NCBI GenBank assembly: GCA_026129465.1
Contig: JAHCIA010000001.1
Span: forward strand, 2,803,964 to 2,867,963
Source of the DNA: Flavobacteriales bacterium
Lineage (GTDB): Bacteria; Bacteroidota; Bacteroidia; Flavobacteriales_F; PHOS-HE28
Direction: 5' to 3'
Length of the DNA: 64,000 bases
The translations under genes were made by a program, and so were the position numbers. Numbering within the stretch: position 1 is the stretch's first letter; each line of letters starts with the position of its first letter. Below are positions 1-64,000 of this stretch, piece by piece. The notes below the pieces were generated by a model, which was not told where the DNA came from, made no database searches, and worked only from the letters and a program-made list of their open reading frames with translations.

Positions 1-217
1 CGAGCGCCTCGCGCAGGCCGGGCAACCCGGGCATGGGCGCATACTGGTTGTGGCCCCCGCGCATGGCCTCCTGCACCAGCGACACCAGTTCGGGATCCAC
101 GGGAAAATCGGGAAATCCCTGGCTGAGATTGATGGCGCCGGTCTCCTGGGCCAATTGGCTCATCACGGCGAAGATGGTGGTGCCCACGTCGGGCAGTTTG
201 TCGGCGGGCAGGCGCAT
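1..217 (-). CDS. Class I/II aminotransferase, N-terminal part (methionine aminotransferase-like)
   Basis: The reverse strand reads an open frame from an ATG at 217 to the window edge, 72 codons, with no stop. It begins MRLPADKLPDVGTTIFAVMS and continues with the phrase INLSQGFPDFPVDPEL and then HNQYAPMPGLPGLREAL. These are the N-terminal signatures of fold-type I PLP aminotransferases of the YbdL / kynurenine-oxoglutarate transaminase group, which act on methionine and aromatic amino acids. The PLP lysine lies outside the window. An in-frame TAG four codons upstream fixes the start region. The family is clear; the exact substrate is inferred from the N-terminus only. Confidence 0.8.
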   Translation of the reverse strand, partial: MRLPADKLPDVGTTIFAVMSQLAQETGAINLSQGFPDFPVDPELVSLVQEAMRGGHNQYAPMPGLPGLREAL

Positions 218-477
218 GCGGCCAAGCTACACATGGGGCATTACGGGGCGTACTGGCACGCGGCTGTTCGGAGCCAACAGAGGAACAGCGATATCGTGTA
301 CCATGGGATCACCCCTGAATCGGGCACGCCATGCGCCAGTTCCAAGTGGATCCCAGTGGTTTGTGAGACGCGCAGGAACAGGAAATGAGCTGTGGAATAC
401 CACGTGAAGGCAGGCATCTGGTTTGGTCCGCACCTCGTTGTTATCCACCTTCATCTTCCACAATAAATTCAACCGCC

Positions 478-1518
478 ATGCGACATACAACATCCAACAT
501 CCAACATCCAACCAGATCAGCCCATAGGCTGGCGGCCCTTGCCCTGATGAGCGCCGTGCTGATCACCGCCTGCCGCAAGGAAGCACGCGGCCCCGCCTTA
601 CCCGGCAGCACCAGCGAAGCCGCGCAGGTGAACCCCACCCCCCGCATCAAAGCTTTCATTGAACGCGCCCTGGCTTCAGACGCCAAGAGCGGCGGTTTCC
701 TGAGTGTGGACAGCGCCGTGTGGTATGTGGAGGCGGCGCTGAACTACAGCATGACGGGATCGGGCTTGCCCAATGAAGATATCGTGGTGTATCCCTTCGA
801 GGTCCTGGTGGAAACTATCGGTGACCATGTGGATGCACATGCCACGTCACAGGCTTTCCTGTCTTTCGCTACGTCCATGGAGGCGGTCGCCGACGCGGGT
901 CGCCACTGGGTCATTGTGGATATTGTAGCGGAAAGGAGTGGAAGCCGGCTCAAGCTGGATTGCTTCGCGTATAGCGCGACTGGCGGCGCCAAACTGAACA
1001 CGAATTTCGGCTCCAACGACTATTGGCTCTGGGGAGGAGGCAGCAGCAGTTGCGCCTGTCCCTCACACACGGGGAACAACCCCGGGATCTGTGCTGACAA
1101 GCGGATCGAGGCGCGCATCAACGCCGCCATCGGCAGCATAGGGGTGGACTGCTACCACATCAATGTGGAGACGTGGTACATACGGGATAGTCAGAATTTG
1201 GGATCGAACCAGTACGGCTATGACGATTTTCTGAACCCGAACGATAGCACGCAGTGGGATTGGTTCTTCGACTATCAGACGTATGCGTGTGTGACGTCCG
1301 GTGGCTGTACGTCCTGCCTGGACCCCACGGACCATAGTTTCTACACACAGGGTACATGGGATGTGGCACAGACGATACGGGCGACCCATTGCCCGACCAA
1401 GGATCTCGTGGTGGCCGCGGTCAACGGGACCACGCTGACCTGCACAGGTGGCTGTGGGTTCTATCTCCATGTGGCCGACTTCACCTATGGGTTCAAGGTA
1501 TGTGGCGAGGACTCTTGA
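478..1518 (+). CDS. Cys-rich lipoprotein, first gene of duplicated cassette, copy 1
   Basis: 346 residues. A long n-region is followed by a hydrophobic stretch LAALALMSAVLITAC with a lipobox cysteine at residue 32, so it is probably an outer-membrane-facing lipoprotein. The C-terminal half is rich in cysteine and tryptophan (CACPS, CADKRIE, SGGCTSCLD) and contains YTQGTWDV, also present in copy 2. I recognise no named family. ATG 478 is chosen because it precedes the signal peptide in frame; four CCAACAT-like heptads follow it directly (487-513). The frame is open further upstream to 385, so the start is not certain. The stop overlaps the next gene by four bases (TTGA), implying translational coupling. 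Confidence 0.75.
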   Translation: MRHTTSNIQHPTRSAHRLAALALMSAVLITACRKEARGPALPGSTSEAAQVNPTPRIKAFIERALASDAKSGGFLSVDSAVWYVEAALNYSMTGSGLPNEDIVVYPFEVLVETIGDHVDAHATSQAFLSFATSMEAVADAGRHWVIVDIVAERSGSRLKLDCFAYSATGGAKLNTNFGSNDYWLWGGGSSSCACPSHTGNNPGICADKRIEARINAAIGSIGVDCYHINVETWYIRDSQNLGSNQYGYDDFLNPNDSTQWDWFFDYQTYACVTSGGCTSCLDPTDHSFYTQGTWDVAQTIRATHCPTKDLVVAAVNGTTLTCTGGCGFYLHVADFTYGFKVCGEDS

Positions 1519-3029
1519 TCCGAGCGGCGCTTCATTCTTGCGTCTTTTTATGGGAACCCGCGAAGGCGCAGAATGACTGGGTGTATGTGGGTGATCATTT
1601 GCCCAGCGAGTGCAATATCACCGATGCTGTGGAACTCTCTACGGGCTTCCTGCTCACGCGCATTGACAAAGGCATTGGAGGTACACAGCCCTTCACATCG
1701 TCCGTGATCCACTTGAATGGTAGTGGCAGTGTATCAGAGGTCATCCCATTGGCCGTGGGTTCTGCCTCCGCTGGTGTCGTGTCGATAATGTCAAGCTCGG
1801 ACAATGACGGACACTATCTCAATGGATTGTGGCGCGGTGCCATGGAGAACGCCACCGGGTTCTATCATGGCAAACTCTCAAGTACGGGTCAGGTCATTTA
1901 CGAGCAGACCTTCACGTTCCCTGGTCTGATCTCGACGAGTCTCGAGAATGTCCTGGTCACGCAGACAGGAGATCTGGTTCTGCCGGGAACAGGAACGACC
2001 GGCCCTTCTCCCATACCCAATGCCCTGGTCTTGCTACGTGTGTCCCCAGAGGGCGATTCGCTACACTCCGCTCAGTATCAGGTATCATCTGGCGTGTCGA
2101 TCACGCGGCATGCGATCGAGCGTGGGGATGGCATCCTGGTCTCCATGCAAGGCGGCCCTGCATTTGAACTGGGAGGGGGGACCAAGTATGTCCTTCTCGA
2201 TGATGACTTCAACGCGACAGGCGGGTTCCTCGCGCCAAATGTGGGCGGTCAACCGGAAGACTATCACCCGGACAGTCTTTTCCGCATACCCATGGATATG
2301 GTCGCCGTGGGCGGATCGGCCATCATGGTGTCCGGCGAGATAGGCCTCAACAGCCTCGGGAAAAGGGCAGGTGTAATGGTCATTGATGATCAGGGGACAC
2401 TCCTCAGGCAGTTCCTGCCACAGAGTGCGTACCTGCATGATCACCCTCCGCTGTTATCCGGCTTGGCGCAGAAGGACGATAACGGATACTACTTCGCCAT
2501 GGTCGAGAATTTTCACGCAGGTATGTTGCCCTACGAACCGATAGAACCCAGCAGAGCGAGGGTCTTTTTGCTCGACAGCCTGCTCCAAGCTCATTGCACG
2601 TTCGTTCTGGATGGATCTGAGGACAATGTCTACTATTCCTTGGACCGCATTCGTGCAGCGTCCGATGGCGGGTTCATCCTGATGGGCTCGCGCAAGCTCA
2701 TCGGTTCGGGCCAGCGCTTTCAGGCCTGGGCCCAGAAGTTCCCGCCCGAAGCCTGCCAGCCTGTGGGCGTGGATGAGCATGCACCACTATCCGCCCACCT
2801 CTTCCCCAACCCCGGCACCGAGGGCTTCGCCGCCACGCTGAACGGCCCGGTGGTGCAGGGCGGCACCTTGCGGCTCTTCGAAGCCCAGGGGCGGCTGGTG
2901 GGCAGTGTGCCGGTGCAGCAGAGCAGCGCCCGCTTCAATGCGCAGGGCCTGGTGCCGGGCATGTACTTCTACCACATCAGCGATGCGCAAGGCCGGTCGC
3001 GTGGGAGTGGGAAGTGGGTGAAGGAGTGA
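1515..3029 (+). CDS. T9SS-sorted secreted protein, second gene of duplicated cassette, copy 1
   Basis: About 504 residues. TTG at 1515 overlaps the previous TGA and sits behind a GGCGAGGA ribosome-binding-like stretch; it corresponds to the coupled ATG used in copy 2 at 4180. A short hydrophobic signal peptide ends near AKAQN. The body looks like a beta-propeller of SDGGFILMG / SSDNDGHYLNG-type strands. From about residue 425 comes a type A T9SS sorting domain: SAHLFPNPGTEGF, then GTLRLFEAQGRLVG and PGMYFYHISDAQG, ending in KWVKE. It is probably secreted and attached to the cell surface together with the upstream lipoprotein. Confidence 0.8.
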   Translation: MIRAALHSCVFLWEPAKAQNDWVYVGDHLPSECNITDAVELSTGFLLTRIDKGIGGTQPFTSSVIHLNGSGSVSEVIPLAVGSASAGVVSIMSSSDNDGHYLNGLWRGAMENATGFYHGKLSSTGQVIYEQTFTFPGLISTSLENVLVTQTGDLVLPGTGTTGPSPIPNALVLLRVSPEGDSLHSAQYQVSSGVSITRHAIERGDGILVSMQGGPAFELGGGTKYVLLDDDFNATGGFLAPNVGGQPEDYHPDSLFRIPMDMVAVGGSAIMVSGEIGLNSLGKRAGVMVIDDQGTLLRQFLPQSAYLHDHPPLLSGLAQKDDNGYYFAMVENFHAGMLPYEPIEPSRARVFLLDSLLQAHCTFVLDGSEDNVYYSLDRIRAASDGGFILMGSRKLIGSGQRFQAWAQKFPPEACQPVGVDEHAPLSAHLFPNPGTEGFAATLNGPVVQGGTLRLFEAQGRLVGSVPVQQSSARFNAQGLVPGMYFYHISDAQGRSRGSGKWVKE

Positions 3030-3157
3030 GATGCACCATGGGATCACCCCTGTATCGGGCACGCCATGCGCCCGTTCCAAGTGGATCCCAGTGGTTTGTG
3101 TGATACGCTTCAACCGGAATTCCGCAGTGGAACTCCACGTGAACGCAGGCATCTGGT

Positions 3158-4180
3158 TTGGACCGCCCCTCGTTGTTATCCACCTTCATCTTCCACAACA
3201 AATTCAACCGCCATGCGACATCCAACATCCAACATCCAACCAGATCAGCCCATAGGCTGGCGGCCCTTGCCCTGATGAGCGCCGTGTTGATCACCGCCTG
3301 CCGCAAAGAAGCACCCGGCCCCGCCCTGCCCGGTGCCACAAGCGAAGCCGCGCAGGTGAACCCCACCCCCCGCGTCAAAGCTTTCATTGAACGCGCCCTG
3401 GCCGCTGACGCCAAGAGCGGCGGTTTCCTGAGTGTGGACAGTGCCGTGTGGTATGTGGAGGCGGCGTTGAACTACAGCATGAGGCGAACATGGCTGGATG
3501 CGAATGAACTCATCCTGGATTCTATGCAAGTGGTGGTGCCCGTTACAGACCAAAGGATCACGGCTTGGGATGCGGGACAGGCTTTTCTGGCCTTGTCAGA
3601 AGCGCTCTCGGCGAATGACCAACCCGGGGTATCACACTTGGTGGTGATCGACGTGTCGCAAGGGTCTGCGGGCGTTGGTTTGACGCTGTGTGCGACCGCC
3701 TTGGTGGGTTCCGGGTATGACAAGTCGTTGAATACCAGCTATGGGGCGAATGACTACTTCATGGCCTATGGTGGACTGTCAAGTTGTGGCTGTGGCCCGA
3801 ACCAAGGAGGGACGGGATTATGTGCCGACAAGCAGATCCAGAACAGGGTCAACTTCGCCTTGGTCCATCCGGTGAACAGCTATTGGACGGATATCGAGAA
3901 CAAGCAGCTTACTGCCTCCTCGTTGCCGCTTGGGGGGATATGGCAATGTGAAGGAACCGTGTTCGAGCCATGTGATGCATGCTTCACTCCGTCCATGATG
4001 GCCCAGTACACACAGGGTACTTGGGATGTGATATGGTTCAATACACCTTCTGGTAAGGAGCCGATCAGGACAACGGTGTTCCCCAACACCTTCACATTGC
4101 CCTATCCGGATGACGATATTCACATACAACAGCACGTTGCGGAAGCCAGATATGGGATCAACAATTTGCCGTCAGAGTGA
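3158..4180 (+). CDS. Cys-rich lipoprotein, copy 2 (start out of phase)
   Basis: Paralogue of the gene at 478. The frame containing the lipobox (ALMSAVLITACRKEA) runs to a TGA at 4178-4180. The ATG matching copy 1's start (3213) is out of frame because one 7-bp repeat unit is missing, and from that ATG translation ends after 20 codons. The only in-frame start before the signal peptide that I see is a TTG at 3158; ATG 3275 lies inside the signal sequence. The mature part shares CADKQIQ and YTQGTWDV with copy 1 but is otherwise diverged, ending NNLPSE. It is either expressed from a poor start, phase-OFF, or a recent pseudogene. Confidence 0.6.
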   Translation: MDRPSLLSTFIFHNKFNRHATSNIQHPTRSAHRLAALALMSAVLITACRKEAPGPALPGATSEAAQVNPTPRVKAFIERALAADAKSGGFLSVDSAVWYVEAALNYSMRRTWLDANELILDSMQVVVPVTDQRITAWDAGQAFLALSEALSANDQPGVSHLVVIDVSQGSAGVGLTLCATALVGSGYDKSLNTSYGANDYFMAYGGLSSCGCGPNQGGTGLCADKQIQNRVNFALVHPVNSYWTDIENKQLTASSLPLGGIWQCEGTVFEPCDACFTPSMMAQYTQGTWDVIWFNTPSGKEPIRTTVFPNTFTLPYPDDDIHIQQHVAEARYGINNLPSE

Positions 4181-5739
4181 TGCGATTGATCTCGGTGACA
4201 ATTGCCGTATTGGTCGTGCTGTTCATGTATGCCCAGAACTCTTGGACGTTCGAAGGGTCGGGGGAATGGCAGGAAGGGGATGCCATGCTTCTTGACGTCG
4301 TGGAGACCGGGAGCGGCTATTTGATCGGAGCCGGAAACCGATCGGGCTCTGGCAGCACTTCCGCTTGGTATGGCCACTTGCTAAAGTTGGATCCGCATGG
4401 CGCATTGCTGACCTCGAGGAGGCTCTGGAACCATGATGACATTCACTACTCCATCGTATCGATCCAAGAGGATCTTGCCTCGGGTGATTGGTTGGTCTTC
4501 GGCCATATCAGGGATGCGGAAGGCGCACGGGGCATTGCCACTTATAGATGCCATGCGGACCTCACGCCGATCGATTCTTCGTACCATGTTTTTCCGGGGC
4601 TTGGACTTGTTTCTTTCGGCAATGTCACCCGTGATACGGATGGTACGTATTTGATCGCGGCCGCAGGAAGGGTCAGTACACCCCTGCCTGACAGGATGAT
4701 CCTCATGCGATTCGGGGCCGATGGCGATCTGCTCGACGAGCGGACCTTTCTGCTCACGGCTCAACCACCCCCGATAGCGCATCCCTATGTCATTCCAAGA
4801 CATGTGATCACCATGGACGGTGGTGGATCCTTGGTGGGCTGTGCCGGTGACCTGCAGGATGTGATACCTTCCGAGCGCAGTTCGTTCCACCGGTTCGACC
4901 AAGCGTTCACGCTGCAAGGATCATTCTACCCCCCGCATGCCGATGGCAGTGTGGACCCATGGGGCATCGCGGAAGGTTGGAAGACCATAAGCGAACACCA
5001 TTTCATGCACCGCCAGACCAATGGGGACTTGATCGTCAGTGGCCGCCGGGGTTCATTGAGCCACGGTTATCGTGCCGCGATCAACCGGATAACGGAAGAT
5101 GGAGGATGGATCTCCGCGTTCCTGCCGGAAAGCAGTTCGTGGTACGACTATCCATTCATGTTGAATTCATCCTGGCAACGGGAAGATGGCAGGGTGCTTT
5201 TCGGAATGATCGAAGCATATCACACGCCTGTGGCCGGGTTGCCCTTGGACCCCAACCGGATACATGTGTGGGAGTTGGACACGATGCTGAACCCGCTCTG
5301 CAGTGCGCAAGTGGCCCATGGTGATGAGTTGGATCTGTATTACCAGCCGCAACGCATCAAGGCCACATCGGATGGCGGCATCATCGTGATCGGCGGCGTG
5401 GCTTCCCTGAGCGACCCCAACCCCATTTTCGACTACTGGGCTGTGAAGCTGGGGCCGGATGATTGCCTGACCATCGGCATGGAGGAGCATGCATCACTTT
5501 CCGCCCACCTCTTCCCCAACCCCGGTACCGAGGGCTTCACCGCCACGCTGAACGGCCCGGTGGTGCACGGCGGCACCTTGCGGCTCTTCGATGCCCAGGG
5601 GCGTCTGGCGGGCACCACGCCGGTGCAGCAGAGCAGCGCCCGCTTCAATGCGCAGGGCCTGGTGCCGGGCATGTACTTCTACCACATCAGCGATGCGCAT
5701 GGCCGGCCACGGGGCAGCGGGAAGTGGGTGAAGGAGTGA
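4180..5739 (+). CDS. T9SS-sorted secreted protein, copy 2
   Basis: 519 residues. ATG at 4180 overlaps the upstream TGA (TGATG); a GTG just before it is also possible. The signal peptide is RLISVTIAVLVVLFMYAQN. The centre resembles a propeller of repeated ATSDGGIIVIGG and SIQEDLASGDWLVFG phrases. The C-terminal 80 residues are a type A T9SS sorting domain almost identical to that of the paralogue at 1515 (HLFPNPGTEGF, GMYFYHISDA, KWVKE). It is probably a surface-exposed or released protein working with the coupled lipoprotein. No enzyme motif is visible. Confidence 0.82.
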   Translation: MRLISVTIAVLVVLFMYAQNSWTFEGSGEWQEGDAMLLDVVETGSGYLIGAGNRSGSGSTSAWYGHLLKLDPHGALLTSRRLWNHDDIHYSIVSIQEDLASGDWLVFGHIRDAEGARGIATYRCHADLTPIDSSYHVFPGLGLVSFGNVTRDTDGTYLIAAAGRVSTPLPDRMILMRFGADGDLLDERTFLLTAQPPPIAHPYVIPRHVITMDGGGSLVGCAGDLQDVIPSERSSFHRFDQAFTLQGSFYPPHADGSVDPWGIAEGWKTISEHHFMHRQTNGDLIVSGRRGSLSHGYRAAINRITEDGGWISAFLPESSSWYDYPFMLNSSWQREDGRVLFGMIEAYHTPVAGLPLDPNRIHVWELDTMLNPLCSAQVAHGDELDLYYQPQRIKATSDGGIIVIGGVASLSDPNPIFDYWAVKLGPDDCLTIGMEEHASLSAHLFPNPGTEGFTATLNGPVVHGGTLRLFDAQGRLAGTTPVQQSSARFNAQGLVPGMYFYHISDAHGRPRGSGKWVKE

Positions 5740-5755
5740 GCGACGGTCCCCAAAG

Positions 5756-5794
5756 CCTGCGCGGGGCGCCTGTGAACAGAACACCCCGCGCAGG
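5756..5794. terminator. Hairpin between convergent genes
   Basis: CCTGCGCGGGG (5756-5766) and CCCCGCGCAGG (5784-5794) are perfect 11-bp arms around a 17-base loop. The hairpin lies between the converging ends of the T9SS gene (5739) and the minus-strand gene (5820). There is no T-run, so it is a probable bidirectional terminator-type structure rather than a classical intrinsic terminator. Confidence 0.6.
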
Positions 5795-5819
5795 GTTCGG
5801 CGGACGTACCAGAGCGCCG

Positions 5820-6263
5820 CTATTCCTTGAAGCCGGTGAGGATGGCCACGCAGCCCACGTGCACCATGTCGCTGGAGCCGCGGGTGGGCACCCACACCAC
5901 CACCCTCATCTGCGTGGTGCTGGCCACTTTGAAGTCGAACGACTTCTTGGGCTCGTCGGCGAGGCTCTCGAAGACGGTCTTGTTGTTGGTGTCCACCAGC
6001 TTCCAGTTCACCTCGCCCAGGATGGGGTGTACGCACACCATCACGCGGTATTCCTGGCCGGAGTAGAAGGTGAGGTTCACCTCGGCCTCTTCGCCGGGGG
6101 CGAGCTGGGCACCGTTGAAGGACTCATTGAACTTGTAGGGCGCCAGGTCGGGCACGCACTTGTTCTTGGCGAAGCTGCGGCACTGGGCCTGTGCGGCACC
6201 GGCCAGCAGCAGCAGCATGGCGGCCAGGGCGGCGATCGCGAGGGGGTTCCGTCGGGTGGTCAT
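5820..6263 (-). CDS. Small exported protein of unknown function
   Basis: 147 residues with a clear Sec signal peptide (PLAIAALAAMLLLLAGAAQAQ). The mature part begins CRSFAKNKCVPDLAPYKF and contains EEAEVNLTFYSGQEYRVMVC and KSFDFKVASTTQMRVVVWVP, a beta-rich pattern like a small carbohydrate-binding or C2-like sandwich. I recognise the style from Bacteroidota exported proteins but no named family. It starts 8 bases after the stop of the upstream lipoprotein gene, so the two probably share a transcript. Confidence 0.75.
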   Translation of the reverse strand: MTTRRNPLAIAALAAMLLLLAGAAQAQCRSFAKNKCVPDLAPYKFNESFNGAQLAPGEEAEVNLTFYSGQEYRVMVCVHPILGEVNWKLVDTNNKTVFESLADEPKKSFDFKVASTTQMRVVVWVPTRGSSDMVHVGCVAILTGFKE

Positions 6264-6271
6264 GGTGCCGC

Positions 6272-7162
6272 TCAGTTGATGTAGTTCGTGCGGATGGCCG
6301 CGGCCCGGTCGCGGATGGCGGTGAGTTGTTCCTGGGTGAGGCCGGCCGTTGGGGCACCGCCACCGATGACCGTTACACCGTTCTCCTGGGTGACGCTGCT
6401 GCCCCCGGCGGGGATCTCCACCGCGGCGAAGAGGTTCTCCAGGGAGCGCATGTCGGCGCGCACACCGTCCAGGGCGGGGTCCTCGCCTTCGTAGCTGTCC
6501 AGCAGGCCCAGGAGGTCGCCCAGGCTCAGTTTCTGTTCCGCCACGCGCTGGCGCAGTTCTGCGCTGTTGCTGGTGGCGGCCACCTGGGTGGCGATGTAGA
6601 GACCTTCGACCCAGCCGCCCACCACCATCAGCGCGCTGAGGTGCTCGCGGTCGTTCTCCTTCAGGTAGGCGTCCACCTCCCAGTAGGTCTCGCTGATGAT
6701 GTTGAGCAGGGAGTCGCGGTCCTGCATGTTCTTCTCCATGCGCTCCAGGGTGCCATCGTTGAAGGCGCCGCTCACGCCCAGGCGGTCGGCGAGCTTCTTG
6801 GCGCAGGAGGTGTAGAACATGCTCTCCTGGGTCTGGTTGAAGACGCTGGCGTAGCTGAGGTCCGCGCCGTAGACGCCCAGGTTGAGGGCCTGCTTGCTGG
6901 CGGCGGTGTAGCGGTCCACGTTCTTCACATCGTTAAGCAGCTTCCCGTTGTAGTCGGCGCCGGCCTTCTTCAGCAGGGCGGCGGTCTCCATGGGGGAGGG
7001 GATGTTGTAGAAGATGTTGCGGGTCTTGCGCAGGCGGGTGTCCTGCACGGTGCCTTCCTGCCCCTCATCGGTGCTAAAGGTGTCCTGGGGTGGCGCATCG
7101 CCACCGCAGGCGGCCAGCAACAGGGCCGCGGCCATGAGGCATGGCATGTACGATCGTCTCAT
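6272..7162 (-). CDS. Conserved Bacteroidota lipoprotein
   Basis: 296 residues from ATG 7162: MRRSYMPCLMAAALLLAACGG, a type II signal with lipobox AAC. An upstream ATG at 7171 is possible. The mature protein carries FYNIPSPMETAALLKKAG, NLGVYGADLSYASVFNQTQ and a helical C-terminal half. I believe this is a widespread uncharacterised Bacteroidota lipoprotein family, but that rests on memory of the motif, not a search. It lies between polA (57 bases upstream) and the exported protein at 5820. Confidence 0.75.
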   Translation of the reverse strand: MRRSYMPCLMAAALLLAACGGDAPPQDTFSTDEGQEGTVQDTRLRKTRNIFYNIPSPMETAALLKKAGADYNGKLLNDVKNVDRYTAASKQALNLGVYGADLSYASVFNQTQESMFYTSCAKKLADRLGVSGAFNDGTLERMEKNMQDRDSLLNIISETYWEVDAYLKENDREHLSALMVVGGWVEGLYIATQVAATSNSAELRQRVAEQKLSLGDLLGLLDSYEGEDPALDGVRADMRSLENLFAAVEIPAGGSSVTQENGVTVIGGGAPTAGLTQEQLTAIRDRAAAIRTNYIN

Positions 7163-7219
7163 CGGCTGCATCGGGTCGGGGGGAAAGTGGCTCAAAGATG
7201 CCGGTGGCCTCACGCGCGC

Positions 7220-10063
7220 TCAGTGCGCTTCCAGCCAGTTTTTCCCCATGTTCATGTCAACAACGAGCGGCACTTCCAGCTTCAGGGCACCTTCCATCCG
7301 CTCACGAACGAGCGCTTGTACGGCGGGCGCCTCGTCGAGTTGCGTGTCCAGCACCAGTTCATCATGCACCTGGAGCAGCAGCCTGCTCTTCATGCGCTCC
7401 TTCCGCAGACCGGCGTGGATGCGCACCATGGCCAGCTTGATGATGTCGGCGGCGGTGCCCTGCATGGGGGCGTTGATGGCGATGCGTTCGGCCTGGGCGC
7501 GCACGGTCTGGTTGGCGCTGTTGATGTCCGGCAGGTAGCGGCGGCGGTCCAGCAGGGTCTTCACATAGCCATGCTTGCGGGCGAATTCGATCTGGGTGTC
7601 CATGTATTCGCGTACGCCGGGGAATTGCGCGAAGTAGTCGTCGATGATCTGTTTGGCCTCCGCGCGCGGGATGCCCAGGTTCATGCTGAGGCCGAAGGCG
7701 CCCTGCCCGTAGGCGATGCCGAAGTTGACGGCCTTGGCGCGGCCGCGCTGCTCGCGCGTCACCTGGGCGAGGTCCACGTTGAAGACCTTGGCGGCCGTGG
7801 CGGCGTGGATGTCCAAGCCTTGGCGGAAGGCCTCCTGCAGGTTGTGGTCGCCGCTCATGTGTGCGATCACGCGCAGCTCGATCTGGCTGTAGTCGGCGCT
7901 GAGCAGCAGGTGCCGGTTGTCGCGTGGCACGAAGGCCTTGCGGATGGCGCGGCCCTTCTCGGTGCGGATGGGGATGTTCTGCAGGTTGGGGTCCTCGCTG
8001 CTGAGGCGGCCCGTGGCGGCCACGGCCTGGCGGTAGTTGGTGTGCACACGCCCGGTGCGCGGATCGACCATGGTGGGCAGGGTGTCCACGTAGGTGCTCT
8101 TCAGCTTGCGCAGCATGCGGTATTCCAGGATCAGCGGCACCACGGGGTGCGCGTCCTTCAGCTCGGCGAGCACGTCCTCGCTGGTCTGGTACTGGCCGGT
8201 GCGGGTCTTCTTCGGCTTGTCGCCGCCGATCTTCAAGGTCTCGAAGAGCACGTCGCCCAGTTGCTTAGGCGAGTCGATGTTGAATTCGATGTTCCCGCAG
8301 GCTTCCTTGATGGCGCCCTGCAGTTTCAGGATGTCCCCGCCCAGTTCGCGGCCGTAGTCCCTCAAAGCCTCCACATCCAGCCGGATGCCCTCCATCTCCA
8401 TGTCTCCCAGCACGCGCACCAGGGGCATCTCCATGTCGCGGAAGAGCTGCTCCAGGCCGTCCTCCTGCAGGCGCGGCGCGAAGGCCTCGTACAGCCGCCA
8501 GGTGATGTCGGCATCCTCGGCGGCGTATTCGGCCACCTGCTCCACCGGCACCTCGCGCATGCTTTTCTGGCCTTTCCCTTTCGGGCCGATCAGCTCGGTG
8601 ATGCTCACCGGCCGGTAGCCCAGGACGGTCTCGGCCATGTAGTCCATGCCGTGCCGCAGTTCGGGCTGCAGCAGGTAGTGCGCCAGCATGGTGTCGAACA
8701 TGGGTCCTGCCAGGTGGACGTCGTAGTTCTCCAGCACGATGAGATCGTACTTGATGTTCTGCCCCACCTTTTCGATGCGGGCATCCTCCAGCACGGCTTT
8801 GAAGCGCGCCACGATGGTCTTCGCTTCCGCGCGGTCGGCGGGCACGGGCACATACCATCCAGTGTGCGCTTTCCAACTGAAGGAGAGCCCGACCAATTCC
8901 GCGTGGCGCTCGTCGATGCTGGTGGTCTCGGTGTCGAAGCAGAAGCGTTCCAGGCCGGCGAGTTCCTTCGCCAACGCGTCCTGTTCCGCGGCCGTGGCGG
9001 CGATGCGGTACTCGTGTTCCGTGGTGTGGATGGTGGCCAGCGGGGTGGTGGATGGCAGCGCGTCACCGGCGTCATCCGGATCGCCACCACTGAACATGTC
9101 GATCTGGTCCTCGTGGCGTCCCTTGGCCTTTTTCGCCGGGGCCGCGGGCGCCTGCAATTGCGCTTCCTCCCCGAGCACGGTCTTCAGCAGGTTGCGGAAT
9201 TCCAGCTCGCTGAACACCTCCAGCACCTTGTCCTTGTCGGGCGGATCGAGGGTGAGGGCGGTGTGGTCGATCTCCACCGGCGCATCGGTGATGATGGTGG
9301 CGAGCCGCTTGGAGAAGACGCCCTGCTCGGCATGTTCCTTCACCCTTTCGCCCAGCTTGCCTTTGATCTCATCCGCCCGTTCGATCACCGCCTCCAGGCT
9401 GCCGAATTCCTGCACCAGTTTCATGGCGGTCTTCTCGCCCACGCCGGGGATGCCCGGTATGTTGTCCACCGCGTCGCCCATGAGGCCGAGGATGTCGCGC
9501 ACCTGGTCGGTGTTCTCCAGGCCCCAGCGCGCGCAGATCTCCTTGGGACCGAGCACTTCGGGCGGCGCGCCCGCACGGCCGGGCTTGTACATGAGGACCT
9601 TGTCGGTGACCAGCTGCCCGAAGTCCTTGTCGGGCGTGACCATGAAGGTGGTGTAGCTGGTGGCCTCGGCCTGTTTGGCCAGGGTGCCGATCACGTCGTC
9701 GGCCTCGTAGCCGTCGCTTTCAAGGATGGGGATGTTGAAGGCCTCGATGATGCGGCGGATGTAGGGGATGTTGCTGCGGATGTCATCGGGCATCTCCTGC
9801 CGGTTGGCCTTGTACTCGGTGTGTTCGATGTGGCGGTCGGTGGGCGCGGCGGTATCGAAGACCACGGCGATGTGGGTGGGCTTCTCGCGCTTGATCAGAT
9901 CGAGCAGGGTGAGCGTGAAACCGAAGGCCGCGCTGGTGTTGAGGCGCTGGCTGTTGATGCGCGGCGCCTTGATGAAACTGAAGTAGGCGCGGTAGATCAG
10001 CGCGTAGGCGTCGAGGAGGAAGAGGCGTTTGTCCTCGGCGGCGGTGGGAACTTGTTGGGACAT
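7220..10063 (-). CDS. polA: DNA polymerase I
   Basis: 947 residues, normal length for a three-domain Pol I. An N-terminal 5'-3' exonuclease domain covers about residues 12-300 (LLDAYALIYRAYF, DGYEADDVIGTL, GDAVDNIPGIPGVGEKTA). A proofreading domain at about 330-540 retains acidic residues (FCFDTETTSID, NIKYDLIVL). The polymerase domain has LLSADYSQIELRVIAHMSGD and LLQVHDELVLD, the two catalytic carboxylate motifs. It fills gaps in repair and removes Okazaki primers. The reverse strand upstream reads TAACTTGG near 10075, a weak -7-like box. Its codon bias creates a 1315-codon antisense open frame that I regard as spurious. Confidence 0.97.
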   Translation of the reverse strand: MSQQVPTAAEDKRLFLLDAYALIYRAYFSFIKAPRINSQRLNTSAAFGFTLTLLDLIKREKPTHIAVVFDTAAPTDRHIEHTEYKANRQEMPDDIRSNIPYIRRIIEAFNIPILESDGYEADDVIGTLAKQAEATSYTTFMVTPDKDFGQLVTDKVLMYKPGRAGAPPEVLGPKEICARWGLENTDQVRDILGLMGDAVDNIPGIPGVGEKTAMKLVQEFGSLEAVIERADEIKGKLGERVKEHAEQGVFSKRLATIITDAPVEIDHTALTLDPPDKDKVLEVFSELEFRNLLKTVLGEEAQLQAPAAPAKKAKGRHEDQIDMFSGGDPDDAGDALPSTTPLATIHTTEHEYRIAATAAEQDALAKELAGLERFCFDTETTSIDERHAELVGLSFSWKAHTGWYVPVPADRAEAKTIVARFKAVLEDARIEKVGQNIKYDLIVLENYDVHLAGPMFDTMLAHYLLQPELRHGMDYMAETVLGYRPVSITELIGPKGKGQKSMREVPVEQVAEYAAEDADITWRLYEAFAPRLQEDGLEQLFRDMEMPLVRVLGDMEMEGIRLDVEALRDYGRELGGDILKLQGAIKEACGNIEFNIDSPKQLGDVLFETLKIGGDKPKKTRTGQYQTSEDVLAELKDAHPVVPLILEYRMLRKLKSTYVDTLPTMVDPRTGRVHTNYRQAVAATGRLSSEDPNLQNIPIRTEKGRAIRKAFVPRDNRHLLLSADYSQIELRVIAHMSGDHNLQEAFRQGLDIHAATAAKVFNVDLAQVTREQRGRAKAVNFGIAYGQGAFGLSMNLGIPRAEAKQIIDDYFAQFPGVREYMDTQIEFARKHGYVKTLLDRRRYLPDINSANQTVRAQAERIAINAPMQGTAADIIKLAMVRIHAGLRKERMKSRLLLQVHDELVLDTQLDEAPAVQALVRERMEGALKLEVPLVVDMNMGKNWLEAH

Positions 10064-10117
10064 GCGGCCGCCAAGTTAGGCGCGGGATGGCGCGGCTTCG
10101 CTGGCGCTTTGGTGAGG

Positions 10118-10256
10118 AGCCGCAGATGTCGCAGATGACGCAGATGATCGCGCCCCAGGAACTGGTCCGGATGGAAGCGATCGTGTACTTCCTGTCGCTA
10201 TGCCAGTGCGCAGCTGAAGCCAGCCGCTATCTGCGCTATCTGCGACATCTGCGGCT
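10118..10256. repeat. Inverted CTGCG-core repeat array
   Basis: The left arm 10118-10145 and right arm 10229-10256 are 28-base inverted repeats with two mismatches. Each arm is itself a three-unit array with 9-base period (CGCAGATGT, CGCAGATGA, CGCAGATGA on the left). The 83-base spacer has no gene. The element fills the gap between polA and the M28 peptidase. It shares its CTGCG core with the element at 49179-49267. Confidence 0.85.
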
Positions 10257-10285
10257 GAATTGATCCGCGGAGTCATCCTCGCCAC

Positions 10286-11293
10286 TCAACGCTCCTGCCA
10301 CACCACCTCCAGCACGGTATGTCCCACGGCGTTCAGCGTCTCCCGGTCGATGATGTCCATGTTGTCATCGTGCGTATGCCAGTAGGGGCCGAAGGCGCGC
10401 GTGTCGGGATCGTACTGGATGATATCGATGCTGGGGATGCGCAGCTGCTTGTTGATGGGCACATGGTCGTCCGTGCCCACGAAGTATTTGGTCTCGTTGA
10501 TGAAACGGTCGCGGTAGCCGAGCGCGTGCGCGGTCTTCCACACCTTGTGTACGATGGCCGGCGCGTACTGCATGCTCAGCGCTTCGCGGTAGAAGAGCGC
10601 GTCGCGGGCGCCCACCATGTCCAGCAGGATGCCGAAGCGCGCGGTGTAGCCCGGCACGTGCGGGTTCTTGGCGAAGTATTGCGCGCCCAGCGCCCAGGTG
10701 TCCGCGCTGCCGTTGTCCATGCCCATCGATCCACTGGGCTGGCCGTGGTCCTCCACGTCGGTGAAGAGGATGTCCACGCCGGGGCCGTGCTCCTTGCCGG
10801 CCAGGTGGCGCGCGATCTCCAGCAGCACGGCCACGCCGCTGGCGCCGTCGTTGGCCCCGTCGATGGGCTCGTTCTTGCGCTCGGTGTCCTTGTCGGCGAA
10901 GGGCCGCGTGTCATAGTGCGCGAAGAGCAGGATGCGGTCCTTGGCTTCGGGGTTGAAACGGCCGATGATGTTGCGCAGGGGCAGCTTCTGGCCGGTGTAG
11001 ACGGTGACCGAACCGGTCTGCTCGGTCACCTCGGCGCCGTAGCCGCGCAGCTTGGCGATCATCCAATCGCCGCAGGCCCGGTGCGCGGCGGTGCCCGGCA
11101 CGCGCGGACCGAAGTCCACCTGCTTCCGCACTAAGGCGTAAGCGCTGTCCGCGTTGAAATGCGGTGTGGGCGGCAGGGCGGGCAATGCCGGTTTGGGCGG
11201 TGCATCGGGCACTTGCGTATCCGTGCCGCAGGCCGATAGCAGCAGCATGGCGGCGATGCCGGCCCGGGTGGTGCGTATCAGGCGCGTTCCCAT
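10286..11293 (-). CDS. M28-family metallopeptidase / glutaminyl cyclase-like lipoprotein
   Basis: 335 residues. The signal IAAMLLLSACGTD gives a lipoprotein. The M28 fold is shown by LLFAHYDTRPFADKD (metal-binding His/Asp), GANDGASGVAVLLEIARHL (bridging Asp region) and DILFTDVEDHGQPSG. A late GTDDHVPINK supplies the last histidine. Family members are zinc aminopeptidases or glutaminyl-peptide cyclotransferases; the D-V-E-D arrangement and single-domain size fit the cyclotransferase-like branch common in Bacteroidota. The start overlaps the end of cysS by 16 bases, so the two are probably co-transcribed. Confidence 0.85.
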   Translation of the reverse strand: MGTRLIRTTRAGIAAMLLLSACGTDTQVPDAPPKPALPALPPTPHFNADSAYALVRKQVDFGPRVPGTAAHRACGDWMIAKLRGYGAEVTEQTGSVTVYTGQKLPLRNIIGRFNPEAKDRILLFAHYDTRPFADKDTERKNEPIDGANDGASGVAVLLEIARHLAGKEHGPGVDILFTDVEDHGQPSGSMGMDNGSADTWALGAQYFAKNPHVPGYTARFGILLDMVGARDALFYREALSMQYAPAIVHKVWKTAHALGYRDRFINETKYFVGTDDHVPINKQLRIPSIDIIQYDPDTRAFGPYWHTHDDNMDIIDRETLNAVGHTVLEVVWQER

Positions 11294-12759
11294 GTGGTGC
11301 CTTCCTTGGTGTCCACCAGGCGGATGCCCAGTGCGGCGAGCTGGTCGCGAATGCGGTCGCCCGTGGCGAAATCCTTGCGGGCCTTGGCCTCGGCGCGCTG
11401 CTGGATGAAGATCCGCACGAGGCCGTCCAGCGCTTGGTCGTCGTCCGCACGTGCTTCTTCGTGCAGCAGGCCCAGCACATCGTGGACCATCGTCTTGAAC
11501 AAGCTGCGCAACCGTTCGATCGCGGAGGCCGTGAGCGCCATCTTGCCGTCGCGCACCGAGTTGATGATGCGCACGCCCTCGAACAGTTCGGCGATCATCA
11601 CCGGCGTGTTCAGGTCGTCGTTCATGGCCTGGTGGCAGCGCTGTTCCAGGGCGGCGATGTCGGCCTGGTCGCTGTCACCGGGCTTCAACCTGTGCAGCGC
11701 TTCCACCGCGGCCATCAAACGCTCCAGACCTTTCTCCGCGGCCTGCAATGCGGCGTTGCTGAAGTCCAGCGTGCCGGCGTAGTGGCTTTGCAGCATGAAG
11801 AAGCGCACCGTCATGGCGCTGTAGCCGCGTTCCAGGAGCTTGTGGTTCCCGGTGATCAACTCTTCGGGCGTGAAGCCGTTGCCCTCGCTCTTGGCCATCT
11901 TCCGGCCGTTCACGGTGAGCATGTTGCCGTGCATCCAGTAGCGCACGGGGGCCTGCCCATCGGCGGCCACGCTCTGCGCGATCTCGCATTCGTGGTGCGG
12001 GAACTTCAGGTCCATGCCGCCGCCGTGGATGTCGAAGGTGCGGCCCAGGTACTTGGTGCTCATGGCGCTGCACTCCAGGTGCCAGCCGGGGAAGCCCTCG
12101 CCCCAGGGGCTGGGCCATTTCATCAGGTGCGCGGGATCGGCCTTCTTCCACAGGGCGAAGTCGAGCGGGCTGCGCTTCTCGTCCATGCCTTCGGTGTCGC
12201 GCGTGTTGGCGATCAGCTCGTCGATCCTGCGGCCGCTGAGTTCCCCATAGGGATGCTTCTCGGCGAAGCGCGGCACATCGAAGTACACGCTGCCGTTCAC
12301 CTCATAGCCGTAGCCGCTGCCGAGGATGCGCTTCACCATCTCGATCTGCTCGATCAAGTGGCCGGTGGCGGTGGGTTCGATGCTGGGCGGCAGGATGTTG
12401 AAGAGCCGCATCACATCGTGGAAGCCGTTGGTGTACTTCTGCACGATCTCCATCGGCTCCAGCCTTTCCAGCCGCGCGCGCCTGGCGATCTTGTCCTCCC
12501 CGTGGTCCACATCGTCCACCAGATGCCCCACATCGGTGATGTTGCGCACGTAGCGCACCTTGTAGCCGATGTGCGAGAGCCAGCGGTAGAGCACGTCGAA
12601 GGTGAGGAAGCTGCGCACATTGCCCAGGTGCACATCGCTGTAAACGGTGGGGCCGCAGACGTAAAGGCCCACATGGGGCGGGTCCAGCGGCTTGAATTCC
12701 TCCTTCTTCCGCGTGAGGGTGTTGGTCAGGTGGAAGGGACCTGGGCGGGTGTCGGACAT
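11278..12759 (-). CDS. cysS: Cysteinyl-tRNA synthetase
   Basis: 493 residues from ATG 12759 ([20 protein letters not shown]); the open frame extends further but without homology. Class I hallmarks are [20 protein letters not shown] (HIGH-type motif and first zinc cysteine), [15 protein letters not shown] with the [15 protein letters not shown] zinc site, and KMAKSEGN (KMSKS motif). It charges tRNA-Cys. A TACCTTCG promoter box lies about 30 bases upstream on the same strand (12790-12797). Confidence 0.97.
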
Positions 12760-12789
12760 GGTGGTTCGGCGTGCCCGGCAAGGGCAGCG

Positions 12790-12797
12790 CGAAGGTA
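12790..12797 (-). promoter_or_regulatory. -7 box of cysS (TACCTTCG)
   Basis: The reverse strand reads TACCTTCG, one base from the Bacteroidota consensus TAnnTTTG, 30 bases before the cysS ATG. Confidence 0.5.
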
Positions 12798-12863
12798 GTG
12801 GAGGGTTCCGCGTGGGGATCCGGTCATCAAGGCCTGCCCCTGGCCGGGGCATCGGTCCGCCGG

Positions 12864-13808
12864 CTACTTCATCCGCTTCAGGTAGCGGTAGAGTTCGTTG
12901 TCGGTGCTGAGGATCACGTGGCTTTCGCCGTCGAGTGAATTCTCCAACACCTCCAGGCTCTTCAGGAAGGTGTACAGTTCGCGGCTGGCCGGGTTGCGGT
13001 CGAAGGCCCTGGCGTAGATGGCCGTGGCGCTGCTGTCCGCCCGGCCCCGGATGCGCTGCGCTTCCATGATGGCCTCGGATTGGATGCGGGCCAGGTCGCG
13101 TTCCTTGTCGCCCTCGATCTTGCGCGCCTCGCCCTGCCCTTCGCTGCGGAAGCGGTCGGCGATGCGGTTGCGCTCGCTCACCATGCGTTCGTACACCCGG
13201 TCGCGCACTTCGGGGGCGTAGTTCAGGCGTTTGAAGCGGAAATCGAGGATGCGGATGCCCAGGTCGCTCGTGCGCTCGTTGGCCCTGCTCAACACCTGGG
13301 CCTCGATCTTGCTGCGTCCGATGCGGATGGGGTTGAGCACTTCGGCCTCCTCCATGTATTCCTCGGTCACTTCGGGTTCGCGGTTGGTGCTGCGCACCAC
13401 CTCCACCAGGTCGTGCGCGGCCACCGCGTTGCGCACTTCGCCGTCGAGGATGTCGTCCAAACGGCTCTGCCCGCCGCGCTCATCGTTCAGGCGGATGAAG
13501 AATTGCAGCGGATCGGTGATCTCCCAGCGCGCGTAGGTGTCCACCAGGATGAAGGTCTTGTCCTTGGTGGGCACCTGGTTCACGTCACCGTCCCACTCGA
13601 GGAAACGCTTGTCGAAGAACTGCACCTTCTGGATGAAGGGCACCTTGAAGTTCATGCCCGGCTCGGTGCGGGGCTGTCCCACGGGTTTGCCGAACTGGGT
13701 GACGATGGCCTGCTGGGTCTCATCCAGGATGAAGACGCCGCTCCAGGACACGGCCACCACCGCCACGGCCAGCACGATGAGGAGGATGTTGCGCACGCCC
13801 ATGGTCAT
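12864..13808 (-). CDS. hflC: HflC, membrane protease modulator (SPFH family)
   Basis: 314 residues (312 from the second ATG at 13802). One N-terminal membrane anchor (ILLIVLAVAVVAVSWSGVFI) is followed by a band-7/SPFH domain with FILDETQQAIVTQFGKPVG and EPGMNFKVPFIQKV. A charged coiled-coil region follows (RIADRFRSEGQGEARKIEGD) before LYTFLKSLEVLEN near the end. HflC partners HflK to form a large cage around FtsH. Its start overlaps the hflK stop (ATGA), showing a coupled hflK-hflC operon. Confidence 0.93.
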   Translation of the reverse strand: MTMGVRNILLIVLAVAVVAVSWSGVFILDETQQAIVTQFGKPVGQPRTEPGMNFKVPFIQKVQFFDKRFLEWDGDVNQVPTKDKTFILVDTYARWEITDPLQFFIRLNDERGGQSRLDDILDGEVRNAVAAHDLVEVVRSTNREPEVTEEYMEEAEVLNPIRIGRSKIEAQVLSRANERTSDLGIRILDFRFKRLNYAPEVRDRVYERMVSERNRIADRFRSEGQGEARKIEGDKERDLARIQSEAIMEAQRIRGRADSSATAIYARAFDRNPASRELYTFLKSLEVLENSLDGESHVILSTDNELYRYLKRMK

Positions 13809-14779
13809 TTGCTTTTCTGCAGCCCCTCGATGTTCAGCAGTGGCAGCACGTTGTTGCTCTTCTCGTCCACGATGATCTTGCGCCCCACCTTCGGCAGGAT
13901 GCGGTCCAGCGTTTCGAGGTAGAGGCGGCGGCGTGTCACGTCGGGCGATTTGACGAACTCGATGTAGACGGCGTTGAAGCGGTCGGCCTCACCGGTGGCA
14001 TAGTTCACGCGGTTCAGGGCGTAGGCCTCGGCGAGCTGGATGGTCTCGGCGGCCTCGCCGCGCGCGCGGGGGATCACCCGGTTGTACTCGCTCTCGGCCT
14101 GGTTGATCAGCGTGCTGCGTTCCTGCTCGGCCTGGTTCACGGCGTTGAAGGAGGGCTTCACCTTGTCGGGCGGATTCACATCCTGGAGCACCACCTGGTC
14201 CACGCGGATGCCGTTCTGGTATTCGTCGCACATCTGCTGCAACAGCACCTCCACGCGGCTGGCGGCTTCCTGGCGTCCCACGGTGATCACCTCGTTCACG
14301 GTGCGATCACCGACGACCTTGCGCATGCTGGCCTCGCACATGTCGCGGAAGGTCTTCTCCGCGTTGCGCACTTTGAAGAGGTACTGATAGCTGTCCACGA
14401 TGCGGTACTGCACCACCCACTCCACATCGGCCAGGTTCAGGTCGCCGGTGAGCATGCTGCTCTCGTCGGAGTAGGCTTCCCTGCCGTATTCGGTGCGCAC
14501 GCCGGCATCGCGGGTCCGGAAACCGAACTCATGTTTCAACTGGCGCTGCACCGGTGTCTTGTAGATGGTCTCCATCCAGAAGGGCAGGATGAAGTTGAGA
14601 CCGGGCCGCAGGGTGCGATCGTACTTGCCCAGGTAGAGCACCACGCCCTCCTCCTCGGGACCGATGGTCTTGATGGAGGTGAGTGCGGCCAGCACGGCCA
14701 GCGCGATGAGCACCGCGCGGCGCAGGTTGCCGGTGATCTTGTCGATCAACAACCGGATGCGTTCCTCGAGTTCTTCCAT
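13805..14779 (-). CDS. hflK: HflK, membrane protease modulator (SPFH family)
   Basis: 324 residues. A short acidic N-terminus, one transmembrane segment (AVLIALAVLAALTSIKTIG) and an SPFH domain starting EEEGVVLYLGKYDRTLRPGLN. The helical region includes NAVNQAEQERSTLINQAESE and RVIPRARGEAAETIQLAEAY, typical of HflK. It lacks the long Gly-rich N-terminus of the E. coli protein, as usual in Bacteroidota. First gene of the hflK-hflC operon, with a TACCTTGG box upstream at 14867-14874. Confidence 0.93.
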   Translation of the reverse strand: MEELEERIRLLIDKITGNLRRAVLIALAVLAALTSIKTIGPEEEGVVLYLGKYDRTLRPGLNFILPFWMETIYKTPVQRQLKHEFGFRTRDAGVRTEYGREAYSDESSMLTGDLNLADVEWVVQYRIVDSYQYLFKVRNAEKTFRDMCEASMRKVVGDRTVNEVITVGRQEAASRVEVLLQQMCDEYQNGIRVDQVVLQDVNPPDKVKPSFNAVNQAEQERSTLINQAESEYNRVIPRARGEAAETIQLAEAYALNRVNYATGEADRFNAVYIEFVKSPDVTRRRLYLETLDRILPKVGRKIIVDEKSNNVLPLLNIEGLQKSK

Positions 14780-14866
14780 GGTGCCCTATGATCGCGGCCC
14801 GCACGCTTCAAGCCGCGGACCGATGCGTGGTGGAACGATGCGCTGGCGCATGTTCCGTCATCGGGG

Positions 14867-14874
14867 CCAAGGTA
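14867..14874 (-). promoter_or_regulatory. -7-like box upstream of hflK (TACCTTGG)
   Basis: TACCTTGG on the reverse strand, 88 bases before the hflK start and just after the end of the MORN-repeat gene. One mismatch to TAnnTTTG. Confidence 0.4.
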
Positions 14875-14899
14875 GTGTTTGCTCCACGGAGGCCCCGGA

Positions 14900-15784
14900 T
14901 CACTGCCGGTCCTCGGTGGTGATCGGCGCATCGCCCGCATAGCGGCCACCCTTGTACACCTGGATGCGCTGGAGCAGTCCGTCGGTGTCGTAGGTGTAAC
15001 GCTTGCCGTCCCACAGGCGGCCGTTCTTGAACTCGCCCTGCTGGGAGATCCGCAGCTGCCTGTCGTAGAGCGTGTTCCAGCCGTTCTCGCGGAAGGGCAC
15101 CGCATTGGGCTTCTCTTCCCTGGTCACCGCCGGCGCGGAGGGTGCCGATGCGTCGGGCTTCACGTCCTCGGCTTTCGGCACGCTGCGGATGTACCGGCTG
15201 TTCGCCTCGTTGATCACGCCGCCGTTGAACTCGGCCACCTGCAGCAGCTGGCCGTCGGGGGTGTAGCGCTTCAGGGTGCCTTCCTCGCGCCCTTCCTTGA
15301 TGTTCACCGTCACGGCCAGTTGGCCGTTCTCATGGTAGTACTTCTGCTCTCCGTCCCGCTGGCCATGATCGTTGAAGACGAAGTCCTGCGCCAGCTTGCC
15401 GTTGGGATGCCAGCGCTGGAAACGGCCGGTGTTGCGGTCCAGGTCCCAACGGCCGCTTTCCTCCACCTTGCCATTGGGGTAGTACACGGCGTACGCGCCG
15501 CGCGGGCGTCCCAGGTGGTATTCGATCTCGCTCATCGGATTGCCGTTGGGCCAGAAGCGACGCCAGGTGCCCGTGCGTTTGCCGTTGTTGTATCGGCCTT
15601 CCTCCACCAGGGCGCCATCGGGGTAGCCGGTCTTGTCGGTCTCTGGCGCCACCACGCGCCACCAGCCTTGTTTGCGGCCCAGCTCGTCCACCCGGTTCAG
15701 GGTGTCGGTCGGGGCGATGGCCTGGGCGTAAGAGGCGGCGATTGTCAGCAGCAACAGGCAGGTCAGGGTCCAGCGGCTTGTCAT
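14900..15784 (-). CDS. Exported MORN / YwqK-type repeat protein
   Basis: 294 residues with a signal peptide (LTCLLLLTIAASYAQA). At least six repeats of the toxin-antitoxin YwqK / MORN-2 type can be read: LVEEGRYNNGKRTGTWRRFW, YPNGKVEESGRWDLD, WHPNGKLAQDFVFN, YHENGQLAVTVNIKEG, YTPDGQLLQVAEFNGG. A proline/alanine linker and one more repeat (QGEFKNGRLWDGKRYTYDT) follow. Such proteins are frequent exported scaffolds in Bacteroidota; the antitoxin name is historical. The exact role is unknown. Confidence 0.82.
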   Translation of the reverse strand: MTSRWTLTCLLLLTIAASYAQAIAPTDTLNRVDELGRKQGWWRVVAPETDKTGYPDGALVEEGRYNNGKRTGTWRRFWPNGNPMSEIEYHLGRPRGAYAVYYPNGKVEESGRWDLDRNTGRFQRWHPNGKLAQDFVFNDHGQRDGEQKYYHENGQLAVTVNIKEGREEGTLKRYTPDGQLLQVAEFNGGVINEANSRYIRSVPKAEDVKPDASAPSAPAVTREEKPNAVPFRENGWNTLYDRQLRISQQGEFKNGRLWDGKRYTYDTDGLLQRIQVYKGGRYAGDAPITTEDRQ

Positions 15785-15867
15785 CGGTCAGGGTTCGCGT
15801 CACGCGAAACGGTCCCGCAGGGTTTAAGGTTGCATGTTGCGGGATTGGAAATCGGCCAGCACGCCTC

Positions 15868-15893
15868 CAACATTCGACCTCCAACTTTTCAAC
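15868..15893. repeat. CAAC heptad array at the tdh end
   Basis: On the plus strand CAA/CGA cores recur at 15868, 15875, 15882 and 15890, spaced 7, 7 and 8 bases. The array touches the stop codon of the minus-strand tdh gene and lies in the gap before the MORN-repeat gene. Confidence 0.55.
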
Positions 15894-16839
15894 TGCCCAG
15901 GTCCCGCTTCAGATTCACGACCATGTCATTCACCATGTCGGCCAGTCCGTAAGCCGGTTTCCAGCCCCAATCGGCATGGGCGGCACTGTCGTCGATGCTG
16001 CGCGGCCAGCTGTCGGCGATGGCCTGGCGGTGGTCGGGGGCGAAGTCGATGACGAAGCCGGGGATGTGACGGCGCACCTCGGAGGCGATCTCTTCCGGGT
16101 TGAAGCTGAAGCCGGCCAGGTTGTAGCTGGTGCGTTCCTTGATCCGATCGGCAGGGGCTTCCATGATTTCGATGGTGGCCCGGATGGCATCGGGCATGTA
16201 CATCATGGGCAGGGTGCTCTTCGGCCCCAGGAAGCTCGTGTACCGGCCGTGCTTGATCGCCTCGTGGAAGATGTGCACGGCGTAGTCGGTGGTGCCTCCG
16301 CCGGGCGCGCTTTTCCAACCGATCAAGCCCGGGTAGCGGATGCTGCGCACATCCACGCCATAGCGTTTGTGGTAGTACTGGCACCAGCCTTCGCCCGCCA
16401 GTTTGCTGATGCCATAGACCGTGGTCGGCTCCGCGATGGTGTGTTGCGGCGTGCCGTCCTTGGGCGTGGTGGGGCCGAAGACCGCGATGCTGCTGGGCCA
16501 GTAGACCTTGTTCAGCCTGCCTTCGCGCGCCAGCTCCAGCACGATGAAGAGGCTCTCCATGTTCAATTTCCACGCGAAGGCGGGATCCTTCTCGGCCGTG
16601 GCGCTCAGCAAGGCGGCCAGCAGGTACACCTCGGTGATGCCATGTTTCTCGATGATGCGCTCGATGCCCCGTCGGTCCATGGCGTCCACCATCACAAAGG
16701 GGCCATCCTGCTTCGCTTGAGGCTCCTTGATGTCGGAAGCCACCACATTGTCGTTACCGAAGCGGGCCCGGAGGCCTTCGACCAACTCGGTGCCGATCTG
16801 GCCGCTGGAGCCGATGACGAGGATGCGTTTGTCGGGCAT
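15889..16839 (-). CDS. tdh: L-threonine 3-dehydrogenase, SDR/epimerase type
   Basis: 316 residues from ATG 16839 (MPDKRILVIGSSGQIGTEL); a TTG 24 bases upstream is less likely. The Rossmann motif GSSGQIG and the catalytic YGISK (Tyr-x3-Lys) identify an extended SDR. YWPSSIAVFGPTTPKDGTPQ and IRYPGLIGWKSAPGGGTTDYA are, to my knowledge, diagnostic of the NAD-dependent threonine dehydrogenases of Bacteroidota and animals, which make 2-amino-3-ketobutyrate. It is divergent from trhO, with 90 bases between the starts. Confidence 0.88.
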   Translation of the reverse strand: MPDKRILVIGSSGQIGTELVEGLRARFGNDNVVASDIKEPQAKQDGPFVMVDAMDRRGIERIIEKHGITEVYLLAALLSATAEKDPAFAWKLNMESLFIVLELAREGRLNKVYWPSSIAVFGPTTPKDGTPQHTIAEPTTVYGISKLAGEGWCQYYHKRYGVDVRSIRYPGLIGWKSAPGGGTTDYAVHIFHEAIKHGRYTSFLGPKSTLPMMYMPDAIRATIEIMEAPADRIKERTSYNLAGFSFNPEEIASEVRRHIPGFVIDFAPDHRQAIADSWPRSIDDSAAHADWGWKPAYGLADMVNDMVVNLKRDLGS

Positions 16840-16915
16840 GCGCAAGCTTTGCTGAGGCGCCAAATGTAGCGCCCACCCATGGCCCCGGATGCCCCTGAGG
16901 CCGTGGCCCTTCGGC

Positions 16916-16923
16916 TATCTTTG
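16916..16923 (+). promoter_or_regulatory. -7 box of trhO (TATCTTTG)
   Basis: An exact match to TAnnTTTG ending 6 bases before the trhO ATG (16930). The transcript would be nearly leaderless. Confidence 0.6.
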
Positions 16924-16929
16924 TCCGGC

Positions 16930-18051
16930 ATGGAAGCCCATCATTTGCGCAATCATCACGGCCCCCTTGAGCTTCGGGCCCGTCTGGGATCCGAGGGCTT
17001 TCCGCGCACCACGCTCAGTTTCTACCGATACGTGCGGCTGGCCGACCCCGCTGCCCTGAGGAGCGAACTGTACACCGAGTGGGAAGCGCTGGGCGTTCTC
17101 GGGCGCATCTATCTGGCCCATGAGGGGATCAATGCCCAGCTTTCGCTGCCCATGCACCTCCTGGACAGGTTTCGCAAGGCGCTGGACGCGCGGCCGGAGT
17201 TCAACAGCGTGCCCTTCAAGATCGCCGTGGAGGATGATGGCAGGAGCTTCCTGAAGCTTGCCATCAAGGTGAAGAACAAGATCGTGGCCGACGGTCTCGC
17301 GGATGATGCCTTCGACGTGGCCAACGTGGGTGAGCACCTCGATGCGGCCGCCTTCAACAGAAAGATGGAAGAAGGTGCGCTGGTGATCGACATGCGCAAC
17401 AACTACGAGTGCCTCATCGGGCATTTCGAGGGCGCCTACCTGCCCAGGGCCGATACGTTCCGGGGGGCGATCGAAGAGGTGAAGGAAGTGATGAAGGAGA
17501 AGAAGGACGCCGAGGTGCTGCTCTATTGCACCGGCGGCATCCGCTGCGAGAAGGCCAGCGCCTACCTGAAGCACGAAGGCTTCACCAACGTGGGCCAGCT
17601 GCACGGCGGCATCATCGACTACGCGCGGCAGATCAAAGCGCAAGGCCTGAAGAGCAAGTACAAGGGGCAGAACTTCGTGTTCGATGAACGCCTGTCCGAG
17701 CGCATCACTGACGATGTGGTGAGCACCTGCATGCAGTGCGGCGCAAAGTGCGACCGCATCACCAATTGCCACGAAGCGACCTGCAACCTGCTTCTGGTGC
17801 AATGCGAGGCTTGCGCCACCAAGTACGCCGACTGCTGTTCGCCCAGCTGCCGCGAGATCCACCAGCTGCCCATCGAAGCCCAACGCGTCTGGCGCAAAGG
17901 CCGCAGCACCCGCAGCACCAGGACCAAAGCCATCAACGACCCCGAAGGCCTGCGTCGCCGCATCCGTGAGGAAGAGGAGCTGCTCGCGCTCAATGGCACA
18001 CTTCAACCCGAACTGACGACCGTCAACCCACAACCGACAACGAGCGCTTAG
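16930..18051 (+). CDS. trhO: tRNA uridine(34) hydroxylase, rhodanese type
   Basis: 373 residues from ATG 16930. An N-terminal UPF0176 domain (GRIYLAHEGINAQLSLP) is followed by a rhodanese domain with VIDMRNNYECLIGHFEGA and the active-site loop LLYCTGGIRCEKASAYLKHE. A cysteine-rich tail, CMQCGAKCDRITNCHE and CCSPSC, probably binds zinc. The family installs 5-hydroxyuridine at the tRNA wobble position (TrhO/YceA). The end of the gene runs into a CAAC heptad array that continues up to the hmgA start. Confidence 0.92.
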   Translation: MEAHHLRNHHGPLELRARLGSEGFPRTTLSFYRYVRLADPAALRSELYTEWEALGVLGRIYLAHEGINAQLSLPMHLLDRFRKALDARPEFNSVPFKIAVEDDGRSFLKLAIKVKNKIVADGLADDAFDVANVGEHLDAAAFNRKMEEGALVIDMRNNYECLIGHFEGAYLPRADTFRGAIEEVKEVMKEKKDAEVLLYCTGGIRCEKASAYLKHEGFTNVGQLHGGIIDYARQIKAQGLKSKYKGQNFVFDERLSERITDDVVSTCMQCGAKCDRITNCHEATCNLLLVQCEACATKYADCCSPSCREIHQLPIEAQRVWRKGRSTRSTRTKAINDPEGLRRRIREEEELLALNGTLQPELTTVNPQPTTSA

Positions 18052-18120
18052 GCTTGCGCGGCAGAAAACTGACAACGGGCAACCGCCAACCCGCTCAACT
18101 TTCAACCCCCAACCGGCCAA
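18024..18120 (+). repeat. CAAC heptad array between trhO and hmgA
   Basis: CAA cores occur at 18024, 18031 and 18038, then at 18073, 18080, 18087, 18096, 18103, 18110 and 18118. Spacing is 7 bases with single exceptions of 9 and 8. The array begins inside the last codons of trhO, crosses its stop, and ends at the hmgA ATG (18120). Confidence 0.7.
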
Positions 18121-19277
18121 TGCCGATCTACCATACACTGGGCAAGATCCCTCACAAGCGGCACACCGTCTTCAAGAACGGCAAGGACCGCTTCTTCTAC
18201 GAGCAGCTCTTCGGCACCATCGGCTTCGATGGCATGAGCACCCTGAGCTACCACGTGCACCGCCCCACCATGGTGAAGGAGTTGCGCAAGCCGAAGGACG
18301 TCAGCCCCAAGATCGCCATCGAGAAGAACATGCGCTCGCTGCGGCTGCACGGCTTCAAGACCAAGCCGGAGAAGGACCACCTCGCTGCGCGCAAGGCCAT
18401 TCTGGTGAACAGCGATTGCGCCATCGTGCTCGCCGCGCCCCAGGCCAAAACCGTGGACTACTTCTACAAGAACGCCGACTGCGATGAGATGATCTTCATC
18501 CACAAGGGCAGCGGCACCCTGCGCACCTTCCTGGGCAACATCGACTTCAAGTACGGCGACTACCTGATGATCCCCCGCGGGATGATCTACACCATGGAGT
18601 TCAAGGACAGCGACAACCGCCTGTTCATCGTGGAGAGCCACCGGCCCATGTACACGCCGAAGCGCTACCGCAACTGGTTCGGCCAGCTGCTGGAGCATTC
18701 ACCGTTCTGCGAGCGCGATATCCGTCGACCGAAGAAACTGGAGACACACGATGAGAAGGGCGACTTCACGATCAAGGTGAAGAAGCAGAACCTGCTGCAT
18801 GAATTCGTGTACGCGAGCCACCCCTTCGACGTGGTGGGCTGGGACGGCTACAACTACCCCTACGCCTTCAGCATCCACGACTTCGAGCCCATCACCGGCC
18901 GCGTACACCTGCCGCCGCCCATCCACCAGACCTTCGAGACCGACGCCTTCGTGGTATGCAGCTTCGTGCCACGCCTTTACGACTACCACCCGCAGGCCAT
19001 CCCCGCGCCCTACAACCACAGCAACATCGACAGCGACGAGGTGCTCTATTACGTGGACGGCGACTTCATGAGCCGCAACGACATCGGCCCGGGCCACATC
19101 AGCCTGCATCCCGCCGGCATCCCCCACGGCCCGCACCCCGGCGCCATGGAGCGCAGCATCGGCAAGAAAGTGACCGACGAGCTGGCCGTGATGGTGGACA
19201 CCTTCAAGCCGCTGATGGTGACCGAGGAGGCGCTGAAGCTGGATGATGGGAAGTACTGGAAGAGTTGGTTGGAGTGA
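18120..19277 (+). CDS. hmgA: Homogentisate 1,2-dioxygenase
   Basis: 385 residues, the short cupin form seen in Bacteroidota. MPIYHTLGKIPHKRHTVFK is followed by LFGTIGFDGMSTLSYHVHRP. The iron site and substrate region include SNIDSDEVLYYVDGDFMSRN and ISLHPAGIPHGPHPGAMERS. The enzyme opens the homogentisate ring to maleylacetoacetate in tyrosine degradation. The preceding enzyme HppD is encoded 4.4 kb downstream on the same strand, beyond an island of mobile DNA. The start is set by the conserved N-terminus. Confidence 0.9.
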   Translation: MPIYHTLGKIPHKRHTVFKNGKDRFFYEQLFGTIGFDGMSTLSYHVHRPTMVKELRKPKDVSPKIAIEKNMRSLRLHGFKTKPEKDHLAARKAILVNSDCAIVLAAPQAKTVDYFYKNADCDEMIFIHKGSGTLRTFLGNIDFKYGDYLMIPRGMIYTMEFKDSDNRLFIVESHRPMYTPKRYRNWFGQLLEHSPFCERDIRRPKKLETHDEKGDFTIKVKKQNLLHEFVYASHPFDVVGWDGYNYPYAFSIHDFEPITGRVHLPPPIHQTFETDAFVVCSFVPRLYDYHPQAIPAPYNHSNIDSDEVLYYVDGDFMSRNDIGPGHISLHPAGIPHGPHPGAMERSIGKKVTDELAVMVDTFKPLMVTEEALKLDDGKYWKSWLE

Positions 19278-19280
19278 GTT

Positions 19281-19399
19281 GTCACCCTGAGCCCGTCGAA
19301 GGGTAGGGCGTGCCGGCGCCAAGTGCCCGCCGTCGGGCTATCCGCAGTAGTCCTCGCCGAAGACGGCTCCGGGCTACTTGCTCCTATCCCTCACGCACC
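19281..19399 (-). repeat. Dispersed GTGAGGGATRG element, reverse copy, with CCCTGAGC hairpin
   Basis: Read on the minus strand from 19399, it starts GCGTGAGGGATAGGAGCAAG, continues with AGCCCGGAGCCG and GGCGAGGACTACTGCGGAT, and matches the order of motifs in the copy at 21734. It ends in a small hairpin, GTCACCCTGAGCCCGTCGAA / GGGTAG (19281-19306), of a kind widely dispersed in environmental bacteria. It is the only copy in reverse orientation and marks the left edge of the island. Confidence 0.65.
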
Positions 19400-19433
19400 G
19401 CCCTCAACTTTGGCCTGTCAAGACTATCGAGCA

Positions 19434-19637
19434 ATGCGCATCTATCTCGACAAGAACATCTTTTCTGAGTTGAGAAAACCAGAGCGGCAAGCCGATTTGG
19501 AATTCCTCATTCAACTCAAGAAGAGACATGTCTTCGTCTTCTCGGAAGCGCATCTTGAAGACTTGAACCAGGACAAGACTGAGAAGAAGCGGGACGATCT
19601 CTTGTTCATGGAACAGCTGGTAGATCGGAACTACCTA
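19434..19637 (+). pseudogene. PIN-like protein gene, 5' part, interrupted by IS
   Basis: 68 codons from ATG 19434: MRIYLDKNIFSELRKPERQ, then VFVFSEAHLEDLNQDKTEKK and LLFMEQLVDRNYL. The D-x-N-x-F start followed by SEAHLEDL looks like the acidic positions of a PIN-type nuclease fold. An IS element enters after the CTA codon. Removing the IS and one copy of the TA duplication joins this frame exactly to the 3' part at 20532, rebuilding an intact 458-residue protein. An AACTTTGG box at about 19414 may be its promoter. Confidence 0.75.
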
Positions 19638-20531
19638 GAAGCCATCTCAAAATAGTTTGCGCATGAGGATCATGGCACAAGCGAGCTGGACGAAGCCCAG
19701 GAAGTTGATGCTGTGATACTCGTAGCGGACCACAGTACGCCTGAAGTTGTTGAGCCAGGCGAAGCATCGCTCCACCTTCCATCTCCGCTTGTATCTGCGA
19801 AGCTCCCTTCCATCTTGGGATTTTGAACGCCCTGCGCGGTTCGGTGCGATCATGCGGACCTTCCTGCGCTTGAGCTTGCGATCGAGCTGATCGCTATCGT
19901 AGGCCTTGTCGCCGATGAGCACTTGGGGCAATTCTTCCATGAAACGCGCGGCCAGCGTTTGGGTCACGAGCTTCACTTCGTGGGTGCTGGCTCCGAAGGT
20001 CCGTACGGCGATAGGAAGACCAGCAGCGTCTGTGACGACCATGATCTTGGTGCCTTTACCTCGCTTAGTCGGGCCGATATGGAGCCCCCTTTTTTGGCAC
20101 TGGAGAAGGTGCCATCGATGAAGCATTCTGTGATGTCGATCTTCCCTCTTCGTTTGAGGTCCTGCGCCAAGGCCCACAGCACCTTGTCCCATACGCCCTG
20201 CTGACACCAGCGCTGGAAGTACCGATGGCACGACTGGTAAGGAGGGTAGCGCGGTGGAAGATCCTGCCATCTGGCTCCTGTCCGGCAGATCCATAATACC
20301 CCATTGAACACCTCCCGAGCATCCAGTGGCTTCCTGCCACGCGTCTCGGTCCTCTCTTGAATAGGTGAGAGCAGGTCCTTGACCGCTTCCCACTGGGCGT
20401 CCGTGCAGTCCATCGTTTTGGACATCGAAAGAGGACATGCACGGTGAAAGGATCAAGACCCTCCCTTCTTCGGTTGTCAAACGCCCGTTGTTCATGGCTC
20501 AGGACACCTCAACTATTTTTGAGATGGCCTC
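19638..20531 (-). mobile_element. IS5-family insertion sequence, copy 1
   Basis: 894 bp, bounded by imperfect inverted repeats (GAAGCCATCTCAAAATAGTT left; the right end reversed reads GAGGCCATCTCAAAAATAGT) and flanked by TA on each side. Outside the ends both this and the second copy (56632-57525) sit in genes whose frames are restored by deleting the IS plus one TA, so the ends and the 2-bp target duplication are well supported. One transposase in two overlapping frames fills it. The TA target and A6 slip site suggest the IS427-like group. Confidence 0.9.
19647..20425 (-). CDS. IS5-family transposase, two frames joined by -1 frameshift
   Basis: orfA starts at ATG 20425 ([20 protein letters not shown]) with a DUF4096-type N-terminus ([20 protein letters not shown]) and the first catalytic Asp in [11 protein letters not shown]. 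At AAAAAAGGGGG (20095 down to 20085) the continuing frame is -1 relative to orfA. orfB then gives [13 protein letters not shown] (second Asp) and [17 protein letters not shown] (catalytic Glu), ending MRKLF at 19647. The fused protein is about 258 residues. The orfB frame extends to 20495 but that part is not homologous. Confidence 0.88.
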
Positions 20532-21706
20532 TAGTCAATGATCTGAAGGAAGGTCGTGCCGACATTCTAATCGCCACCCCAACTGAAGCATTTGACGGCA
20601 AGTCATTCTTCACTCCGGGAAGTATTGGCGACTTGTTCGGCGCGTTCGATGGCCTGAGCGGAACACTGTCAGTCTTGATGAAGGGGCTGTTCAGCATACG
20701 GCTGCCTTTGAACCTGGCCTCTAACATTGCCGCCATGGATGAGGCCGGGCGGAAGATCTGGCTAAAGCTCATCCCCAATCCAAAGGACTACTACACAATC
20801 GGGGAATGGACTGAACTGTTTGGCTCATTCCTCGATGCGCTCCACGAAGACAGATCTGTTTACAAGGGAGTTCGAGGGGCAATGAGAGAGGCTGCAATGG
20901 AGTTTGACTTCTCCATTAGCTCTAAGGATATCAAGATGGTAGACCGCACCGGCAAGGAGTGGTCATTGATCGACATGATCAACACAGGAGTTGAAAACGC
21001 CAACAAGAACAAGACGCCCTCAACTCACGACTACCTGACGACGACCTTTCTCATGCTGAACTTGACCGGGGTAGACGATGAGCCGAACAAGAAGGCACGA
21101 TTCACGAATACGCAGAACGATGCGGGCCATGCTTTCTTCGGTGGACACTGCGACTATCTCGTCTCCAACGATGTTGGGTTCATAGTCAAATCGAACATCG
21201 TTTTTGGAATGAGAGGAATTGCCACGGAGACGATGAACCTACAGCAGTTCCTACAACGGATGAGATACTTAGAGCAGATATCGGAGCAGAGTGGAGCAGC
21301 CCTTTTCAAAGCGCTAGGTCATGGTCTTCGGCATTCGTTCCTCACCACGTCGCCAAGCGTGATGTTCCCATGGCGCACCTATGTGGACTACAAGGTGAAT
21401 GAACGCTATCTAAACCATTTCAACCGACTCCAAGCTATCCATGAGGGAGAGCAATCGTTCTTACTCCTAGAGCGTCATCAGAACAATCTCTCCCAGTTCG
21501 ACATGTACTCGGAGTATCAGGTCGTAGTTCACCAACTTTTGGATCTCTTCGGTCTTGATGACGACGGTCTTGGCCGATTCAACGAGTTAGATATTGAGCA
21601 ACTGCGTGCCAAGACTTGGAAGGGTCGGTGGTGGACGCTCAATGGTGCCACAATTGGTGTTGAGGTGAACCAGGGCACGAAGAAATTCTGCTTGCTCATT
21701 CTCTAG
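20532..21706 (+). pseudogene. PIN-like protein gene, 3' part after IS
   Basis: Coding resumes at 20534 (VNDLKEGRADILIATPTEAF) in the frame interrupted at 19637 and runs 390 codons to TAG 21706. The region is mostly helical, with no motif I can name; phrases include GDLFGAFDGLSGTLSVLMKG, DNTQNDAGHAFFGG-like FTNTQNDAGHAFFGGHCDYL, and TTSPSVMFPWRTYVDYK. Lower GC than the neighbours suggests an acquired gene. A role as a large stand-alone PIN nuclease, possibly defensive, is inference only. Confidence 0.7.
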
Positions 21707-21733
21707 GAACGCTAAGTCAAGTGGCAGCTGAGA

Positions 21734-21883
21734 TTCGCGTGAGGGATAGAAGCGGAAAGCCCGCAAGCCGGTAATCGGGCGAGGACTTGTAGGCCCGGGT
21801 CAAGCCCGGGCTGAACTCCTAGCCTGACCCGGCCGACACTGAGCGAAGCCTAGCGGAGTCGAAGGGTGGGCCGGGGCACGCCC
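21734..21883 (+). repeat. Dispersed GTGAGGGATRG element, copy 2
   Basis: Starts TTCGCGTGAGGGATAGAAGC, then GGAAAGCCCGCAAGCCGG, a GCGAGGACTTGTAG block, a strong local hairpin (GGCCCGGG TCAA GCCCGGGCT) and a second hairpin-like tail CACTGAGCGAAGCC / GGAGTCGAAGGGTG. Motif order equals that of the reverse copy at 19281-19399. It accounts for much of the 370-base gene-free stretch before the first toxin-antitoxin pair. Confidence 0.65.
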
Positions 21884-21928
21884 CAATGACCTCTAACAGC
21901 GAACATCCATCGCTAAGCCCTCTGTTCC

Positions 21929-22045
21929 TCACACTCCCGCCATCACCCGCAACCGTTCCAACAGCACCGCCGACCGCTCCGTGGCGACCGGTAGCACGAA
22001 GTGTCCTTCGATGACTTCAATGCACCGCTGGACGAGCGGTTTTGC
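21929..22045 (-). pseudogene. Possible 3' remnant of an unidentified gene
   Basis: The reverse strand reads about 38 codons ending KPLVQRCIEVIEGHFVLPVA, TERSAVLLERLRVMAGV, stop TGA (21929-21931). The residue mix looks like a genuine protein tail, but no start exists and the frame runs into the promoter of the antitoxin gene. It may be the tail of a gene lost when the module inserted. Identity unknown. Confidence 0.25.
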
Positions 22046-22065
22046 TGAACGAGTCCTGTACGTTG

Positions 22066-22073
22066 TACCTTAG
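22066..22073 (+). promoter_or_regulatory. -7-like box of the VapC-type module (TACCTTAG)
   Basis: TACCTTAG ends 4 bases before the antitoxin ATG at 22078. One mismatch to TAnnTTTG. Confidence 0.4.
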
Positions 22074-22077
22074 CAGT

Positions 22078-22284
22078 ATGTCCAGCGCCGGCCTCTTCAT
22101 CAAGATCGAATCGCTCCCTTCAGGGTTGCGCAAGGAGGTGGAGGCCTTCATCGACGGCTTGCTAAAACGCAAGCGCAAGGGAGAACCCAAGCGCAAGCCC
22201 ATCCCGTTCGGCAAGTTCAAAGGCAAGATCCGTATGGCGGATGACTTCGATGGGCCATTGGATGACCTGAAGGACTACATGTGA
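22078..22284 (+). CDS. DUF2281-like antitoxin
   Basis: 68 residues from ATG 22078: MSSAGLFIKIESLPSGLRKE, VEAFIDGLLKRKRKGEPKRK, then a basic linker and MADDFDGPLDDLKDYM. A short helical DNA-binding-like N-terminus with a basic middle and acidic tail is the layout of DUF2281 antitoxins that pair with PIN toxins. The tail would bind the toxin. The stop overlaps the toxin start (TGATG), so translation is coupled. An upstream ATG at 22042 lies before the promoter box and is unlikely. Confidence 0.8.
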   Translation: MSSAGLFIKIESLPSGLRKEVEAFIDGLLKRKRKGEPKRKPIPFGKFKGKIRMADDFDGPLDDLKDYM

Positions 22285-22670
22285 TGGATGTCCTGCTGGA
22301 CACCCACATCCTGCTCTGGGCATGGAGCGGCGATAAGCGCCTTACGAAAGCCCAGCGTGAGCTGATCGCATCCGAAGAGGTCCGTGCTTGTGTGAGCATC
22401 GTCCCGCTCTGGGAGATCGCCATCAAATCCTCATTGGGCAAACTGGAACTGATGGCACCGTTGGATGAGATGATCGCCTCCTTGCCGGAGTTCGAGTTCC
22501 ACCTGCTGCATTTGCGAACCGAGCATGTGCAACGGGTCACCACCCTCCCCCTCCACCACCGCGATCCCTTCGACCGGATGCTCATCGCACAGGCGAAGCA
22601 CGAGGGTATGCATCTGCTTACGGCGGATCCGCACTTCGCCGCTTATGGGGTGCCGGTGATCGCAGCGTAG
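22284..22670 (+). CDS. PIN-domain toxin, VapC type
   Basis: 128 residues. MDVLLDTHILLWAWSGDKRL carries the first PIN aspartate; VSIVPLWEIAIKSSLGKLEL gives the conserved Glu and Lys; HHRDPFDRMLIAQAKHEGMH and LLTADPHFAAYGV supply the remaining acidic residues. All four catalytic acids are present, so the nuclease appears intact. VapC toxins cleave tRNA or rRNA. Start is ATG 22284, overlapping the antitoxin stop; a GTG at 22281 is the alternative. Confidence 0.88.
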   Translation: MDVLLDTHILLWAWSGDKRLTKAQRELIASEEVRACVSIVPLWEIAIKSSLGKLELMAPLDEMIASLPEFEFHLLHLRTEHVQRVTTLPLHHRDPFDRMLIAQAKHEGMHLLTADPHFAAYGVPVIAA

Positions 22671-22677
22671 TGGGTGT

Positions 22678-22800
22678 TTCGCGTGAGGGATGGCAGCGGC
22701 AGCCCGCCGCAGGGTTGGGTGAGCAGCGCACGGAGCGAGGAGGCCCGAGGAACGAGGGAGCCCGCCGACCGCTAGGCTGGCGAGGATAACGCGCGTGGGC
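22678..22800 (+). repeat. Dispersed GTGAGGGATRG element, copy 3
   Basis: Begins TTCGCGTGAGGGATGGCAGC 8 bases after the PIN toxin stop. It is nearly identical to copy 4 (23449 onward) for roughly 90 bases, including GCAGCCCGCCGCAGGGTTGG and GCGCACGGAGCGAGGAGGCC. It ends near GGCGAGGATAACGCGC. Confidence 0.7.
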
Positions 22801-22839
22801 ATGATCAACGTGCCGCGCTCGGTCCCACAGGTCCTGTTT

Positions 22840-22847
22840 TACCTTTG
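22840..22847 (+). promoter_or_regulatory. -7 box of the RelE/ParE module (TACCTTTG)
   Basis: Exact TAnnTTTG match, 17 bases between its end and the antitoxin ATG at 22865. Confidence 0.6.
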
Positions 22848-22864
22848 GACTACAACCAAGAGCC

Positions 22865-23101
22865 ATGAGCCGCATCGAGATCAAGCAAGCGAACATCGCG
22901 AAACAGGTGCTGAACACCAGCGATGAGGAAGTGCTGGACCAGGTGAAGGCCGTGCTGGACCTGCAGAGCGGTGACTGGTGGAAGAACCTGCCCGCCAAGG
23001 TTCGCAAGGACGTGGAACTGAGCCTTGCCCAAGCCGATCGCGGTGGGACGGTGAGCCACGCCGAAGCCATGAAGCAGATCCGCGCATGGCGAAAGCGGTA
23101 A
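22865..23101 (+). CDS. Antitoxin of a RelE/ParE module
   Basis: 78 residues: MSRIEIKQANIAKQVLNTSD, then EEVLDQVKAVLDLQSGDWWK, KDVELSLAQADRGGTVSHAE and MKQIRAWRKR. The QADRGGTVSHAEAMKQI phrase is typical of addiction-module antitoxins that accompany ParE-like toxins. It overlaps the toxin gene by 16 bases, the usual coupled arrangement. Confidence 0.83.
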   Translation: MSRIEIKQANIAKQVLNTSDEEVLDQVKAVLDLQSGDWWKNLPAKVRKDVELSLAQADRGGTVSHAEAMKQIRAWRKR

Positions 23102-23403
23102 GGTGGACGCCGAAGGCGATCGCCACATACATCGAAGTACTGAGCTACCTGCGGGAGAAGTGGACCGCCCGCGAGGAACAGCGGTTCGTGGACGAGGTGG
23201 AGGATACCGTCCGCTATATCGTGATGTTCCCGAAGGGGTTCCGGAGTACCGGCCATGAACGCCTTCGAGAAGCACCGGTCAAACCATACACTATCCTGCT
23301 CTACCGCATAGACCGCTCAGCCATCGTGATCATCGGCCTGTTCGATATGCGCCGGCATCCGAAGTATTTGAAGCAACTGAAGAGCGGATGGAAGAAGGCG
23401 TGA
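23086..23403 (+). CDS. RelE/ParE-family toxin
   Basis: 105 residues from ATG 23086: MAKAVRWTPKAIATYIEVLS, YLREKWTAREEQRFVDEVED. The ParE-like core GFRSTGHERLREAPVKPYTI, LYRIDRSAIVIIGLFDMRRH and PKYLKQL matches the compact RelE fold (W/T helix pair, then antiparallel strands ending at FDMRRHP). Targets in the family are gyrase (ParE) or ribosome-bound mRNA (RelE); this sequence does not settle which. It appears intact and directly follows its antitoxin. Confidence 0.85.
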   Translation: MAKAVRWTPKAIATYIEVLSYLREKWTAREEQRFVDEVEDTVRYIVMFPKGFRSTGHERLREAPVKPYTILLYRIDRSAIVIIGLFDMRRHPKYLKQLKSGWKKA

Positions 23404-23447
23404 GCACCTGGCAAGAGAGGACCTGGGATTTGATGCGGTAGCGGGCA

Positions 23448-23640
23448 TTCCGCGTGAGGGATGGTAGCGGCAGCCCGCCGCAGGGTTGGGCGAGCAGCGC
23501 ACGGAGCGAGGAGGCCCGAGGAACGAGGGACCCCGCAGCCCGTTGCGGTGCCGCACAACGCAAGGTGGCTACAGCGAACAGCCCGACCCGAGGCTTTGCG
23601 AGGGGCACGCCCACACCTCGGCTGCGCTCGGCGGGACATG
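23448..23640 (+). repeat. Dispersed GTGAGGGATRG element, copy 4
   Basis: Begins CATTCCGCGTGAGGGATGGT 45 bases after the toxin stop and follows copy 3 closely to about 23555. A second stretch continues with GAACAGCCCGACCCGAGGC and CACGCCCACACCTCGGCTGC. It is the right edge of the island, about 100 bases before hppD. Confidence 0.65.
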
Positions 23641-23737
23641 CCCGATACCCACACTGATCCAAATCATCCCCACCCCCGCAAAAAGCCCGAACTTTGAGGC
23701 ACCGAGCGTTCGGAGAACCCATCTATCCCCTATCCCA

Positions 23738-24883
23738 ATGGCAACCGGACTCAAAGACGTCGACTACGGCCTGGAGAAGATCATGGCTGATGCACAGGAC
23801 TTCCTGCCCCTGCTGGGCACGGACTACGTGGAACTCTACGTGGGCAATGCCAAGCAGAGCGCGCACTACTACAAGAGCGCGTGGGGCTTTCAGAGCCTGG
23901 CCTACGCCGGCCTGGAGACGGGCGTGAAGGACCGCACGAGCTATGTGCTGGTGCAGGACAAGATCCGCCTGGTGCTCACCACGCCGATGAACCCCGAGAG
24001 CCCGATCAACGAGCACATCCGCAAGCATGGTGACGGTGTGAAGGTGATCGCCCTGTGGGTGCCCGATGCGAAGAAGGCTTGGGAGGAGACCACCAAGCGC
24101 GGCGCGAAGAGCTTCATGGAGCCGGTGCGCGAGGAGGATGAGCACGGTTACGTGGTGCGCAGCGGCATCCACACCTATGGCGAGACGGTGCACATCTTCG
24201 TGGAGCGCAACGAATACAAGGGTCCCTTCCTGCCCGGCTACCGCGCGTGGAAGAGCCACTACAACCCGGAGCCGGTGGGCCTGAAGTTCATCGACCACAT
24301 GGTGGGCAACGTGGGCTGGGGCGAGATGAACCAGTGGGTGGATTTCTACGCCCGTGTGATGGGCTTCGCGCAGCTGGTGAGCTTCGACGACAAGGACATC
24401 AGCACCGAGTACACCGCGCTGATGAGCAAGGTGATGAGCAACGGCAACGGCCGCATCAAGTTCCCCATCAACGAGCCGGCCGAGGGCAAGAAGAAGAGCC
24501 AGATCGAGGAGTACATCGAGTTCTACAACGGCGCAGGTGTGCAGCACATCGCGGTGGCCACCAACAACATCATCGAAACGGTGGGCGCGCTGAAGGACCG
24601 CGGCGTGGAGTTCCTCTACGTGCCGCCCAGCTACTACGACACGGTGCTGGACCGCGTGGGCGAGATCGACGAGGACCTGGCGGTGCTGAAGCAGCACGGC
24701 GTGCTGGTGGACCGCGACGACGAAGGCTACCTGCTGCAGCTCTTCACCAAGCCGGTGCTGGACCGCCCCACGATGTTCTTCGAGATCATCCAGCGCAAGG
24801 GCGCCAAGAGCTTCGGCAAGGGCAACTTCAAGGCGCTGTTCGAAGCGATCGAACGGGAGCAGGAGAATCGGGGGACGCTGTAG
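23738..24883 (+). CDS. hppD: 4-Hydroxyphenylpyruvate dioxygenase
   Basis: 381 residues from ATG 23738 (MATGLKDVDYGLEKIMADAQ). Two VOC domains: the first has DYVELYVGNAKQSAHYYKSA; the second carries the iron ligands in KFIDHMVGNVGWGEMNQWVD, GAGVQHIAVATNNIIETV and PTMFFEIIQRKGAKSFGKGN. The C-terminal helix GKGNFKALFEAIEREQ closes the active site. It converts 4-hydroxyphenylpyruvate to homogentisate, the substrate of HmgA encoded at 18120. A strong terminator follows. Confidence 0.93.
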   Translation: MATGLKDVDYGLEKIMADAQDFLPLLGTDYVELYVGNAKQSAHYYKSAWGFQSLAYAGLETGVKDRTSYVLVQDKIRLVLTTPMNPESPINEHIRKHGDGVKVIALWVPDAKKAWEETTKRGAKSFMEPVREEDEHGYVVRSGIHTYGETVHIFVERNEYKGPFLPGYRAWKSHYNPEPVGLKFIDHMVGNVGWGEMNQWVDFYARVMGFAQLVSFDDKDISTEYTALMSKVMSNGNGRIKFPINEPAEGKKKSQIEEYIEFYNGAGVQHIAVATNNIIETVGALKDRGVEFLYVPPSYYDTVLDRVGEIDEDLAVLKQHGVLVDRDDEGYLLQLFTKPVLDRPTMFFEIIQRKGAKSFGKGNFKALFEAIEREQENRGTL

Positions 24884-24902
24884 GAGCGATCAACCATACG
24901 AG

Positions 24903-24936
24903 CGAAGGGCGTTCACCATGCGGTGGACGCCCTTCG
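24903..24936. terminator. Bidirectional hairpin terminator
   Basis: CGAAGGGCGTTCACC (24903-24917) pairs with GGTGGACGCCCTTCG (24922-24936), 15 bp with one G-T pair and a 4-base loop. It lies between the converging ends of hppD and the DUF4345 gene. Confidence 0.8.
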
Positions 24937-24958
24937 TGCTTGAAGAGGCGGATCGCGC

Positions 24959-25378
24959 TCACACCGCCATCACCTTCCGCTCCCACCTCATCCGCCAGCC
25001 CAGCAGCCCCAGCGCCACCAGGCACAGCGTGCTTTCGACCACCAACCACTGGCTGCCGAAGTCGCCCAACGGGCCTTCCACGGAGATGGTCATGAGGCGC
25101 GAGAGGGCGTACATGCCCCAGAAGAGCGCGATGAAGCCCAGCGCGGCTTTGCGGTCGGTGAAGACCAGGTAGAGCAACACGCCCAGGATGGCGATGCCCA
25201 CGCCTCCGTACACCCCGCGGATGGAGCTGTAGGCGTCGGTGTTGTCGAGCTTCACCTGCACGAGGTCCATCACGGCCTGCGGATCGCCGAAGGCCATGAA
25301 GCTCACGGAAAGGATGCCCATCACCGAGATGCCGATGAGCAGCCAGCTGCTGATGGAAAGAAGTCTGTTGGTACGCAT
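24959..25378 (-). CDS. DUF4345-type small membrane protein
   Basis: 139 residues with four hydrophobic segments: LLSISSWLLIGISVMGILSV, GVGIAILGVLLYLVF, ALGFIALFWGMYALSRLM and LVVESTLCLVALGLLGWRM. The loop DPQAVMDLVQVKLDNTDAYS and the phrase SIRGVYGGVGIAI fit the DUF4345 family (small four-helix membrane proteins of unknown function). A GACCTTTG box (25407-25414) and an FNR-like palindrome (25437-25452) lie upstream, in the region shared with divergent ppk2. Confidence 0.78.
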   Translation of the reverse strand: MRTNRLLSISSWLLIGISVMGILSVSFMAFGDPQAVMDLVQVKLDNTDAYSSIRGVYGGVGIAILGVLLYLVFTDRKAALGFIALFWGMYALSRLMTISVEGPLGDFGSQWLVVESTLCLVALGLLGWRMRWERKVMAV

Positions 25379-25406
25379 GATGTGGTGGTGTTATTGGTTT
25401 CGGCGG

Positions 25407-25414
25407 CAAAGGTC
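25407..25414 (-). promoter_or_regulatory. -7-like box of the DUF4345 gene (GACCTTTG)
   Basis: One mismatch to TAnnTTTG on the minus strand. If the box spans -11 to -4, the transcription start is about 25403, which places the palindrome centre at 25437-25452 about 41.5 bases upstream. Confidence 0.4.
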
Positions 25415-25436
25415 CCGGGGCCACGTCCCTCGGGCA

Positions 25437-25452
25437 CTTGATGTGGATCAAG
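25437..25452. promoter_or_regulatory. FNR/CRP-like operator (CTTGAT-N4-ATCAAG)
   Basis: CTTGATGTGGATCAAG is a perfect palindrome with a 4-base centre and contains the FNR consensus TTGATnnnnATCAA without mismatch. It sits between the divergent DUF4345 gene and ppk2, 89 bases before the ppk2 ATG. Confidence 0.6.
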
Positions 25453-25540
25453 AAGCGACCAGCGTCGGGTGGAGGGACCCGCTCGCGCACTCCACCTTCT
25501 CACCGCTTTCACCACCTTCACCACTCCAACAGCATGACCC

Positions 25541-26443
25541 ATGCGTGCCATCCACCTCTCCGACCCGCGCTTCGTCATCACCAGGCCCGGCACCTTCCGC
25601 CTGAAGGACCATGTGTGCGACCTGCCCAGTTCCGCCATCAAGAAGGAGTTGAAGAAGCAGCTTGATGCCGACAAAGCGGTGATCAGCGACCTGCAGGAAG
25701 TGCTCTACGCCTCAGGGAAGCATTCCGTGCTCCTGCTTTTCCAAGCCATGGATGCGGCCGGCAAGGACAGCTGCATCCGCCACGTGATGAGCGGCGTGAA
25801 CCCGCAGGGTGTGGACGTGCGCAGTTTCAAGGCACCCAGCACCAAGGAGCGCAACCATGACTTCCTGTGGCGCCACGCCAAGGCCATGCCCGAGCGCGGC
25901 TTCATCGGCATCCACAACCGCAGCCATTACGAGGAGGTGTTGGTGACCAAGGTGCATCCGAACTTCATCCTGGGGCAGAACATCCCCGGCATCCGCAACG
26001 AGAAGGACATCACGAAGAAGTTCTGGGAGCAGCGCTATGCGAGCATTCGCAACTTCGAGGAGCACCTGGCCCGCAACGGCACGGTGATCATGAAGTTCTT
26101 CCTGCACATGAGCAGGGAGGCGCAGCGGAAGCGCTTCCTCGAGCGCATCGACGATCCGAAGAAGAACTGGAAGTTCAGCACCGGTGATGTGGCCGAGCGA
26201 CGGCATTGGGACAAGTACCAGCAGGCCTACGAGGAGGCCATTCGCGCCACGGCCACGAAGCATGCGCCGTGGTACATCATTCCCGCCGATGAGCAGTGGG
26301 AGAGCCGCGCCTTCGTGGGCCGTCTGCTGCGGCTGCGCCTGGAAGCCTTGGGACTGAAGCATCCCGAGCTCCATCCGGAGGAAAAGGCCAGGCTGAGGGA
26401 CGCCCGTCGCGAACTGCTCGCGGAGAAAGCCTCCCGCCCTTGA
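25541..26443 (+). CDS. ppk2: Polyphosphate kinase 2 family protein
   Basis: 300 residues. Walker A VLLLFQAMDAAGKDSCIRHV, Walker B-like GFIGIHNRSHYEEVLVTKVH and the lid RFLERIDDPKKNWKFSTGDV define PPK2. The family moves phosphate between polyphosphate and nucleoside mono- or diphosphates. The single-domain form with an N-terminal extension resembles the class III/II cytosolic enzymes; direction of reaction is not deducible. The FNR-like palindrome upstream suggests redox-linked control. Confidence 0.9.
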   Translation: MRAIHLSDPRFVITRPGTFRLKDHVCDLPSSAIKKELKKQLDADKAVISDLQEVLYASGKHSVLLLFQAMDAAGKDSCIRHVMSGVNPQGVDVRSFKAPSTKERNHDFLWRHAKAMPERGFIGIHNRSHYEEVLVTKVHPNFILGQNIPGIRNEKDITKKFWEQRYASIRNFEEHLARNGTVIMKFFLHMSREAQRKRFLERIDDPKKNWKFSTGDVAERRHWDKYQQAYEEAIRATATKHAPWYIIPADEQWESRAFVGRLLRLRLEALGLKHPELHPEEKARLRDARRELLAEKASRP

Positions 26444-26450
26444 GCGGACG

Positions 26451-26458
26451 TACCTTCG
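26451..26458 (+). promoter_or_regulatory. -7 box (TACCTTCG) before the 26476 lipoprotein gene
   Basis: TACCTTCG, one base from TAnnTTTG, 17 bases before the ATG. Confidence 0.5.
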
Positions 26459-26475
26459 CGGGACCGAGACGCCCC

Positions 26476-26874
26476 ATGACCTTCCTCCGAACCCTGCCAT
26501 TGCTGCTGGCCACCGTGCTGCTCCAAGCCTGCGAGCGCGATGACACCCGGCCCACGGTGAACCCCACCATCGAGTTCCGCACCGAAGCCGGCTACACCTT
26601 CAACAACGCCACCGTGACGGTGGGCGATACACTCCTGGTGGGGGTGGTGATCAAGCGGGGCACCGACGCCATGAACCACTTCAAGGTCGCCCGCAGGTAC
26701 GACAACGGTCCGGAGGAAGTGACCGACAGCCTGTCGATGGGCACGGACGTCTTCGAATTCGACAAGACCATCGTCATCCGCGATGTGCCCGGCACCGAGT
26801 TGTGGCGCTTCAATGTGGTGGAGAACGACGGGGACGTCATCCGCCGCTCGCTGACCTTCACGGTGGAGGAGTAG
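26476..26874 (+). CDS. Small lipoprotein of unknown function
   Basis: 132 residues. MTFLRTLPLLLATVLLQACE gives a lipoprotein signal with a QAC lipobox. The mature part reads like one immunoglobulin-type domain: GYTFNNATVTVGDTLLVGVV, IKRGTDAMNHFKVARRYDNG, VFEFDKTIVIRDVPGTELWR and ending LTFTVEE. Such single-Ig lipoproteins are common in Bacteroidota, but I know no function. It has its own promoter box and ends 63 bases before aspS. Confidence 0.75.
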   Translation: MTFLRTLPLLLATVLLQACERDDTRPTVNPTIEFRTEAGYTFNNATVTVGDTLLVGVVIKRGTDAMNHFKVARRYDNGPEEVTDSLSMGTDVFEFDKTIVIRDVPGTELWRFNVVENDGDVIRRSLTFTVEE

Positions 26875-26900
26875 GCCCGCTACGGGTGGTAGCGCAAGGA

Positions 26901-26908
26901 TAACTTCG
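26901..26908 (+). promoter_or_regulatory. -7-like box of aspS (TAACTTCG)
   Basis: TAACTTCG, one mismatch to TAnnTTTG, 29 bases before the aspS ATG. Confidence 0.45.
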
Positions 26909-26937
26909 CGCCCTGCCCGCCCTTGGCGGCCTTGCCC

Positions 26938-28695
26938 ATGTACCGTACCCACACCTGCGGCGAACTCCGCCTCGCCGATGCCGGAAAGACCGTGACCCTC
27001 GCCGGATGGGTCCAACGCACCCGCGACCTGGGCGGCATGACCTTCGTGGACCTGCGCGACCGTTTCGGCATCACCCAACTCGGCTTCAACACCGAGCGGG
27101 ACAAAGCCCTATGCGAGCAAGCCAATGCATTGGGCCGCGAGTTCGTGGTACAGGCCACCGGGGTGGTGAAGGAGCGGGAAAGCAAGAACAGGAACATCCC
27201 CACCGGCGAGATCGAGCTGATCGTCACCGAGCTGAAGGTGCTCAACGCCGCGAAGACCCCGCCCTTCACCATCGAGGAGGAGACGGATGGCGGCGATGAG
27301 TTGCGCGCGAAATACCGCTACCTCGACCTGCGCCGCGCCAACGTGCGCCGCAACTTCGAGCTGCGCCACCGTATGGCCATCGAAGTGCGAAACTATCTCA
27401 GCGCGCAGCACTTCCTGGAAGTGGAGACGCCCGTGCTGATCAAGAGCACGCCAGAAGGCGCGCGCGATTTCGTGGTGCCCAGCCGCATGAACCAGGGCGA
27501 GTTCTACGCGCTGCCGCAAAGCCCGCAGACCTTCAAGCAATTGCTGATGGTGGCCGGCTTCGACCGCTACTTCCAGATCGTGAAGTGCTTCCGCGATGAG
27601 GACCTGCGTGCCGACCGGCAGCCCGAATTCACGCAGATCGATTGCGAGATGGCCTTCGTGGAGCAGGAGGATATCCTCAACACCTTCGAGGGCATGGCGA
27701 AGCACCTGTTCAAGTCCATTCACCGGGTTGAATTCAACGAGGCCTTCCCACGCATGTCGTTCGATGAGGCGATGAAGCACTACGGCTGCGACAAGCCGGA
27801 TCTGCGCTTCGGCATGCGCTTCCACGAGCTGAACGATCTCGCGCAGGGTAAGGGCTTCAAGGTCTTCGACGATGCCGAACTCGTTGTCGGCATCAATGCT
27901 GAAGGCTGCGCGAACTGGAGCCGCAAGCAAACCGACGCGCTGATCGACTTCGTGAAGCGCCCGCAGATCGGCGCCACCGGCATCGTCTTCGTGAAGTGGA
28001 CCGAGGAAGGACTGAAGAGCACCGTGGACAAGTTCTTCACCCCTGAGCAGCTGCATGCATGGGCCAGTCGCTTCGGCATGAAGCAAGGCGACCTGCTATG
28101 CATCGTGGCGGGCAAGGCCGATAAGGCGCGCAAGCAACTGAACGAACTGCGGCTGCACATGGGCGAGCTGCTTGGCCTGCGCGACCCGAAGGTCTTCAAG
28201 CCGTTGTGGGTGATCGATTTCCCCCTTCTGGAGCAAGATGAAGAAACCGGCCGCTGGCACGCCATGCACCATCCCTTCACGGCCCCGAAGCCCGAGGATG
28301 CACAGAAGCTCGTGAGCCAGCAAGACCTGGGCAGCGTGCGCGCCAACGCCTACGACCTGGTGATCAACGGCACCGAGATCGGCGGCGGCAGCATCCGCAT
28401 CCACGACCGCGCCATGCAGGAGGCGATGTTCCGTGTGCTGGGTTTCACGGATGAAGACGCCCGCTACAAGTTCGGCTTCCTCATGGACGCGTTCGAGTAT
28501 GGCGCGCCCCCGCACGGCGGCGCGGCCTTCGGCTTCGACCGCTGGGTGGCGCTCTTCGGCCACCGCACGGACATCCGCGAGTTCATCGCCTTCCCGAAGA
28601 ACAACGCGGGGCGCGATGTGATGATCGACGCGCCGAGCCGGATCGATGAGGAGCAGCTGAAGGAGTTGGGGATCGCCGCCGGATCGCGCGCCTAG
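26938..28695 (+). CDS. aspS: Aspartyl-tRNA synthetase
   Basis: 585 residues from ATG 26938 ([20 protein letters not shown]). An OB-fold anticodon domain ([20 protein letters not shown]) precedes the class II catalytic core: [20 protein letters not shown], motif 2 [20 protein letters not shown] and motif 3 [20 protein letters not shown], with the bacterial GAD insertion between. It charges tRNA-Asp, and length and insertion fit the bacterial-type enzyme. Its stop overlaps the convergent T9SS gene by four bases. Confidence 0.97.
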
Positions 28696-30350
28696 TGCTT
28701 CACGATGCGGAAGACCACAGGTGCGGCAGGCGCCACCCGGGTCACCCGGAACAGGTAGATCCCAGCAGGTGACCCGGCCAGGGAGACCCGGTCGCTGGGT
28801 CCCACTTCATGGACCAGCCGGCCCTGAGCGTCCACCACGGTGATCCAGGACGGTGTGGACGGCAGCAGGAAGGCCAGTTCCTGATAGGGATCGTAAAGCA
28901 GGTCCAGTGTCGTGACTTCCGTTCCGGGCAGGCCCGTGGTCATGTCCGCCAGCTTCACCAGAAAACCATCGCCACCGCCACCGAAGAATTCCTGCTGCGC
29001 GCCCGGCGTGGCGATGCCACTGGCCGAGAGGGTGCTGCCGCTCACCACCGCCCAGCCGTCGGGATGTGCGCGCGCCGCGAATAGACCATCGCCCGAAGGG
29101 CCGCCGAGGTAGCTGCCCCAGAGCCGTGCACCGCTGGGGGTGAACCGGGCCAAATAACCATCGGACAGCCCCGCGTTCGCTGGCTGGAACGCATCCGGGG
29201 TGGCGATGCCCGACGGCGATCCACTTTGACCGGCGAGCAGGATGGTGCCGTCGTTGGTCACAGCCACACCGCGTGCGTCGTCGTAATTGCCGCCGCCATA
29301 GTAGGTGCCCCATTGCAGTATGCCGTCCGAATTGAAGCGCGCGAGGAAGGCATCGAAACCGCCCGCCAGCGTGTTCTGGTGTCCATTCAGGGCGATGCCT
29401 GCCGCGGAAGTGGTCGATCCAGCCAGGCAGATGTTCCCCATGGGGTCGCTGGTCACTTCCAAGGCCTGGTCGAAGCCGCCTCCACCGTAATAGGTGCCCC
29501 ACAGCCGTACTCCGGCCGCATCGAATTTCATCAGAAAGGCGTCCCGGCCACCACCCGGTGTGTCCTGATGGGCGGCTCCCGCATGGATGCCGGCCGCTGA
29601 TTGGGTGGAACCGCACACGATCACCGCACCGTCGCCGTCCACGTGCACGCTCTCGCCATAGTCCACCGCATCACCGCCGATGAAAGTGCACCACAACAGC
29701 AGGCCATCCGCGTCGTACTTCGCCAGGAAAGCATCGCTGCCGCCACCGCCATGAACGCCTTGGTGGGCTCCTGGTGTGGCGAAGCCGTACAAGCTCTGCG
29801 TGTTGCCCGTCACATACACCGATCCATCAGCGGAGGTGGCCACCGAGATGATCGCGTCGAGTGCCTCCCCGCCCAGGTAGGTGCTCCACAGCAAGGCGCC
29901 ATCCTCGGAGTAGCAGGCCAGGAAACCATCGCTTTCGCCACCACCGTAGGCCGGCTGGCCCGCATTGAAGGAGAGGTCCGATTGCGAAGTGGTGTGGCCC
30001 GCCAGCATCACGCGGCCCCCGGCGGCGATGGCCACCGCGCTGCCGTAATCATGGCCGGGACCTCCGAGGTAGGTGGCCCATTGCAGCAGGCCTTGCGCGT
30101 TGAAGCGTGCCACATGGCCATCGAAATTTCCGCCGCCATGGACCGCCTGTGCCGCGTCGAAAGCGATACCGGAGATCGATGCGGTGCGGCCGCCCAGCGC
30201 GATGCTCCCGTTGGTGTCCAGCGCCAGAGCCACGCCCCAGTCCTCGGCGGGGCCACCATGATAGGTGGCCCATTGGGGTTGGAGCGCTTGTGCGTGAAGC
30301 GTTGCGGTTTGTGCCAGGGCGAACATGAGCATGGTGCAGGTCCTGTGCAT
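28692..30350 (-). CDS. SBBP-repeat T9SS-sorted secreted protein
   Basis: 552 residues. After a signal peptide ([15 protein letters not shown]) come about eight propeller blades of the SBBP type: [80 protein letters not shown] and more, each followed by an AGxTTS / VTGNTQS strand. From about residue 470 a short T9SS sorting domain follows ([35 protein letters not shown]). Probably a surface-attached beta-propeller; no catalytic motif. Confidence 0.85.
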
Positions 30351-30424
30351 GCCGTTGGATTTGCGGCAGCAATGTTAGCGGGCACGAGGTGTATACGCGT
30401 TGTGTATTGCGCATCTTCGCGGGG

Positions 30425-30901
30425 ATGCGAGACGATGATCGTTTTCTGCGCGAGGCCATCGCCCTGGCCCGCCAAGGCATGGACCGCAACGAGGGCGGAC
30501 CCTTCGGCTGTGTGATCGTGAAGGACGGTGCGGTCATCGGGCGCGGCAACAACCGGGTGACCAGCAGCAACGATCCCACGGCGCATGCCGAGGTGGTGGC
30601 GATCCGCGAAGCCTGCCGGTCGCTCGGGGCCTTCCAGCTGGACGGCTGCACGCTTTATACCAGTTGCGAGCCCTGCCCCATGTGCCTGGGCGCCATCTAC
30701 TGGGCGCGCCCGGACCGCATCGTGTTCGCCGCCACGCGTGAGGATGCCGCCGAGGCGGGCTTCGATGACCAGCTGATCTACGACGAATTGCCGCTGCCTC
30801 CGGAGCAACGGCGGATCCCCACCCAGGCGCGCGTGCTGCGCCACGAAGCGCGGGCGGTGTTCGAGGATTGGAAGGCCAAGGAGGACAAGGTGCGCTACTG
30901 A
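30425..30901 (+). CDS. guaD: Guanine deaminase, cytidine-deaminase fold
   Basis: 158 residues from ATG 30425. Zinc site: TAHAEVVAIREACRSLGAFQ (HAE) and LYTSCEPCPMCLGAIYWARP (PCxxC). The tail DAAEAGFDDQLIYDELPLPP follows the Bacillus subtilis guanine deaminase pattern closely, which separates it from the tRNA adenosine deaminase TadA. It converts guanine to xanthine in purine salvage. It ends 3 bases before mtfA. An upstream start at 30389 lies in the promoter region. Confidence 0.88.
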   Translation: MRDDDRFLREAIALARQGMDRNEGGPFGCVIVKDGAVIGRGNNRVTSSNDPTAHAEVVAIREACRSLGAFQLDGCTLYTSCEPCPMCLGAIYWARPDRIVFAATREDAAEAGFDDQLIYDELPLPPEQRRIPTQARVLRHEARAVFEDWKAKEDKVRY

Positions 30902-30904
30902 GGC

Positions 30905-31690
30905 ATGCATGAGGATCCGTCCGTGGGTTGGTGGCCCTTCATCCTGGCGTTCGGCGGGATGACCCTGTTCCTCGTCATGAAGCTGCGGGAGTCGGGCCTT
31001 TGGGGCCGGACCACGGCGCTCGATCGGCGACATCGGTCCATCCTCGCCAAGTACGCCATCCACTACCAACGGCTGGACCCCGTGCTGAAGCGCAAGTTCG
31101 AGCGCATCGTGGCGGCCTTCGTGCATGACAAGGAGTGGCGTGGGGCCGGCATGGCCGTGGCCGAGGAGATGAAGGTGATGATCAGCGCATGCGCGGCCGA
31201 ATTGCTGCTCGGCTTTCCGGAGGAGCCGGTGCTGAAGCACTTCGAGACCATCGTCGTGTTCCCGGACACCTACCGCAGCACCACCTCAGGACACATGCAC
31301 CAGGGCGAGGTGCGCCCCAAGGCCGGCATCATCATGATCTCCTGGAAGGACTTCCTGCACGGTTACGCGCACACCCGCGATGCGCACAACGTGGGCCTGC
31401 ACGAGATGGCGCACGCGCTGTGGTTCGAGAACCGCATCGCCAACGGGGAACAGGACTTCATCCACCCGGAGTTGTTGCAGGACTGGATCGATCATGCCGA
31501 TGCGGAGATCGAGCGGATCAAGGGTGGGCAAAGCCGCTTGTTGCGCAGCTATGCGGGCACCAACCAGGCGGAGTTCTTCGCTGTGGCGGTGGAGTACTTC
31601 TTTGAGCGCCCCAAGGAGTTCAGGGAGGACCTGCCGGAACTCTACGCCACGTTGAGCGCCATGCTGCGCCAGGACCCGGCTTCGTTGTAG
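30905..31690 (+). CDS. mtfA: Zinc-dependent peptidase, MtfA/M90 family
   Basis: 261 residues. An N-terminal hydrophobic segment (WWPFILAFGGMTLFLVMKL) is followed by the MtfA core: VMISACAAELLLGFPEEPVL, VVFPDTYRSTTSGHMHQGEV, MISWKDFLHGYAHTRDAHNV and the zinc motif GLHEMAHALWFEN (HExxH). A downstream Glu is in NQAEFFAVAVEYFFERPKEF. In E. coli MtfA binds Mlc and affects glucose uptake; the Bacteroidota role is unknown. It directly follows guaD, and converges with sdhB. Confidence 0.87.
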   Translation: MHEDPSVGWWPFILAFGGMTLFLVMKLRESGLWGRTTALDRRHRSILAKYAIHYQRLDPVLKRKFERIVAAFVHDKEWRGAGMAVAEEMKVMISACAAELLLGFPEEPVLKHFETIVVFPDTYRSTTSGHMHQGEVRPKAGIIMISWKDFLHGYAHTRDAHNVGLHEMAHALWFENRIANGEQDFIHPELLQDWIDHADAEIERIKGGQSRLLRSYAGTNQAEFFAVAVEYFFERPKEFREDLPELYATLSAMLRQDPASL

Positions 31691-31697
31691 CGGAGGT

Positions 31698-32456
31698 TCA
31701 CTCCTTCGTCACGCTCGCCACCAGGTACTCCCGGTTCATGCGAGCGATGTGCTCCAGACTGATGCCCTTGGGGCATTCCACCTCGCAGGCGCCGGTGTTG
31801 CTGCAGTTGCCGAAGCCCTCCTTGTCCATCTGCTCCACCATGGCCAGCACGCGGCGTTCGGCTTCGGGACGCCCCTGGGGCAGCAGCGCGAACTGGCTCA
31901 CCTTGGCGGCCACGAAAAGCATGGCGCTGCTGTTCACGCAAGTGGCCACGCAGGCGCCGCAGCCGATGCAGGTGGCCGCGTCGAAGGCCTTGTCGGCGTC
32001 GTCCTTGGGGATGGGGACCGCGTTGCCGTCCACCAGGTTGCCGCTGGTGTTCACACTCACGAAGCCGCCTGCGGCCTGGATGCGGTCGAAGGCGCCGCGG
32101 TCCACGGCCAGGTCCTTGATCACCGGGAAGGCCCCTGCGCGCCACGGTTCCACGTGGATGGTGTCGCCGTCCTTGAACTTGCGCATGTGCAGCTGGCAGG
32201 TGGTGATCATGCGGCCCGGTCCATGCGCCTCGCCATTGATGAACAGGCTGCACGATCCGCAGATACCCTCGCGGCAGTCGTGGTCGAACGCGATCGGGTC
32301 CTTCCCCTGGCGCACGAGGTCGTCGTTCAGCACGTCCAGCATCTCCAGGAACGACATGTCCTCGGAGACATCGTTCACGGGGTAGGTCTCCATGCGGCCT
32401 TTGTCGTTGGGACCGGATTGGCGCCAGATCTTCAGTGTCAGTTTCATGTTGCCCAT
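31698..32456 (-). CDS. sdhB: Succinate dehydrogenase / fumarate reductase iron-sulfur subunit
   Basis: 252 residues (249 from the second ATG). [2Fe-2S] motif [20 protein letters not shown], and the C-terminal cluster cysteines in [18 protein letters not shown] and [20 protein letters not shown]. It passes electrons from the flavoprotein to the quinone. It is the last gene of the sdhC-sdhA-sdhB operon, 50 bases after sdhA. Confidence 0.96.
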
Positions 32457-32506
32457 GTTCCTGTCGGATCAGGCAGGTCGACCCCGAGGGTCGACGCTGC
32501 CGGGGT

Positions 32507-34510
32507 CTATTTGTATGAACGTTGCGTCAGTTTCACCTCCTCGAACGTCAGCGGCTCCTTGTGCAGGTTGGCCTTTCCGGGATCACCGGTCCATTCCCAG
32601 GCCGCCACGTAGGCGTAGTTGGCATCATCGCGGAGGGCCTCACCGTCGGGGGTCTGGTATTCCTCGCGAAAGTGGCCGCCGCAGCTTTCGTTGCGGTCCA
32701 GCGCGTCCAGGCACATCAGCTCGCCCAACTCCAGGAAGTCGGCCACACGACCGGCTTTCTCCAGTTCCTGGTTGAACGCATTGGCCTTGCCCGGCACCCG
32801 CACGTCCTTCCAGAACTCTTCCCGGATCTGGCGGATCTCCTGGATGGCCTGTTTCAAGCCCTCCGCGTTGCGGGCCATGCCGCACTTGTCCCACATCACC
32901 TTGCCCAGGCGGCGGTGGAATTCGTCCACGGGCTTGGTGCCCTTGTTGTTCAGGAAGTGGTCGATCCGGTCCTTCACGGCCTTCTCCGCCTCGTCGAACT
33001 CCGCACGCTTGGTGTCGATGGGGCCGGTGCGGATGTCGTCGGCGAGGTAGTCGCCCACGGTATAGGGCACCACGAAGTAGCCGTCGGCCAGTCCCTGCAT
33101 CAAGGCTGAAGCACCGAGGCGGTTGGCGCCGTGGTCGCTGAAGTTGGCCTCGCCCAAGGCGAAGAGGCCCGGCACGGTGGTCTGCAGGTTGTAGTCCACC
33201 CAAAGACCGCCCATGGTGTAGTGCACGGCAGGGTAGATCTTCATCGCGTCCTTGTAAGGATCCTCGCCGACGATGTTCTCGTACATGTCGAAGAGGTTGC
33301 CATACTTGGCGCTCACCACTTTCTCGCCCAGTTCACGGACCAGCTCCTTGCCGGGGTTCTCGATCTTCTGCACGTTGGCCTCCAGCTTCCCGTAGCGCTC
33401 GATGGCGGCGGCGAAATCGAGGTACACCGCCTCACCGGTCTTGTTCACCCCGAAGCCCGCATCGCAGCGCTCCTTGGCGGCGCGGCTGGCCACGTCGCGG
33501 GGTACCAGGTTGCCGAAGGCCGGGTAGCGGCGCTCCAGGTAGTAGTCGCGGTCGGCCTCGGGAATGTCGCTGCCTTTCTTGCGGCCCTCACGGATCGCCT
33601 GGGCATCCTCCAGTTTCGCAGGCACCCAGATGCGACCGTCGTTGCGCAGCGATTCGCTCATCAGCGTGAGCTTGCTCTGGTGCTCACCGCTGACCGGTAT
33701 GCAGGTGGGGTGGATCTGCGTGTAGCAAGGGTTGCCGAAGTAGGCCCCGCGCTTGTGCGCCTTCCACGCGGCCGTGACGTTGCTGCCCATGGCGTTGGTG
33801 CTCAGGAAGAACACGTTGCCGTAGCCGCCGGTGCAGAGCAGCACCGCGTGCGCGCCATGCCGCTCGATCTCGCCGGTGATGAGGTTTCTCGCGATGATGC
33901 CGCGCGCCTTGCCGTCCACCACCACCACATCGAGCATCTCGTGGCGGTCGAACATCTTCACCGTGCCTTTGCCCACCTGGCGCATCAGCGCGCTGTAGGC
34001 GCCGAGCAGCAGCTGCTGCCCTGTCTGCCCACGGGCGTAAAAGGTGCGGCTCACCTGCACACCGCCGAAGGAGCGGTTGTCCAGCAGTCCCCCGTAGTCG
34101 CGGGCGAATGGCACACCCTGCGCCACGCATTGGTCGATGATGTTCGCGCTCACCTCGGCCAGGCGGTACACGTTGGCCTCGCGGGCCCGGTAGTCACCGC
34201 CCTTCACCGTGTCGTAGAACAGACGGTAGGTGCTGTCGCCATCGTTCTGGTAGTTCTTCGCTGCGTTGATGCCACCTTGCGCCGCGATGCTGTGGGCCCG
34301 ACGCGCGCTGTCCTGGAAGCAGAAGGCCTTCACGTTGTAGCCCATTTCCGCCAGAGAGGCCGCGGCGCTGGCGCCGGCCAGACCAGTGCCCACCACGATC
34401 ACGTCGATGCGTCGTTTGTTGGCGGGTGCCACGATGCGGATGTGGCCCTTGTGGTCGGTCCACTTCTTTTCGAATGGACCGGCGGGGATCTTGCTGTCGA
34501 GCTTGCTCAT
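32507..34510 (-). CDS. sdhA: Succinate dehydrogenase / fumarate reductase flavoprotein subunit
   Basis: 667 residues. The FAD-binding start [20 protein letters not shown] and the covalent-flavin histidine motif [20 protein letters not shown] are clear, followed by [10 protein letters not shown] and [20 protein letters not shown]. The length and lack of a separate second anchor fit the type B complex used with menaquinone in Bacteroidota. Upstream, between sdhC and sdhA, lies an inverted CAAC/GTTG heptad array (34519-34586) that ends 9 bases before the ATG. Confidence 0.96.
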
Positions 34511-34518
34511 GGAATGCG

Positions 34519-34586
34519 GTTGTCGGTTGACCGTTGTCCGTGGTCAAGCTGCCGATGCGGGGGTCGGACAAATGACAACTGACAAC
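34519..34586. repeat. Inverted GTTG/CAAC heptad arrays between sdhC and sdhA
   Basis: On the plus strand GTTG occurs at 34519, 34526 and 34533 (GTGG at 34540), exactly 7 apart. CAA occurs at 34569, 34576 and 34583, again 7 apart. The two arms (34519-34539 and 34566-34586) are inverted repeats with about five mismatches over 21 bases and a 26-base loop, so the sdh transcript could fold a hairpin here. Confidence 0.75.
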
Positions 34587-34610
34587 TGGCGCTTGGCATG
34601 CGTGCGTGGA

Positions 34611-35285
34611 TCAACGATTGATGAACATCCACACAGGGATGAGGGCGAAGAACACCGGCAACACAACGGCGACGAAAACGCCGATGTTCTTGATGATGGG
34701 CATGTACCTCGGGTGGTTGAGCCCCAGCGACTGGAAGGCGCTTTGGAAGCCATGAAGCAGGTGGAAGGCCAGCACGGCCATCATCACCACGTACAGGGCC
34801 ACATACCACAGTTCCGAAAAGGCGAACGCGACCACCGCGTAGAGGTCCTTATTGCCTGCGGCGTCCAGGCCGAGGTCGCCCCAGTGCATCTCATACCAGA
34901 AGCGCTTCATGTGGATGACCAGAAAGACCAGCAGGAGGGTGCCGAGCAGGGCCATCTGGCGGGCGTACCAGGCGCTGTTGGTGCCGGGCTTCTCGTAACT
35001 GTACTTCACCGGGCGTGCCTTGCGGTTCTGGATGGCCAGCAGGAAGCCGTCGAAGGCGTGGAACAGGATGCTGAAGTAGAGCACATAGCTGATCACCTTC
35101 ACCACCGGGAAGGTGGTCATGAAGTGGGCGTACGCATTGAACCGCAGCTGGCCTTCGGGACTCATGTCCAGCAGCTGCAGGTTGCCGGCCAGGTGGGTAA
35201 TGAGGAAGAGGACAAGGAAAAGGCCCGTGAGGGCCATCCAGTACTTCTTCGTGAGGGAGGAGCCGAGGAGGGCGGATCGTGCCAT
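34611..35285 (-). CDS. sdhC: Succinate dehydrogenase cytochrome b subunit
   Basis: 224 residues from ATG 35285 (MARSALLGSSLTKKYWMALT). Five hydrophobic helices: YWMALTGLFLVLFLITHLAG, VISYVLYFSILFHAFDGFLL, MALLGTLLLVFLVIHMKRFW, ALYVVMMAVLAFHLLHGFQS and FVAVVLPVFFALIPVWMFI. Histidines within helices 1-4 are candidate di-heme ligands of the single-anchor type B complex. First gene of the operon; a TACCTTCG box lies upstream. Confidence 0.93.
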   Translation of the reverse strand: MARSALLGSSLTKKYWMALTGLFLVLFLITHLAGNLQLLDMSPEGQLRFNAYAHFMTTFPVVKVISYVLYFSILFHAFDGFLLAIQNRKARPVKYSYEKPGTNSAWYARQMALLGTLLLVFLVIHMKRFWYEMHWGDLGLDAAGNKDLYAVVAFAFSELWYVALYVVMMAVLAFHLLHGFQSAFQSLGLNHPRYMPIIKNIGVFVAVVLPVFFALIPVWMFINR

Positions 35286-35596
35286 GGTCAATTGCTAACA
35301 GCGGAAGCGGCGATAGCGTTCGCGGCCGCGAAGGTAGCGGGCAGGGGTTCATGACGGGTTCCCGGGTTCTGTCAGGTGGCCGTTTCAGCAGGATGGCCCC
35401 AAGCCAGTTCAGCTTCGAACGAAACGCATGGAGACATTGCCGAACCAGCAGGACACGGACCCCCAACTCGGTCCATACCCCCAGCACGAACCCATTTGTG
35501 ATGGTGCCATTCGGCAGCCCGGCTTTGGTCAGTCGGTCTCTCGCCGGCGTGCGACCCCACTTCTTCGCACCCCCTTCGCTCTCCTACCTTCGCCCT
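35286..35596. promoter_or_regulatory. Divergent promoter region of sdhC and pepP
   Basis: No gene is seen in this 311-base gap. TACCTTCG on the minus strand (35329-35336) serves sdhC, and TACCTTCG on the plus strand (35585-35592) ends 4 bases before the pepP ATG. The rest shows no repeat or strong hairpin. Confidence 0.55.
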
Positions 35597-36913
35597 ATGC
35601 GCTACACCCCCCCTTCCGCCGCCACCTACCGAGAGCATCGCGCCCGTTTCCGCCAGCAGATGGAGAAGGGTGGTCTCGCCATCTTCCACAGCAACGACGT
35701 GATGCCCACCAGCGCCGACGGGCACCTCCCGTTCAAACAGGCAAGCGACATCCTGTACCTCACGGGCATCGACCAGGAGGAGACCATCCTGCTGCTGTTC
35801 CCCGATGCGGTGGACCCCAAGGACCGCGAGATCCTCTTCGTGCGCGAGACCAACGAGCACATCGCCATCTGGGAGGGCGCCAAGTTCACCCAGGCCGAGG
35901 CCACCGCCTTGAGCGGAATCGCCACCGTACTCTGGACCAGCGCCTACGAGGCCACCGTGAAACGGCTGCTGCCCCAGGCGGAGAAGCTGTACCTGAACAG
36001 CAACGAGCACCTGCGCCAAAGCAACGAGGTGGAAACGCGTGAGGAGCGGCTGAACAAGGTGCTGCGAGAGCGCTACCCGCTGCATGAACTGAAGCGCAGC
36101 GCGCCGATCATGCACCGCATCCGCAGCCGCAAGACGGCCGAAGAAGTGGCGCAGATCCAGCGCGCGGTGGACATCACGGGCAAGGCCTTCAAGCGTGTTT
36201 GCGGATTCATCAAGCCCGGGGTGAAGGAGTACGAGATCGAAGCGGAGATCACCCACGAGTTCCTGCGCAACGGCTCGCGCGGGCATGCCTACACGCCCAT
36301 CATCGCCAGTGGCTACAGCGCCTGCGTGCTGCACTACATCACCAACGACCAGGTCTGCCAGGACGGCGATGTGGTCCTGATGGACTTCGGCTGCGAGTAC
36401 GGCGGCTATGCCAGCGATCTCACGCGCTGCCTGCCGGTGAACGGCCGCTTCACCGATCGCCAGCGTGCGGTATACAACGCCGTGCTGCGCGTGAAGAACG
36501 AGGCCACCGCACTGCTGCGTCCCGGAACGATGCTGGCCGACTACCACAAGGAGGTGGGCCGCATCATGGAAAGTGAGCTGATCGGTCTGGGCCTGCTGGA
36601 CAAGACCGAGGTGAAGAATCAGGACCCCGAGCGCCCGCTTTACAAGAAGTACTTCATGCACGGCACCAGCCACTTCCTGGGTCTGGACGTGCACGACGTG
36701 GGCCTGTGGACCGAGCCCATCGCCGAGGGCATGGTCTTCACCGTGGAGCCGGGCATCTACATCCGCGAGGAGAAACTGGGCATCCGCCTGGAAAACGATG
36801 TGCTGGTGACCAGTGGCGCGCCTGACGACCTGTTCAAGGCTATCCCGGTGGAGGCGGAGGAGGTGGAGGAGTTGATGGCTTCCATCAGGAAGGCGTCCGG
36901 CGTGGCCATGTGA
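35597..36913 (+). CDS. pepP: Xaa-Pro aminopeptidase, M24B
   Basis: 438 residues from ATG 35597 (MRYTPPSAATYREHRARFRQ). An N-terminal creatinase-like domain (GGLAIFHSNDVMPTSADGHL, SDILYLTGIDQEETILLLF) precedes the pita-bread domain. The five metal ligands are in VVLMDFGCEYGGYASDLTRC (two Asp), FMHGTSHFLGLDVHDVGLW (His), EGMVFTVEPGIYI (Glu) and GIRLENDVLV (Glu). It removes N-terminal residues preceding proline. The start lies 4 bases after the promoter box, so the mRNA is probably near-leaderless. Confidence 0.94.
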   Translation: MRYTPPSAATYREHRARFRQQMEKGGLAIFHSNDVMPTSADGHLPFKQASDILYLTGIDQEETILLLFPDAVDPKDREILFVRETNEHIAIWEGAKFTQAEATALSGIATVLWTSAYEATVKRLLPQAEKLYLNSNEHLRQSNEVETREERLNKVLRERYPLHELKRSAPIMHRIRSRKTAEEVAQIQRAVDITGKAFKRVCGFIKPGVKEYEIEAEITHEFLRNGSRGHAYTPIIASGYSACVLHYITNDQVCQDGDVVLMDFGCEYGGYASDLTRCLPVNGRFTDRQRAVYNAVLRVKNEATALLRPGTMLADYHKEVGRIMESELIGLGLLDKTEVKNQDPERPLYKKYFMHGTSHFLGLDVHDVGLWTEPIAEGMVFTVEPGIYIREEKLGIRLENDVLVTSGAPDDLFKAIPVEAEEVEELMASIRKASGVAM

Positions 36914-36945
36914 TCCTGTTGCAGGCCCCCGGCTGATACCATCGT

Positions 36946-36953
36946 TACCTTCC
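36946..36953 (+). promoter_or_regulatory. -7-like box before the GldL-like gene (TACCTTCC)
   Basis: TACCTTCC, two mismatches to TAnnTTTG, 35 bases before ATG 36989. Confidence 0.3.
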
Positions 36954-36988
36954 GTGCTCGCCGGCATTGAGGGAGAAACTCCATCACC

Positions 36989-37513
36989 ATGCGCATCCTG
37001 CGTCACCTCGGTTTCGCTGGCCTGTTGGCCGGCTCCCTCTTCAAGCTCATGCACTGGCCGGGCGCCAACCTTTTGGTCCTGACCAGTGCCATCATGATAT
37101 TCCTGGCTTGCGTGGCGGCCTTTGTGCGTGCCCGTGAGCATCGCTCCACCGGCACGACCATCGCGCGGACGACCGGCTTGTTCCTGTTGGTGAGCGGTGT
37201 GCTGCACCTGCTGACCATACCGGGTGCGCTGCTCATGCTCTATGGTTCGGCGGGCGCAGCATCCTTCCTGCTTCTGTCGGACCGCATGGGTCTGCGCATG
37301 AAGGATGTCCGTCCACCACGACTGGCCGGACTGCTCCTGACGGGTCTGTTGTTGATGGCCACAGGAGGTCTGTTCAAGCTGATGCATTGGCCCACGGCCA
37401 ACGTCCAACTCCTGGCCGGTCTCCTGGCCAGTGCGGCATGGATACTCGCCACCATGAGGGATCCCAAGCGCGGCGAGCGATCCATGTCCGTTGGGTCGCC
37501 AGAGCCACGATGA
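36989..37513 (+). CDS. Membrane protein with duplicated GldL-like motif
   Basis: 174 residues, five or six hydrophobic segments. The phrase GSLFKLMHWPGAN (residues 15-27) recurs as GGLFKLMHWPTAN (126-138). GxLFK-x-MHWPGA is the N-terminal membrane motif of the gliding/T9SS motor protein GldL, where the lysine/glutamate region is thought to respond to proton flow. Here the protein is a compact repeat of that element without GldL's cytoplasmic tail. It is not GldL itself; a relation is inferred from the motif. Confidence 0.7.
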   Translation: MRILRHLGFAGLLAGSLFKLMHWPGANLLVLTSAIMIFLACVAAFVRAREHRSTGTTIARTTGLFLLVSGVLHLLTIPGALLMLYGSAGAASFLLLSDRMGLRMKDVRPPRLAGLLLTGLLLMATGGLFKLMHWPTANVQLLAGLLASAAWILATMRDPKRGERSMSVGSPEPR

Positions 37514-37558
37514 CGGGCCACCTCGCCGATCGCAGGGCGATGGGCGCAGCAGGCCTGT

Positions 37559-37699
37559 TCAGCGGATGAGGTAGACCACTTGCACCGCCGTTTCCAGCGT
37601 GGTGTCCACCACACAGGTGTGGTGGACCTGTCCATACTCGTCCTTGTCCAGCACATTGCCGGCCACGGTGAGCCCGCGGTACACGGGAATGATGGGCAT
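37559..37699 (-). CDS. Very small protein (46 aa)
   Basis: The reverse strand reads MPIIPVYRGLTVAGNVLDKD, then EYGQVHHTCVVDTTLETAVQ and VVYLIR before TGA. It starts 8 bases after the stop of the 86-codon gene at 37708 and uses the same codon style, so it looks genuine. No family recognised. The sequence could form a small beta-sandwich-like fold. Confidence 0.5.
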   Translation of the reverse strand: MPIIPVYRGLTVAGNVLDKDEYGQVHHTCVVDTTLETAVQVVYLIR

Positions 37700-37707
37700 G
37701 GAGGAGG

Positions 37708-37968
37708 TCAAGCGACGCGGCGGAGTTGGAAGGGCTTCACGGTGGAGGTCTCCCCGTCGAGCACCATCAGGTAGTACTCCTCGCCGTCGAGGTCGGTGAT
37801 GCGAACCCGCGTCACAGGGCCGCGCACTTCGCCGGTCTTCACGATGCGGCCTTGGTCGTCGCAGATGTCGAATAGCGCGTCATCGGTGCCCGGCTCATAG
37901 TCGAACATGAGCAGGCGCTCGATCTGGTCGATGCGTACGCGGATCTGGGTGCTTCCTTCCCTCGGCAT
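37708..37968 (-). CDS. Small hypothetical protein (86 aa)
   Basis: 86 residues: MPREGSTQIRVRIDQIERLL, MFDYEPGTDDALFDICDDQG, then RITDLDGEEYYLMVLDGETS. Beta-rich, acidic, no signal peptide, no family known to me. It forms a probable two-gene unit with the 46-codon gene downstream. Upstream (37969-38378) there is a strong hairpin and a 19-codon open frame, which could form a leader. Confidence 0.6.
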   Translation of the reverse strand: MPREGSTQIRVRIDQIERLLMFDYEPGTDDALFDICDDQGRIVKTGEVRGPVTRVRITDLDGEEYYLMVLDGETSTVKPFQLRRVA

Positions 37969-38023
37969 GGTGGCTGACGGCTTCTACGCCGCCCGGGCCG
38001 CCGGGGTTCCGGAATGCGACGGA

Positions 38024-38051
38024 GCCCGGCCCGCCATGCGGCGGACCGGGC
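38024..38051. promoter_or_regulatory. GC hairpin upstream of the small-gene pair
   Basis: GCCCGGCCCGCC (38024-38035), loop ATGC, GGCGGACCGGGC (38040-38051): 12 bp with one mismatch. No U-run follows on the minus strand, so it may be a leader structure rather than a terminator. It lies between the 19-codon frame and the 37968 start. Confidence 0.45.
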
Positions 38052-38085
38052 CCCTGCCACCAAACCAAGAACGAACGTCCTTGAC

Positions 38086-38145
38086 CTAACTGCCCTGGTC
38101 GTTGAAGATCCACAGGCCCCGAGCTTGATGCGTGCTGGTGTTCAT
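38086..38145 (-). CDS. Possible 19-residue leader peptide
   Basis: ATG 38145 to TAG 38086 reads MNTSTHQARGLWIFNDQGS. It precedes the hairpin at 38024-38051 and the small genes. Evidence is position and a plausible composition only. Confidence 0.2.
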   Translation of the reverse strand: MNTSTHQARGLWIFNDQGS

Positions 38146-38378
38146 GGCAACGAGGGTTTTCGCTTTGACAACTCCAAAATACCGCGGGTTGTTCTCCATT
38201 CCTTGGCGGGAACGAGCAACGGCCCTGGCGCATGGACCAGCGGCGATGGTGCCGTGTGGAGAAGGGTCCAGCAGCCTGGCCCCGGCCCGCTCCGTTGGCC
38301 CGATCGGAAGCGCCGTTCACCGGCCGCACGTTCCCGCTATGGACGACCGGCCTATCTTTTCGCCAAAGACCTGAAGCC

Positions 38379-39131
38379 ATGGCCCTGCGCGCGTTGATCG
38401 TGGATGATGAAGCCGATGCCCGGGAGAACCTCCGCCTGATGTTGGAGGAACACTGCCCCGAAGTGGAGATCGCCGGGCAGGCGGCCAGTGCGGCCGAGGC
38501 CCGGGCCAGGATCCAGGAGCTGCAACCCAATGCCTTGTTCCTGGACATCAAGATGCCGGGCGAGGACGGCTTCCAACTGCTGGCCTCCATCGCCGAGTTG
38601 GACCTGCCGGTGGTCTTCACCACCGCCTATGATGAGTATGCGCTGAAGGCCTTCAAACAGAATGCGCTCGCCTACCTGGAGAAGCCCATCGACACGGAGG
38701 AACTGAAAAGCGCCGTGGTGAAACTGCAACGACTGGCCGGCGTGATCGGCAGTGCCCAGCCCTCGGCGATCGCGGCTTTGATGAAGGACCCCGCATCGCC
38801 GTTGAGTTCACGGCTGGCCATTCCCGGCCGGGAGGGACTGGTGCTTCTGAAGCATGAGGACATCCTGTACCTGGAGGCCAACGACAGCTACACCACCGTG
38901 CATCTGAAGGATGGCAAGCGCAGTGTGAGCAGCAAACACATCCGGGTGTTCGAGAACAACCTCGATCCCAAGGTCTTCTTCCGGGTCCACAAATCATTCA
39001 TCATCAACCTGGCCCACCTGTCCAGCTTCAACCGGGCCGAAGGCAACATGGCCGTGCTCGACACCGGTGCCATGATCCCCGTTTCACGCCGGCGACTGCC
39101 TGATTTCCTGGCCCTGATCAACACCTTCTGA
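38379..39131 (+). CDS. LytTR-family response regulator
   Basis: 250 residues from ATG 38379. Receiver domain: MALRALIVDDEADARENLRL (acidic pair), ALFLDIKMPGEDGF (phospho-Asp), VVFTTAYDEYALKAF and AYLEKPIDTEEL (conserved Lys). From about residue 145 a LytTR DNA-binding domain: EGLVLLKHEDILYLEANDSY, TTVHLKDGKRSVSSKHIRVF and FFRVHKSFIINLAHLSSFNR. The stop overlaps the kinase start (TGATG), so regulator and kinase are coupled, regulator first. TATCTTTT (38353-38360) is a likely -7 box. Confidence 0.93.
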   Translation: MALRALIVDDEADARENLRLMLEEHCPEVEIAGQAASAAEARARIQELQPNALFLDIKMPGEDGFQLLASIAELDLPVVFTTAYDEYALKAFKQNALAYLEKPIDTEELKSAVVKLQRLAGVIGSAQPSAIAALMKDPASPLSSRLAIPGREGLVLLKHEDILYLEANDSYTTVHLKDGKRSVSSKHIRVFENNLDPKVFFRVHKSFIINLAHLSSFNRAEGNMAVLDTGAMIPVSRRRLPDFLALINTF

Positions 39132-42100
39132 TGACCTCGAACGGCCGGCATCGGGCCGTGTCGGTGCGCATCGTTGCGATCCTGCTGCCGGGGTTGTTCC
39201 TCGCTGCGGGTACGCGGGGCCAGCAGCACTCTTTCCGGCAGTTCACGCCACAGGAGGGTCTGGCCCAAAGCCAGGTGCGCTGCATGGCGCAGGACGCTGA
39301 CGGATATCTGTGGTTCGGCACCCTGGGCGGGGCCAGCCGGTTCGATGGACGCGTGTTCGAGAACCACGCCTTGCAGGAGGGCATACCGGATGCGCACGTG
39401 AGCGCCATGGCCGTTGACGGAGAAGGCCGCTTGTGGCTCGCGTCCGGATCGGCGCTTGTGAGGCGCGCTGGTCCGAAGTGGATGCGGGAGGAGTTGCCGC
39501 CGGGCCTGGGTGGCGCACGCATCCTGGGCCTGGTGGCCGGCCGTGATGGCCGGCTTTTCGTGGGCACCGATGGCGATGGCATGTTCGTGCGCGACCGGGA
39601 CGGCATCAGGCCTTTGCCGGGTTATCCGGCCGATACCGCCTCCCATGTGCGCTCCCTGCTGGCGCTGCGCGATGGACGCCTCTTGATCGGGCTGCGCAAT
39701 GGTCTGTTGCTCTGGGATGGCGGCCGCTGTACCCAAGTGCCGCTCGGCGATACCGAACCCAAGGCCGTGAGCGCGCTGGCGGAAGGACACGATGGCGGTT
39801 GGTGGGTGGGCACCTTCCTCGAAGGGCTCTACCACATCCTGCCCGATGGAAGACAGGAGGAGTACGACGAGGAATCGAACCTGATCCGCAACAACGTGCG
39901 CTGTCTGCTGGTGGACGACAAGGGCAGGCTTTGGGTGGGCACCAAGTTCGGCCTCAACCTGTTCGAGGATGGCCGGTTCAAGGTCTTCACCATCCACCAG
40001 GGCATGCCCAACGACAACGTCTGGTGCGCCTTCCAGGATCGCGAAGGCAACCTGTGGTTCGGCACCGATGGCGCTGGCGCCTTGCGTTACGCGGGTGACC
40101 GCTTCACGACCTTCACCATACGCGATGGTCTGTGCAGCGACCTGGTGATGAACATCACGCAGGATGCGCAGGGCGACCTGTGGCTGGGCACCTACGACAA
40201 TGGCGTGTGCCGCATGGACGGCATGGCCATGGTCAATACGCTGGATGGTCTGCCCAACAACACCGTGTGGAGCGGCTTGTGCGGCCGTGATGGCACCCTC
40301 TGGTTCGGCACCAGTGAAGGCCTTGCCCGTATCGAACGTGGCGTGGTGCGTCCTCTGTCGCGGGAGGCATCACTCGCCCGGCAACGTGTACTCGCTTTGC
40401 ATGAGGATGAAGCGGGCAACATCTGGGCGGGTACTCGCGATGGGCTGGTGCGCATAGGATCCGATGGGCAGGTGAAGCACCACCAGGCGGGCCCCGATGG
40501 ACCCGGACGATCCATACGCAGGATCATCGACATTGGCGATGGCAAGATGCTGCTCGCCACGGAACAGGGCCTTTGCCGCTACGACCATGGAGTGTTCACC
40601 CGGTGGACCATTGCGGACGGACTGAGCGATGACAATGTGATGTGCCTGCTGCGCGATGGCGCCGGACGGGTCTGGGCGGGAACTTCCAATGGCATCACCT
40701 GCATGGAGGGTGGCGTGTTCAAGATCATACGACTCGCCTCGGATTTCGGATCCAACTATGTGGACATGCTGCTGAGCGACGAACGGGGACGTATCTGGGC
40801 CGGCACCAACAACGGACTCTTCGTCTTCCATCCGGACAGCTTGTTCGCCGACCCCTCCGCCCATGCACGGATCACCATGAACGACGGTCTGCGCGGTCTG
40901 GAGTTCAACTTGAACGCGGGGTTCGCCGATGCACGGGGAAGATTGTTCATGGGCAGTGCGGCGGGACTGGTCCACCATGATGTGCGCCGGCATGGCGATC
41001 CACCCCGGCCGCCCGCGCCCAACGTGCGCATCACGGGCCTGCGCTCCTTCCTTCAGCACACCGATTGGTCCGGCCAGTGCGACAGCATCGATGCCTCCGG
41101 CCTGCCCATTGGCCTTGAGCTCGCCTACCGCAGACATTACCTCACGTTCGACTACACGGGCATCAGCCTTGGCGCGCCCGAACGCGTCGTGTATCGCTAC
41201 CGGCTGCTCGGGCTCGACAATGAATGGCTTCCGGCCACCGACGCGCGTTTCGCCAGTTGGAGCAATCTGCCGCACGGCGAATACACTTTCGAGGTGATGG
41301 CCGCCCTGCAGGGCGGGCCTTGGAGTGCACCGTCCGCATTCACCTTCAGGATCTCGCCGCCATTCTGGTCGCGCTGGTGGTTCTTCGTATTGGTGCTGGC
41401 GGCCATGGTGCTCGCGGTCCTCGGGGTGGCCCACTACAGGTCGGTTCGCAGGGCACGCGCCGAACGCACCCGGCAGCTCATGCTGCGGTCGCGCATGTTG
41501 CAACTGGAGCAGCAAGCATTGAACGCGAACATGAACCGGCACTTCGTCTTCAACGCGCTCAACAGCATCCAGTACCACATCAACCGGCAGGATCGCGCCA
41601 CGGCCAGTCGCTACCTCACAAGCTTCGCCAAGCTCATCCGAAAGAACTTGGATGCCAGCCAGAACGACACCACCACCCTGGCGGAGGAGCTTGAGCGTTT
41701 GGAACTATACCTCACCTTGGAGCACATGCGTTTCAAGGACCGGTTCAGGTACACCATCCAGGTGGAAGCGGAAGTGGATACCTCACAGGTGCGTTTGCCC
41801 GCCATGATGCTGCAGCCGTACGTGGAGAACAGCATCTGGCATGGCATCTTGCCCATGCAGGAGCAGGGCCAGGTGGACATCCAGGTGGCGCGGTCAGGTC
41901 CCGGGCGCGTCCAGGTCACCATCGAGGATGACGGGGTGGGGGTGGAGCACAGCCTGCGGGCCAAGGAGGGTCAGGGTGGCGACCACATCTCCCGGGGGAT
42001 CGAGATCACGAAGGGCCGGGCGGACATTCTGAGACATCTGGCGCTCACGGACATACGTATCACAGGACCCGAACAGCGCCACAATCCGGGGACGGGCGAG

Positions 42101-42205
42101 GCCTTGGGCACCAGGGTCGTGATCGACCTCCCCATGGGCCATGGCCCTGCTGAAGGCAAGCAGGGTTTGCGAAAGGGCCAGGGCCAGCCTATATTTGGAA
42201 CATGA
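39131..42205 (+). CDS. Propeller-sensor histidine kinase, LytS type
   Basis: 1024 residues. A signal peptide (VAILLPGLFLAAGTRG) is followed by about a dozen two-component-regulator propeller strands (GYLWFGTLGGASRFDG, GRLWVGTKFGLNLFEDG, GNLWFGTDGAGALRYAG, GDLWLGTYDNGVCRMDG). A Y_Y_Y domain at about 680-740 (GLDNEWLPATDARFASWSNL), one membrane helix near 748-768 and a LytS kinase domain follow. The phospho-histidine is in MNRHFVFNALNSIQ, with Arg where NPHF is usual; VENSIWHGI and DDGVGVE form the ATP site. It senses something in the periplasm and signals to the coupled LytTR regulator. Confidence 0.92.
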   Translation: MTSNGRHRAVSVRIVAILLPGLFLAAGTRGQQHSFRQFTPQEGLAQSQVRCMAQDADGYLWFGTLGGASRFDGRVFENHALQEGIPDAHVSAMAVDGEGRLWLASGSALVRRAGPKWMREELPPGLGGARILGLVAGRDGRLFVGTDGDGMFVRDRDGIRPLPGYPADTASHVRSLLALRDGRLLIGLRNGLLLWDGGRCTQVPLGDTEPKAVSALAEGHDGGWWVGTFLEGLYHILPDGRQEEYDEESNLIRNNVRCLLVDDKGRLWVGTKFGLNLFEDGRFKVFTIHQGMPNDNVWCAFQDREGNLWFGTDGAGALRYAGDRFTTFTIRDGLCSDLVMNITQDAQGDLWLGTYDNGVCRMDGMAMVNTLDGLPNNTVWSGLCGRDGTLWFGTSEGLARIERGVVRPLSREASLARQRVLALHEDEAGNIWAGTRDGLVRIGSDGQVKHHQAGPDGPGRSIRRIIDIGDGKMLLATEQGLCRYDHGVFTRWTIADGLSDDNVMCLLRDGAGRVWAGTSNGITCMEGGVFKIIRLASDFGSNYVDMLLSDERGRIWAGTNNGLFVFHPDSLFADPSAHARITMNDGLRGLEFNLNAGFADARGRLFMGSAAGLVHHDVRRHGDPPRPPAPNVRITGLRSFLQHTDWSGQCDSIDASGLPIGLELAYRRHYLTFDYTGISLGAPERVVYRYRLLGLDNEWLPATDARFASWSNLPHGEYTFEVMAALQGGPWSAPSAFTFRISPPFWSRWWFFVLVLAAMVLAVLGVAHYRSVRRARAERTRQLMLRSRMLQLEQQALNANMNRHFVFNALNSIQYHINRQDRATASRYLTSFAKLIRKNLDASQNDTTTLAEELERLELYLTLEHMRFKDRFRYTIQVEAEVDTSQVRLPAMMLQPYVENSIWHGILPMQEQGQVDIQVARSGPGRVQVTIEDDGVGVEHSLRAKEGQGGDHISRGIEITKGRADILRHLALTDIRITGPEQRHNPGTGEALGTRVVIDLPMGHGPAEGKQGLRKGQGQPIFGT
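42190..42197 (+). promoter_or_regulatory. -7 box (TATATTTG) inside the end of the kinase gene
   Basis: Exact TAnnTTTG match, 4 bases before the ATG of the small lipoprotein gene at 42202. Confidence 0.5.
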
Positions 42206-42471
42206 TGCGGCTCCTCAGAACATTGGAGATCCTTCCCGCGCTGATGGCGGTGGCCTTGGTATTGGCCTTGTCCGCCTGTGGCAAAGAACCGCTGGTGGAG
42301 CCCTGCACTTATGCTGATGATGCTGCGGTGGCGAAAGCCGGCGGTGAAGGCCAGGGAGCCACTTCTTCAGGTGCCAGCACCGATGAAGGCAATGGCGAGG
42401 GCACGGACATCAGCGATGACGGCGACGATCTCGGGGACAGCGAACGCAACCGCAAGAAGAGGCCGAACTGA
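42202..42471 (+). CDS. Small lipoprotein with acidic low-complexity tail
   Basis: 89 residues. MMRLLRTLEILPALMAVALV, LALSACGKEPLVEPC gives a lipobox SAC. The rest is a Gly/Ser/Asp-rich segment (GGEGQGATSSGASTDEGNGE, DISDDGDDLGDSERNRKKRP) ending in a basic patch. The start overlaps the kinase stop (ATGA) and a consensus promoter box lies just before, so it may be made both with the kinase operon and alone. No function known; such a short acidic anchor could be part of the sensing machinery. Confidence 0.7.
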   Translation: MMRLLRTLEILPALMAVALVLALSACGKEPLVEPCTYADDAAVAKAGGEGQGATSSGASTDEGNGEGTDISDDGDDLGDSERNRKKRPN

Positions 42472-42496
42472 CCCCCTTGGTCCGCCTCTTTCAAGG

Positions 42497-42520
42497 AACG
42501 CCCGGCATGCCGGGCGTTTT
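42497..42520 (+). terminator. Intrinsic terminator of the LytTR/kinase/lipoprotein operon
   Basis: AACGCCCGGCATGCCGGGCG TT is a perfect 22-base palindrome (42497-42518), followed by TTTCTTT. A textbook rho-independent terminator 26 bases after the lipoprotein stop. Confidence 0.92.
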
Positions 42521-42646
42521 TCTTTGGGATGCATCGCCCCCGCTTCCTCCGCGGTGCATGCCGTTGCCCGTTGACCATACCGACCGATGTCGCATGCCTC
42601 GTAGTTTCCCTCTGCATCCGGCATCAAGGCCGGCACATGCCACGGC

Positions 42647-44203
42647 ATGCCGAACAAGGCCCACGACCATGTGCATCGACTGGTGCGGTCGATGACGAGC
42701 ACCGAGAAGCGCTACTTCAAGGTGCATACGGGCCGCCACGGTCAGGGCACCGGCCAGCATGAGTTGTTCGACGCCATCGCGGCGATGGAGGTGTACGATG
42801 AGGCCGCCTTGCTTGAGCGTTTCAGGGACCAGGCCTTCAGCCATCATTTCGCCATCACCAAGCGCCGGCTCTACGCATCGATACTGCGCTGCCTTGAGGC
42901 TTACCATGCCGACGGTTCGGTGGACGCCAGGCTGCACGGCATGCTGCGCCAGGTGGACCTGCTGCATGAGCGTGCGCTTTACGAGGATGCGGCCAAATTG
43001 CTGCAAGGCACCCGGCGCCTCGCCAGGCAGCACGACCGGCGCGCGATCCTGCTGGCCCTGCAGGACAGGGAACGCAAATTGTTGGAGCAGGGCAACTACG
43101 GCAAAGCACGCCTGTCGGATGTGGAGCGGCTTGCCACGGGCAGTGCGGAACTGCTGGCGGAGCAGGCCGAATTGGACACACTATGGGACCTGAAGAGCAG
43201 GGTCTTCCTGCTGCTCTATCGTGAAGGACGCGCGCGCGACATGGCCATGCGGGCGGCCTTGGATGAAGCGCTTGACCACCCCCTGCTCGACATTGCTACG
43301 CCGCTGCGCTCCGCGCACGCGCGGTTCCTCCGCCTTCATATCCTGGGCGCGGCGGCCTTCGCACTAGGCGATCTGAACACGTGCCATGCGCATCTGTTCG
43401 CCAACCTGGAATTGCTGCGGGCCGAGAAGGAGAAGTTCATGGACGACCCCTCGCTCGTGATCGGGGTGATGAGCAATCTGGTCCATGTCTGCGACAGCTT
43501 GGGCAGGACCGACGAGGCCGGCCAGCTGCTCCAGGAATTCCGCACGCTGCCGGCCACCTGGGCCATGCCGGAGACGGAGGACCTGGAGACGAAGCTGTTC
43601 ATCAGCACCAACAGCCTCGAATTGTCGCTGCTGATGCGAAGCGGCGAGTTCGGTCGCGCTCTGGACCTGGTGCCTTCGATCGAGAAAGGTCTGCGGCGGC
43701 ATGCGGGCCGGATGGGACCCGTGCGCAGGGGGGCGTTCCTCTACCAGGTGGCCTTCGCCCATTTCGCGGCAGGCCACCCCGATCAAGCCGTGAAGTGGCT
43801 GCACAGGTTGCTCAATGATGTGCGGATCGACGAGAGCGCGGAGATCGTCAGCTTCGCGCGCCTGCTCGATCTGCTCGCGTTGTATGAGGCCGGAAGAACG
43901 GACCTGCTGGCCTATGCGTTGCGGAACACCGAGCGCATGTTGCGGGCACGTTCCCGCACGCATCGTTTCGAGCCGGTCTACCTGGAGCTTGTCCGTCAGT
44001 TGCTCAAAGGGGGTGATGGTGCCACCATCGATCGGGCGATCGGAGCATTCCTCGGTAAAGTGCGCGCCCTGGAAGGCGATCCGCAGGAGCATGCGGCATT
44101 CGACCATCTGGACCCCATCGCCTGGGCGGTGGCCAGGCTGGAAGGGAGGGCCTTCGCGGAGGTGGTGCGCGAAAGGGCCCGCCGGGTGGGTCGTGCCGCC
44201 TAG
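42647..44203 (+). CDS. Bacteroidota-type helical-repeat protein, function unknown
   Basis: 518 residues, no signal peptide. The N-terminus HRLVRSMTSTEKRYFKVHTG resembles a family of cytoplasmic helical (TPR-like) proteins that I associate with Bacteroidota. Helical pairs fill the rest (ALYEDAAKLLQGTRRLARQH, GDLNTCHAHLFANLELLRAE, AGHPDQAVKWLHRLLNDVRI). No catalytic motif. Its four terminal bases overlap the convergent thiL stop. The function is unknown; it may be a protein-interaction scaffold. Confidence 0.7.
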   Translation: MPNKAHDHVHRLVRSMTSTEKRYFKVHTGRHGQGTGQHELFDAIAAMEVYDEAALLERFRDQAFSHHFAITKRRLYASILRCLEAYHADGSVDARLHGMLRQVDLLHERALYEDAAKLLQGTRRLARQHDRRAILLALQDRERKLLEQGNYGKARLSDVERLATGSAELLAEQAELDTLWDLKSRVFLLLYREGRARDMAMRAALDEALDHPLLDIATPLRSAHARFLRLHILGAAAFALGDLNTCHAHLFANLELLRAEKEKFMDDPSLVIGVMSNLVHVCDSLGRTDEAGQLLQEFRTLPATWAMPETEDLETKLFISTNSLELSLLMRSGEFGRALDLVPSIEKGLRRHAGRMGPVRRGAFLYQVAFAHFAAGHPDQAVKWLHRLLNDVRIDESAEIVSFARLLDLLALYEAGRTDLLAYALRNTERMLRARSRTHRFEPVYLELVRQLLKGGDGATIDRAIGAFLGKVRALEGDPQEHAAFDHLDPIAWAVARLEGRAFAEVVRERARRVGRAA

Positions 44204-45243
44204 TCGCGCTTCAGGAAGGCATCCCAGCCCTGCGCGGTCAACTCGTGCTCACTGCCCTGCTTGTCCACCAGGCGGTAGCCGCTGGCCTTGTCGGTCATGT
44301 GCCCCACCACGGTCAGGTTCGGGTTGCCCTTGAGCTTGTCGAAGTCCGCCTGTGCGATGGTGAAGAGCAGTTCATAGTCCTCGCCTCCGTTCAACGCGCA
44401 AGTGGTGGGGTCCAGGTTGAAGTCGAGTGCGGTGCCGTGGGTGGATGGATCGATCGGCAGCTTTTCATCGTAGAGGCGCACGCCCAGGCCCGAGCCACGG
44501 GCAAGATGGATGGCCTCGCTGGCCAGTCCATCGCTGATGTCGATCATCGACGTGGGCCTGACGTTCAATTGTTTCAGCAGATCGATGATGTCGCGCCGCG
44601 CCTCAGGCTTGAGTTGCCGCTCCAGGATGTAGTCGTGTCCGGCAAGGTCGGGCTGGGCACCGGTCTCGGTGAAAACAGCTTTTTCGCGCTCCAGAATTTG
44701 CAGGCCCATGTAAGCGCCGCCCAGGTCGCCGCTCACCACCAACAGGTCATGGTCCCGCGCTCCACTGCGGTACACGATGTCCTCCGGCCGTGCCGCCCCG
44801 ATGGCCGTGACGGCGATGACAAGCCCGCTGCGGCTGCTGCATGTGTCGCCGCCTACCAGGTCCACACCATATTTCTCGCAGGCCAGCAGCATGCCCGCAT
44901 ACAGCTCATCCACGGCCTCCACGGGGAAACGGTTGCTGAGGGCCAACGCCACGGTCACCTGCCGGGGAGTGGCATTCATGGCGTAGACATCGCTGAGGTT
45001 CACCACGATGGCCTTGTAGCCCAAATGCTTCAAAGGCGCATAGCTGAGGTCGAAATGGACCCCCTCCACCAGCATGTCGGTGGTGACCACCTGGTGCAGA
45101 CCCTGGGCGTCGATCACGGCCGCATCATCGCCGATGCCCTTCACTGAGGAGGTGTGCTGCAGCTGGATACGCGAGGCGAGGCGTTCGATGAGGCCGAATT
45201 CGCCCAGGGCGGAGAGCTCGGTGCGGGAAGGAGTGTCGGGCAT
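44200..45243 (-). CDS. thiL: Thiamine-monophosphate kinase
   Basis: 347 residues from ATG 45243 (MPDTPSRTELSALGEFGLIE). ThiL signatures are SVKGIGDDAAVIDAQ (Mg-ATP site), TTDMLVEGVHFDLSYAPLKH, LGYKAIVVNLSDVYAMNATP, GGDTCSSRSGLVIAVTAIG and MIDISDGLASEAIHLARGSG. It makes thiamine pyrophosphate from the monophosphate. The longer open frame up to 45309 has no homology. Gene ends convergent with the 42647 gene. Confidence 0.94.
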   Translation of the reverse strand: MPDTPSRTELSALGEFGLIERLASRIQLQHTSSVKGIGDDAAVIDAQGLHQVVTTDMLVEGVHFDLSYAPLKHLGYKAIVVNLSDVYAMNATPRQVTVALALSNRFPVEAVDELYAGMLLACEKYGVDLVGGDTCSSRSGLVIAVTAIGAARPEDIVYRSGARDHDLLVVSGDLGGAYMGLQILEREKAVFTETGAQPDLAGHDYILERQLKPEARRDIIDLLKQLNVRPTSMIDISDGLASEAIHLARGSGLGVRLYDEKLPIDPSTHGTALDFNLDPTTCALNGGEDYELLFTIAQADFDKLKGNPNLTVVGHMTDKASGYRLVDKQGSEHELTAQGWDAFLKRD

Positions 45244-45305
45244 GGTTCGGGCCGTCGCATCCCGATCGATGCGCGGGGCAGCGAAGCTACAGGCGCGGAA
45301 CGGCT

Positions 45306-48300
45306 TCAATGGCGCACCACACGCACAGCCGCACGGTGGTCCCCGATGTCGAGTTGGAGCAGGTACACACCTGCCTCAGCAGGCAGCAGATCGCCGAGTG
45401 TGAAGGTGAACGTACCCTTGTCCACGCCAAATGTGGCATGCGCCACGGATCGCCCCAAGGTGTTCAGCGCGCGCACATGGAGCATTCCGCTGAAGGGCAC
45501 ATCCAGCTGGACCAGGGCATCGTGCTGGAAGGGGTTGGGCCAGACGCGGGGATCGGAGAGTCCCTGCATGTCATAGTTCAAAGCGATGATCGGCGAATGT
45601 GATGTGGTGCCGTCATGGTCCACCTGCCGCAGTTGGTAGAAATGGATCCCCCGCTTGTTCGGCCGGTCGTCCACAAAGTGGTAGTCCACGGGCGACCATG
45701 AATCGCCCATGCCGGTCACGCGGCCTATGGTGGTGAAGCCCGGGTCTTCCACATGTTCGGCTGATCTTGAAAGCACATCGAACCAGGCGTTGTTCTGTTC
45801 GCTGGCGGTGGTCCAGTGAAGGAGGCCATCCTGGCCTGAAACGCGGCCCGTGAACGAGAGCAGGGTGATGGGCAGGGGGTTCTGGCCGGAGATGGAAGCC
45901 AGGGTGAAGGGACCGAAGCGGTCGTTGGGCCCTGAGGTGACCGTGCCGGCCGCGATGTTGCCCGTGGTCCCTGTATTTCCGCGGTCGAACCAGGAGGGGG
46001 TCGGGGCGAGCGTGTCGAAATGCGCCACCCTCAGGTCGGGCAGGAAGGTCACCCCGCAACTGTTCACATCCCAACTCAGGGTCACCTGGCGCGCATGCGT
46101 GCCCACCTCCCGGTCCAGATGCCAGAACTCGCAGCTGCTGATGTGGTCCAGCGGTGGGTTCACCAGGTCGTTGTAGGGTGGCTCGGGATCCTGGTCGAAG
46201 TACTCCGCCACCAAGGACTCGATGGACAGACTTCGTCCCAGCGCGATGTTGTCGATGGCGAAGGACTTGCTGTTGACCACGCCATTGCCATTGTTCCGCC
46301 AGCGAATGCCGATGCGGGCGTTGGGGTTGTTGTTCAGCGCATTGGCCAGGGCGGGTGGCGGGCCACCTCCGACACTGAAGCAATTGTTGTTGGTGAAGTC
46401 GAACACATGCACCCATATGCTGCCATCGTAGGCCCATAGTGAAGCCACATCATCGGCATCCACGGTGTTGCCGCGCCGCGCCGCATAGCCGAAGCTGGTG
46501 ATGGTGGTGTTGGAGAAGTCCATCACCGGCGATTCGGCGCGGAGGTCCGTGATGTTGTCCGGGCCATCATCGTAAAAGGCGCCGCAATCCACCGTGGGGC
46601 AGATGCCTCCGGCCAGCGGACCGATGTGCAGGGTGGGGTTCGTGCCCGGGGAAGGTGGACAACTGTTCAAAGGTCCCGACTCCGAATAGCTGATGTACCA
46701 GCGGTTGCCGGCCGGTCCGTTGGCCCCTGTGGCGGTCACGGTCCATGTGCCGAAGTCCGTGGTGTAATTGTGGGCGTCGCAGCCGGCCGCGCAATCCCCC
46801 GCACCGCGTGTGAAGGTCTCGGTCGATGGTCCCAAGGCCGAAGGCGCGGGCACGGCGCTCATGCCGATGGGTCGCATCAGCGCCCCCTTGCCCACCGGGA
46901 AAGTGAAGGCCGCATTGCCCAGTTTGCGCATCCTCCCCGTGACGAAGCTGGCGTTGCTGCCCCCGGTCGCGGTGGCGGTGGTGTTCAGCGTGAGCGCCGG
47001 TGCACCGCCGTCGTTCAATATCCGCCCGGAGGTCAGCTGCAGGTTGTTGTTCACCGTAAGGGGCATCTGCAGGGCCACGTCACCGGCCGCTTTGGCGACG
47101 GTGAGGTTGAAGGCCGTGAATCCGCCGGACCCGCTGATCGTCTGCTGCTGCCCGCCCGCCAGCGTGATGCGCCGCGTGTTGGCCGCCCCGTGGCCGATAC
47201 CGCCGTGGCAGAGGATGTCGCCTTCCACGGAGAGGCCCGTGCCCGTGATGCTGAGTGTGGAGCCGGCCCGCACGGACATATCGCCCAAAACGGACATGGG
47301 CGTGGCGTTGGTGTTCGAGTAGGTCAGGGTGCTGCTGTTGGTGCCCGCGCCGCCCACATCCAGGTCGCCCAGGATCGTGGGGAAGCCCGTGGTCCCGGCG
47401 AAGGTCACCGCGAAGGCCAGGGTATGGAGGTTCTCGATCACCAGGTTGGGGTAGATCATGCCCACGGCCGTGGCCGAAGGGATCAGGCCGCTGTTGCGCC
47501 GCAGGATCCAAGTGGCCGTTTCCGCCATGCTGGCGATGCCCCCGAAGTAGTTGTCCTGCCAGTCCGTGGCATTGCTCGATCCGGTCTTGATGTACGTGCC
47601 GCTCGTGCCCAGTCGCCAACGTGCGCCTGCATCCCATTGGGTGGAACCCGGGGCCGCCCCGTTCAACGCATCCTCCAAGGTGCCCTGTACGTCCAGGTCC
47701 ACCCCGGCGCCGTCGGCGATGCGGGGCGGACCGCCGGCCAGCACGAGCGTGCCGCCCTGTTCCACGGTGGTCTGGTCCATGGAGGCGTATTGGCTGATCG
47801 TCGCCGTGTGCCCGTTGCGGATGGTGATGCTGGCCGACACATGCGATGGGGTGTACGGCGTGGCCGACCACGGTGCCGCACCGGTGGGAGAGGTCTCCCA
47901 AATGCCCGCATCGTGCCAGGCACCGGAACCCACCGTTCGGAAATGGTCCGCGCTGTTGGCCGCCACGTAAATGTCGTCGATGCGGGAAACACCACCCGCA
48001 GCGACGGTGCCGCCACCCACGGAGGTGTTGTTCGTCATGATCCAGCGGAAGAACAACGAAGGCTGGTTCTCGCAGGCCACAGGCAATGGCACCGCCGTGA
48101 GGACGCCCTGGTTCCAGTTGTTCGCCGTGGTGATCGGCGGTACGGTGGCCAGCGCGGTCCATGCCCCTGCCACCCCGATCCGGTATTGCAGCGTGAAGTT
48201 GCGGGGTCCTGTGCCGGAGCTTGTCTGGCGCGAGGAGATCCAAAGGTTTTGGTGGCCCGTGGTGTTCACCTCGATCTGCCACCATTTGGCCCCCGCGCCA

Positions 48301-48569
48301 GCATCCCAGTCGGTCGCATGGGCGCTGAAGGTGGTATGGCCTACGAAAGTGAAACCCGGTGCCGCCGTCCCGATCGCCACGATCTGGGCGCCGGCGTTCT
48401 GTGGAACGGCCACATCCACCAGGGCATCGTCCGGGTTGTTGGGGAAAGTCCAACCCGCCAGGGTCAACTGGCCTTGGACCCACTGTGGAAACCCGGCCGC
48501 GACCAAAAAAAGGACGTGAAAACCGACCCGGGCCGGCGAACACATGCGCTTGGGTTGAACGGGGCCCAT
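45306..48569 (-). CDS. Large T9SS-sorted secreted protein
   Basis: 1087 residues from ATG 48569; ATG 48545 gives the same signal peptide (FHVLFLVAAGFPQWVQG). The body has lectin-like and G8-like beta domains (FRTVGSGAWHDAGIWETSP, ITIRNGHTATISQYASMDQT, LILAGGP-type strands), and an insert with several cysteines (GDCAAGCDAHNYTTDFGTWT). The C-terminal T9SS domain begins VWPNPFQHDALVQLDVPFSG and includes AGVYLLQLDIGDHRAAVRVV. The gap 48570-48844 upstream carries no gene, only the sufA promoter. Probably a surface or released adhesin-like protein. Confidence 0.83.
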   Translation of the reverse strand: MGPVQPKRMCSPARVGFHVLFLVAAGFPQWVQGQLTLAGWTFPNNPDDALVDVAVPQNAGAQIVAIGTAAPGFTFVGHTTFSAHATDWDAGAGAKWWQIEVNTTGHQNLWISSRQTSSGTGPRNFTLQYRIGVAGAWTALATVPPITTANNWNQGVLTAVPLPVACENQPSLFFRWIMTNNTSVGGGTVAAGGVSRIDDIYVAANSADHFRTVGSGAWHDAGIWETSPTGAAPWSATPYTPSHVSASITIRNGHTATISQYASMDQTTVEQGGTLVLAGGPPRIADGAGVDLDVQGTLEDALNGAAPGSTQWDAGARWRLGTSGTYIKTGSSNATDWQDNYFGGIASMAETATWILRRNSGLIPSATAVGMIYPNLVIENLHTLAFAVTFAGTTGFPTILGDLDVGGAGTNSSTLTYSNTNATPMSVLGDMSVRAGSTLSITGTGLSVEGDILCHGGIGHGAANTRRITLAGGQQQTISGSGGFTAFNLTVAKAAGDVALQMPLTVNNNLQLTSGRILNDGGAPALTLNTTATATGGSNASFVTGRMRKLGNAAFTFPVGKGALMRPIGMSAVPAPSALGPSTETFTRGAGDCAAGCDAHNYTTDFGTWTVTATGANGPAGNRWYISYSESGPLNSCPPSPGTNPTLHIGPLAGGICPTVDCGAFYDDGPDNITDLRAESPVMDFSNTTITSFGYAARRGNTVDADDVASLWAYDGSIWVHVFDFTNNNCFSVGGGPPPALANALNNNPNARIGIRWRNNGNGVVNSKSFAIDNIALGRSLSIESLVAEYFDQDPEPPYNDLVNPPLDHISSCEFWHLDREVGTHARQVTLSWDVNSCGVTFLPDLRVAHFDTLAPTPSWFDRGNTGTTGNIAAGTVTSGPNDRFGPFTLASISGQNPLPITLLSFTGRVSGQDGLLHWTTASEQNNAWFDVLSRSAEHVEDPGFTTIGRVTGMGDSWSPVDYHFVDDRPNKRGIHFYQLRQVDHDGTTSHSPIIALNYDMQGLSDPRVWPNPFQHDALVQLDVPFSGMLHVRALNTLGRSVAHATFGVDKGTFTFTLGDLLPAEAGVYLLQLDIGDHRAAVRVVRH

Positions 48570-48779
48570 GATCCTGGTTGAAAGGTGGTACCGCACGATC
48601 AGGACAATTCGCGAGCGGACAAGTTCAACTTCGTGCAAAGCTATGCTGACCGTCAGCGCCATGGGGTCCTGGTCATCAGGCCATTTGGCGGGCGGGCGGC
48701 TGGATCTTGCCCAACAGGAACAATGCGTGCCGCCGATCGTTGTCCGCCTGGCCCATGACAAGGGCCTTGGCAGCTTGAC

Positions 48780-48787
48780 TACCTTTG
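48780..48787 (+). promoter_or_regulatory. -7 box of sufA (TACCTTTG)
   Basis: Exact TAnnTTTG match, with a 57-base leader before ATG 48845. The leader contains CCCCTT and AAGGGG arms that could pair. Confidence 0.6.
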
Positions 48788-48844
48788 CGATGCCCCTTCT
48801 TTAGAAGCAATCCAAACAAGGGGAGGGTAGAAGACAAAAGTGTC

Positions 48845-49171
48845 ATGATCAAAGTCTCTGAGAGCGCAAAAGCCGAGGTCACCAAGCTCCTCGGCATGGA
48901 AGGCCGCGGGTCAGACCACTTCGTGCGTGTAGGCGTGAAGGGCGGCGGTTGCAGCGGCCTGATGTACGACCTGGACTTCGACGATCAGCTGAAGGACGGC
49001 GACAAGGTTTTCGAGGACAACGGGGTCAAGGTCGTCGTGGACAAGAAGAGCCTGCTCTACCTGCTGGGCACCACGCTCGACTTCAGCGGTGGCCTCAACG
49101 GCAAGGGTTTCCAATTCGTGAACCCCAATGCGAACCGGACCTGCGGTTGCGGGGAAAGCTTCAGCATTTGA
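48845..49171 (+). CDS. sufA: Iron-sulfur cluster assembly A-type carrier
   Basis: 108 residues from ATG 48845 (MIKVSESAKAEVTKLLGMEG). The three cluster-binding cysteines of A-type carriers are in VGVKGGGCSGLMYDLDFDD and NRTCGCGESFSI. The family accepts Fe-S clusters from SufB and delivers them to apoproteins; SufA, IscA and ErpA cannot be told apart by sequence alone. Placement directly before sufB favours SufA. Confidence 0.9.
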   Translation: MIKVSESAKAEVTKLLGMEGRGSDHFVRVGVKGGGCSGLMYDLDFDDQLKDGDKVFEDNGVKVVVDKKSLLYLLGTTLDFSGGLNGKGFQFVNPNANRTCGCGESFSI

Positions 49172-49178
49172 GGAAGAA

Positions 49179-49267
49179 GCCGCAGAGGCGCTATGACGCA
49201 GAGAACCCAGAATGAAAGCCCGCCGCAATAGCAGAACGCCCTCCCTGCGTCTCTGCGCCTCTGCGGC
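49179..49267. repeat. Inverted CTGCG-core repeat between sufA and sufB
   Basis: Arms 49179-49203 and 49243-49267 are inverted, 21 of 25 bases matching, with a 39-base loop. The right arm is CTGCGTCT CTGCGCCT CTGCGG, an 8-base period array. Same core as the element at 10118-10256. It would form a long hairpin in the suf transcript. Confidence 0.8.
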
Positions 49268-49280
49268 CAGCAATTGAGCC

Positions 49281-50729
<1,449 letters not shown>

Positions 50730-50746
50730 ACGGGCCCGGATACGCG

Positions 50747-50962
50747 ATGCGCCGTGCACTCATCCTCCTCGGCCTATTGATCCTGCTGATCGGCCTGCTC
50801 TGGCCGTGGCTCACCCAGGGCAACTGGTGGCGCTGGTTCGGACGCCTGCCGGGGGATATCCGGATCGAACGCGAAGGCTTCAGCTTCTACTTCCCGATCG
50901 TGACGATGATCGTGATCAGCGTGGTGATCAGCGCCGTGCTTTGGGTGGTGAGGAGGGGGTGA
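50747..50962 (+). CDS. DUF2905 small membrane protein
   Basis: 71 residues, two membrane segments (ALILLGLLILLIGLLWPWLT and VTMIVISVVISAVLWVVRR) flanking WWRWFGRLPGDIRIEREGFS FYFP, the DUF2905 signature. Starts 17 bases after sufB, so probably co-transcribed. Function unknown. Confidence 0.88.
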   Translation: MRRALILLGLLILLIGLLWPWLTQGNWWRWFGRLPGDIRIEREGFSFYFPIVTMIVISVVISAVLWVVRRG

Positions 50963-50974
50963 ACGACGGGACCC

Positions 50975-51445
50975 TCACGCGGTTCCTTCCCGCCTTCGCT
51001 GCAATTCATCTACGTCCAGCAGGTCCTTCGGCCGGGCGGACTTGATCTTGCTGTTGACCAGGTCGTCGAAAGCGAGCACCCGGATCCGAGTGACCGGCTC
51101 ACCAGCGATGGAAGCCTCTACCGCACGGGCGAACGCTTCTTCAAAGGAACAGCCCGGGTTGAAGCTGGTGATCAACTCCAATTCCTGCTCGGAAGAGATC
51201 TTGATGGACACGTTCTGCTCGGCGCTCAGCACCGATGGTGGCAGTTCGCTCTCATACCCCATGCTTGCAAGCACTTGCTTGAGCCGATCGAAGTTCTCCG
51301 GTGTTGGTTCGATCCAGAGATCCACATCAGCGGAATTGCGCTGGTAGCCGTGGAAGTTGACAGCCCCTCCGCCAACCATCAAGTAACGCAGGCCCAGTTC
51401 GCGCGCCGACCGCAGAAAGCCGAGCACATCATCCTCGTAGCGCAT
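50975..51445 (-). CDS. DUF6036-type nucleotidyltransferase
   Basis: 156 residues. GLRYLMVGGGAVNFHGYQRN and SADVDLWIEPTPENFDRLKQ give the nucleotidyltransferase GG...D-x-D motif. Downstream VLAFDDLVNSKIKSARPKDL and LDVDELQRRREG complete the small fold. Such proteins often form toxin-antitoxin-like pairs with a short partner; here the partner gene at 51429-51638 overlaps its start by 17 bases. Possibly an accessory module. Confidence 0.8.
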   Translation of the reverse strand: MRYEDDVLGFLRSARELGLRYLMVGGGAVNFHGYQRNSADVDLWIEPTPENFDRLKQVLASMGYESELPPSVLSAEQNVSIKISSEQELELITSFNPGCSFEEAFARAVEASIAGEPVTRIRVLAFDDLVNSKIKSARPKDLLDVDELQRRREGTA

Positions 51446-51638
51446 CCTTTCGGCGACGAATGATGAAGTTGCCCTTGCTTTCCTCGACCCAACCCTTCAC
51501 CACATGCGGAAGGTCGAAGCTGCGCAGGAACGATAGCAGCCGCTCCGATGGGCTCAAGGCCAGGAACTCCCGCTCTCGCCGGGCGTTGCTCTCCGCCTTG
51601 GTCTCAAAGCGGAGGTCGGGTTTGCGGGGGGCATGCAT
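51429..51638 (-). CDS. Partner of the nucleotidyltransferase
   Basis: 69 residues from ATG 51638 (MHAPRKPDLRFETKAESNAR), or 77 from a TTG at 51662. Continues LALSPSERLLSFLRSFDLPH and ESKGNFIIRRRKDALRG. Helical and basic. Overlaps the nucleotidyltransferase gene, so they are translated together. Likely the regulatory or antitoxin-like half; inference from context. Confidence 0.65.
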   Translation of the reverse strand: MHAPRKPDLRFETKAESNARREREFLALSPSERLLSFLRSFDLPHVVKGWVEESKGNFIIRRRKDALRG

Positions 51639-51671
51639 GGACCCCGAAGATACGTGGGGCAAGCCCTCGTG

Positions 51672-51839
51672 TCAGGCCCCGAAGGACTTCAACCGGGTGG
51701 CTGTCTTCTCCCCCAACATCTCCTTCACCGCCTCTTCCACCGCCACGTCATCGATCCCGCACTCCCGGTACAATTCCGGCTGCGTGCCGTGCTCGATCCA
51801 CTTGTCCGGGATCGCCAGGCGCTTCACGTGGGCGGCGTA
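51672..51839 (-). pseudogene. dxs: 3' remnant of 1-deoxy-D-xylulose-5-phosphate synthase
   Basis: 55 codons ending in TGA: YAAHVKRLAIPDKWIEHGTQ, PELYRECGIDDVAVEEAVKE, MLGEKTATRLKSFGA. The phrase RLAIPDKWIEHGTQPELYREC is the conserved C-terminus of Dxs, first enzyme of the methylerythritol-phosphate pathway. In frame upstream comes a TGA at 51843-51845, which is the stop of a different gene, so about 580 residues are missing. The break marks the left edge of an inserted or rearranged block. Confidence 0.75.
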
Positions 51840-51842
51840 GCA

Positions 51843-52247
51843 TCAGCAGATATGGTTCTCAGGGGGGCTGCGGAGCGTGACATACCACACTTCTCGACCA
51901 CTGTAATACAACCCTTCCTCTTTCACTGCCAGGGGCAGCATGGTAAAGCAAGCAGGCAAGAGTCCGCCCCTTGCATAGGCATAGAAACTTGCAAAGCCCT
52001 TGTCGCAGGCGCCGGTGAACTCGACCAGAACCTTGCCTTCCATATCGCGCGGGATCACCATACATAGACAGTGTACGTCCAACGGCGGAAAGCCATGTGA
52101 GCCAGACGCCCACTCAAGCGTGATGGGGACGCTGTCGTGCAGGATGGGAGCGAGCTTTACAAAGGACTGAGCGCCGACACCGATGCCGCATAAGGGCAAA
52201 GCACTGACAAGCAACGTCCTCGTTACGATGCTCGGTTGTGACCCCAT
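51843..52247 (-). CDS. Exported protein of unknown function
   Basis: 134 residues from ATG 52247 (ATG 52256 also possible). Signal peptide IVTRTLLVSALPLCGIGVGA, then VKLAPILHDSVPITLEWASG, MVIPRDMEGKVLVEFTGACD and VWYVTLRSPPENHIC. Beta-rich; no family recognised. Its stop lies exactly at the junction with the dxs remnant, so its C-terminus may have been altered by the rearrangement. Lower GC than the housekeeping genes. Confidence 0.55.
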   Translation of the reverse strand: MGSQPSIVTRTLLVSALPLCGIGVGAQSFVKLAPILHDSVPITLEWASGSHGFPPLDVHCLCMVIPRDMEGKVLVEFTGACDKGFASFYAYARGGLLPACFTMLPLAVKEEGLYYSGREVWYVTLRSPPENHIC

Positions 52248-52378
52248 CAAAACCATCTCTATGCGGTCCGAACAAGCCAGAATGAGCGATCGCTCGCTTG
52301 AGTGAAGCAGTATATCTAATACTCGACAGCACTGTGATCGGAAAGTTGATCGGTGGCGCAGCTTTCGACTCATGTCGA

Positions 52379-52434
52379 TATGATGTTCATCATAAGCGAC
52401 TGAAAGTATCGGCGATAGTCCCTATCATTGATAG
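52379..52434. promoter_or_regulatory. Palindrome cluster upstream of the TPR kinase
   Basis: TATGATG TT CATCATA (52379-52394) is a perfect inverted repeat. Then GATAG (52414), CTATC (52422) and GATAG (52430) alternate exactly 8 bases apart. They occupy the 243-base divergent region between the exported protein and the kinase and look like operator sites. Confidence 0.45.
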
Positions 52435-52490
52435 CGTTGAGGAAAGTTAGTGCATCCAATTGTGGTGTTGACGAACAGGGCCAGCCATCC

Positions 52491-54857
52491 ATGGTGAGAG
52501 CTCTTCGTCCAATAGTCTTCATAGCGCTATTGGGTGCTGATTGCCTTGGCGGATCCACCCTTTTCGCACAAAAGGTCGCCCGTATCGATTCCATCGAACA
52601 GGTGATCTCCTCCGCCAAGCATGATACGACCCGGATCGCCGCCATGCTGGCCCTTGGCGAGGCGATCTACATGACGGATCCCGACCGCAACTGGGAATTG
52701 TCAGCTCAGGCATTGACCGAGGTGGAACGTGCGTTGCGGCGTTCAGGAATGGGAGCCACGGAGCGAAGGGCCATGCGGCGGTTGAAGGCGCTCGCATCGA
52801 ACAACAAGGCCGTTTCACATTTCATCTACGGCGAACTTGACAGCGCATTGACATTGTTCCGCGATGCGGAAGAGATCTACAAGCGCGTCGGTCCGGCAAC
52901 GAGAGAAGCGGATGCATTGAACAACCAGGGGTTGGTGTACGGGGTGTTGGGGAATGTTCCGGAACAACGCCGTTGCCTGATCACTGCGCTACAGGTCTAT
53001 GAGCGGGAAGGGGATGAAGTGAACGCGGCCAAGGCACGGATCAACATGGGCAACCATCTGAGGGAGCAGGGCCACCCCGATAGTGCGCTGCACTATTTCG
53101 GACAAGCGTTGGCGGACTTCGAAAGGCTGAGGTCCGATCACGGCGTTGCGAGCTGTGTGTTGAACATCGGGCAGGCCTTGGCCCAACAGGGCAAGCCGGT
53201 CCCTGCCATGGAGCATCTTTTACGCTGTGAGGTCATGTTTGAAGCGTTGGGTGATGTACGCGGCCTCGCCGTGTGTCTCAACAACATAGCCTCCATCCAA
53301 ATGGATCTCGGTGCCACGGTCGAAGCGCTTCAATACCTCCACCGTGCGCTGGAACTGAACACGATGATCGGCGCGAAGGCCGAGCAGGCCACCAACCAAT
53401 TGAATATCGGTGGATTACTTGAACGCCAGGGTTACGTGGACCTTGCGACGGAGCGATTCGAGCAATGCTTGTTGCTGTATACTGCAATTGGGGACCAGGT
53501 GGGTTTGACGATCGTCCATGGTCAGCTTGGTGACCTCTTGAAAAAGAGCGGGTCCATGGATCAGGCCGCGGTCCATTTCAACGAGGCCGTCCGGCTTGCC
53601 GAGGGCATAGGCCACCCCAGTGAACTGGCCAATGCCAAGTACAAATTGGCGCACTTCAAGAAGGACCTTGGTGACCTGGCAGCCGCCATGCACCTCTTCC
53701 ATCAAGCCCTGGAACTGGATCTCAGCACCGACGACAAGTCTTCCACATCGCAAACCCAGTCGAGCATTGCAGAGTTGCATTTGAAACTGGCCGACAACGC
53801 TGCGGCCATCGAGTGGGCTGGCAAAGCACTGGCTACCGCCAGGGTCGCTGGTTATCCCAAGGACCTACTACGGGCTGCTGGTGCATTGCATGAAGCACTG
53901 GTCCGGAAGGGACGGTGGCGGGAGGCCGTGGAGATGCTGCAACTGTACCATCAGATGAAGGACAGTGTGAAGAACGCCGAACAGGCGAAGCAGGTGCTCA
54001 GGTTGCAACTGGAGCATGTTTTCCACCACAAGCAACTGGCCGACAGCCTCGCTCACCAGGCGCAATTGGAGGAACTTGAACATGAGCGCCAGGTGGCCGA
54101 GTTGAGGTCCAGGCAAGCGCGCGATCGTTCCTGGGCCATGGCGGGTGGTTTGATCGTGCTGGCCGTTGGTGGCGGTACCATTTTCCGGCTGGACCGCAAA
54201 CGCAGGAAAGAGCGTCACGCGCGCCAAGCCGCGCACTTGCAAATGCGCCTGCTGCGGACGCAGATGAACCCCCACTTCCTGTTCAACGCCCTGCATGGCC
54301 TGCACGGCTACATCCAGGAGAACGAGCGGGAGCTGGCCACGGCCTTTCTGGCCAGGTACACCCGCCTGATGCGGTTGGTGCTGGAACATAGCCGGCAGGA
54401 CGACATCACCCTGGCGGAAGAGATGGAAGCGCAGCGCCTTTACCTTGAGTTGGAGCAAGAGCGCATGAACGGCCGCTTCCAGCATCAGATCGAGGTGGAC
54501 CCAAGCATTGACCCCGACCAGGTGCTGGTGCCGCCGTTGGTCATCCAGCCCCTGTTGGAGAACGCCATCTGGCACGGCATCTCACCCAAGCAGGGCATGG
54601 GGCGTATCCAAGTGAAAGTGACTCGGCACGATCAGTACCTGCGCTTTGCTGTGCAAGACAATGGCGTGGGCCGTGAGCATGGGTGTCAGAATGACACCGT
54701 TAGGCATGGGCGAACCTCCCTCGGCACTACTATCACGCGCGAGCGGCTGACCCTGATCGGCCAACGCCATGGCATGGATGCCGACCTGGTCGTCATGGAC
54801 CTCGAGCAAGGGACCCGGGTGGAGGTGCGTTTGCCTTACGCCCAGACGGACGGTTAG
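52491..54857 (+). CDS. TPR-domain sensor kinase, LytS type
   Basis: 788 residues from ATG 52491 (MVRALRPIVFIALLGADCLG). A periplasmic stretch of about nine TPR units (DALNNQGLVYGVLGNVPEQR, AARINMGNHLREQG-like repeats, VCLNNIASIQMDLGATVEAL) is followed by one membrane helix near 548-566 (WAMAGGLIVLAVGGGTIF). The kinase part has the phospho-histidine in MNPHFLFNALHGLHGYIQEN, and ENAIWHGISPKQG and DNGVGREHG for ATP. Pairs with the LytTR regulator at 55450, one small gene away. Confidence 0.92.
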   Translation: MVRALRPIVFIALLGADCLGGSTLFAQKVARIDSIEQVISSAKHDTTRIAAMLALGEAIYMTDPDRNWELSAQALTEVERALRRSGMGATERRAMRRLKALASNNKAVSHFIYGELDSALTLFRDAEEIYKRVGPATREADALNNQGLVYGVLGNVPEQRRCLITALQVYEREGDEVNAAKARINMGNHLREQGHPDSALHYFGQALADFERLRSDHGVASCVLNIGQALAQQGKPVPAMEHLLRCEVMFEALGDVRGLAVCLNNIASIQMDLGATVEALQYLHRALELNTMIGAKAEQATNQLNIGGLLERQGYVDLATERFEQCLLLYTAIGDQVGLTIVHGQLGDLLKKSGSMDQAAVHFNEAVRLAEGIGHPSELANAKYKLAHFKKDLGDLAAAMHLFHQALELDLSTDDKSSTSQTQSSIAELHLKLADNAAAIEWAGKALATARVAGYPKDLLRAAGALHEALVRKGRWREAVEMLQLYHQMKDSVKNAEQAKQVLRLQLEHVFHHKQLADSLAHQAQLEELEHERQVAELRSRQARDRSWAMAGGLIVLAVGGGTIFRLDRKRRKERHARQAAHLQMRLLRTQMNPHFLFNALHGLHGYIQENERELATAFLARYTRLMRLVLEHSRQDDITLAEEMEAQRLYLELEQERMNGRFQHQIEVDPSIDPDQVLVPPLVIQPLLENAIWHGISPKQGMGRIQVKVTRHDQYLRFAVQDNGVGREHGCQNDTVRHGRTSLGTTITRERLTLIGQRHGMDADLVVMDLEQGTRVEVRLPYAQTDG

Positions 54858-54861
54858 AACA

Positions 54862-54875
54862 ACCGTGCGCACGGT
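54862..54875. promoter_or_regulatory. 14-bp palindrome after the TPR kinase gene
   Basis: ACCGTGCGCACGGT is a perfect palindrome 4 bases after the stop. It could be a weak terminator or protein-binding site. Confidence 0.3.
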
Positions 54876-54978
54876 CATTTCCGCCGTCCACGCATTGGCG
54901 CTTCACAGAACCCTGATACACCATCAATTTGGCAGTACCGGAATGATCCGGATAGCCCCAATTGATACCCCCTTTCCG

Positions 54979-55245
54979 ATGAGCACCGAAACCACCACCA
55001 AGCCCACCACCACCATCGTGATCAACCAGAAAAGCATGGGGCTGGCCCTGCTGCTCTCCTTCCTGTTCGGCCCGCTGGGCATGCTTTTCGCCACCATCGC
55101 AGGCGCTGTGGTCATGTTCATCATTGCGGTTCCGGTGGTGCTGTTCACCGGAGGCCTCGGTCTGTTGTTGACCATCCCCATCGGCATGATCTGGAGCGCA
55201 TCGGCCGTGAACAGCTACAACCGGAAGCTGGCGGGTGGCGCTTGA
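54979..55245 (+). CDS. Small membrane protein
   Basis: 88 residues from ATG 54979 (MSTETTTKPTTTIVINQKSM). Two hydrophobic segments with glycine: LALLLSFLFGPLGMLFATIA, GAVVMFIIAVPVVLFTGGLG, LLTIPIGMIWSASAVNSYNR. A Thr-rich cytoplasmic tail precedes them. Between kinase and regulator genes on the same strand. Unknown function; possibly a companion of the signalling pair. Confidence 0.65.
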   Translation: MSTETTTKPTTTIVINQKSMGLALLLSFLFGPLGMLFATIAGAVVMFIIAVPVVLFTGGLGLLLTIPIGMIWSASAVNSYNRKLAGGA

Positions 55246-55319
55246 TCGACCCTTGAATATTTTCCGGCAATTACAGATGGTGCGTATGGTATGCATCATA
55301 TCTATGATGCCGGTCGATC
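55244..55319. promoter_or_regulatory. Nested palindromes upstream of the LytTR regulator
   Basis: GATCGACC (55244-55251) and GGTCGATC (55312-55319) enclose GCATCAT ATCT ATGATGC (55293-55310), a second inverted repeat. Further on, GGGTGATC (55396) and GATCACCC (55441) form another pair ending at the regulator start. The 204-base gap contains no gene; it may be a regulatory region of the response regulator. Confidence 0.45.
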
Positions 55320-55449
55320 CACCCTACCTAGGACACCGATCGAGACTTGCATATTTCGCGGAAAGATCTACTTTGCCCTCCGAAGCCGATATGGGTGATC
55401 AGTGTGGAAGGATATCGGCATAGTGACCACATGAATGGTTCGATCACCC

Positions 55450-56205
55450 ATGAAGCCCAGCCTCACCGCCGTTATCGTAGAGGATGAAGCACGCGCCCTC
55501 GCCCACCTGGAGGGCCTGTTGCGCAGGCAGCATCCCGAGGTGGATCTGCTGGGCAACGCCGTTGATGTGGAAGCCGCCATCGCGCTCGTGCGCCGGGCAC
55601 AGCCACAGGTGCTCTTCCTCGACATCGAACTGAAGGACCGCACCTCTTTCGATATCTTGAAGGCCTTGGGTGATGCCCGTCCCCATGTCATCTTCACCAC
55701 GGCCCACGATGGCTACATGCTACAGGCCATCCGTTTCAGCTGCCTGGACTACCTGCTGAAGCCCATCGACCCGGCCGAACTACGCGAAGCGGTGGCCAAA
55801 GCCCAGGAGGCCGTGCGCAGCGCGGAGCGCCCCGCGCAGATGGACATGCTATTGAAGAACATCGATCGCGCCGGAAGTGATCGCGTGATCGCCGTGCCGG
55901 TGGCGGATGGATTGGAATTCGTGCACGTGAACGAGATCCTCGCCTGCGAATCGGACTCCAACTACACCACGCTACATCTGCGCGATGGCAAACGCATGGT
56001 GATCTCGCGCAGTATGAAACAGTTCGAGGATCTCCTCCAGGGCACGGCCTTCATGCGGGTACACAATTCCTGGCTGGTGAGCCTAAAGCACATCCGCAAG
56101 TACCTCCGCGGCGATGGCGGCGAGGTGGTGCTTTCCAGCAACCTGCACGTGCCGGTGGCCAGAAGGAAGAAACAGGAGCTGATGGACTCGTTGGAGATGG
56201 TTTGA
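55450..56205 (+). CDS. LytTR-family response regulator
   Basis: 251 residues from ATG 55450. Receiver: LTAVIVEDEARALAHLEGLL, QVLFLDIELKDRTSFDIL (phospho-Asp), HVIFTTAHDGYMLQAIRF and DYLLKPIDPAELREAVAK. LytTR domain from about residue 145: VADGLEFVHVNEILACESDS, NYTTLHLRDGKRMVISRSMK and FMRVHNSWLVSLKHIRKYLR. Forms a two-component pair with the TPR kinase. Paralogue of the regulator at 38379. Confidence 0.93.
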   Translation: MKPSLTAVIVEDEARALAHLEGLLRRQHPEVDLLGNAVDVEAAIALVRRAQPQVLFLDIELKDRTSFDILKALGDARPHVIFTTAHDGYMLQAIRFSCLDYLLKPIDPAELREAVAKAQEAVRSAERPAQMDMLLKNIDRAGSDRVIAVPVADGLEFVHVNEILACESDSNYTTLHLRDGKRMVISRSMKQFEDLLQGTAFMRVHNSWLVSLKHIRKYLRGDGGEVVLSSNLHVPVARRKKQELMDSLEMV

Positions 56206-56358
56206 GATCAGGATAGGATCATGCATGCCCAGGCCACATCACACGATCGCCGTTCAGATGGAAGGATCCACCATCCACACAATGACTTCCACCGTCCGCT
56301 CGTGCGTGCGGGTTCTCTTGCGATCGACGAATCAGATTTGGACTCAACATTTAGAACC

Positions 56359-56631
56359 ATGACGACCATGTCTATATCTCTCATTACTGCGGCTCGGGCT
56401 CTAGAACGCTTTGGCCTTCTCGTTATCCTGTTCATGTTGCCGTTCGGCTGGGAGGCCTCGGCGCAGCAGGTGCTCACCAACAAGGACTTGGTCCAGTTGG
56501 TAGAATTGGGGATGGGCGAGGAAGTGATCCTGAGCAAGATCGCGACCAGCCTGAACGATTTTGACACCAGTACAGAGGCCTTGGTTATACTGAAGAAGGC
56601 CGGACTAAGCAGTGCGGTCATTGCCAAAGTA
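56359..56631 (+). pseudogene. Exported protein gene, 5' part, interrupted by IS
   Basis: 91 codons from ATG 56359. Signal peptide LERFGLLVILFMLPFGWEAS; then VLTNKDLVQLVELGMGEEVI, LSKIATSLNDFDTSTEALVI, LKKAGLSSAVIAKV. This TNKD...FDTST...LKKAG block is a small helical module found at the start of many exported proteins. The frame breaks at the IS; deletion of the IS with one TA rejoins it in frame to 57528. The intact protein would be 286 residues. Confidence 0.75.
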
Positions 56632-57525
56632 GAAGCCATCTCAAAATAGTTTGCGCATGAGGATCATGGCACAAGCGAGCTGGACGAAGCCCAGGAAGTT
56701 GATGCTGTGATACTCGTAGCGGACCACAGTACGCCTGAAGTTGTTGAGCCAGGCGAAGCATCGCTCCACCTTCCATCTCCGCTTGTATCTGCGAAGCTCC
56801 CTTCCATCTTGGGATTTTGAACGCCCTGCGCGGTTCGGTGCGATCATGCGGACCTTCCTGCGCTTGAGCTTGCGATCGAGCTGATCGCTATCGTAGGCCT
56901 TGTCGCCGATGAGCACTTGGGGCAATTCTTCCATGAAACGCGCGGCCAGCGTTTGGGTCACGAGCTTCACTTCGTGGGTGCTGGCTCCGAAGGTCCGTAC
57001 GGCGATAGGAAGACCAGCAGCGTCTGTGACGACCATGATCTTGGTGCCTTTACCTCGCTTAGTCGGGCCGATATGGAGCCCCCTTTTTTGGCACTGGAGA
57101 AGGTGCCATCGATGAAGCATTCTGTGATGTCGATCTTCCCTCTTCGTTTGAGGTCCTGCGCCAAGGCCCACAGCACCTTGTCCCATACGCCCTGCTGACA
57201 CCAGCGCTGGAAGTACCGATGGCACGACTGGTAAGGAGGGTAGCGCGGTGGAAGATCCTGCCATCTGGCTCCTGTCCGGCAGATCCATAATACCCCATTG
57301 AACACCTCCCGAGCATCCAGTGGCTTCCTGCCACGCGTCTCGGTCCTCTCTTGAATAGGTGAGAGCAGGTCCTTGACCGCTTCCCACTGGGCGTCCGTGC
57401 AGTCCATCGTTTTGGACATCGAAAGAGGACATGCACGGTGAAAGGATCAAGACCCTCCCTTCTTCGGTTGTCAAACGCCCGTTGTTCATGGCTCAGGACA
57501 CCTCAACTATTTTTGAGATGGCCTC
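56632..57525 (-). mobile_element. IS5-family insertion sequence, copy 2
   Basis: 894 bp, apparently identical to copy 1 at 19638-20531, with the same ends, same orientation and TA on both sides. It splits an exported-protein gene. Confidence 0.9.
56641..57419 (-). CDS. IS5-family transposase, copy 2
   Basis: Same translation as the transposase of copy 1: orfA from ATG 57419, A6G5 slip site around 57079-57089, orfB to TGA 56641. DDE positions FIDGTF, GDKAYDS and VERCFAW are intact, so this copy looks functional. Confidence 0.88.
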
Positions 57526-57527
57526 TA

Positions 57528-58115
57528 GTGGAAGCGGGCAACAGCAGCTCCTACAACAAGGTCGTGGATGCCAATGACCCTGCTGCGCCCCACCGGCCAG
57601 GCATCTATTATTTCAACGAATCGGGGAACTTGGTGGAGCTACTGCCCAATGTGACCGCGCAAAGCAAAAGTCGCGGCAATCTGGGTACGCGCATGAGCTA
57701 TGGCATCGCCAAGACCAAACAGGTGTCGCGCCTCAGCAAACCCACCGCGCGCACCCAATTCGATCGGGTGCCGGAGTTCTATTTCTACTTCAACCAACAG
57801 GAGGCAGCCTTCGAGCAGAACCTGTACAACTTCTACGGATTCGTTTCGGCCACCAGCCCAAACGAGTTCACCTTGGCAAAACTCACCCCCAAGGAAGATG
57901 CCCGCGAACTGGAGACCGGTGCGGCCAATTACTACACTTCCGAGCACGGCATCAGTTCCAAACACGCGGTGGACTTCAGCTTCGACCCCATCGCTCCCGG
58001 CATCTACAAGGTGACCCCGATCAACCTCCCATCAGGCGAGTATTGCTTTGTCTACACCGGAGCAGCACCCAGTGCTTACTCTCAGCAGAAGGTGTTCGAC
58101 TTTGGTGTGAGATGA
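57528..58115 (+). pseudogene. Exported protein gene, 3' part after IS
   Basis: Coding resumes in frame (VEAGNSSSYNKVVDANDPAA) and runs 195 codons to TGA 58115. It includes HRPGIYYFNESGNLVELLPN, RMSYGIAKTKQVSRLSKPTA, RTQFDRVPEFYFYFNQQEAA and KVTPINLPSGEYCFVYTGAA. The layout GIYYF / EFYFYF / GEYCFVYTG is a beta-sandwich seen in exported proteins of several phyla. No assigned function. Confidence 0.7.
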
Positions 58116-58154
58116 TTCCTGTGCGCCTATTCCTAACTTCCAAAACAAACGAAC

Positions 58155-59687
58155 ATGCGGTACATGACAGCACTTTTGACCATGCTCACTTCACTGTGCG
58201 CGTTCACTCAAGCCGGTGGGGTGCTCGACCCATCCTTTGGAACCAATGGAATAGTAACGACGAGTATTGGCCCCGTCAGTGATTGGGCTTCGGACGTTGC
58301 TCTGCAAGATGATGGGAAGATTGTTGCCGTTGGCTTCGCCGGAATTACGTCGAACCCCTTCTCGAATGATTTTGGCACTGCTCGATACACTTCTAGCGGA
58401 CAACTTGACCCTACTTTCGGGAGTGGAGGAACGGTAATGACCCATATCAGCGGAGACGACCAGGCGCGTGCAGTCGGCATCCAACCAGATGGCAAGATTG
58501 TCCTCGTGGGAACATCGTCGACGAATAGCAATGGAAACATCACGATAGTGCGATACAATGTGAATGGGACACTGGACAATACATTTGGTTCCAATGGAGT
58601 AGTTGTACGTAATACCGCGGTGAATGATGCAGGATTTACGCTAGCCATTCAACCTGATGGTAAACTACTGGTTGGTGGAAGCGCAACTGTAGGTGGTACA
58701 TTGCGAATGATAGTTGCCAGATACAACCCCAATGGATTATACGACAATTCTTTTGGAACAGGAGGAGAGGTGATATTGAACTTTGGCCATACGGCGGCTG
58801 GTGTGTTTGATATGGAAATACTCTTGGATGGAAGAATACTTCTCGGAGGCTACTCCGGCAATACCAATGCACGCGATTTTGCGGTAGTACGGCTTAATGC
58901 TGATGGCAGTTTGGACGGGAGCTTTGGTACTGGAGGCAGTCAGATTACTTCGCTATCACCAGGCAATGATTTTGGCCGAGGTCTTGCAATTCAGGATGAT
59001 GGAAAAATCCTGCTCTGCGGGGATACTAGAATAGGGAACGATGTGGCTGCCGCTTTGCTGCGCTATAGTGTCAATGGGATTCTGGATATCACCTTCGGCA
59101 CCAATGGATTTGTCACCCTAAACCAAGGTCCCGGTGATGATATCGCTCAACGCGTCGTCGTTGATAGTGATGGCCGTATTCTCCTCGTTGGACAAGTGGC
59201 AGATGGAGCCGCAGTACAACACGCCCTTGTCCGTCACCTCAGCACTGGTGCCTTGGACATTTCGTTCGGAAGTAATGGCATCGCTTCTCTTCCTAACTCA
59301 TCTGGATCAGCCTTGGTTCAACAGGCGGATGGTCGCATTGTAACGGTAGGCAGGATGGTCAACGGAGGCCTCAATGAGTTTTTGGTTACGAGGTACTTCG
59401 GGCCACCCACTCATCTAGACAATCCTATTGTCGGAGCTTCAATCAGGCCACGCATCTATCCCAACCCTTCCGCAGGGAGCTTCACGATCGAGAATCAGAC
59501 ATCCCGACCATTGGGAGCTGAGTTGATGGTCTTGGACGCCTTAGGTCGTGTGGTGGTGCAACCGTACACCGTGATCGGCACCGATCGCTTCGTTCTGGAT
59601 CTCGAAGGAGAAGCCAGTGGTGTGTACTTCCTCCGCTTGACCACACCGGAAGGGGTATTCACGCGGGAGTTGGTGATACAGCGGTAA
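58155..59687 (+). CDS. Delta-60-repeat T9SS-sorted secreted protein
   Basis: 510 residues with a signal peptide (MTALLTMLTSLCAFTQA). Seven delta-60 units of about 55 residues, each with the pattern LDPSFGTNGI ... AVALQDDGKIVAVG ... RYTSSGQLD (for example LDNTFGSNGVVVRNTAVNDA, LDISFGSNGIASLPNSSGSA). The T9SS domain starts RPRIYPNPSAGSFTIENQTS and ends FTRELVIQR. Noticeably lower GC than the genes before 51672, suggesting acquisition or relaxed codon use. Surface protein of unknown role. Confidence 0.87.
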   Translation: MRYMTALLTMLTSLCAFTQAGGVLDPSFGTNGIVTTSIGPVSDWASDVALQDDGKIVAVGFAGITSNPFSNDFGTARYTSSGQLDPTFGSGGTVMTHISGDDQARAVGIQPDGKIVLVGTSSTNSNGNITIVRYNVNGTLDNTFGSNGVVVRNTAVNDAGFTLAIQPDGKLLVGGSATVGGTLRMIVARYNPNGLYDNSFGTGGEVILNFGHTAAGVFDMEILLDGRILLGGYSGNTNARDFAVVRLNADGSLDGSFGTGGSQITSLSPGNDFGRGLAIQDDGKILLCGDTRIGNDVAAALLRYSVNGILDITFGTNGFVTLNQGPGDDIAQRVVVDSDGRILLVGQVADGAAVQHALVRHLSTGALDISFGSNGIASLPNSSGSALVQQADGRIVTVGRMVNGGLNEFLVTRYFGPPTHLDNPIVGASIRPRIYPNPSAGSFTIENQTSRPLGAELMVLDALGRVVVQPYTVIGTDRFVLDLEGEASGVYFLRLTTPEGVFTRELVIQR

Positions 59688-59802
59688 TGCAGAACGGTGC
59701 GCTTAGGATTGTTCAAACGAGCGCATTGGCGGTGACTGTGTGAGGATCGATTTGTAGGCGAGCCAATAGGACAGAAGTCGAGAGGAGATAATTCTCTATG
59801 CC

Positions 59803-62136
59803 ATGACGCGATGTACCATGAGATACGCACCACAACACATTACAAGTGTTCTACTTCTTTGCGCAGTCGCGTTTCCTTGCCAAGCCCAGTTCGGCGCAGG
59901 CATCGAGATAGCAGCTGATGTGCCCAATGATCTTCATGGCCGGATCGGGGCCGTGGATCTGGATGGCGATGGTGACCTGGATCTGGTCTTCAAGACGAAT
60001 GCGGGCCTGGTCTGGGTGGAGAATATGGATGGGGCGGGCAACTTCGGAGCGCCAAACCTACTGGCTGGCGCCGTTGCACATTTTGCGGTCGCGGACGTGG
60101 ATGGCGATAGCGACCAGGATGTGGTCTATGCGGATGGCGATGGGCAACTGTTCTGGATCGCGAATCTCGACGGCCTGGGGACCTTCGGCCCTCCACAACT
60201 GGTGACCGCAGTTGGCGGGCCTGTGGGGCGACTGCTATGCGCCGACCTGGATGGCGATGGCCTACCAGAAGTGGCCCTTGCGCTGAATAGTGGTGGGCAA
60301 GCCGTCGTGCAAGTGTTCCTCAACACGGGTGGGGCCTTCGCGCCCGCAATGGTCACTCCCTTCGGCACGGAGGGAAGCGGACTCAGGCTTTTGCATGGTG
60401 ATATCGATCTGGACGGCAACGCCGATCTGGTGACCCTGGATGGCGATGGCATTTTGCGTGTGATGCGCAATGATATCGGGGATGCGGTGGATTGGGGGCT
60501 GGTGCAGGTCGCGGAGACCATGCCCGATGCATTGCTTCAGCTTGTGGATATTGATGATGATGGGGACTTGGACATTCTGATGAGCCAGTCTGGGCTTATG
60601 CAATGGGGAAAGAATTTGTCAGCACCAGGTGTGGTGGTCCCTTTTGTGCTGCACGACATCGCACCGGACGGCGCAGTGAACCATTTTGGCCATGCGCTTC
60701 GTCTAGGTTGTGGGCTGGGTGTATCGATCATCCATTATCAAGGAATAGCGGGCCACCTGTTCTGGTCATTCTTCGACCTGGACGTTGGAGACTTCATCAG
60801 GCCCAGTCCGGATATTCTGATCGCAGGTATATCGGCCTTTGGCATGTTGGCTTCTGCGGACTTGAATGGTGATGGCCGTGAGGACATTATCCACCTGAAC
60901 CTCTGGAATGCGATGCTGATGTGGTACCCCAATGAGATGCCTGAGGTGGCAGACCCTGGAAGCGTGAGCATCGCACCATTCGATCCGGTGTGTGAGACCA
61001 CTGGGCCTTTCATATTAACCAATGGATCACCTGGGGGCGGGGTGTGGAGTGGACCAGGCGCCAGTGGGTTGGAGTTTCATCCTGCTAACGCGGGTGTGGG
61101 GACGTTCACTTTGACCTATCAGGCAGCTGCTCCCTGCCCAGTGTCGGCCCAGGCGGATATCGTCGTGATCCCCACCACAAGTGAAGGGGTGGAGTTGGTT
61201 CCGTTCCCGATCCTGTGTGTTTCAGGAGGAGCCTATCCATTGGATATGCACGCCTCACCTTCCACAGGTATTTGGAGTGGTCCGGGGGTGACCAACAATG
61301 TTTTCATTCCGCCAGGGGTAGGCGCGTTCACTCTGACCTATTCGATCGAGGGATCCTGCATCCAGGTCCAGAGTGACATGGAAGTCATAGGCGCTCCCGT
61401 AGCGGTGCTTGTGGAAGGTGATATCAACAATGGGTGTGGTACGGACCCCTTGGTCTTCGAGGCATATCCACCCGGTGGCACTTGGTCGGGCTTGGCAGGA
61501 CCGGATGGCGTGGTGCCCCGCTCTTGCGATAATCGTCCGGCTGCTGGCCAAGTGCTTTACACCTACGCTGCTCCCAACGGTGATTGTGTAGGGAGTACGG
61601 GCGAAATTTTGGATCTAAAGGCATGTGTTGCTATTGACCTCGGACCTGACATCGTGCTCTGCAGCAATGCGGATACCTTGGTCGTGACGTTGTTGCCGCC
61701 CTTCAATGGCGGTGCCGGGTTGGGGGGTGACTTTGATCTGGTGGTGTATAATCCCAACCCGCCAGGGCCACAATTACCCACCGGTTATTTCAGCCCCGAT
61801 AAACTCCCTGGTGTCTATACGCTCACAGGCATAAGGACGGCTTCGAACCAGTGTCCCGGATACGACACGCTGCTGGTGGCAGTTGTGGCCGCGCCTGATG
61901 TGCTGACGGGGCAGTACGGACCATTGTGCAGCGATGGCGGGCCGATCGAGCTGTTGGGTGAACCAGCCGGGGGCGTATGGAGTGGCGATGGGGTCATCGG
62001 TGGTCAGTTCGATCCCACCGAAGCTGGCACCGGCACTTGGACGCTGACCTATACCGTGACCGAGAACGAGTGTACGGGATCCGCGAGCACGGATATCCAG
62101 GTGAATGGATCCATTCCTGTCGATCCCGGCACTTAA
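59803..62136 (+). CDS. Giant FG-GAP/Ig-like surface protein, part before an in-frame stop
   Basis: 777 codons from ATG 59803 (59818 also fits). Signal peptide ITSVLLLCAVAFPCQAQ. FG-GAP/VCBS propeller repeats with calcium loops follow (AVDLDGDGDLDLVFKTNAG, VADVDGDSDQDVVYADGDGQ, DIDLDGNADLVTLDGDGI, VDIDDDGDLDILMSQSG). After residue 390 come Ig-like units with GGVWSGPG and TFTLTYQ. A TAA at 62134-62136 stops translation, but the same frame continues with clear homology to the window end, so this is probably a nonsense mutation or sequence error. Confidence 0.8.
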   Translation: MTRCTMRYAPQHITSVLLLCAVAFPCQAQFGAGIEIAADVPNDLHGRIGAVDLDGDGDLDLVFKTNAGLVWVENMDGAGNFGAPNLLAGAVAHFAVADVDGDSDQDVVYADGDGQLFWIANLDGLGTFGPPQLVTAVGGPVGRLLCADLDGDGLPEVALALNSGGQAVVQVFLNTGGAFAPAMVTPFGTEGSGLRLLHGDIDLDGNADLVTLDGDGILRVMRNDIGDAVDWGLVQVAETMPDALLQLVDIDDDGDLDILMSQSGLMQWGKNLSAPGVVVPFVLHDIAPDGAVNHFGHALRLGCGLGVSIIHYQGIAGHLFWSFFDLDVGDFIRPSPDILIAGISAFGMLASADLNGDGREDIIHLNLWNAMLMWYPNEMPEVADPGSVSIAPFDPVCETTGPFILTNGSPGGGVWSGPGASGLEFHPANAGVGTFTLTYQAAAPCPVSAQADIVVIPTTSEGVELVPFPILCVSGGAYPLDMHASPSTGIWSGPGVTNNVFIPPGVGAFTLTYSIEGSCIQVQSDMEVIGAPVAVLVEGDINNGCGTDPLVFEAYPPGGTWSGLAGPDGVVPRSCDNRPAAGQVLYTYAAPNGDCVGSTGEILDLKACVAIDLGPDIVLCSNADTLVVTLLPPFNGGAGLGGDFDLVVYNPNPPGPQLPTGYFSPDKLPGVYTLTGIRTASNQCPGYDTLLVAVVAAPDVLTGQYGPLCSDGGPIELLGEPAGGVWSGDGVIGGQFDPTEAGTGTWTLTYTVTENECTGSASTDIQVNGSIPVDPGT

Positions 62137-62320
62137 GGACCCCTATGCGCATTTGGGGATCCGATCGTGCTTGACCTGGCGCAACCATCCGGTGGAACAT
62201 GGAGTGGCCCTGGTGTGGTGGGTGACGTCTTCACCCCGCCCGGACCAGGGTCATTCGTCCTTACCTACACCATACTGGAGCCTTGTGAGCAACAGGCCCA
62301 GACCACGATCGAGGTCTTCG
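61390..62320 (+). repeat. 930-bp internal repeat, unit 1
   Basis: About 310 codons from GAPVAVLVEGDINNGCGTD onward recur from about 62320 (GTPTIELVSGDIANSCGTDP), offset 930 bases and in frame. Shared phrases include PAAGQVLYT, ILDLKACVAIDLGPDI and NQCPGYDTLLV. The unit contains the Tyr codon position that became the TAA at 62134. Confidence 0.75.
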
Positions 62321-64000
62321 GTACGCCTACGATCGAATTGGTCTCGGGCGATATTGCCAATAGCTGCGGCACCGATCCGCTGCTGTATACCGCCGATCCA
62401 CCGGGAGGCACTTGGTCGGGCTTGGCAGGGCCAGGCGGTGTGGTGGATCGCTCTTGTGCCATGCGTCCGGCTGCTGGCCAAGTGCTCTACACCTTTTCTG
62501 CTGCCAACGGGGATTGTATTGGGAGCGCAGGTGTGATCCTGGATCTGAAAGCTTGTGTTGCCATAGACCTCGGGCCTGACATCGAGCTATGCAGCAATGC
62601 GGACACCTTGGTCGTGACGTTGCTGCCGCCCTTCAATGGTGGTGCCGATCTGGATGGGGACTTTGACCTGGTGCTGTATACCCCCAACCCTCCGGGTCCG
62701 CCGGTGCCTACTGGTTATTTCAGCCCTGGCAAACCAGCTGGTATCTATACGCTCACGGGTATGAGGACCGCTGCCAACCAGTGTCCCGGATACGATACGC
62801 TGCTGGTAACAGTTGTGGCCGCACCTGAGGTGGACCCTGGAGTCTACGGGCCAGCATGTAGCATTGATGGGCCGATAACGTTGGAGGGTGATCCGGCGGG
62901 CGGGACTTGGAGCGGTACTGGGGTCACTGGTGATCAGTTCGATCCGGCAACGGGCACACAGACCATTGTCTATACCGTGACGGAAGGGATCTGCACCACC
63001 ATTGGGAGCGTGAGCATTGAAGTAGAGGAGCCCACCATCTGGTACGCGGATCAGGATGGGGACGGCCTGGGTGATCCGGCGGTGCAAGTCTTGGCCTGCG
63101 AACAGCCCGACGGCTATGTGCCCAATGATCTGGACCCCTGCCCGTTCCTGCCTTTCATGAGTCCCGGTGACGCCTGTGATGATGGAGATCCCTCCACAGG
63201 GAACGATACGGTGGATGTGAACTGTGCATGCGTTGGAGTGATGATCGACTGCAATGGTGAGGCAGGCGGCACAGCCTTCCTCGACAACTGCGGTGATTGC
63301 GTCGGTGGAAACACCGGCGACGTGGCCTGCGAAGCTGACTGCAACGGCGACTTCGGTGGCACTGCATTCCTCGACAACTGCGGGGTTTGCGTGGGTGGCA
63401 ACACAGGTGAGTTGCCCTGTGTGGCCGACTGCAACGGCGACTTCGGTGGCACTGCCTTCCTCGACAACTGCGGGGTTTGCGTGGGTGGCAACACTGGTGA
63501 GTTGCCCTGTGTGGCCGACTGCAACGGCGACTTCGGTGGCACTGCCTTCCTCGACAACTGCGGTGACTGCGTTGGGGGCAACACTGGGGAGTTGCCCTGT
63601 GTGGCCGACTGCAACGGCGACTTCGGTGGCACTGCCTTCCTCGACAACTGCGGTGACTGCGTTGGGGGCAACACTGGGGAGTTGCCCTGCGTGGCCGACT
63701 GCAACGGCGACTTCGGCGGCACAGCCTTCATCGACAACTGCGGTGATTGCGTGGGTGGCGACACGGGACTTGCGCCCTGCGCGGATGATTGTCTGGGTGA
63801 GCCCGGAGGCGACGCAGAGGTCGATGCCTGCGGGGTGTGCTATGTAGGTGGCGCTACCAATCCCTCTTGGAACTCCACCTGTGCGGACTGTGTTGGCGTT
63901 CCATATGGCCCAGCACAGATAGGTACTCCTTGTGACGATGACGATCCGAACACAGAGAATTCATACTGGACGGACGATTGCAACTGTGATATTGGAACTG
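62137..64000 (+). pseudogene. Continuation of the giant surface protein beyond the TAA, open at the window end
   Basis: No stop occurs in this frame to 64000. It reads GPLCAFGDPIVLDLAQPSGG, further Ig-like units, then a calcium-type WYADQDGDGLGDPAVQVL, and from 63247 six tandem 30-residue units DCNGDFGGTAFLDNC / G-VCVGGNTG. The protein continues past the window, where a T9SS sorting domain would be expected. If the stop is real, this half is untranslated or read through; if it is an error, the whole is one protein of more than 1390 residues. Confidence 0.7.
63247..63786 (+). repeat. Six tandem 90-bp coding repeats (DCNG...CVGG)
   Basis: Units start at 63247, 63337, 63427, 63517, 63607 and 63697; each is 30 codons, and units 2-5 are nearly identical at DNA level. 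Every unit carries four cysteines (DC, NC, DC/VC and PC). A seventh, diverged unit starts at 63787 (DCLGEPGGDAEVDACGVC). Confidence 0.9.

Follow-up and report, generated by a model that had tools for sequence, protein, structure and literature searches.

A candidate repeat-switched lipoprotein and T9SS cargo module, duplicated in tandem, in a Flavobacteriales genome

The window (the whole 64,000-nucleotide stretch of Flavobacteriales DNA analysed here) contains two tandem cassettes that are best read as an SSR-switched two-gene surface module, a novel lipoprotein plus a seven-bladed beta-propeller, diversified by recombination; we put the probability of this reading at about three in four. The first gene of the module would encode a lipoprotein without a known family, and the second, overlapping its stop, a propeller secreted through the type IX secretion system (T9SS). 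Replication slippage would add or remove a unit of the repeat that follows the lipoprotein start codon, bringing the signal peptide and lipoprotein into or out of frame (ON/OFF). At the same time, recombination between neighbouring cassettes would keep the copies alike in their leader/signal region and sorting domain, and the exposed centres would remain diverged or be replaced via the shared arms.

Tandem units with stepped identity and their gene products

The two units, each of ~2.73 kb (297-3030 and 3032-5740), adjoin one another and consist of a lipoprotein gene (lip) and an overlapping T9SS type-A cargo gene (Table 1). The tandem 2.7-kb copies, near-identical ends and diverged centres described in the initial annotation were confirmed by BLASTN, by a 50-bp identity profile and by dS. 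Between the units, identity in 50-bp windows is 0.78-0.98 at the left end, drops abruptly to ~0.3-0.5 past position ~759 of the stretch and is back up to 0.86-1.00 from ~2779, with 85-100% in most windows of the unit ends and about 40% in the centres. The profile is sharply stepped, and not smooth, the form that the initial annotation had named as contrary to its proposal.

The first ~94 codons of lip1 and lip2 have a dS of 0.19 and the remainder of lip a dS of 2.8; for cargo1 and cargo2, the values are 0.14 in the C-terminal sorting domain (CTD) and 2.5 in the remainder. With dS of 0.14-0.19 at the ends and a saturated centre, it is recombination, not selection alone, that keeps the ends alike, as had been supposed. 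Constraint alone was rejected as the cause because the same unit ends have diverged against the distant copy 3, where dS ranges from 1.6 to saturated. The low-dS tracts flanked by saturated divergence in these tandem paralogues bear the mark of gene conversion; recombination between these paralogues has occurred, either as conversion of the ends or as replacement of the centre. The alike-ends/diverged-centres pattern was found again independently, in an unrelated three-cassette array of a Bacteroidales MAG; in this UBA5537 array, the CTD dS is 0.04-0.22 against saturated centres, and a third tandem pair (L058) has a similar end bias.

The cassette block was recently gained, as evidenced by the empty site in G066 and G030, where the aminotransferase gene lies directly beside the right-hand gene, and by the GC content, which is 53-58% in the cassette centres versus 64-68% downstream.

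Table 1 Features of the cassette block and its flanks (positions in the window)
Feature	Position	Strand	Basis
Flanking aminotransferase gene, 5' end; left boundary of inserted block	1..217	-	L008 ORF 9036-10181, minus strand
Copy 1 conserved leader repeat (5' region plus the first ~94 lip1 codons, with start codon and signal peptide)	297..754	+	BLASTN, 90.8% identity to 3032-3482, 458 columns, E 9e-176; coding-part dS 0.19
Lipoprotein gene lip1, read in frame from its ATG (ON); Cys codon of the lipobox at 571	478..1518	+	ORF, frame test, family alignment A1
lip1 heptanucleotide tract, about 4.3 units (ACATCCA), straight after ATG	483..512	+	TRF
cargo1, T9SS type-A cargo; TTG start overlaps lip1 stop; predicted propeller + CTD	1515..3029	+	TIGR04183; propeller predicted on homologous cargo2
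Copy 1 conserved C-terminal repeat, the T9SS sorting domain	2766..3030	+	BLASTN, 92.5% identity to 5476-5740, E 2e-107; TIGR04183 at cargo1 residues 429-494
Conserved leader repeat, copy 2	3032..3482	+	BLASTN vs copy 1
lip2 reading frame (OFF); conserved ATG 3213-3215 is in another frame and meets a stop after 20 codons; Cys codon of the lipobox at 3299	3206..4180	+	Frame test
lip2 heptanucleotide tract, 3.3 units; +1 unit would restore frame	3218..3240	+	TRF, frame test
cargo2, T9SS type-A cargo; ATG overlaps lip2 stop; predicted seven-bladed beta-propeller + CTD	4180..5739	+	TIGR04183; fold model
Conserved C-terminal repeat, copy 2	5476..5740	+	BLASTN vs copy 1
Flanking 147-aa gene; right boundary of inserted block	5820..6263	-	Found in 44/45 genus genomes

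The lip products carry, by motif, the n-region, hydrophobic core and lipobox Cys of bacterial lipoproteins, and C1 is invariant in lip alignment A1 (example motifs LITAC/LVAC). No credible family match was obtained for the lipoprotein in Pfam or NCBIfam, and its comparison with PDB sequences returned chance antibody matches alone. The fold search gave nothing below E 1e-3, and the best match (Z 7.8, an archease-like half) was within the chance range, so no fold is claimed. The cargos combine a Sec signal with a C-terminal sorting domain, as T9SS type-A cargos do; each of the three G000 cargos scores above the curated cut-off of TIGR04183, and cargo1 and cargo2 fall short of the gathering score of the Pfam model PF18962. 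Signal-like N-termini are conserved in cargo alignment A2 and are weaker in cargo1, which has both a weak start (TTG) and a weak signal peptide. The cargo fold model matches propellers over residues 18-430 with Z up to 33, in line with the predicted propeller architecture. The lip stop and cargo start overlap within TTGA at 1515-1518 and GTGATG at 4177-4182. A sigma-70-type scan, with scores below the shuffle mean, revealed no credible promoter.

The repeat after the lipoprotein start codon

In both units, a short tandem repeat (AACATCC) lies immediately 3' of the lip start codon. The W1 and W2 tracts differ in unit number. The heptamer tract of lip2 has one unit fewer than that of lip1, which puts the lip2 ATG (3213) out of frame. 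Judged by frame, the sequenced genome has two ON copies, copy 1 and the distant copy 3, and one OFF copy, copy 2. The shortness of the lip2 tract means that its switching rate may be low. In a genome-wide search, the 17-nt heptamer pattern was present only at the three cassettes of this genome. The initial annotation had missed this frameshifting repeat.

Cassettes were found in 13 of the 45 genus genomes, 20 in total, with one to three copies each at differing sites; the single pair fixed in all relatives, which the initial annotation had named as the outcome contrary to its proposal, was not what the genus contains. All 20 cassettes carry a post-start tandem repeat whose unit (2, 5, 7 or 8 bp) is in no case divisible by 3, and 17 of them passed a strict exact-repeat threshold; comparable repeats occurred in 2/280 sampled ORFs of the same genome. 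These comparisons with the rest of the genome relied on sampling 400 kb together with searching for the pattern. At orthologous sites, the period is kept and the unit sequence is changed. In every complete sequence, the start codon lies 5' of the tract, and assembly breaks fall in the tract at two loci (an N-gap inside the heptamer in L092, a contig end in L093).

Of the 17 scorable genus start codons, 13 are out of frame and run into a stop after 7-35 codons, and those of W1, L007, L029 (GTG) and L094 are in frame. Adding or removing one or two units opens 10 of the 13 out-of-frame loci. Additionally, in a homologue from another family (L098), a C11 tract follows the lipobox and the gene is out of frame, and C10 opens the full ORF. 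Two properties of SSR contingency loci are present, namely a 5' coding tandem repeat with a unit that is not a multiple of 3 and the toggling of an otherwise intact ORF by one or two units. The out-of-frame lip genes that were tested are under purifying selection, with dN/dS of ~0.15 for L035/L036 and ~0.18 for L032/L034, both members of each pair being out of frame.

The cargo gene follows lip in all 14 first-found loci, nearly always overlapping it or within about 12 nt, and the pair is kept at every genus locus and in Bacteroidales, in agreement with the two-component surface module proposed in the initial annotation. The cargo probably goes ON and OFF with lip, since the lip stop overlaps the cargo start or lies just ahead of it. 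The tract length would be expected to vary within a population, the two proteins may act jointly at the surface, and the benefit could be escape from phages or grazers, or variety in binding. As for the antigenic-variation-like behaviour suggested initially, its classical silent-donor form (pilE/pilS type) was rejected because both tandem copies carry the same full 5' leader and complete ORFs; variation itself was retained as repeat-driven on/off phase variation, for which the evidence is far better.

Competing explanations

Recombination might be the whole explanation: the ends of tandem paralogues would be homogenised by conversion (or the centres swapped via shared arms), the repeat would be incidental, a feature of a signal-peptide start that evolves fast, and copy 2 would be broken. 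The sharp dS steps at the unit ends fit this account, as does the UBA5537 array, which shows such steps without a post-ATG repeat, a repeat absent from the Bacteroidales members; however, it is rendered unlikely by the occurrence of repeats at every genus cassette, in varied units never divisible by three and far above the background of sampled ORFs, by the purifying selection on out-of-frame orthologues and by the like effect of the poly-C tract in another family. It is quite improbable that the tract is a regulatory 5' element, i.e., an RNA-binding-protein site or a TAACTGA-like translation initiation element, with translation starting downstream of it. Heptamers near start codons are known (PMC4679880), and heptamer tracts lie upstream of the sucC and etfA start codons in the same genome, but in the cassettes the start codon precedes the tract, unit sequence and length vary among loci, and at most loci the only starts between the tract and the hydrophobic core, if any, would leave the protein without a proper signal peptide. 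Moreover, in W1, L007 and L094, which are in frame, the reading frame runs across the tract and on into a proper signal peptide of the lipoprotein type.

A decaying, selfish-like gene family, sporadically gained and lost, mostly pseudogenised and devoid of switching function, would account for the sporadic presence in the genus, the many out-of-frame starts, the internal stops in L030, L037 and L038 and the internal deletion in L097. This is very improbable for the family as a whole, since the ORFs past the frameshift are full length at most loci, closely related out-of-frame pairs have dN/dS values of 0.15-0.25, and the pair and its junction are conserved. The further stops, together with imperfect tracts at L029 and L032 (L038 is just under the repeat threshold), do indicate that some copies are decaying, and, as most starts are out of frame, erosion may be under way in part of the family, albeit with constraint in the pairs tested.

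A wider version of the SSR-switched module, to which we would give even odds, is a Bacteroidota-wide, previously undescribed two-protein surface system running on two clocks, a fast on/off frameshift repeat and a slow exchange of centres via the shared ends of tandem arrays. The repeats would then have been renewed independently in each lineage (5-, 7- and 8-mers, CA, poly-C), and exchange combined with switching would let a population display alternative surface pairs.

Significance and relation to known systems

If the SSR-switched module is real, a genus-wide, repeatedly renewed switch on a T9SS cargo operon extends contingency loci to non-pathogens. In uncultured environmental hosts, the likely pressure would come from phages and grazers, not immunity. 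The lipoprotein-propeller pair is a defined, testable target, and the many repeat units within one family offer material for studying how such switches arise and persist. No report of SSR phase variation of a T9SS cargo was found in the open-licence literature, a scope that makes this absence weak evidence.

In Bacteroidota, DNA inversion is the main known route to phase variation. The SusC/SusD systems of Bacteroides, in the same phylum, are phase-variable pairs of an outer-surface lipoprotein and its partner; they use DNA inversion, and family scans detected no SusC/SusD homology in the cassette proteins. The SSR contingency loci of Haemophilus, Neisseria and Campylobacter (PMC11868660) share with the cassettes a 5' coding repeat with a unit not divisible by three, surface products and, as proposed for the cassettes, on/off switching by frame, whereas the cassettes belong to environmental Bacteroidota, have a lipoprotein gene heading a T9SS cargo operon and differ in unit among loci (2, 5, 7 or 8 bp). 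In parts of the same review, the Bacteroides examples are invertases and DNA inversions, not SSRs, and Bacteroides invertible promoters and SusC/SusD phase variation are named (ref. 61 therein). The TAACTGA heptamers (PMC4679880) are likewise heptanucleotide tandem repeats at translation starts, some of them in Bacteroidetes, but they mostly precede the start codon and have one unit sequence, whereas the cassette tracts follow the start codon in many units and lengths, so the latter are not TAACTGA-type elements. The T9SS surface proteins of Porphyromonas gingivalis owe recombination diversity to domain rearrangement and allelic exchange (PMC5266723) and thus resemble the cassette cargos as T9SS-exported surface proteins diversified through recombination; in P. 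gingivalis, however, the exchange takes place between strains, in the gingipain/haemagglutinin families, whereas here it occurs between tandem two-gene cassettes and is joined by a putative frame switch.

Tandem cassettes with mosaic ends

The window opens with two tandem cassettes. Each codes for a lipoprotein, lip, followed by a cargo protein of T9SS type A (TIGR04183), with the lip stop overlapped by the cargo start in both units. BLASTN, alignment and gene content confirmed the coordinates and the description of this duplicated cassette in the initial annotation. The proposed pattern of conserved ends and diverged centres was borne out by a global alignment in 50-bp windows, in which the identity between the copies changed in a sharp step with no gradual slope; BLASTN of copy 1 against copy 2 gave no alignment between the leader and the 3' end. 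The cargo gene of copy 1 starts with TTG, has a poor signal peptide beside its homologues and may be impaired or mis-started.

Coordinates of the features discussed
Feature	Sequence	Positions	Observation
Unit 1	window	297-3030
Unit 2	window	3032-5740
Leaders of copies 1 and 2	window	297-754; 3032-3482	90.8% identity (BLASTN)
3' ends of copies 1 and 2	window	2766-3030; 5476-5740	92.5% identity (BLASTN)
lip ATG, copy 1	window	478
lip ATG, copy 2	window	3213
Start of cargo, copy 1	window	1515-1580
90-nt tandem array	window	63268-63764	5.5 copies, 92% matches; apparently coding, Cys/Asp/Gly-rich repeat
Third cassette (L007)	source genome, G000:C1	~1.336 Mb
GAGTGAA x7.7	L108 (source genome)	14674-14727	directly upstream of a start
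GACAACG x3	L114 (source genome)	1993-2013	directly upstream of a start
lip with internal deletion	L097 (genome G002)	5735-5990
Region holding the C11 tract	L098 (another family)	1284-1400
(TA)n tract	L064/L065	near 3838

Synonymous divergence between copies 1 and 2 was low in the N-terminal ~94 codons of lip (dS 0.19) and in the C-terminal sorting domain (CTD) of the cargo (dS 0.14), and reached 2.8 (lip) and 2.5 (cargo) in the remaining codons; the region 5' of lip in copy 1, including the noncoding leader, was as conserved as the coding end. The cassette ends are not inherently slow-evolving, because the same ends showed dS of 1.6 or saturation when the third cassette was compared with copies 1 and 2. 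These sequence comparisons indicate that recent recombination linked the two copies at their ends, by either end conversion or centre replacement. An independent replicate of the pattern was provided by three tandem cassettes in the Bacteroidales MAG DINP01000031 (L054/L055), with dS of 0.04-0.22 in the CTD, 0.18-0.44 in the leader and lip start, and saturated cargo centres. The low-dS tract of its lip copies b and c was longer than in other pairs and broke at lip codon 180, which is what gene conversion should leave if its tracts differ in length. In a third tandem pair, L058, similarity was likewise biased to the ends.

In two other genomes, G066 and G030, the genes flanking the array adjoin, ~160 bp apart, without a cassette. 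Insertion sites differ between lineages, and GC content is 53-58% in the cassette centres versus 64-68% downstream; the empty site, the differing sites and the GC contrast are consistent with cassette gain and loss by exchange.

The repeat behind the lip start codon

An (AACATCC) tract lies directly 3' of the lip ATG. The start codon of copy 1 (ATG) is in frame across this tract with a lipoprotein signal peptide; copy 2 has one heptamer fewer, and its start codon meets a stop after 20 codons. The 17-nt pattern AACAYCCAACAYCCAAC occurred only at copies 1 and 2 and the third cassette when the whole 3.88-Mb genome was searched. Among the 45 genomes of the genus, which were also all the genomes covered for the order, 13 carry the family, with 20 cassettes altogether; the pair is conserved, with an overlapping or near-adjacent junction, and in every cassette the start codon is followed by a tandem repeat. 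The units were heptamers (AACATCC, AACACCC, AACGCCC, CACCCCA, AAACGCC, CCCCCAA, AACGCAG), octamers (CACAAACG, CAAACCCG, ACAACCGC, AACCGCAG), pentamers (ACAGC, CAACG) or the dimer CA, and unit length was divisible by three in none of the 20. Exact repeats at a strict threshold were found in 17 of 20; the tracts of L029 and L032 are imperfect, and L038 is narrowly below the repeat threshold. At orthologous sites, recognized by common flanks, the period was constant (5; 7; 7; 8) and the unit sequence altered. The L093 contig starts within the tract, so that its start codon is unseen, and a scaffold gap lies inside the heptamer tract of L092; these assembly breaks match the behaviour of unresolved variable repeats.

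As background, a 400-kb sample of this genome contained 280 ORFs, of which 2 had any near-start tract of this kind; the remaining long tracts found precede the start codon (sucC, etfA). The heptanucleotide tracts of L108 and L114 are located in 5' leaders of housekeeping genes that look like these two.

Bacteroidales members possess the lip-cargo pair without the post-start repeat. In L098, a homologue from another family of the same class, C11 directly follows the lipobox and the gene is out of frame, while C10 in its place opens the full ORF; this is probably a convergent frameshifting tract outside the genus. Several Bacteroidales loci (L054, L055, L064, L065, L071) carry a (TA)n tract ~165 nt 5' of the codon for the lip Cys, and this tract may be a further, transcriptional, switch; two Lentimicrobium-type MAGs with 97.9% identity are one TA unit apart there.

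Reading frames and constraint

The lip start was in frame at four of 17 scorable loci (copy 1, L007, L029 with a GTG start, and L094) and out of frame at 13, with a stop after 7-35 codons, which is about the yield of random tract lengths; both frames occur within one genome. Gain or loss of one or two units would open ten of these 13, and L030, L037 and L038 have an extra stop besides the frameshift. The out-of-frame genes are under constraint and not dead, because lip dN/dS was ~0.15 for L035/L036 and ~0.18 for L032/L034, both members of each pair being out of frame. In the genome G002, an internal deletion in lip (L097) removed the signal peptide and most of the N-terminal part; the ATG and pentamer tract persist before the remainder, and the cargo is intact.

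We infer that the tract would slip reversibly within the population, that the cargo would be co-switched with lip via translational coupling, that both proteins would act jointly and, likewise, that there would be a selective reason for this.

Predicted proteins and known systems

The lipoprotein had no family match in Pfam or NCBIfam, and its predicted structure (pLDDT 79) gave no clear fold match. The cargo was predicted to be a seven-bladed beta-propeller with the CTD (pLDDT 80); its model matched propellers at a Foldseek E of 1e-11 and, across residues 18-430, at VIA Z scores reaching 33, and lectins and other propellers were among the matches. On this model, surface binding of glycans or proteins by the cargo can be offered as a reasonable guess only.

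No report of the lipoprotein family, the lip-cargo pair or a short tandem repeat (SSR) switch on T9SS cargo was found in the open-licence literature searched. The SSR frame-switch principle is known (PMC11868660, PMC2651432 among others), as is the recombinational diversification of P. gingivalis T9SS proteins (PMC5266723). Heptamer tracts near starts are also known, and these lie mainly upstream of the start (PMC4679880), whereas the lip tracts lie behind the start codon.

Follow-up and report, generated by a model that had tools for sequence, protein, structure and literature searches.

A three-hairpin membrane protein of the GldL hairpin family, without an equivalent of the GldL residue E49, encoded beside pepP in a Flavobacteriales genome

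GldL and PorL are stator proteins of the T9SS/gliding motor and have one helical hairpin per chain. According to two sources (PMC9389320, PMC8986121), the GldLM motor consists of a GldL pentamer placed around a GldM dimer, that is, of a 5:2 complex, and the second source (PMC8986121) describes residue E49 in helix 2 of GldL as strictly conserved among GldL homologues and as needed for motor function. The window, by which we mean the whole stretch of 64,000 nucleotides that was analysed, encodes a 174-residue membrane protein that resembles GldL/PorL in having a helical hairpin with a turn of the FKxxHWPGA type, but it carries three hairpins in one chain, has neither an equivalent of E49 nor the cytoplasmic C-terminal domain, and is not encoded in gldKLMN. 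This protein is a free-standing three-hairpin member of a broad family of GldL-hairpin repeat proteins of the Bacteroidota. The explanation that we favour, with a probability of roughly 0.45, is that it works as a three-hairpin, proton-inert ring-sector or scaffold protein of the membrane, possibly with a regulatory role. Its identity as a three-hairpin member of the GldL family that is not GldL is held with high confidence, while the mechanism included in this explanation is put forward tentatively, at somewhat less than even odds. The features of the locus are the following:

35570..36913, plus strand: pepP (aminopeptidase P; Pfam Peptidase_M24 and AMP_N), upstream of the hairpin gene and left border of a variable site.
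36989..37513, plus strand: gene of the three-hairpin GldL_N-type membrane protein (open reading frame of 174 aa; Pfam GldL_N, E 9.3e-10; six membrane helices by AlphaFold).
36992..37129, plus strand: hairpin 1 (helices 2-20 and 26-47) with motif GSLFKLMHWPGAN (47.4 bits with the hairpin HMM; AlphaFold).
37148..37285, plus strand: hairpin 2 (helices 54-74 and 80-99) with the decayed turn TIPGA at 37214-37228 (AlphaFold; homologue alignment).
37316..37456, plus strand: hairpin 3 (helices 110-131 and 137-156) with motif GGLFKLMHWPTAN (47.4 bits with the hairpin HMM; AlphaFold).
37708..37968, minus strand: gene of an 86-aa orphan on the right side of the variable site (recurrence at the site in many genus members).
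38376..39131, plus strand: LytTR response regulator (Pfam Response_reg and LytTR; syntenic in the genus).
39131..42205, plus strand: Reg_prop/Y_Y_Y histidine kinase (Pfam Reg_prop, Y_Y_Y and His_kinase).

The sequence-only reading had pointed out two GldL-type motifs lying 111 residues apart in the 174-aa protein, and this pair withstood the shuffling of the sequence. The copies GSLFKLMHWPGAN (residues 15-27, DNA 37031-37069) and GGLFKLMHWPTAN (residues 126-138, DNA 37364-37402) are identical at 11 of 13 residues with an offset of 111 residues, a score never reached in 3000 shuffles of the protein, whose top self-match was 9/13 and was attained once. A degenerate DNA pattern of the core, derived from the two motif copies themselves, has two sites in the window, both of them these copies, against 0.02 expected. 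The codons of the 11 identical residues are the same in six cases and different in the other five, which argues for an old duplication kept at the protein level and rules out the remnant of a recent duplication of DNA. The GC content of the gene by codon position (0.63/0.50/0.75) is periodic like that of three neighbouring genes, but more weakly so. A 678-aa open frame (35372-37408, minus strand) also runs antisense to pepP and to the hairpin gene; it is probably a by-product of the high GC content.

The same earlier reading took the protein to be just two such elements, and in this respect it has to be corrected, since three hairpins emerge from the AlphaFold model and from the alignment of the middle turn with its homologues. 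The structure prediction, for which the input was an alignment of eight three-hairpin sequences including that of the window protein, yields six helices arranged as three hairpins (mean pLDDT 80.6, pTM 0.70), with membrane helices at residues 2-20, 26-47, 54-74, 80-99, 110-131 and 137-156; the sixth ends at residue 156 of 174, is followed by a helix of 7 residues and leaves 18 residues to the chain end. A hairpin HMM trained on relatives, with the window protein excluded, gave 47.4 bits to residues 1-47 and again 47.4 bits to residues 114-155. The tandem arrangement is thus found by HMM for hairpins 1 and 3, and by the model and the alignment for hairpin 2. The turns of the homologues that align with the middle TIPGA read HLPFA, HLPGR, EIPGG, HWPYA and similar, and the proline of this turn (Pro78 in the window protein) is invariant in the eight three-hairpin sequences. 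From the window sequence alone the middle hairpin was not significant with three HMMs (score reached in 91/1000, 89/2000 and 1634/2000 shuffles). Among the homologues, the middle hairpin at locus L184 scored 13.5 bits, which no shuffle of the middle part out of 1000 reached; the score was reached in 4/1000 shuffles for L180 and in 26/1000 for L187, a borderline case, and the middle hairpin of L177 was not significant by HMM (701/1000). Judged by the model and the alignment, TIPGA represents a decayed middle turn whose counterparts in homologues are clearer. The loops between the hairpins of the window protein are basic, which is consistent with an in-out-in path of each hairpin, as described for GldL in PMC8986121.

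The profile search against GldL that the sequence-only reading had proposed gave a match above the cut-off with the domain model and one below it with the equivalog model. Pfam GldL_N (PF22827) scored 39 bits over two stretches of the protein (E 9.3e-10; cut-off 24), the two stretches scoring singly 22.4 and 20 bits in a whole-genome search, each below the cut-off of 24, and the best of them covering 24 of the 62 profile positions. The NCBIfam equivalog of GldL (TIGR03513) gave 31.9 bits, below its cut-off of 68.3, compared with 240.4 bits for the true GldL of the same genome. The homologue set had been gathered by a motif-based scan, so that its motif conservation is in part a matter of construction, and the motif columns were removed for a comparison of profiles with hhalign because the relatives came from that scan. 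The profile of the other hairpins aligned with the GldL profile at 99.4% when complete, and at 94.6% without the motif columns (E 7.1e-8, score 29.0, against a maximum of 10.4 in 50 column-permuted controls), in a comparison biased against likeness at the E49 column by a GldL profile built from a Glu-selected set and another profile that excludes Glu copies. Because the profiles align even without the motif columns, the GldL likeness can be regarded as homology, and the assignment of the motif to the GldL type is borne out by this alignment together with the GldL_N match.

Structural comparisons were less specific. A fold search with the model of the window protein gave no match at E 0.001, and a GldL chain (7sau_E) stood at rank 7 (E 1.1, prob 0.90, TM-score 0.62 over the 72-residue chain). 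VIA-align of the model rendered generic helix bundles with Z up to 11.7, below the telling level for helical bundles, GldL being absent among the 50 matches listed. In a sequence search of the PDB the best match was a magnesium transporter (E 0.0081), with two GldL chains at E 0.05 and 1.2, and a PHROGs search gave no match. It could be argued from the short span of the best Pfam stretch (24/62 positions) and from the fold match to GldL, which is not significant by E-value, that this is an unrelated membrane protein that resembles GldL by chance over a short motif; such a reading is extremely improbable, since the profiles still align without the motif and some relatives carry GldM_1st behind the same hairpins, with E-values as low as 3.4e-24. 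A chance motif is ruled out by the shuffles, by the rarity of the DNA pattern and by the motif-free profile alignment.

As judged from its sequence, the window protein shares descent with the GldL hairpin, yet it is not GldL; GldL proper is ruled out by the residue at the E49 position, the equivalog score, the size and the locus. The genome does have, apart from the window gene, the complete gldKLMN cluster whose presence the earlier reading wanted checked, in the order PorP/SprF-gldK-gldL-gldM-gldN (GldL and GldM named by Pfam/NCBIfam; PorP/SprF, GldK and GldN by eye). GldL_N matches in the whole genome are limited to GldL and the window protein.

The position equivalent to E49 separates GldL from the multi-hairpin proteins. 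When GldL was identified from its C-terminal part alone, and the position was taken as 15 residues after the motif His, 56 of the 57 distinct GldL hairpins had Glu; in the remaining one (L124) an insertion shifts the Glu. Glu was found at this position in 0/123 hairpin copies from non-GldL proteins with at least two motifs and in 0/25 other single-motif frames of at least 100 aa. Two of these 25 frames, L036 (117 aa) and L181 (200 aa), probably hold no real hairpins. Among the 15 distinct copies from single-motif frames shorter than 100 aa, five have Glu at the position and nine have Gln; the five minis that keep Glu imply that the family is not proton-inert throughout by the E49 criterion. 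The window protein has Ile in hairpin 1, Ser in hairpin 3 and, by alignment, Ala in hairpin 2, and its six membrane helices are free of acidic residues (D/E) apart from one at the cytoplasmic end of helix 4. Hairpins 1 and 3 keep the Lys and His of FKxxHWP, which are also invariant across the 9+9 members of the tandem pairs described below. It is conceivable that these two residues substitute for E49 in an ion-conducting or still energy-coupled protein, but this is very unlikely, as all three hairpins lack the acidic residue that GldL needs according to PMC8986121, and in the middle hairpin the Lys is replaced by His and the His by Thr.

The hairpin genes of the genus adjoin pepP on its flank that faces the 86-aa orphan and the genes of the LytTR regulator and the histidine kinase; for L183 and L200 the DNA examined does not include the LytTR gene. 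Fifteen genus loci, the window included, have a hairpin gene at this site: a three-hairpin gene alone at three (window, L184 and L187), both a three-hairpin gene and a two-hairpin gene at three others (L177, L180 and L182), and a two-hairpin gene alone at nine, the second hairpin copy of L189 having been assigned by eye. The homologue at L184, a three-hairpin protein at the same chromosomal site, is 35% identical to the window protein. The orphan (37708..37968, minus strand) matched no Pfam family at E 0.01. In fourteen genus members that gave only one GldL_N match we looked for the LytTR gene, and in the 12 of these whose site was examined the hairpin HMM found no hairpin (12/12); pepP was adjacent in five of them, where the site is empty. 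Many genomes of the genus lack a hairpin gene of the window type, and the window gene is an optional insert beside pepP within one genus.

Other hairpin loci of the genus are found at sites other than pepP. Stand-alone proteins with one, two or three hairpins, in the genus and in Flavobacterium, share the same hairpin with no other domain recognised and vary in copy number. Single-hairpin minis of 60-80 aa with Glu or Gln at the E49 position were seen at L179:5738-5947, L186:5921-6130, L192:6070-6525, L064:4621-4821, L073:5971-6153 and L077:5938-6153; those of the genus occupy a second recurrent site, with a glyoxalase-like gene adjacent and a deoxyhypusine-synthase gene nearby (by Pfam in L179; the glyoxalase also in L195). 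A third hairpin type of the genus stands beside a response regulator/histidine kinase pair (L188:5692-6153, L193:5783-6355 and L194:5973-6431); in L188 the neighbours are a LuxR-type Response_reg/GerE protein and a HisKA_3 kinase by Pfam, and L193 and L194 have genes of the same sizes. One genus member has a second GldM_1st gene (G016:C2:34869-35501, in a 619-aa open frame) a few kb from the canonical one.

At the level of the class, PF22827 (GldL_N) matched 153 of 158 genomes, and with two exceptions the best E-value in these was at most 2.1e-21, which is the level of GldL itself; PF12081 matched 154 of 158, so that co-occurrence with T9SS is uninformative on the function of the hairpin gene. 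In the taxonomic family, 41 of 45 genomes match the three-hairpin profile somewhere, many through GldL, and eight do so over most of the profile. A contig labelled Parachlamydia sp. (L102) carries a Flavobacterium-like GldL, probably as a result of a binning error. An ancestor-like form of the motor subunit, which the earlier reading had considered, fits poorly with an optional insert of one genus that has no Glu at the E49 position, while GldL_N is near-universal in the class.

The same reading also considered a decoy or regulator of the motor. The three hairpins could replace or cap GldL around the GldM helices and thereby lower or tune the number or the output of motors, since proton transport is not possible through a ring sector that lacks E49. 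The window protein belongs to the same hairpin family as GldL, all three of its hairpins lack Glu at the E49 position, and GldM alone matches GldM_1st in the genome, which leaves GldM as the only known axle to surround. We nevertheless consider such modulation of the GldLM motor unlikely, given that the window gene is unlinked to the gldKLMN cluster, that the hairpin gene is absent from many T9SS-bearing genomes of the same genus, and that units of three hairpins alone cannot form a ring of five.

A motif scan of one genome per species rendered 124 places, and the best 80 of these 124 loci were analysed. Besides GldL, they encode proteins of about 310-490 aa in which two or three hairpins are followed by a further helix and region. 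Pfam GldM_1st was recognised behind the hairpins in L041 (3.4e-24), in the two L037 proteins (2.3e-11 and 3.0e-12) and in L023 (3.9e-13), its cut-off being passed by four of the eight long relatives tested. GldM_1st was checked in 14 genomes that have long relatives; each gave a match, which in 12 lies in an open frame longer than 500 aa. A PadR-type gene lies directly upstream of the long relatives at 23 of 32 loci by eye, and Pfam agreed in the 2/2 cases tested; a complete PadR gene is missing at the other nine (contig edge, truncated or absent), one of which is GldL by context. Searches of the PadR-linked hairpin proteins with Pfam and NCBIfam gave partial GldL/GldM matches only. Many of these proteins have an N-terminal soluble domain, conceivably of the HAAS type, one 84-aa piece of which had no Pfam match. 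The window protein shares with the PadR-linked GldL-GldM proteins the tandem hairpins of GldL type in which the E49 position is not Glu; unlike it, they have the further helix and a periplasmic part, and many have the N-terminal domain and the PadR gene ahead. The Pfam scan of the window protein gave no GldM_1st match with E-values up to 10 considered, and its gene has no adjacent PadR gene, being flanked by pepP upstream and by the orphan and LytTR genes downstream.

The recurrence of regulatory genes next to hairpin genes could point to a sensor subunit, in which the hairpin bundle would report the state of the membrane or of the proton gradient to neighbouring regulators (LytTR/kinase, PadR or the LuxR-type pair). 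Synteny with the LytTR and histidine kinase genes across the genus, the PadR-type gene ahead of long relatives at the 23/32 loci, and the Response_reg/GerE and HisKA_3 kinase genes that adjoin the hairpin gene in L188 are all in line with it. On the other hand, the LytTR-kinase pair also occurs without any hairpin gene, a minus-strand gene between the hairpin gene and this pair precludes a shared operon, the L188 kinase is convergent to the hairpin gene, and the complete PadR gene is missing at 9/32 loci, so that a sensor of this kind appears quite unlikely.

Long hairpin genes occur in tandem at ten loci, with 3+2 hairpins at nine (L037:1999-4796, L036, L045, L050, L053, L054, L056, L072 and L078; mostly behind a PadR gene) and 2+2 at L052, as counted with an HMM trained without the tandem loci. 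At the 3+2 loci the first gene has three hairpins and the second has two, while among the other long frames 25 of 28 have two; of the rest, two have three and one is GldL. GldM_1st was recognised at E 0.01 in three of nine three-hairpin and two of nine two-hairpin proteins of the pairs, and since Pfam recognises so few, the GldM likeness of most pair members rests on alignment to those that are recognised. The model of the three-hairpin L037 protein (470 aa) was poor (pLDDT 68.5, pTM 0.39), and its best PDB match was the N-terminal domain of PorM (E 0.051, prob 1.00, TM-score 0.67 over the target). Three plus two hairpins together with two axles would give a pair the same make-up as the 5:2 GldLM motor. 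The 3+2 arrangement is also present at the window-type site, where the three relatives mentioned above have a three-hairpin and a two-hairpin gene adjacent. A search of the open-access literature listed no paper that points to GldL-hairpin repeat or GldL-GldM fusion proteins.

Returning to the favoured reading, that of a proton-inert ring sector or scaffold, the protein is predicted to reside in the inner membrane, with three tandem GldL-type hairpins making up six transmembrane helices. By analogy with GldL and from the basic loops, each hairpin would run from inside to outside, turn with its FKxxHWP-type motif on the periplasmic side, and return. The hairpins would lie next to one another as in a sector of the GldL ring, and the protein may assemble with further copies of itself or with a different hairpin protein. 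The resulting membrane scaffold would be for signalling or for upkeep of the envelope rather than for energy conversion. With neither the E49 residue nor a cytoplasmic tail nor a GldM-type axle, the window protein is most likely a proton-inert module, and not an engine; it probably serves as a building block or a regulator that derives from the motor. A wider proposal, possible although on balance unlikely, is that the Bacteroidota have a second class of 5:2-derived complexes in which ring and axle are fused: the PadR-linked heterodimer, with 3 + 2 hairpins and two GldM-like axles, would be a complete 5:2 complex that lacks the Glu for carrying protons and has been converted from a motor into a membrane sensor or a mechanical signal relay, and the window protein would be a free three-hairpin sector of such a ring.

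The three-hairpin reading accounts for an otherwise odd open reading frame in the window, and it implies that a GldL_N match by itself is no proof of a T9SS motor gene. In the known 5:2 complex GldL and GldM are separate subunits; if repeated Glu-less hairpins are indeed fused to GldM-like parts, then the 5:2 arrangement would have been built covalently and reused without proton drive. Moreover, if the 3+2 pairs are what they appear to be, their five non-identical hairpins in fixed order would be natural constructs for testing each position of the ring, and the pairs may link the state of the envelope to transcription.
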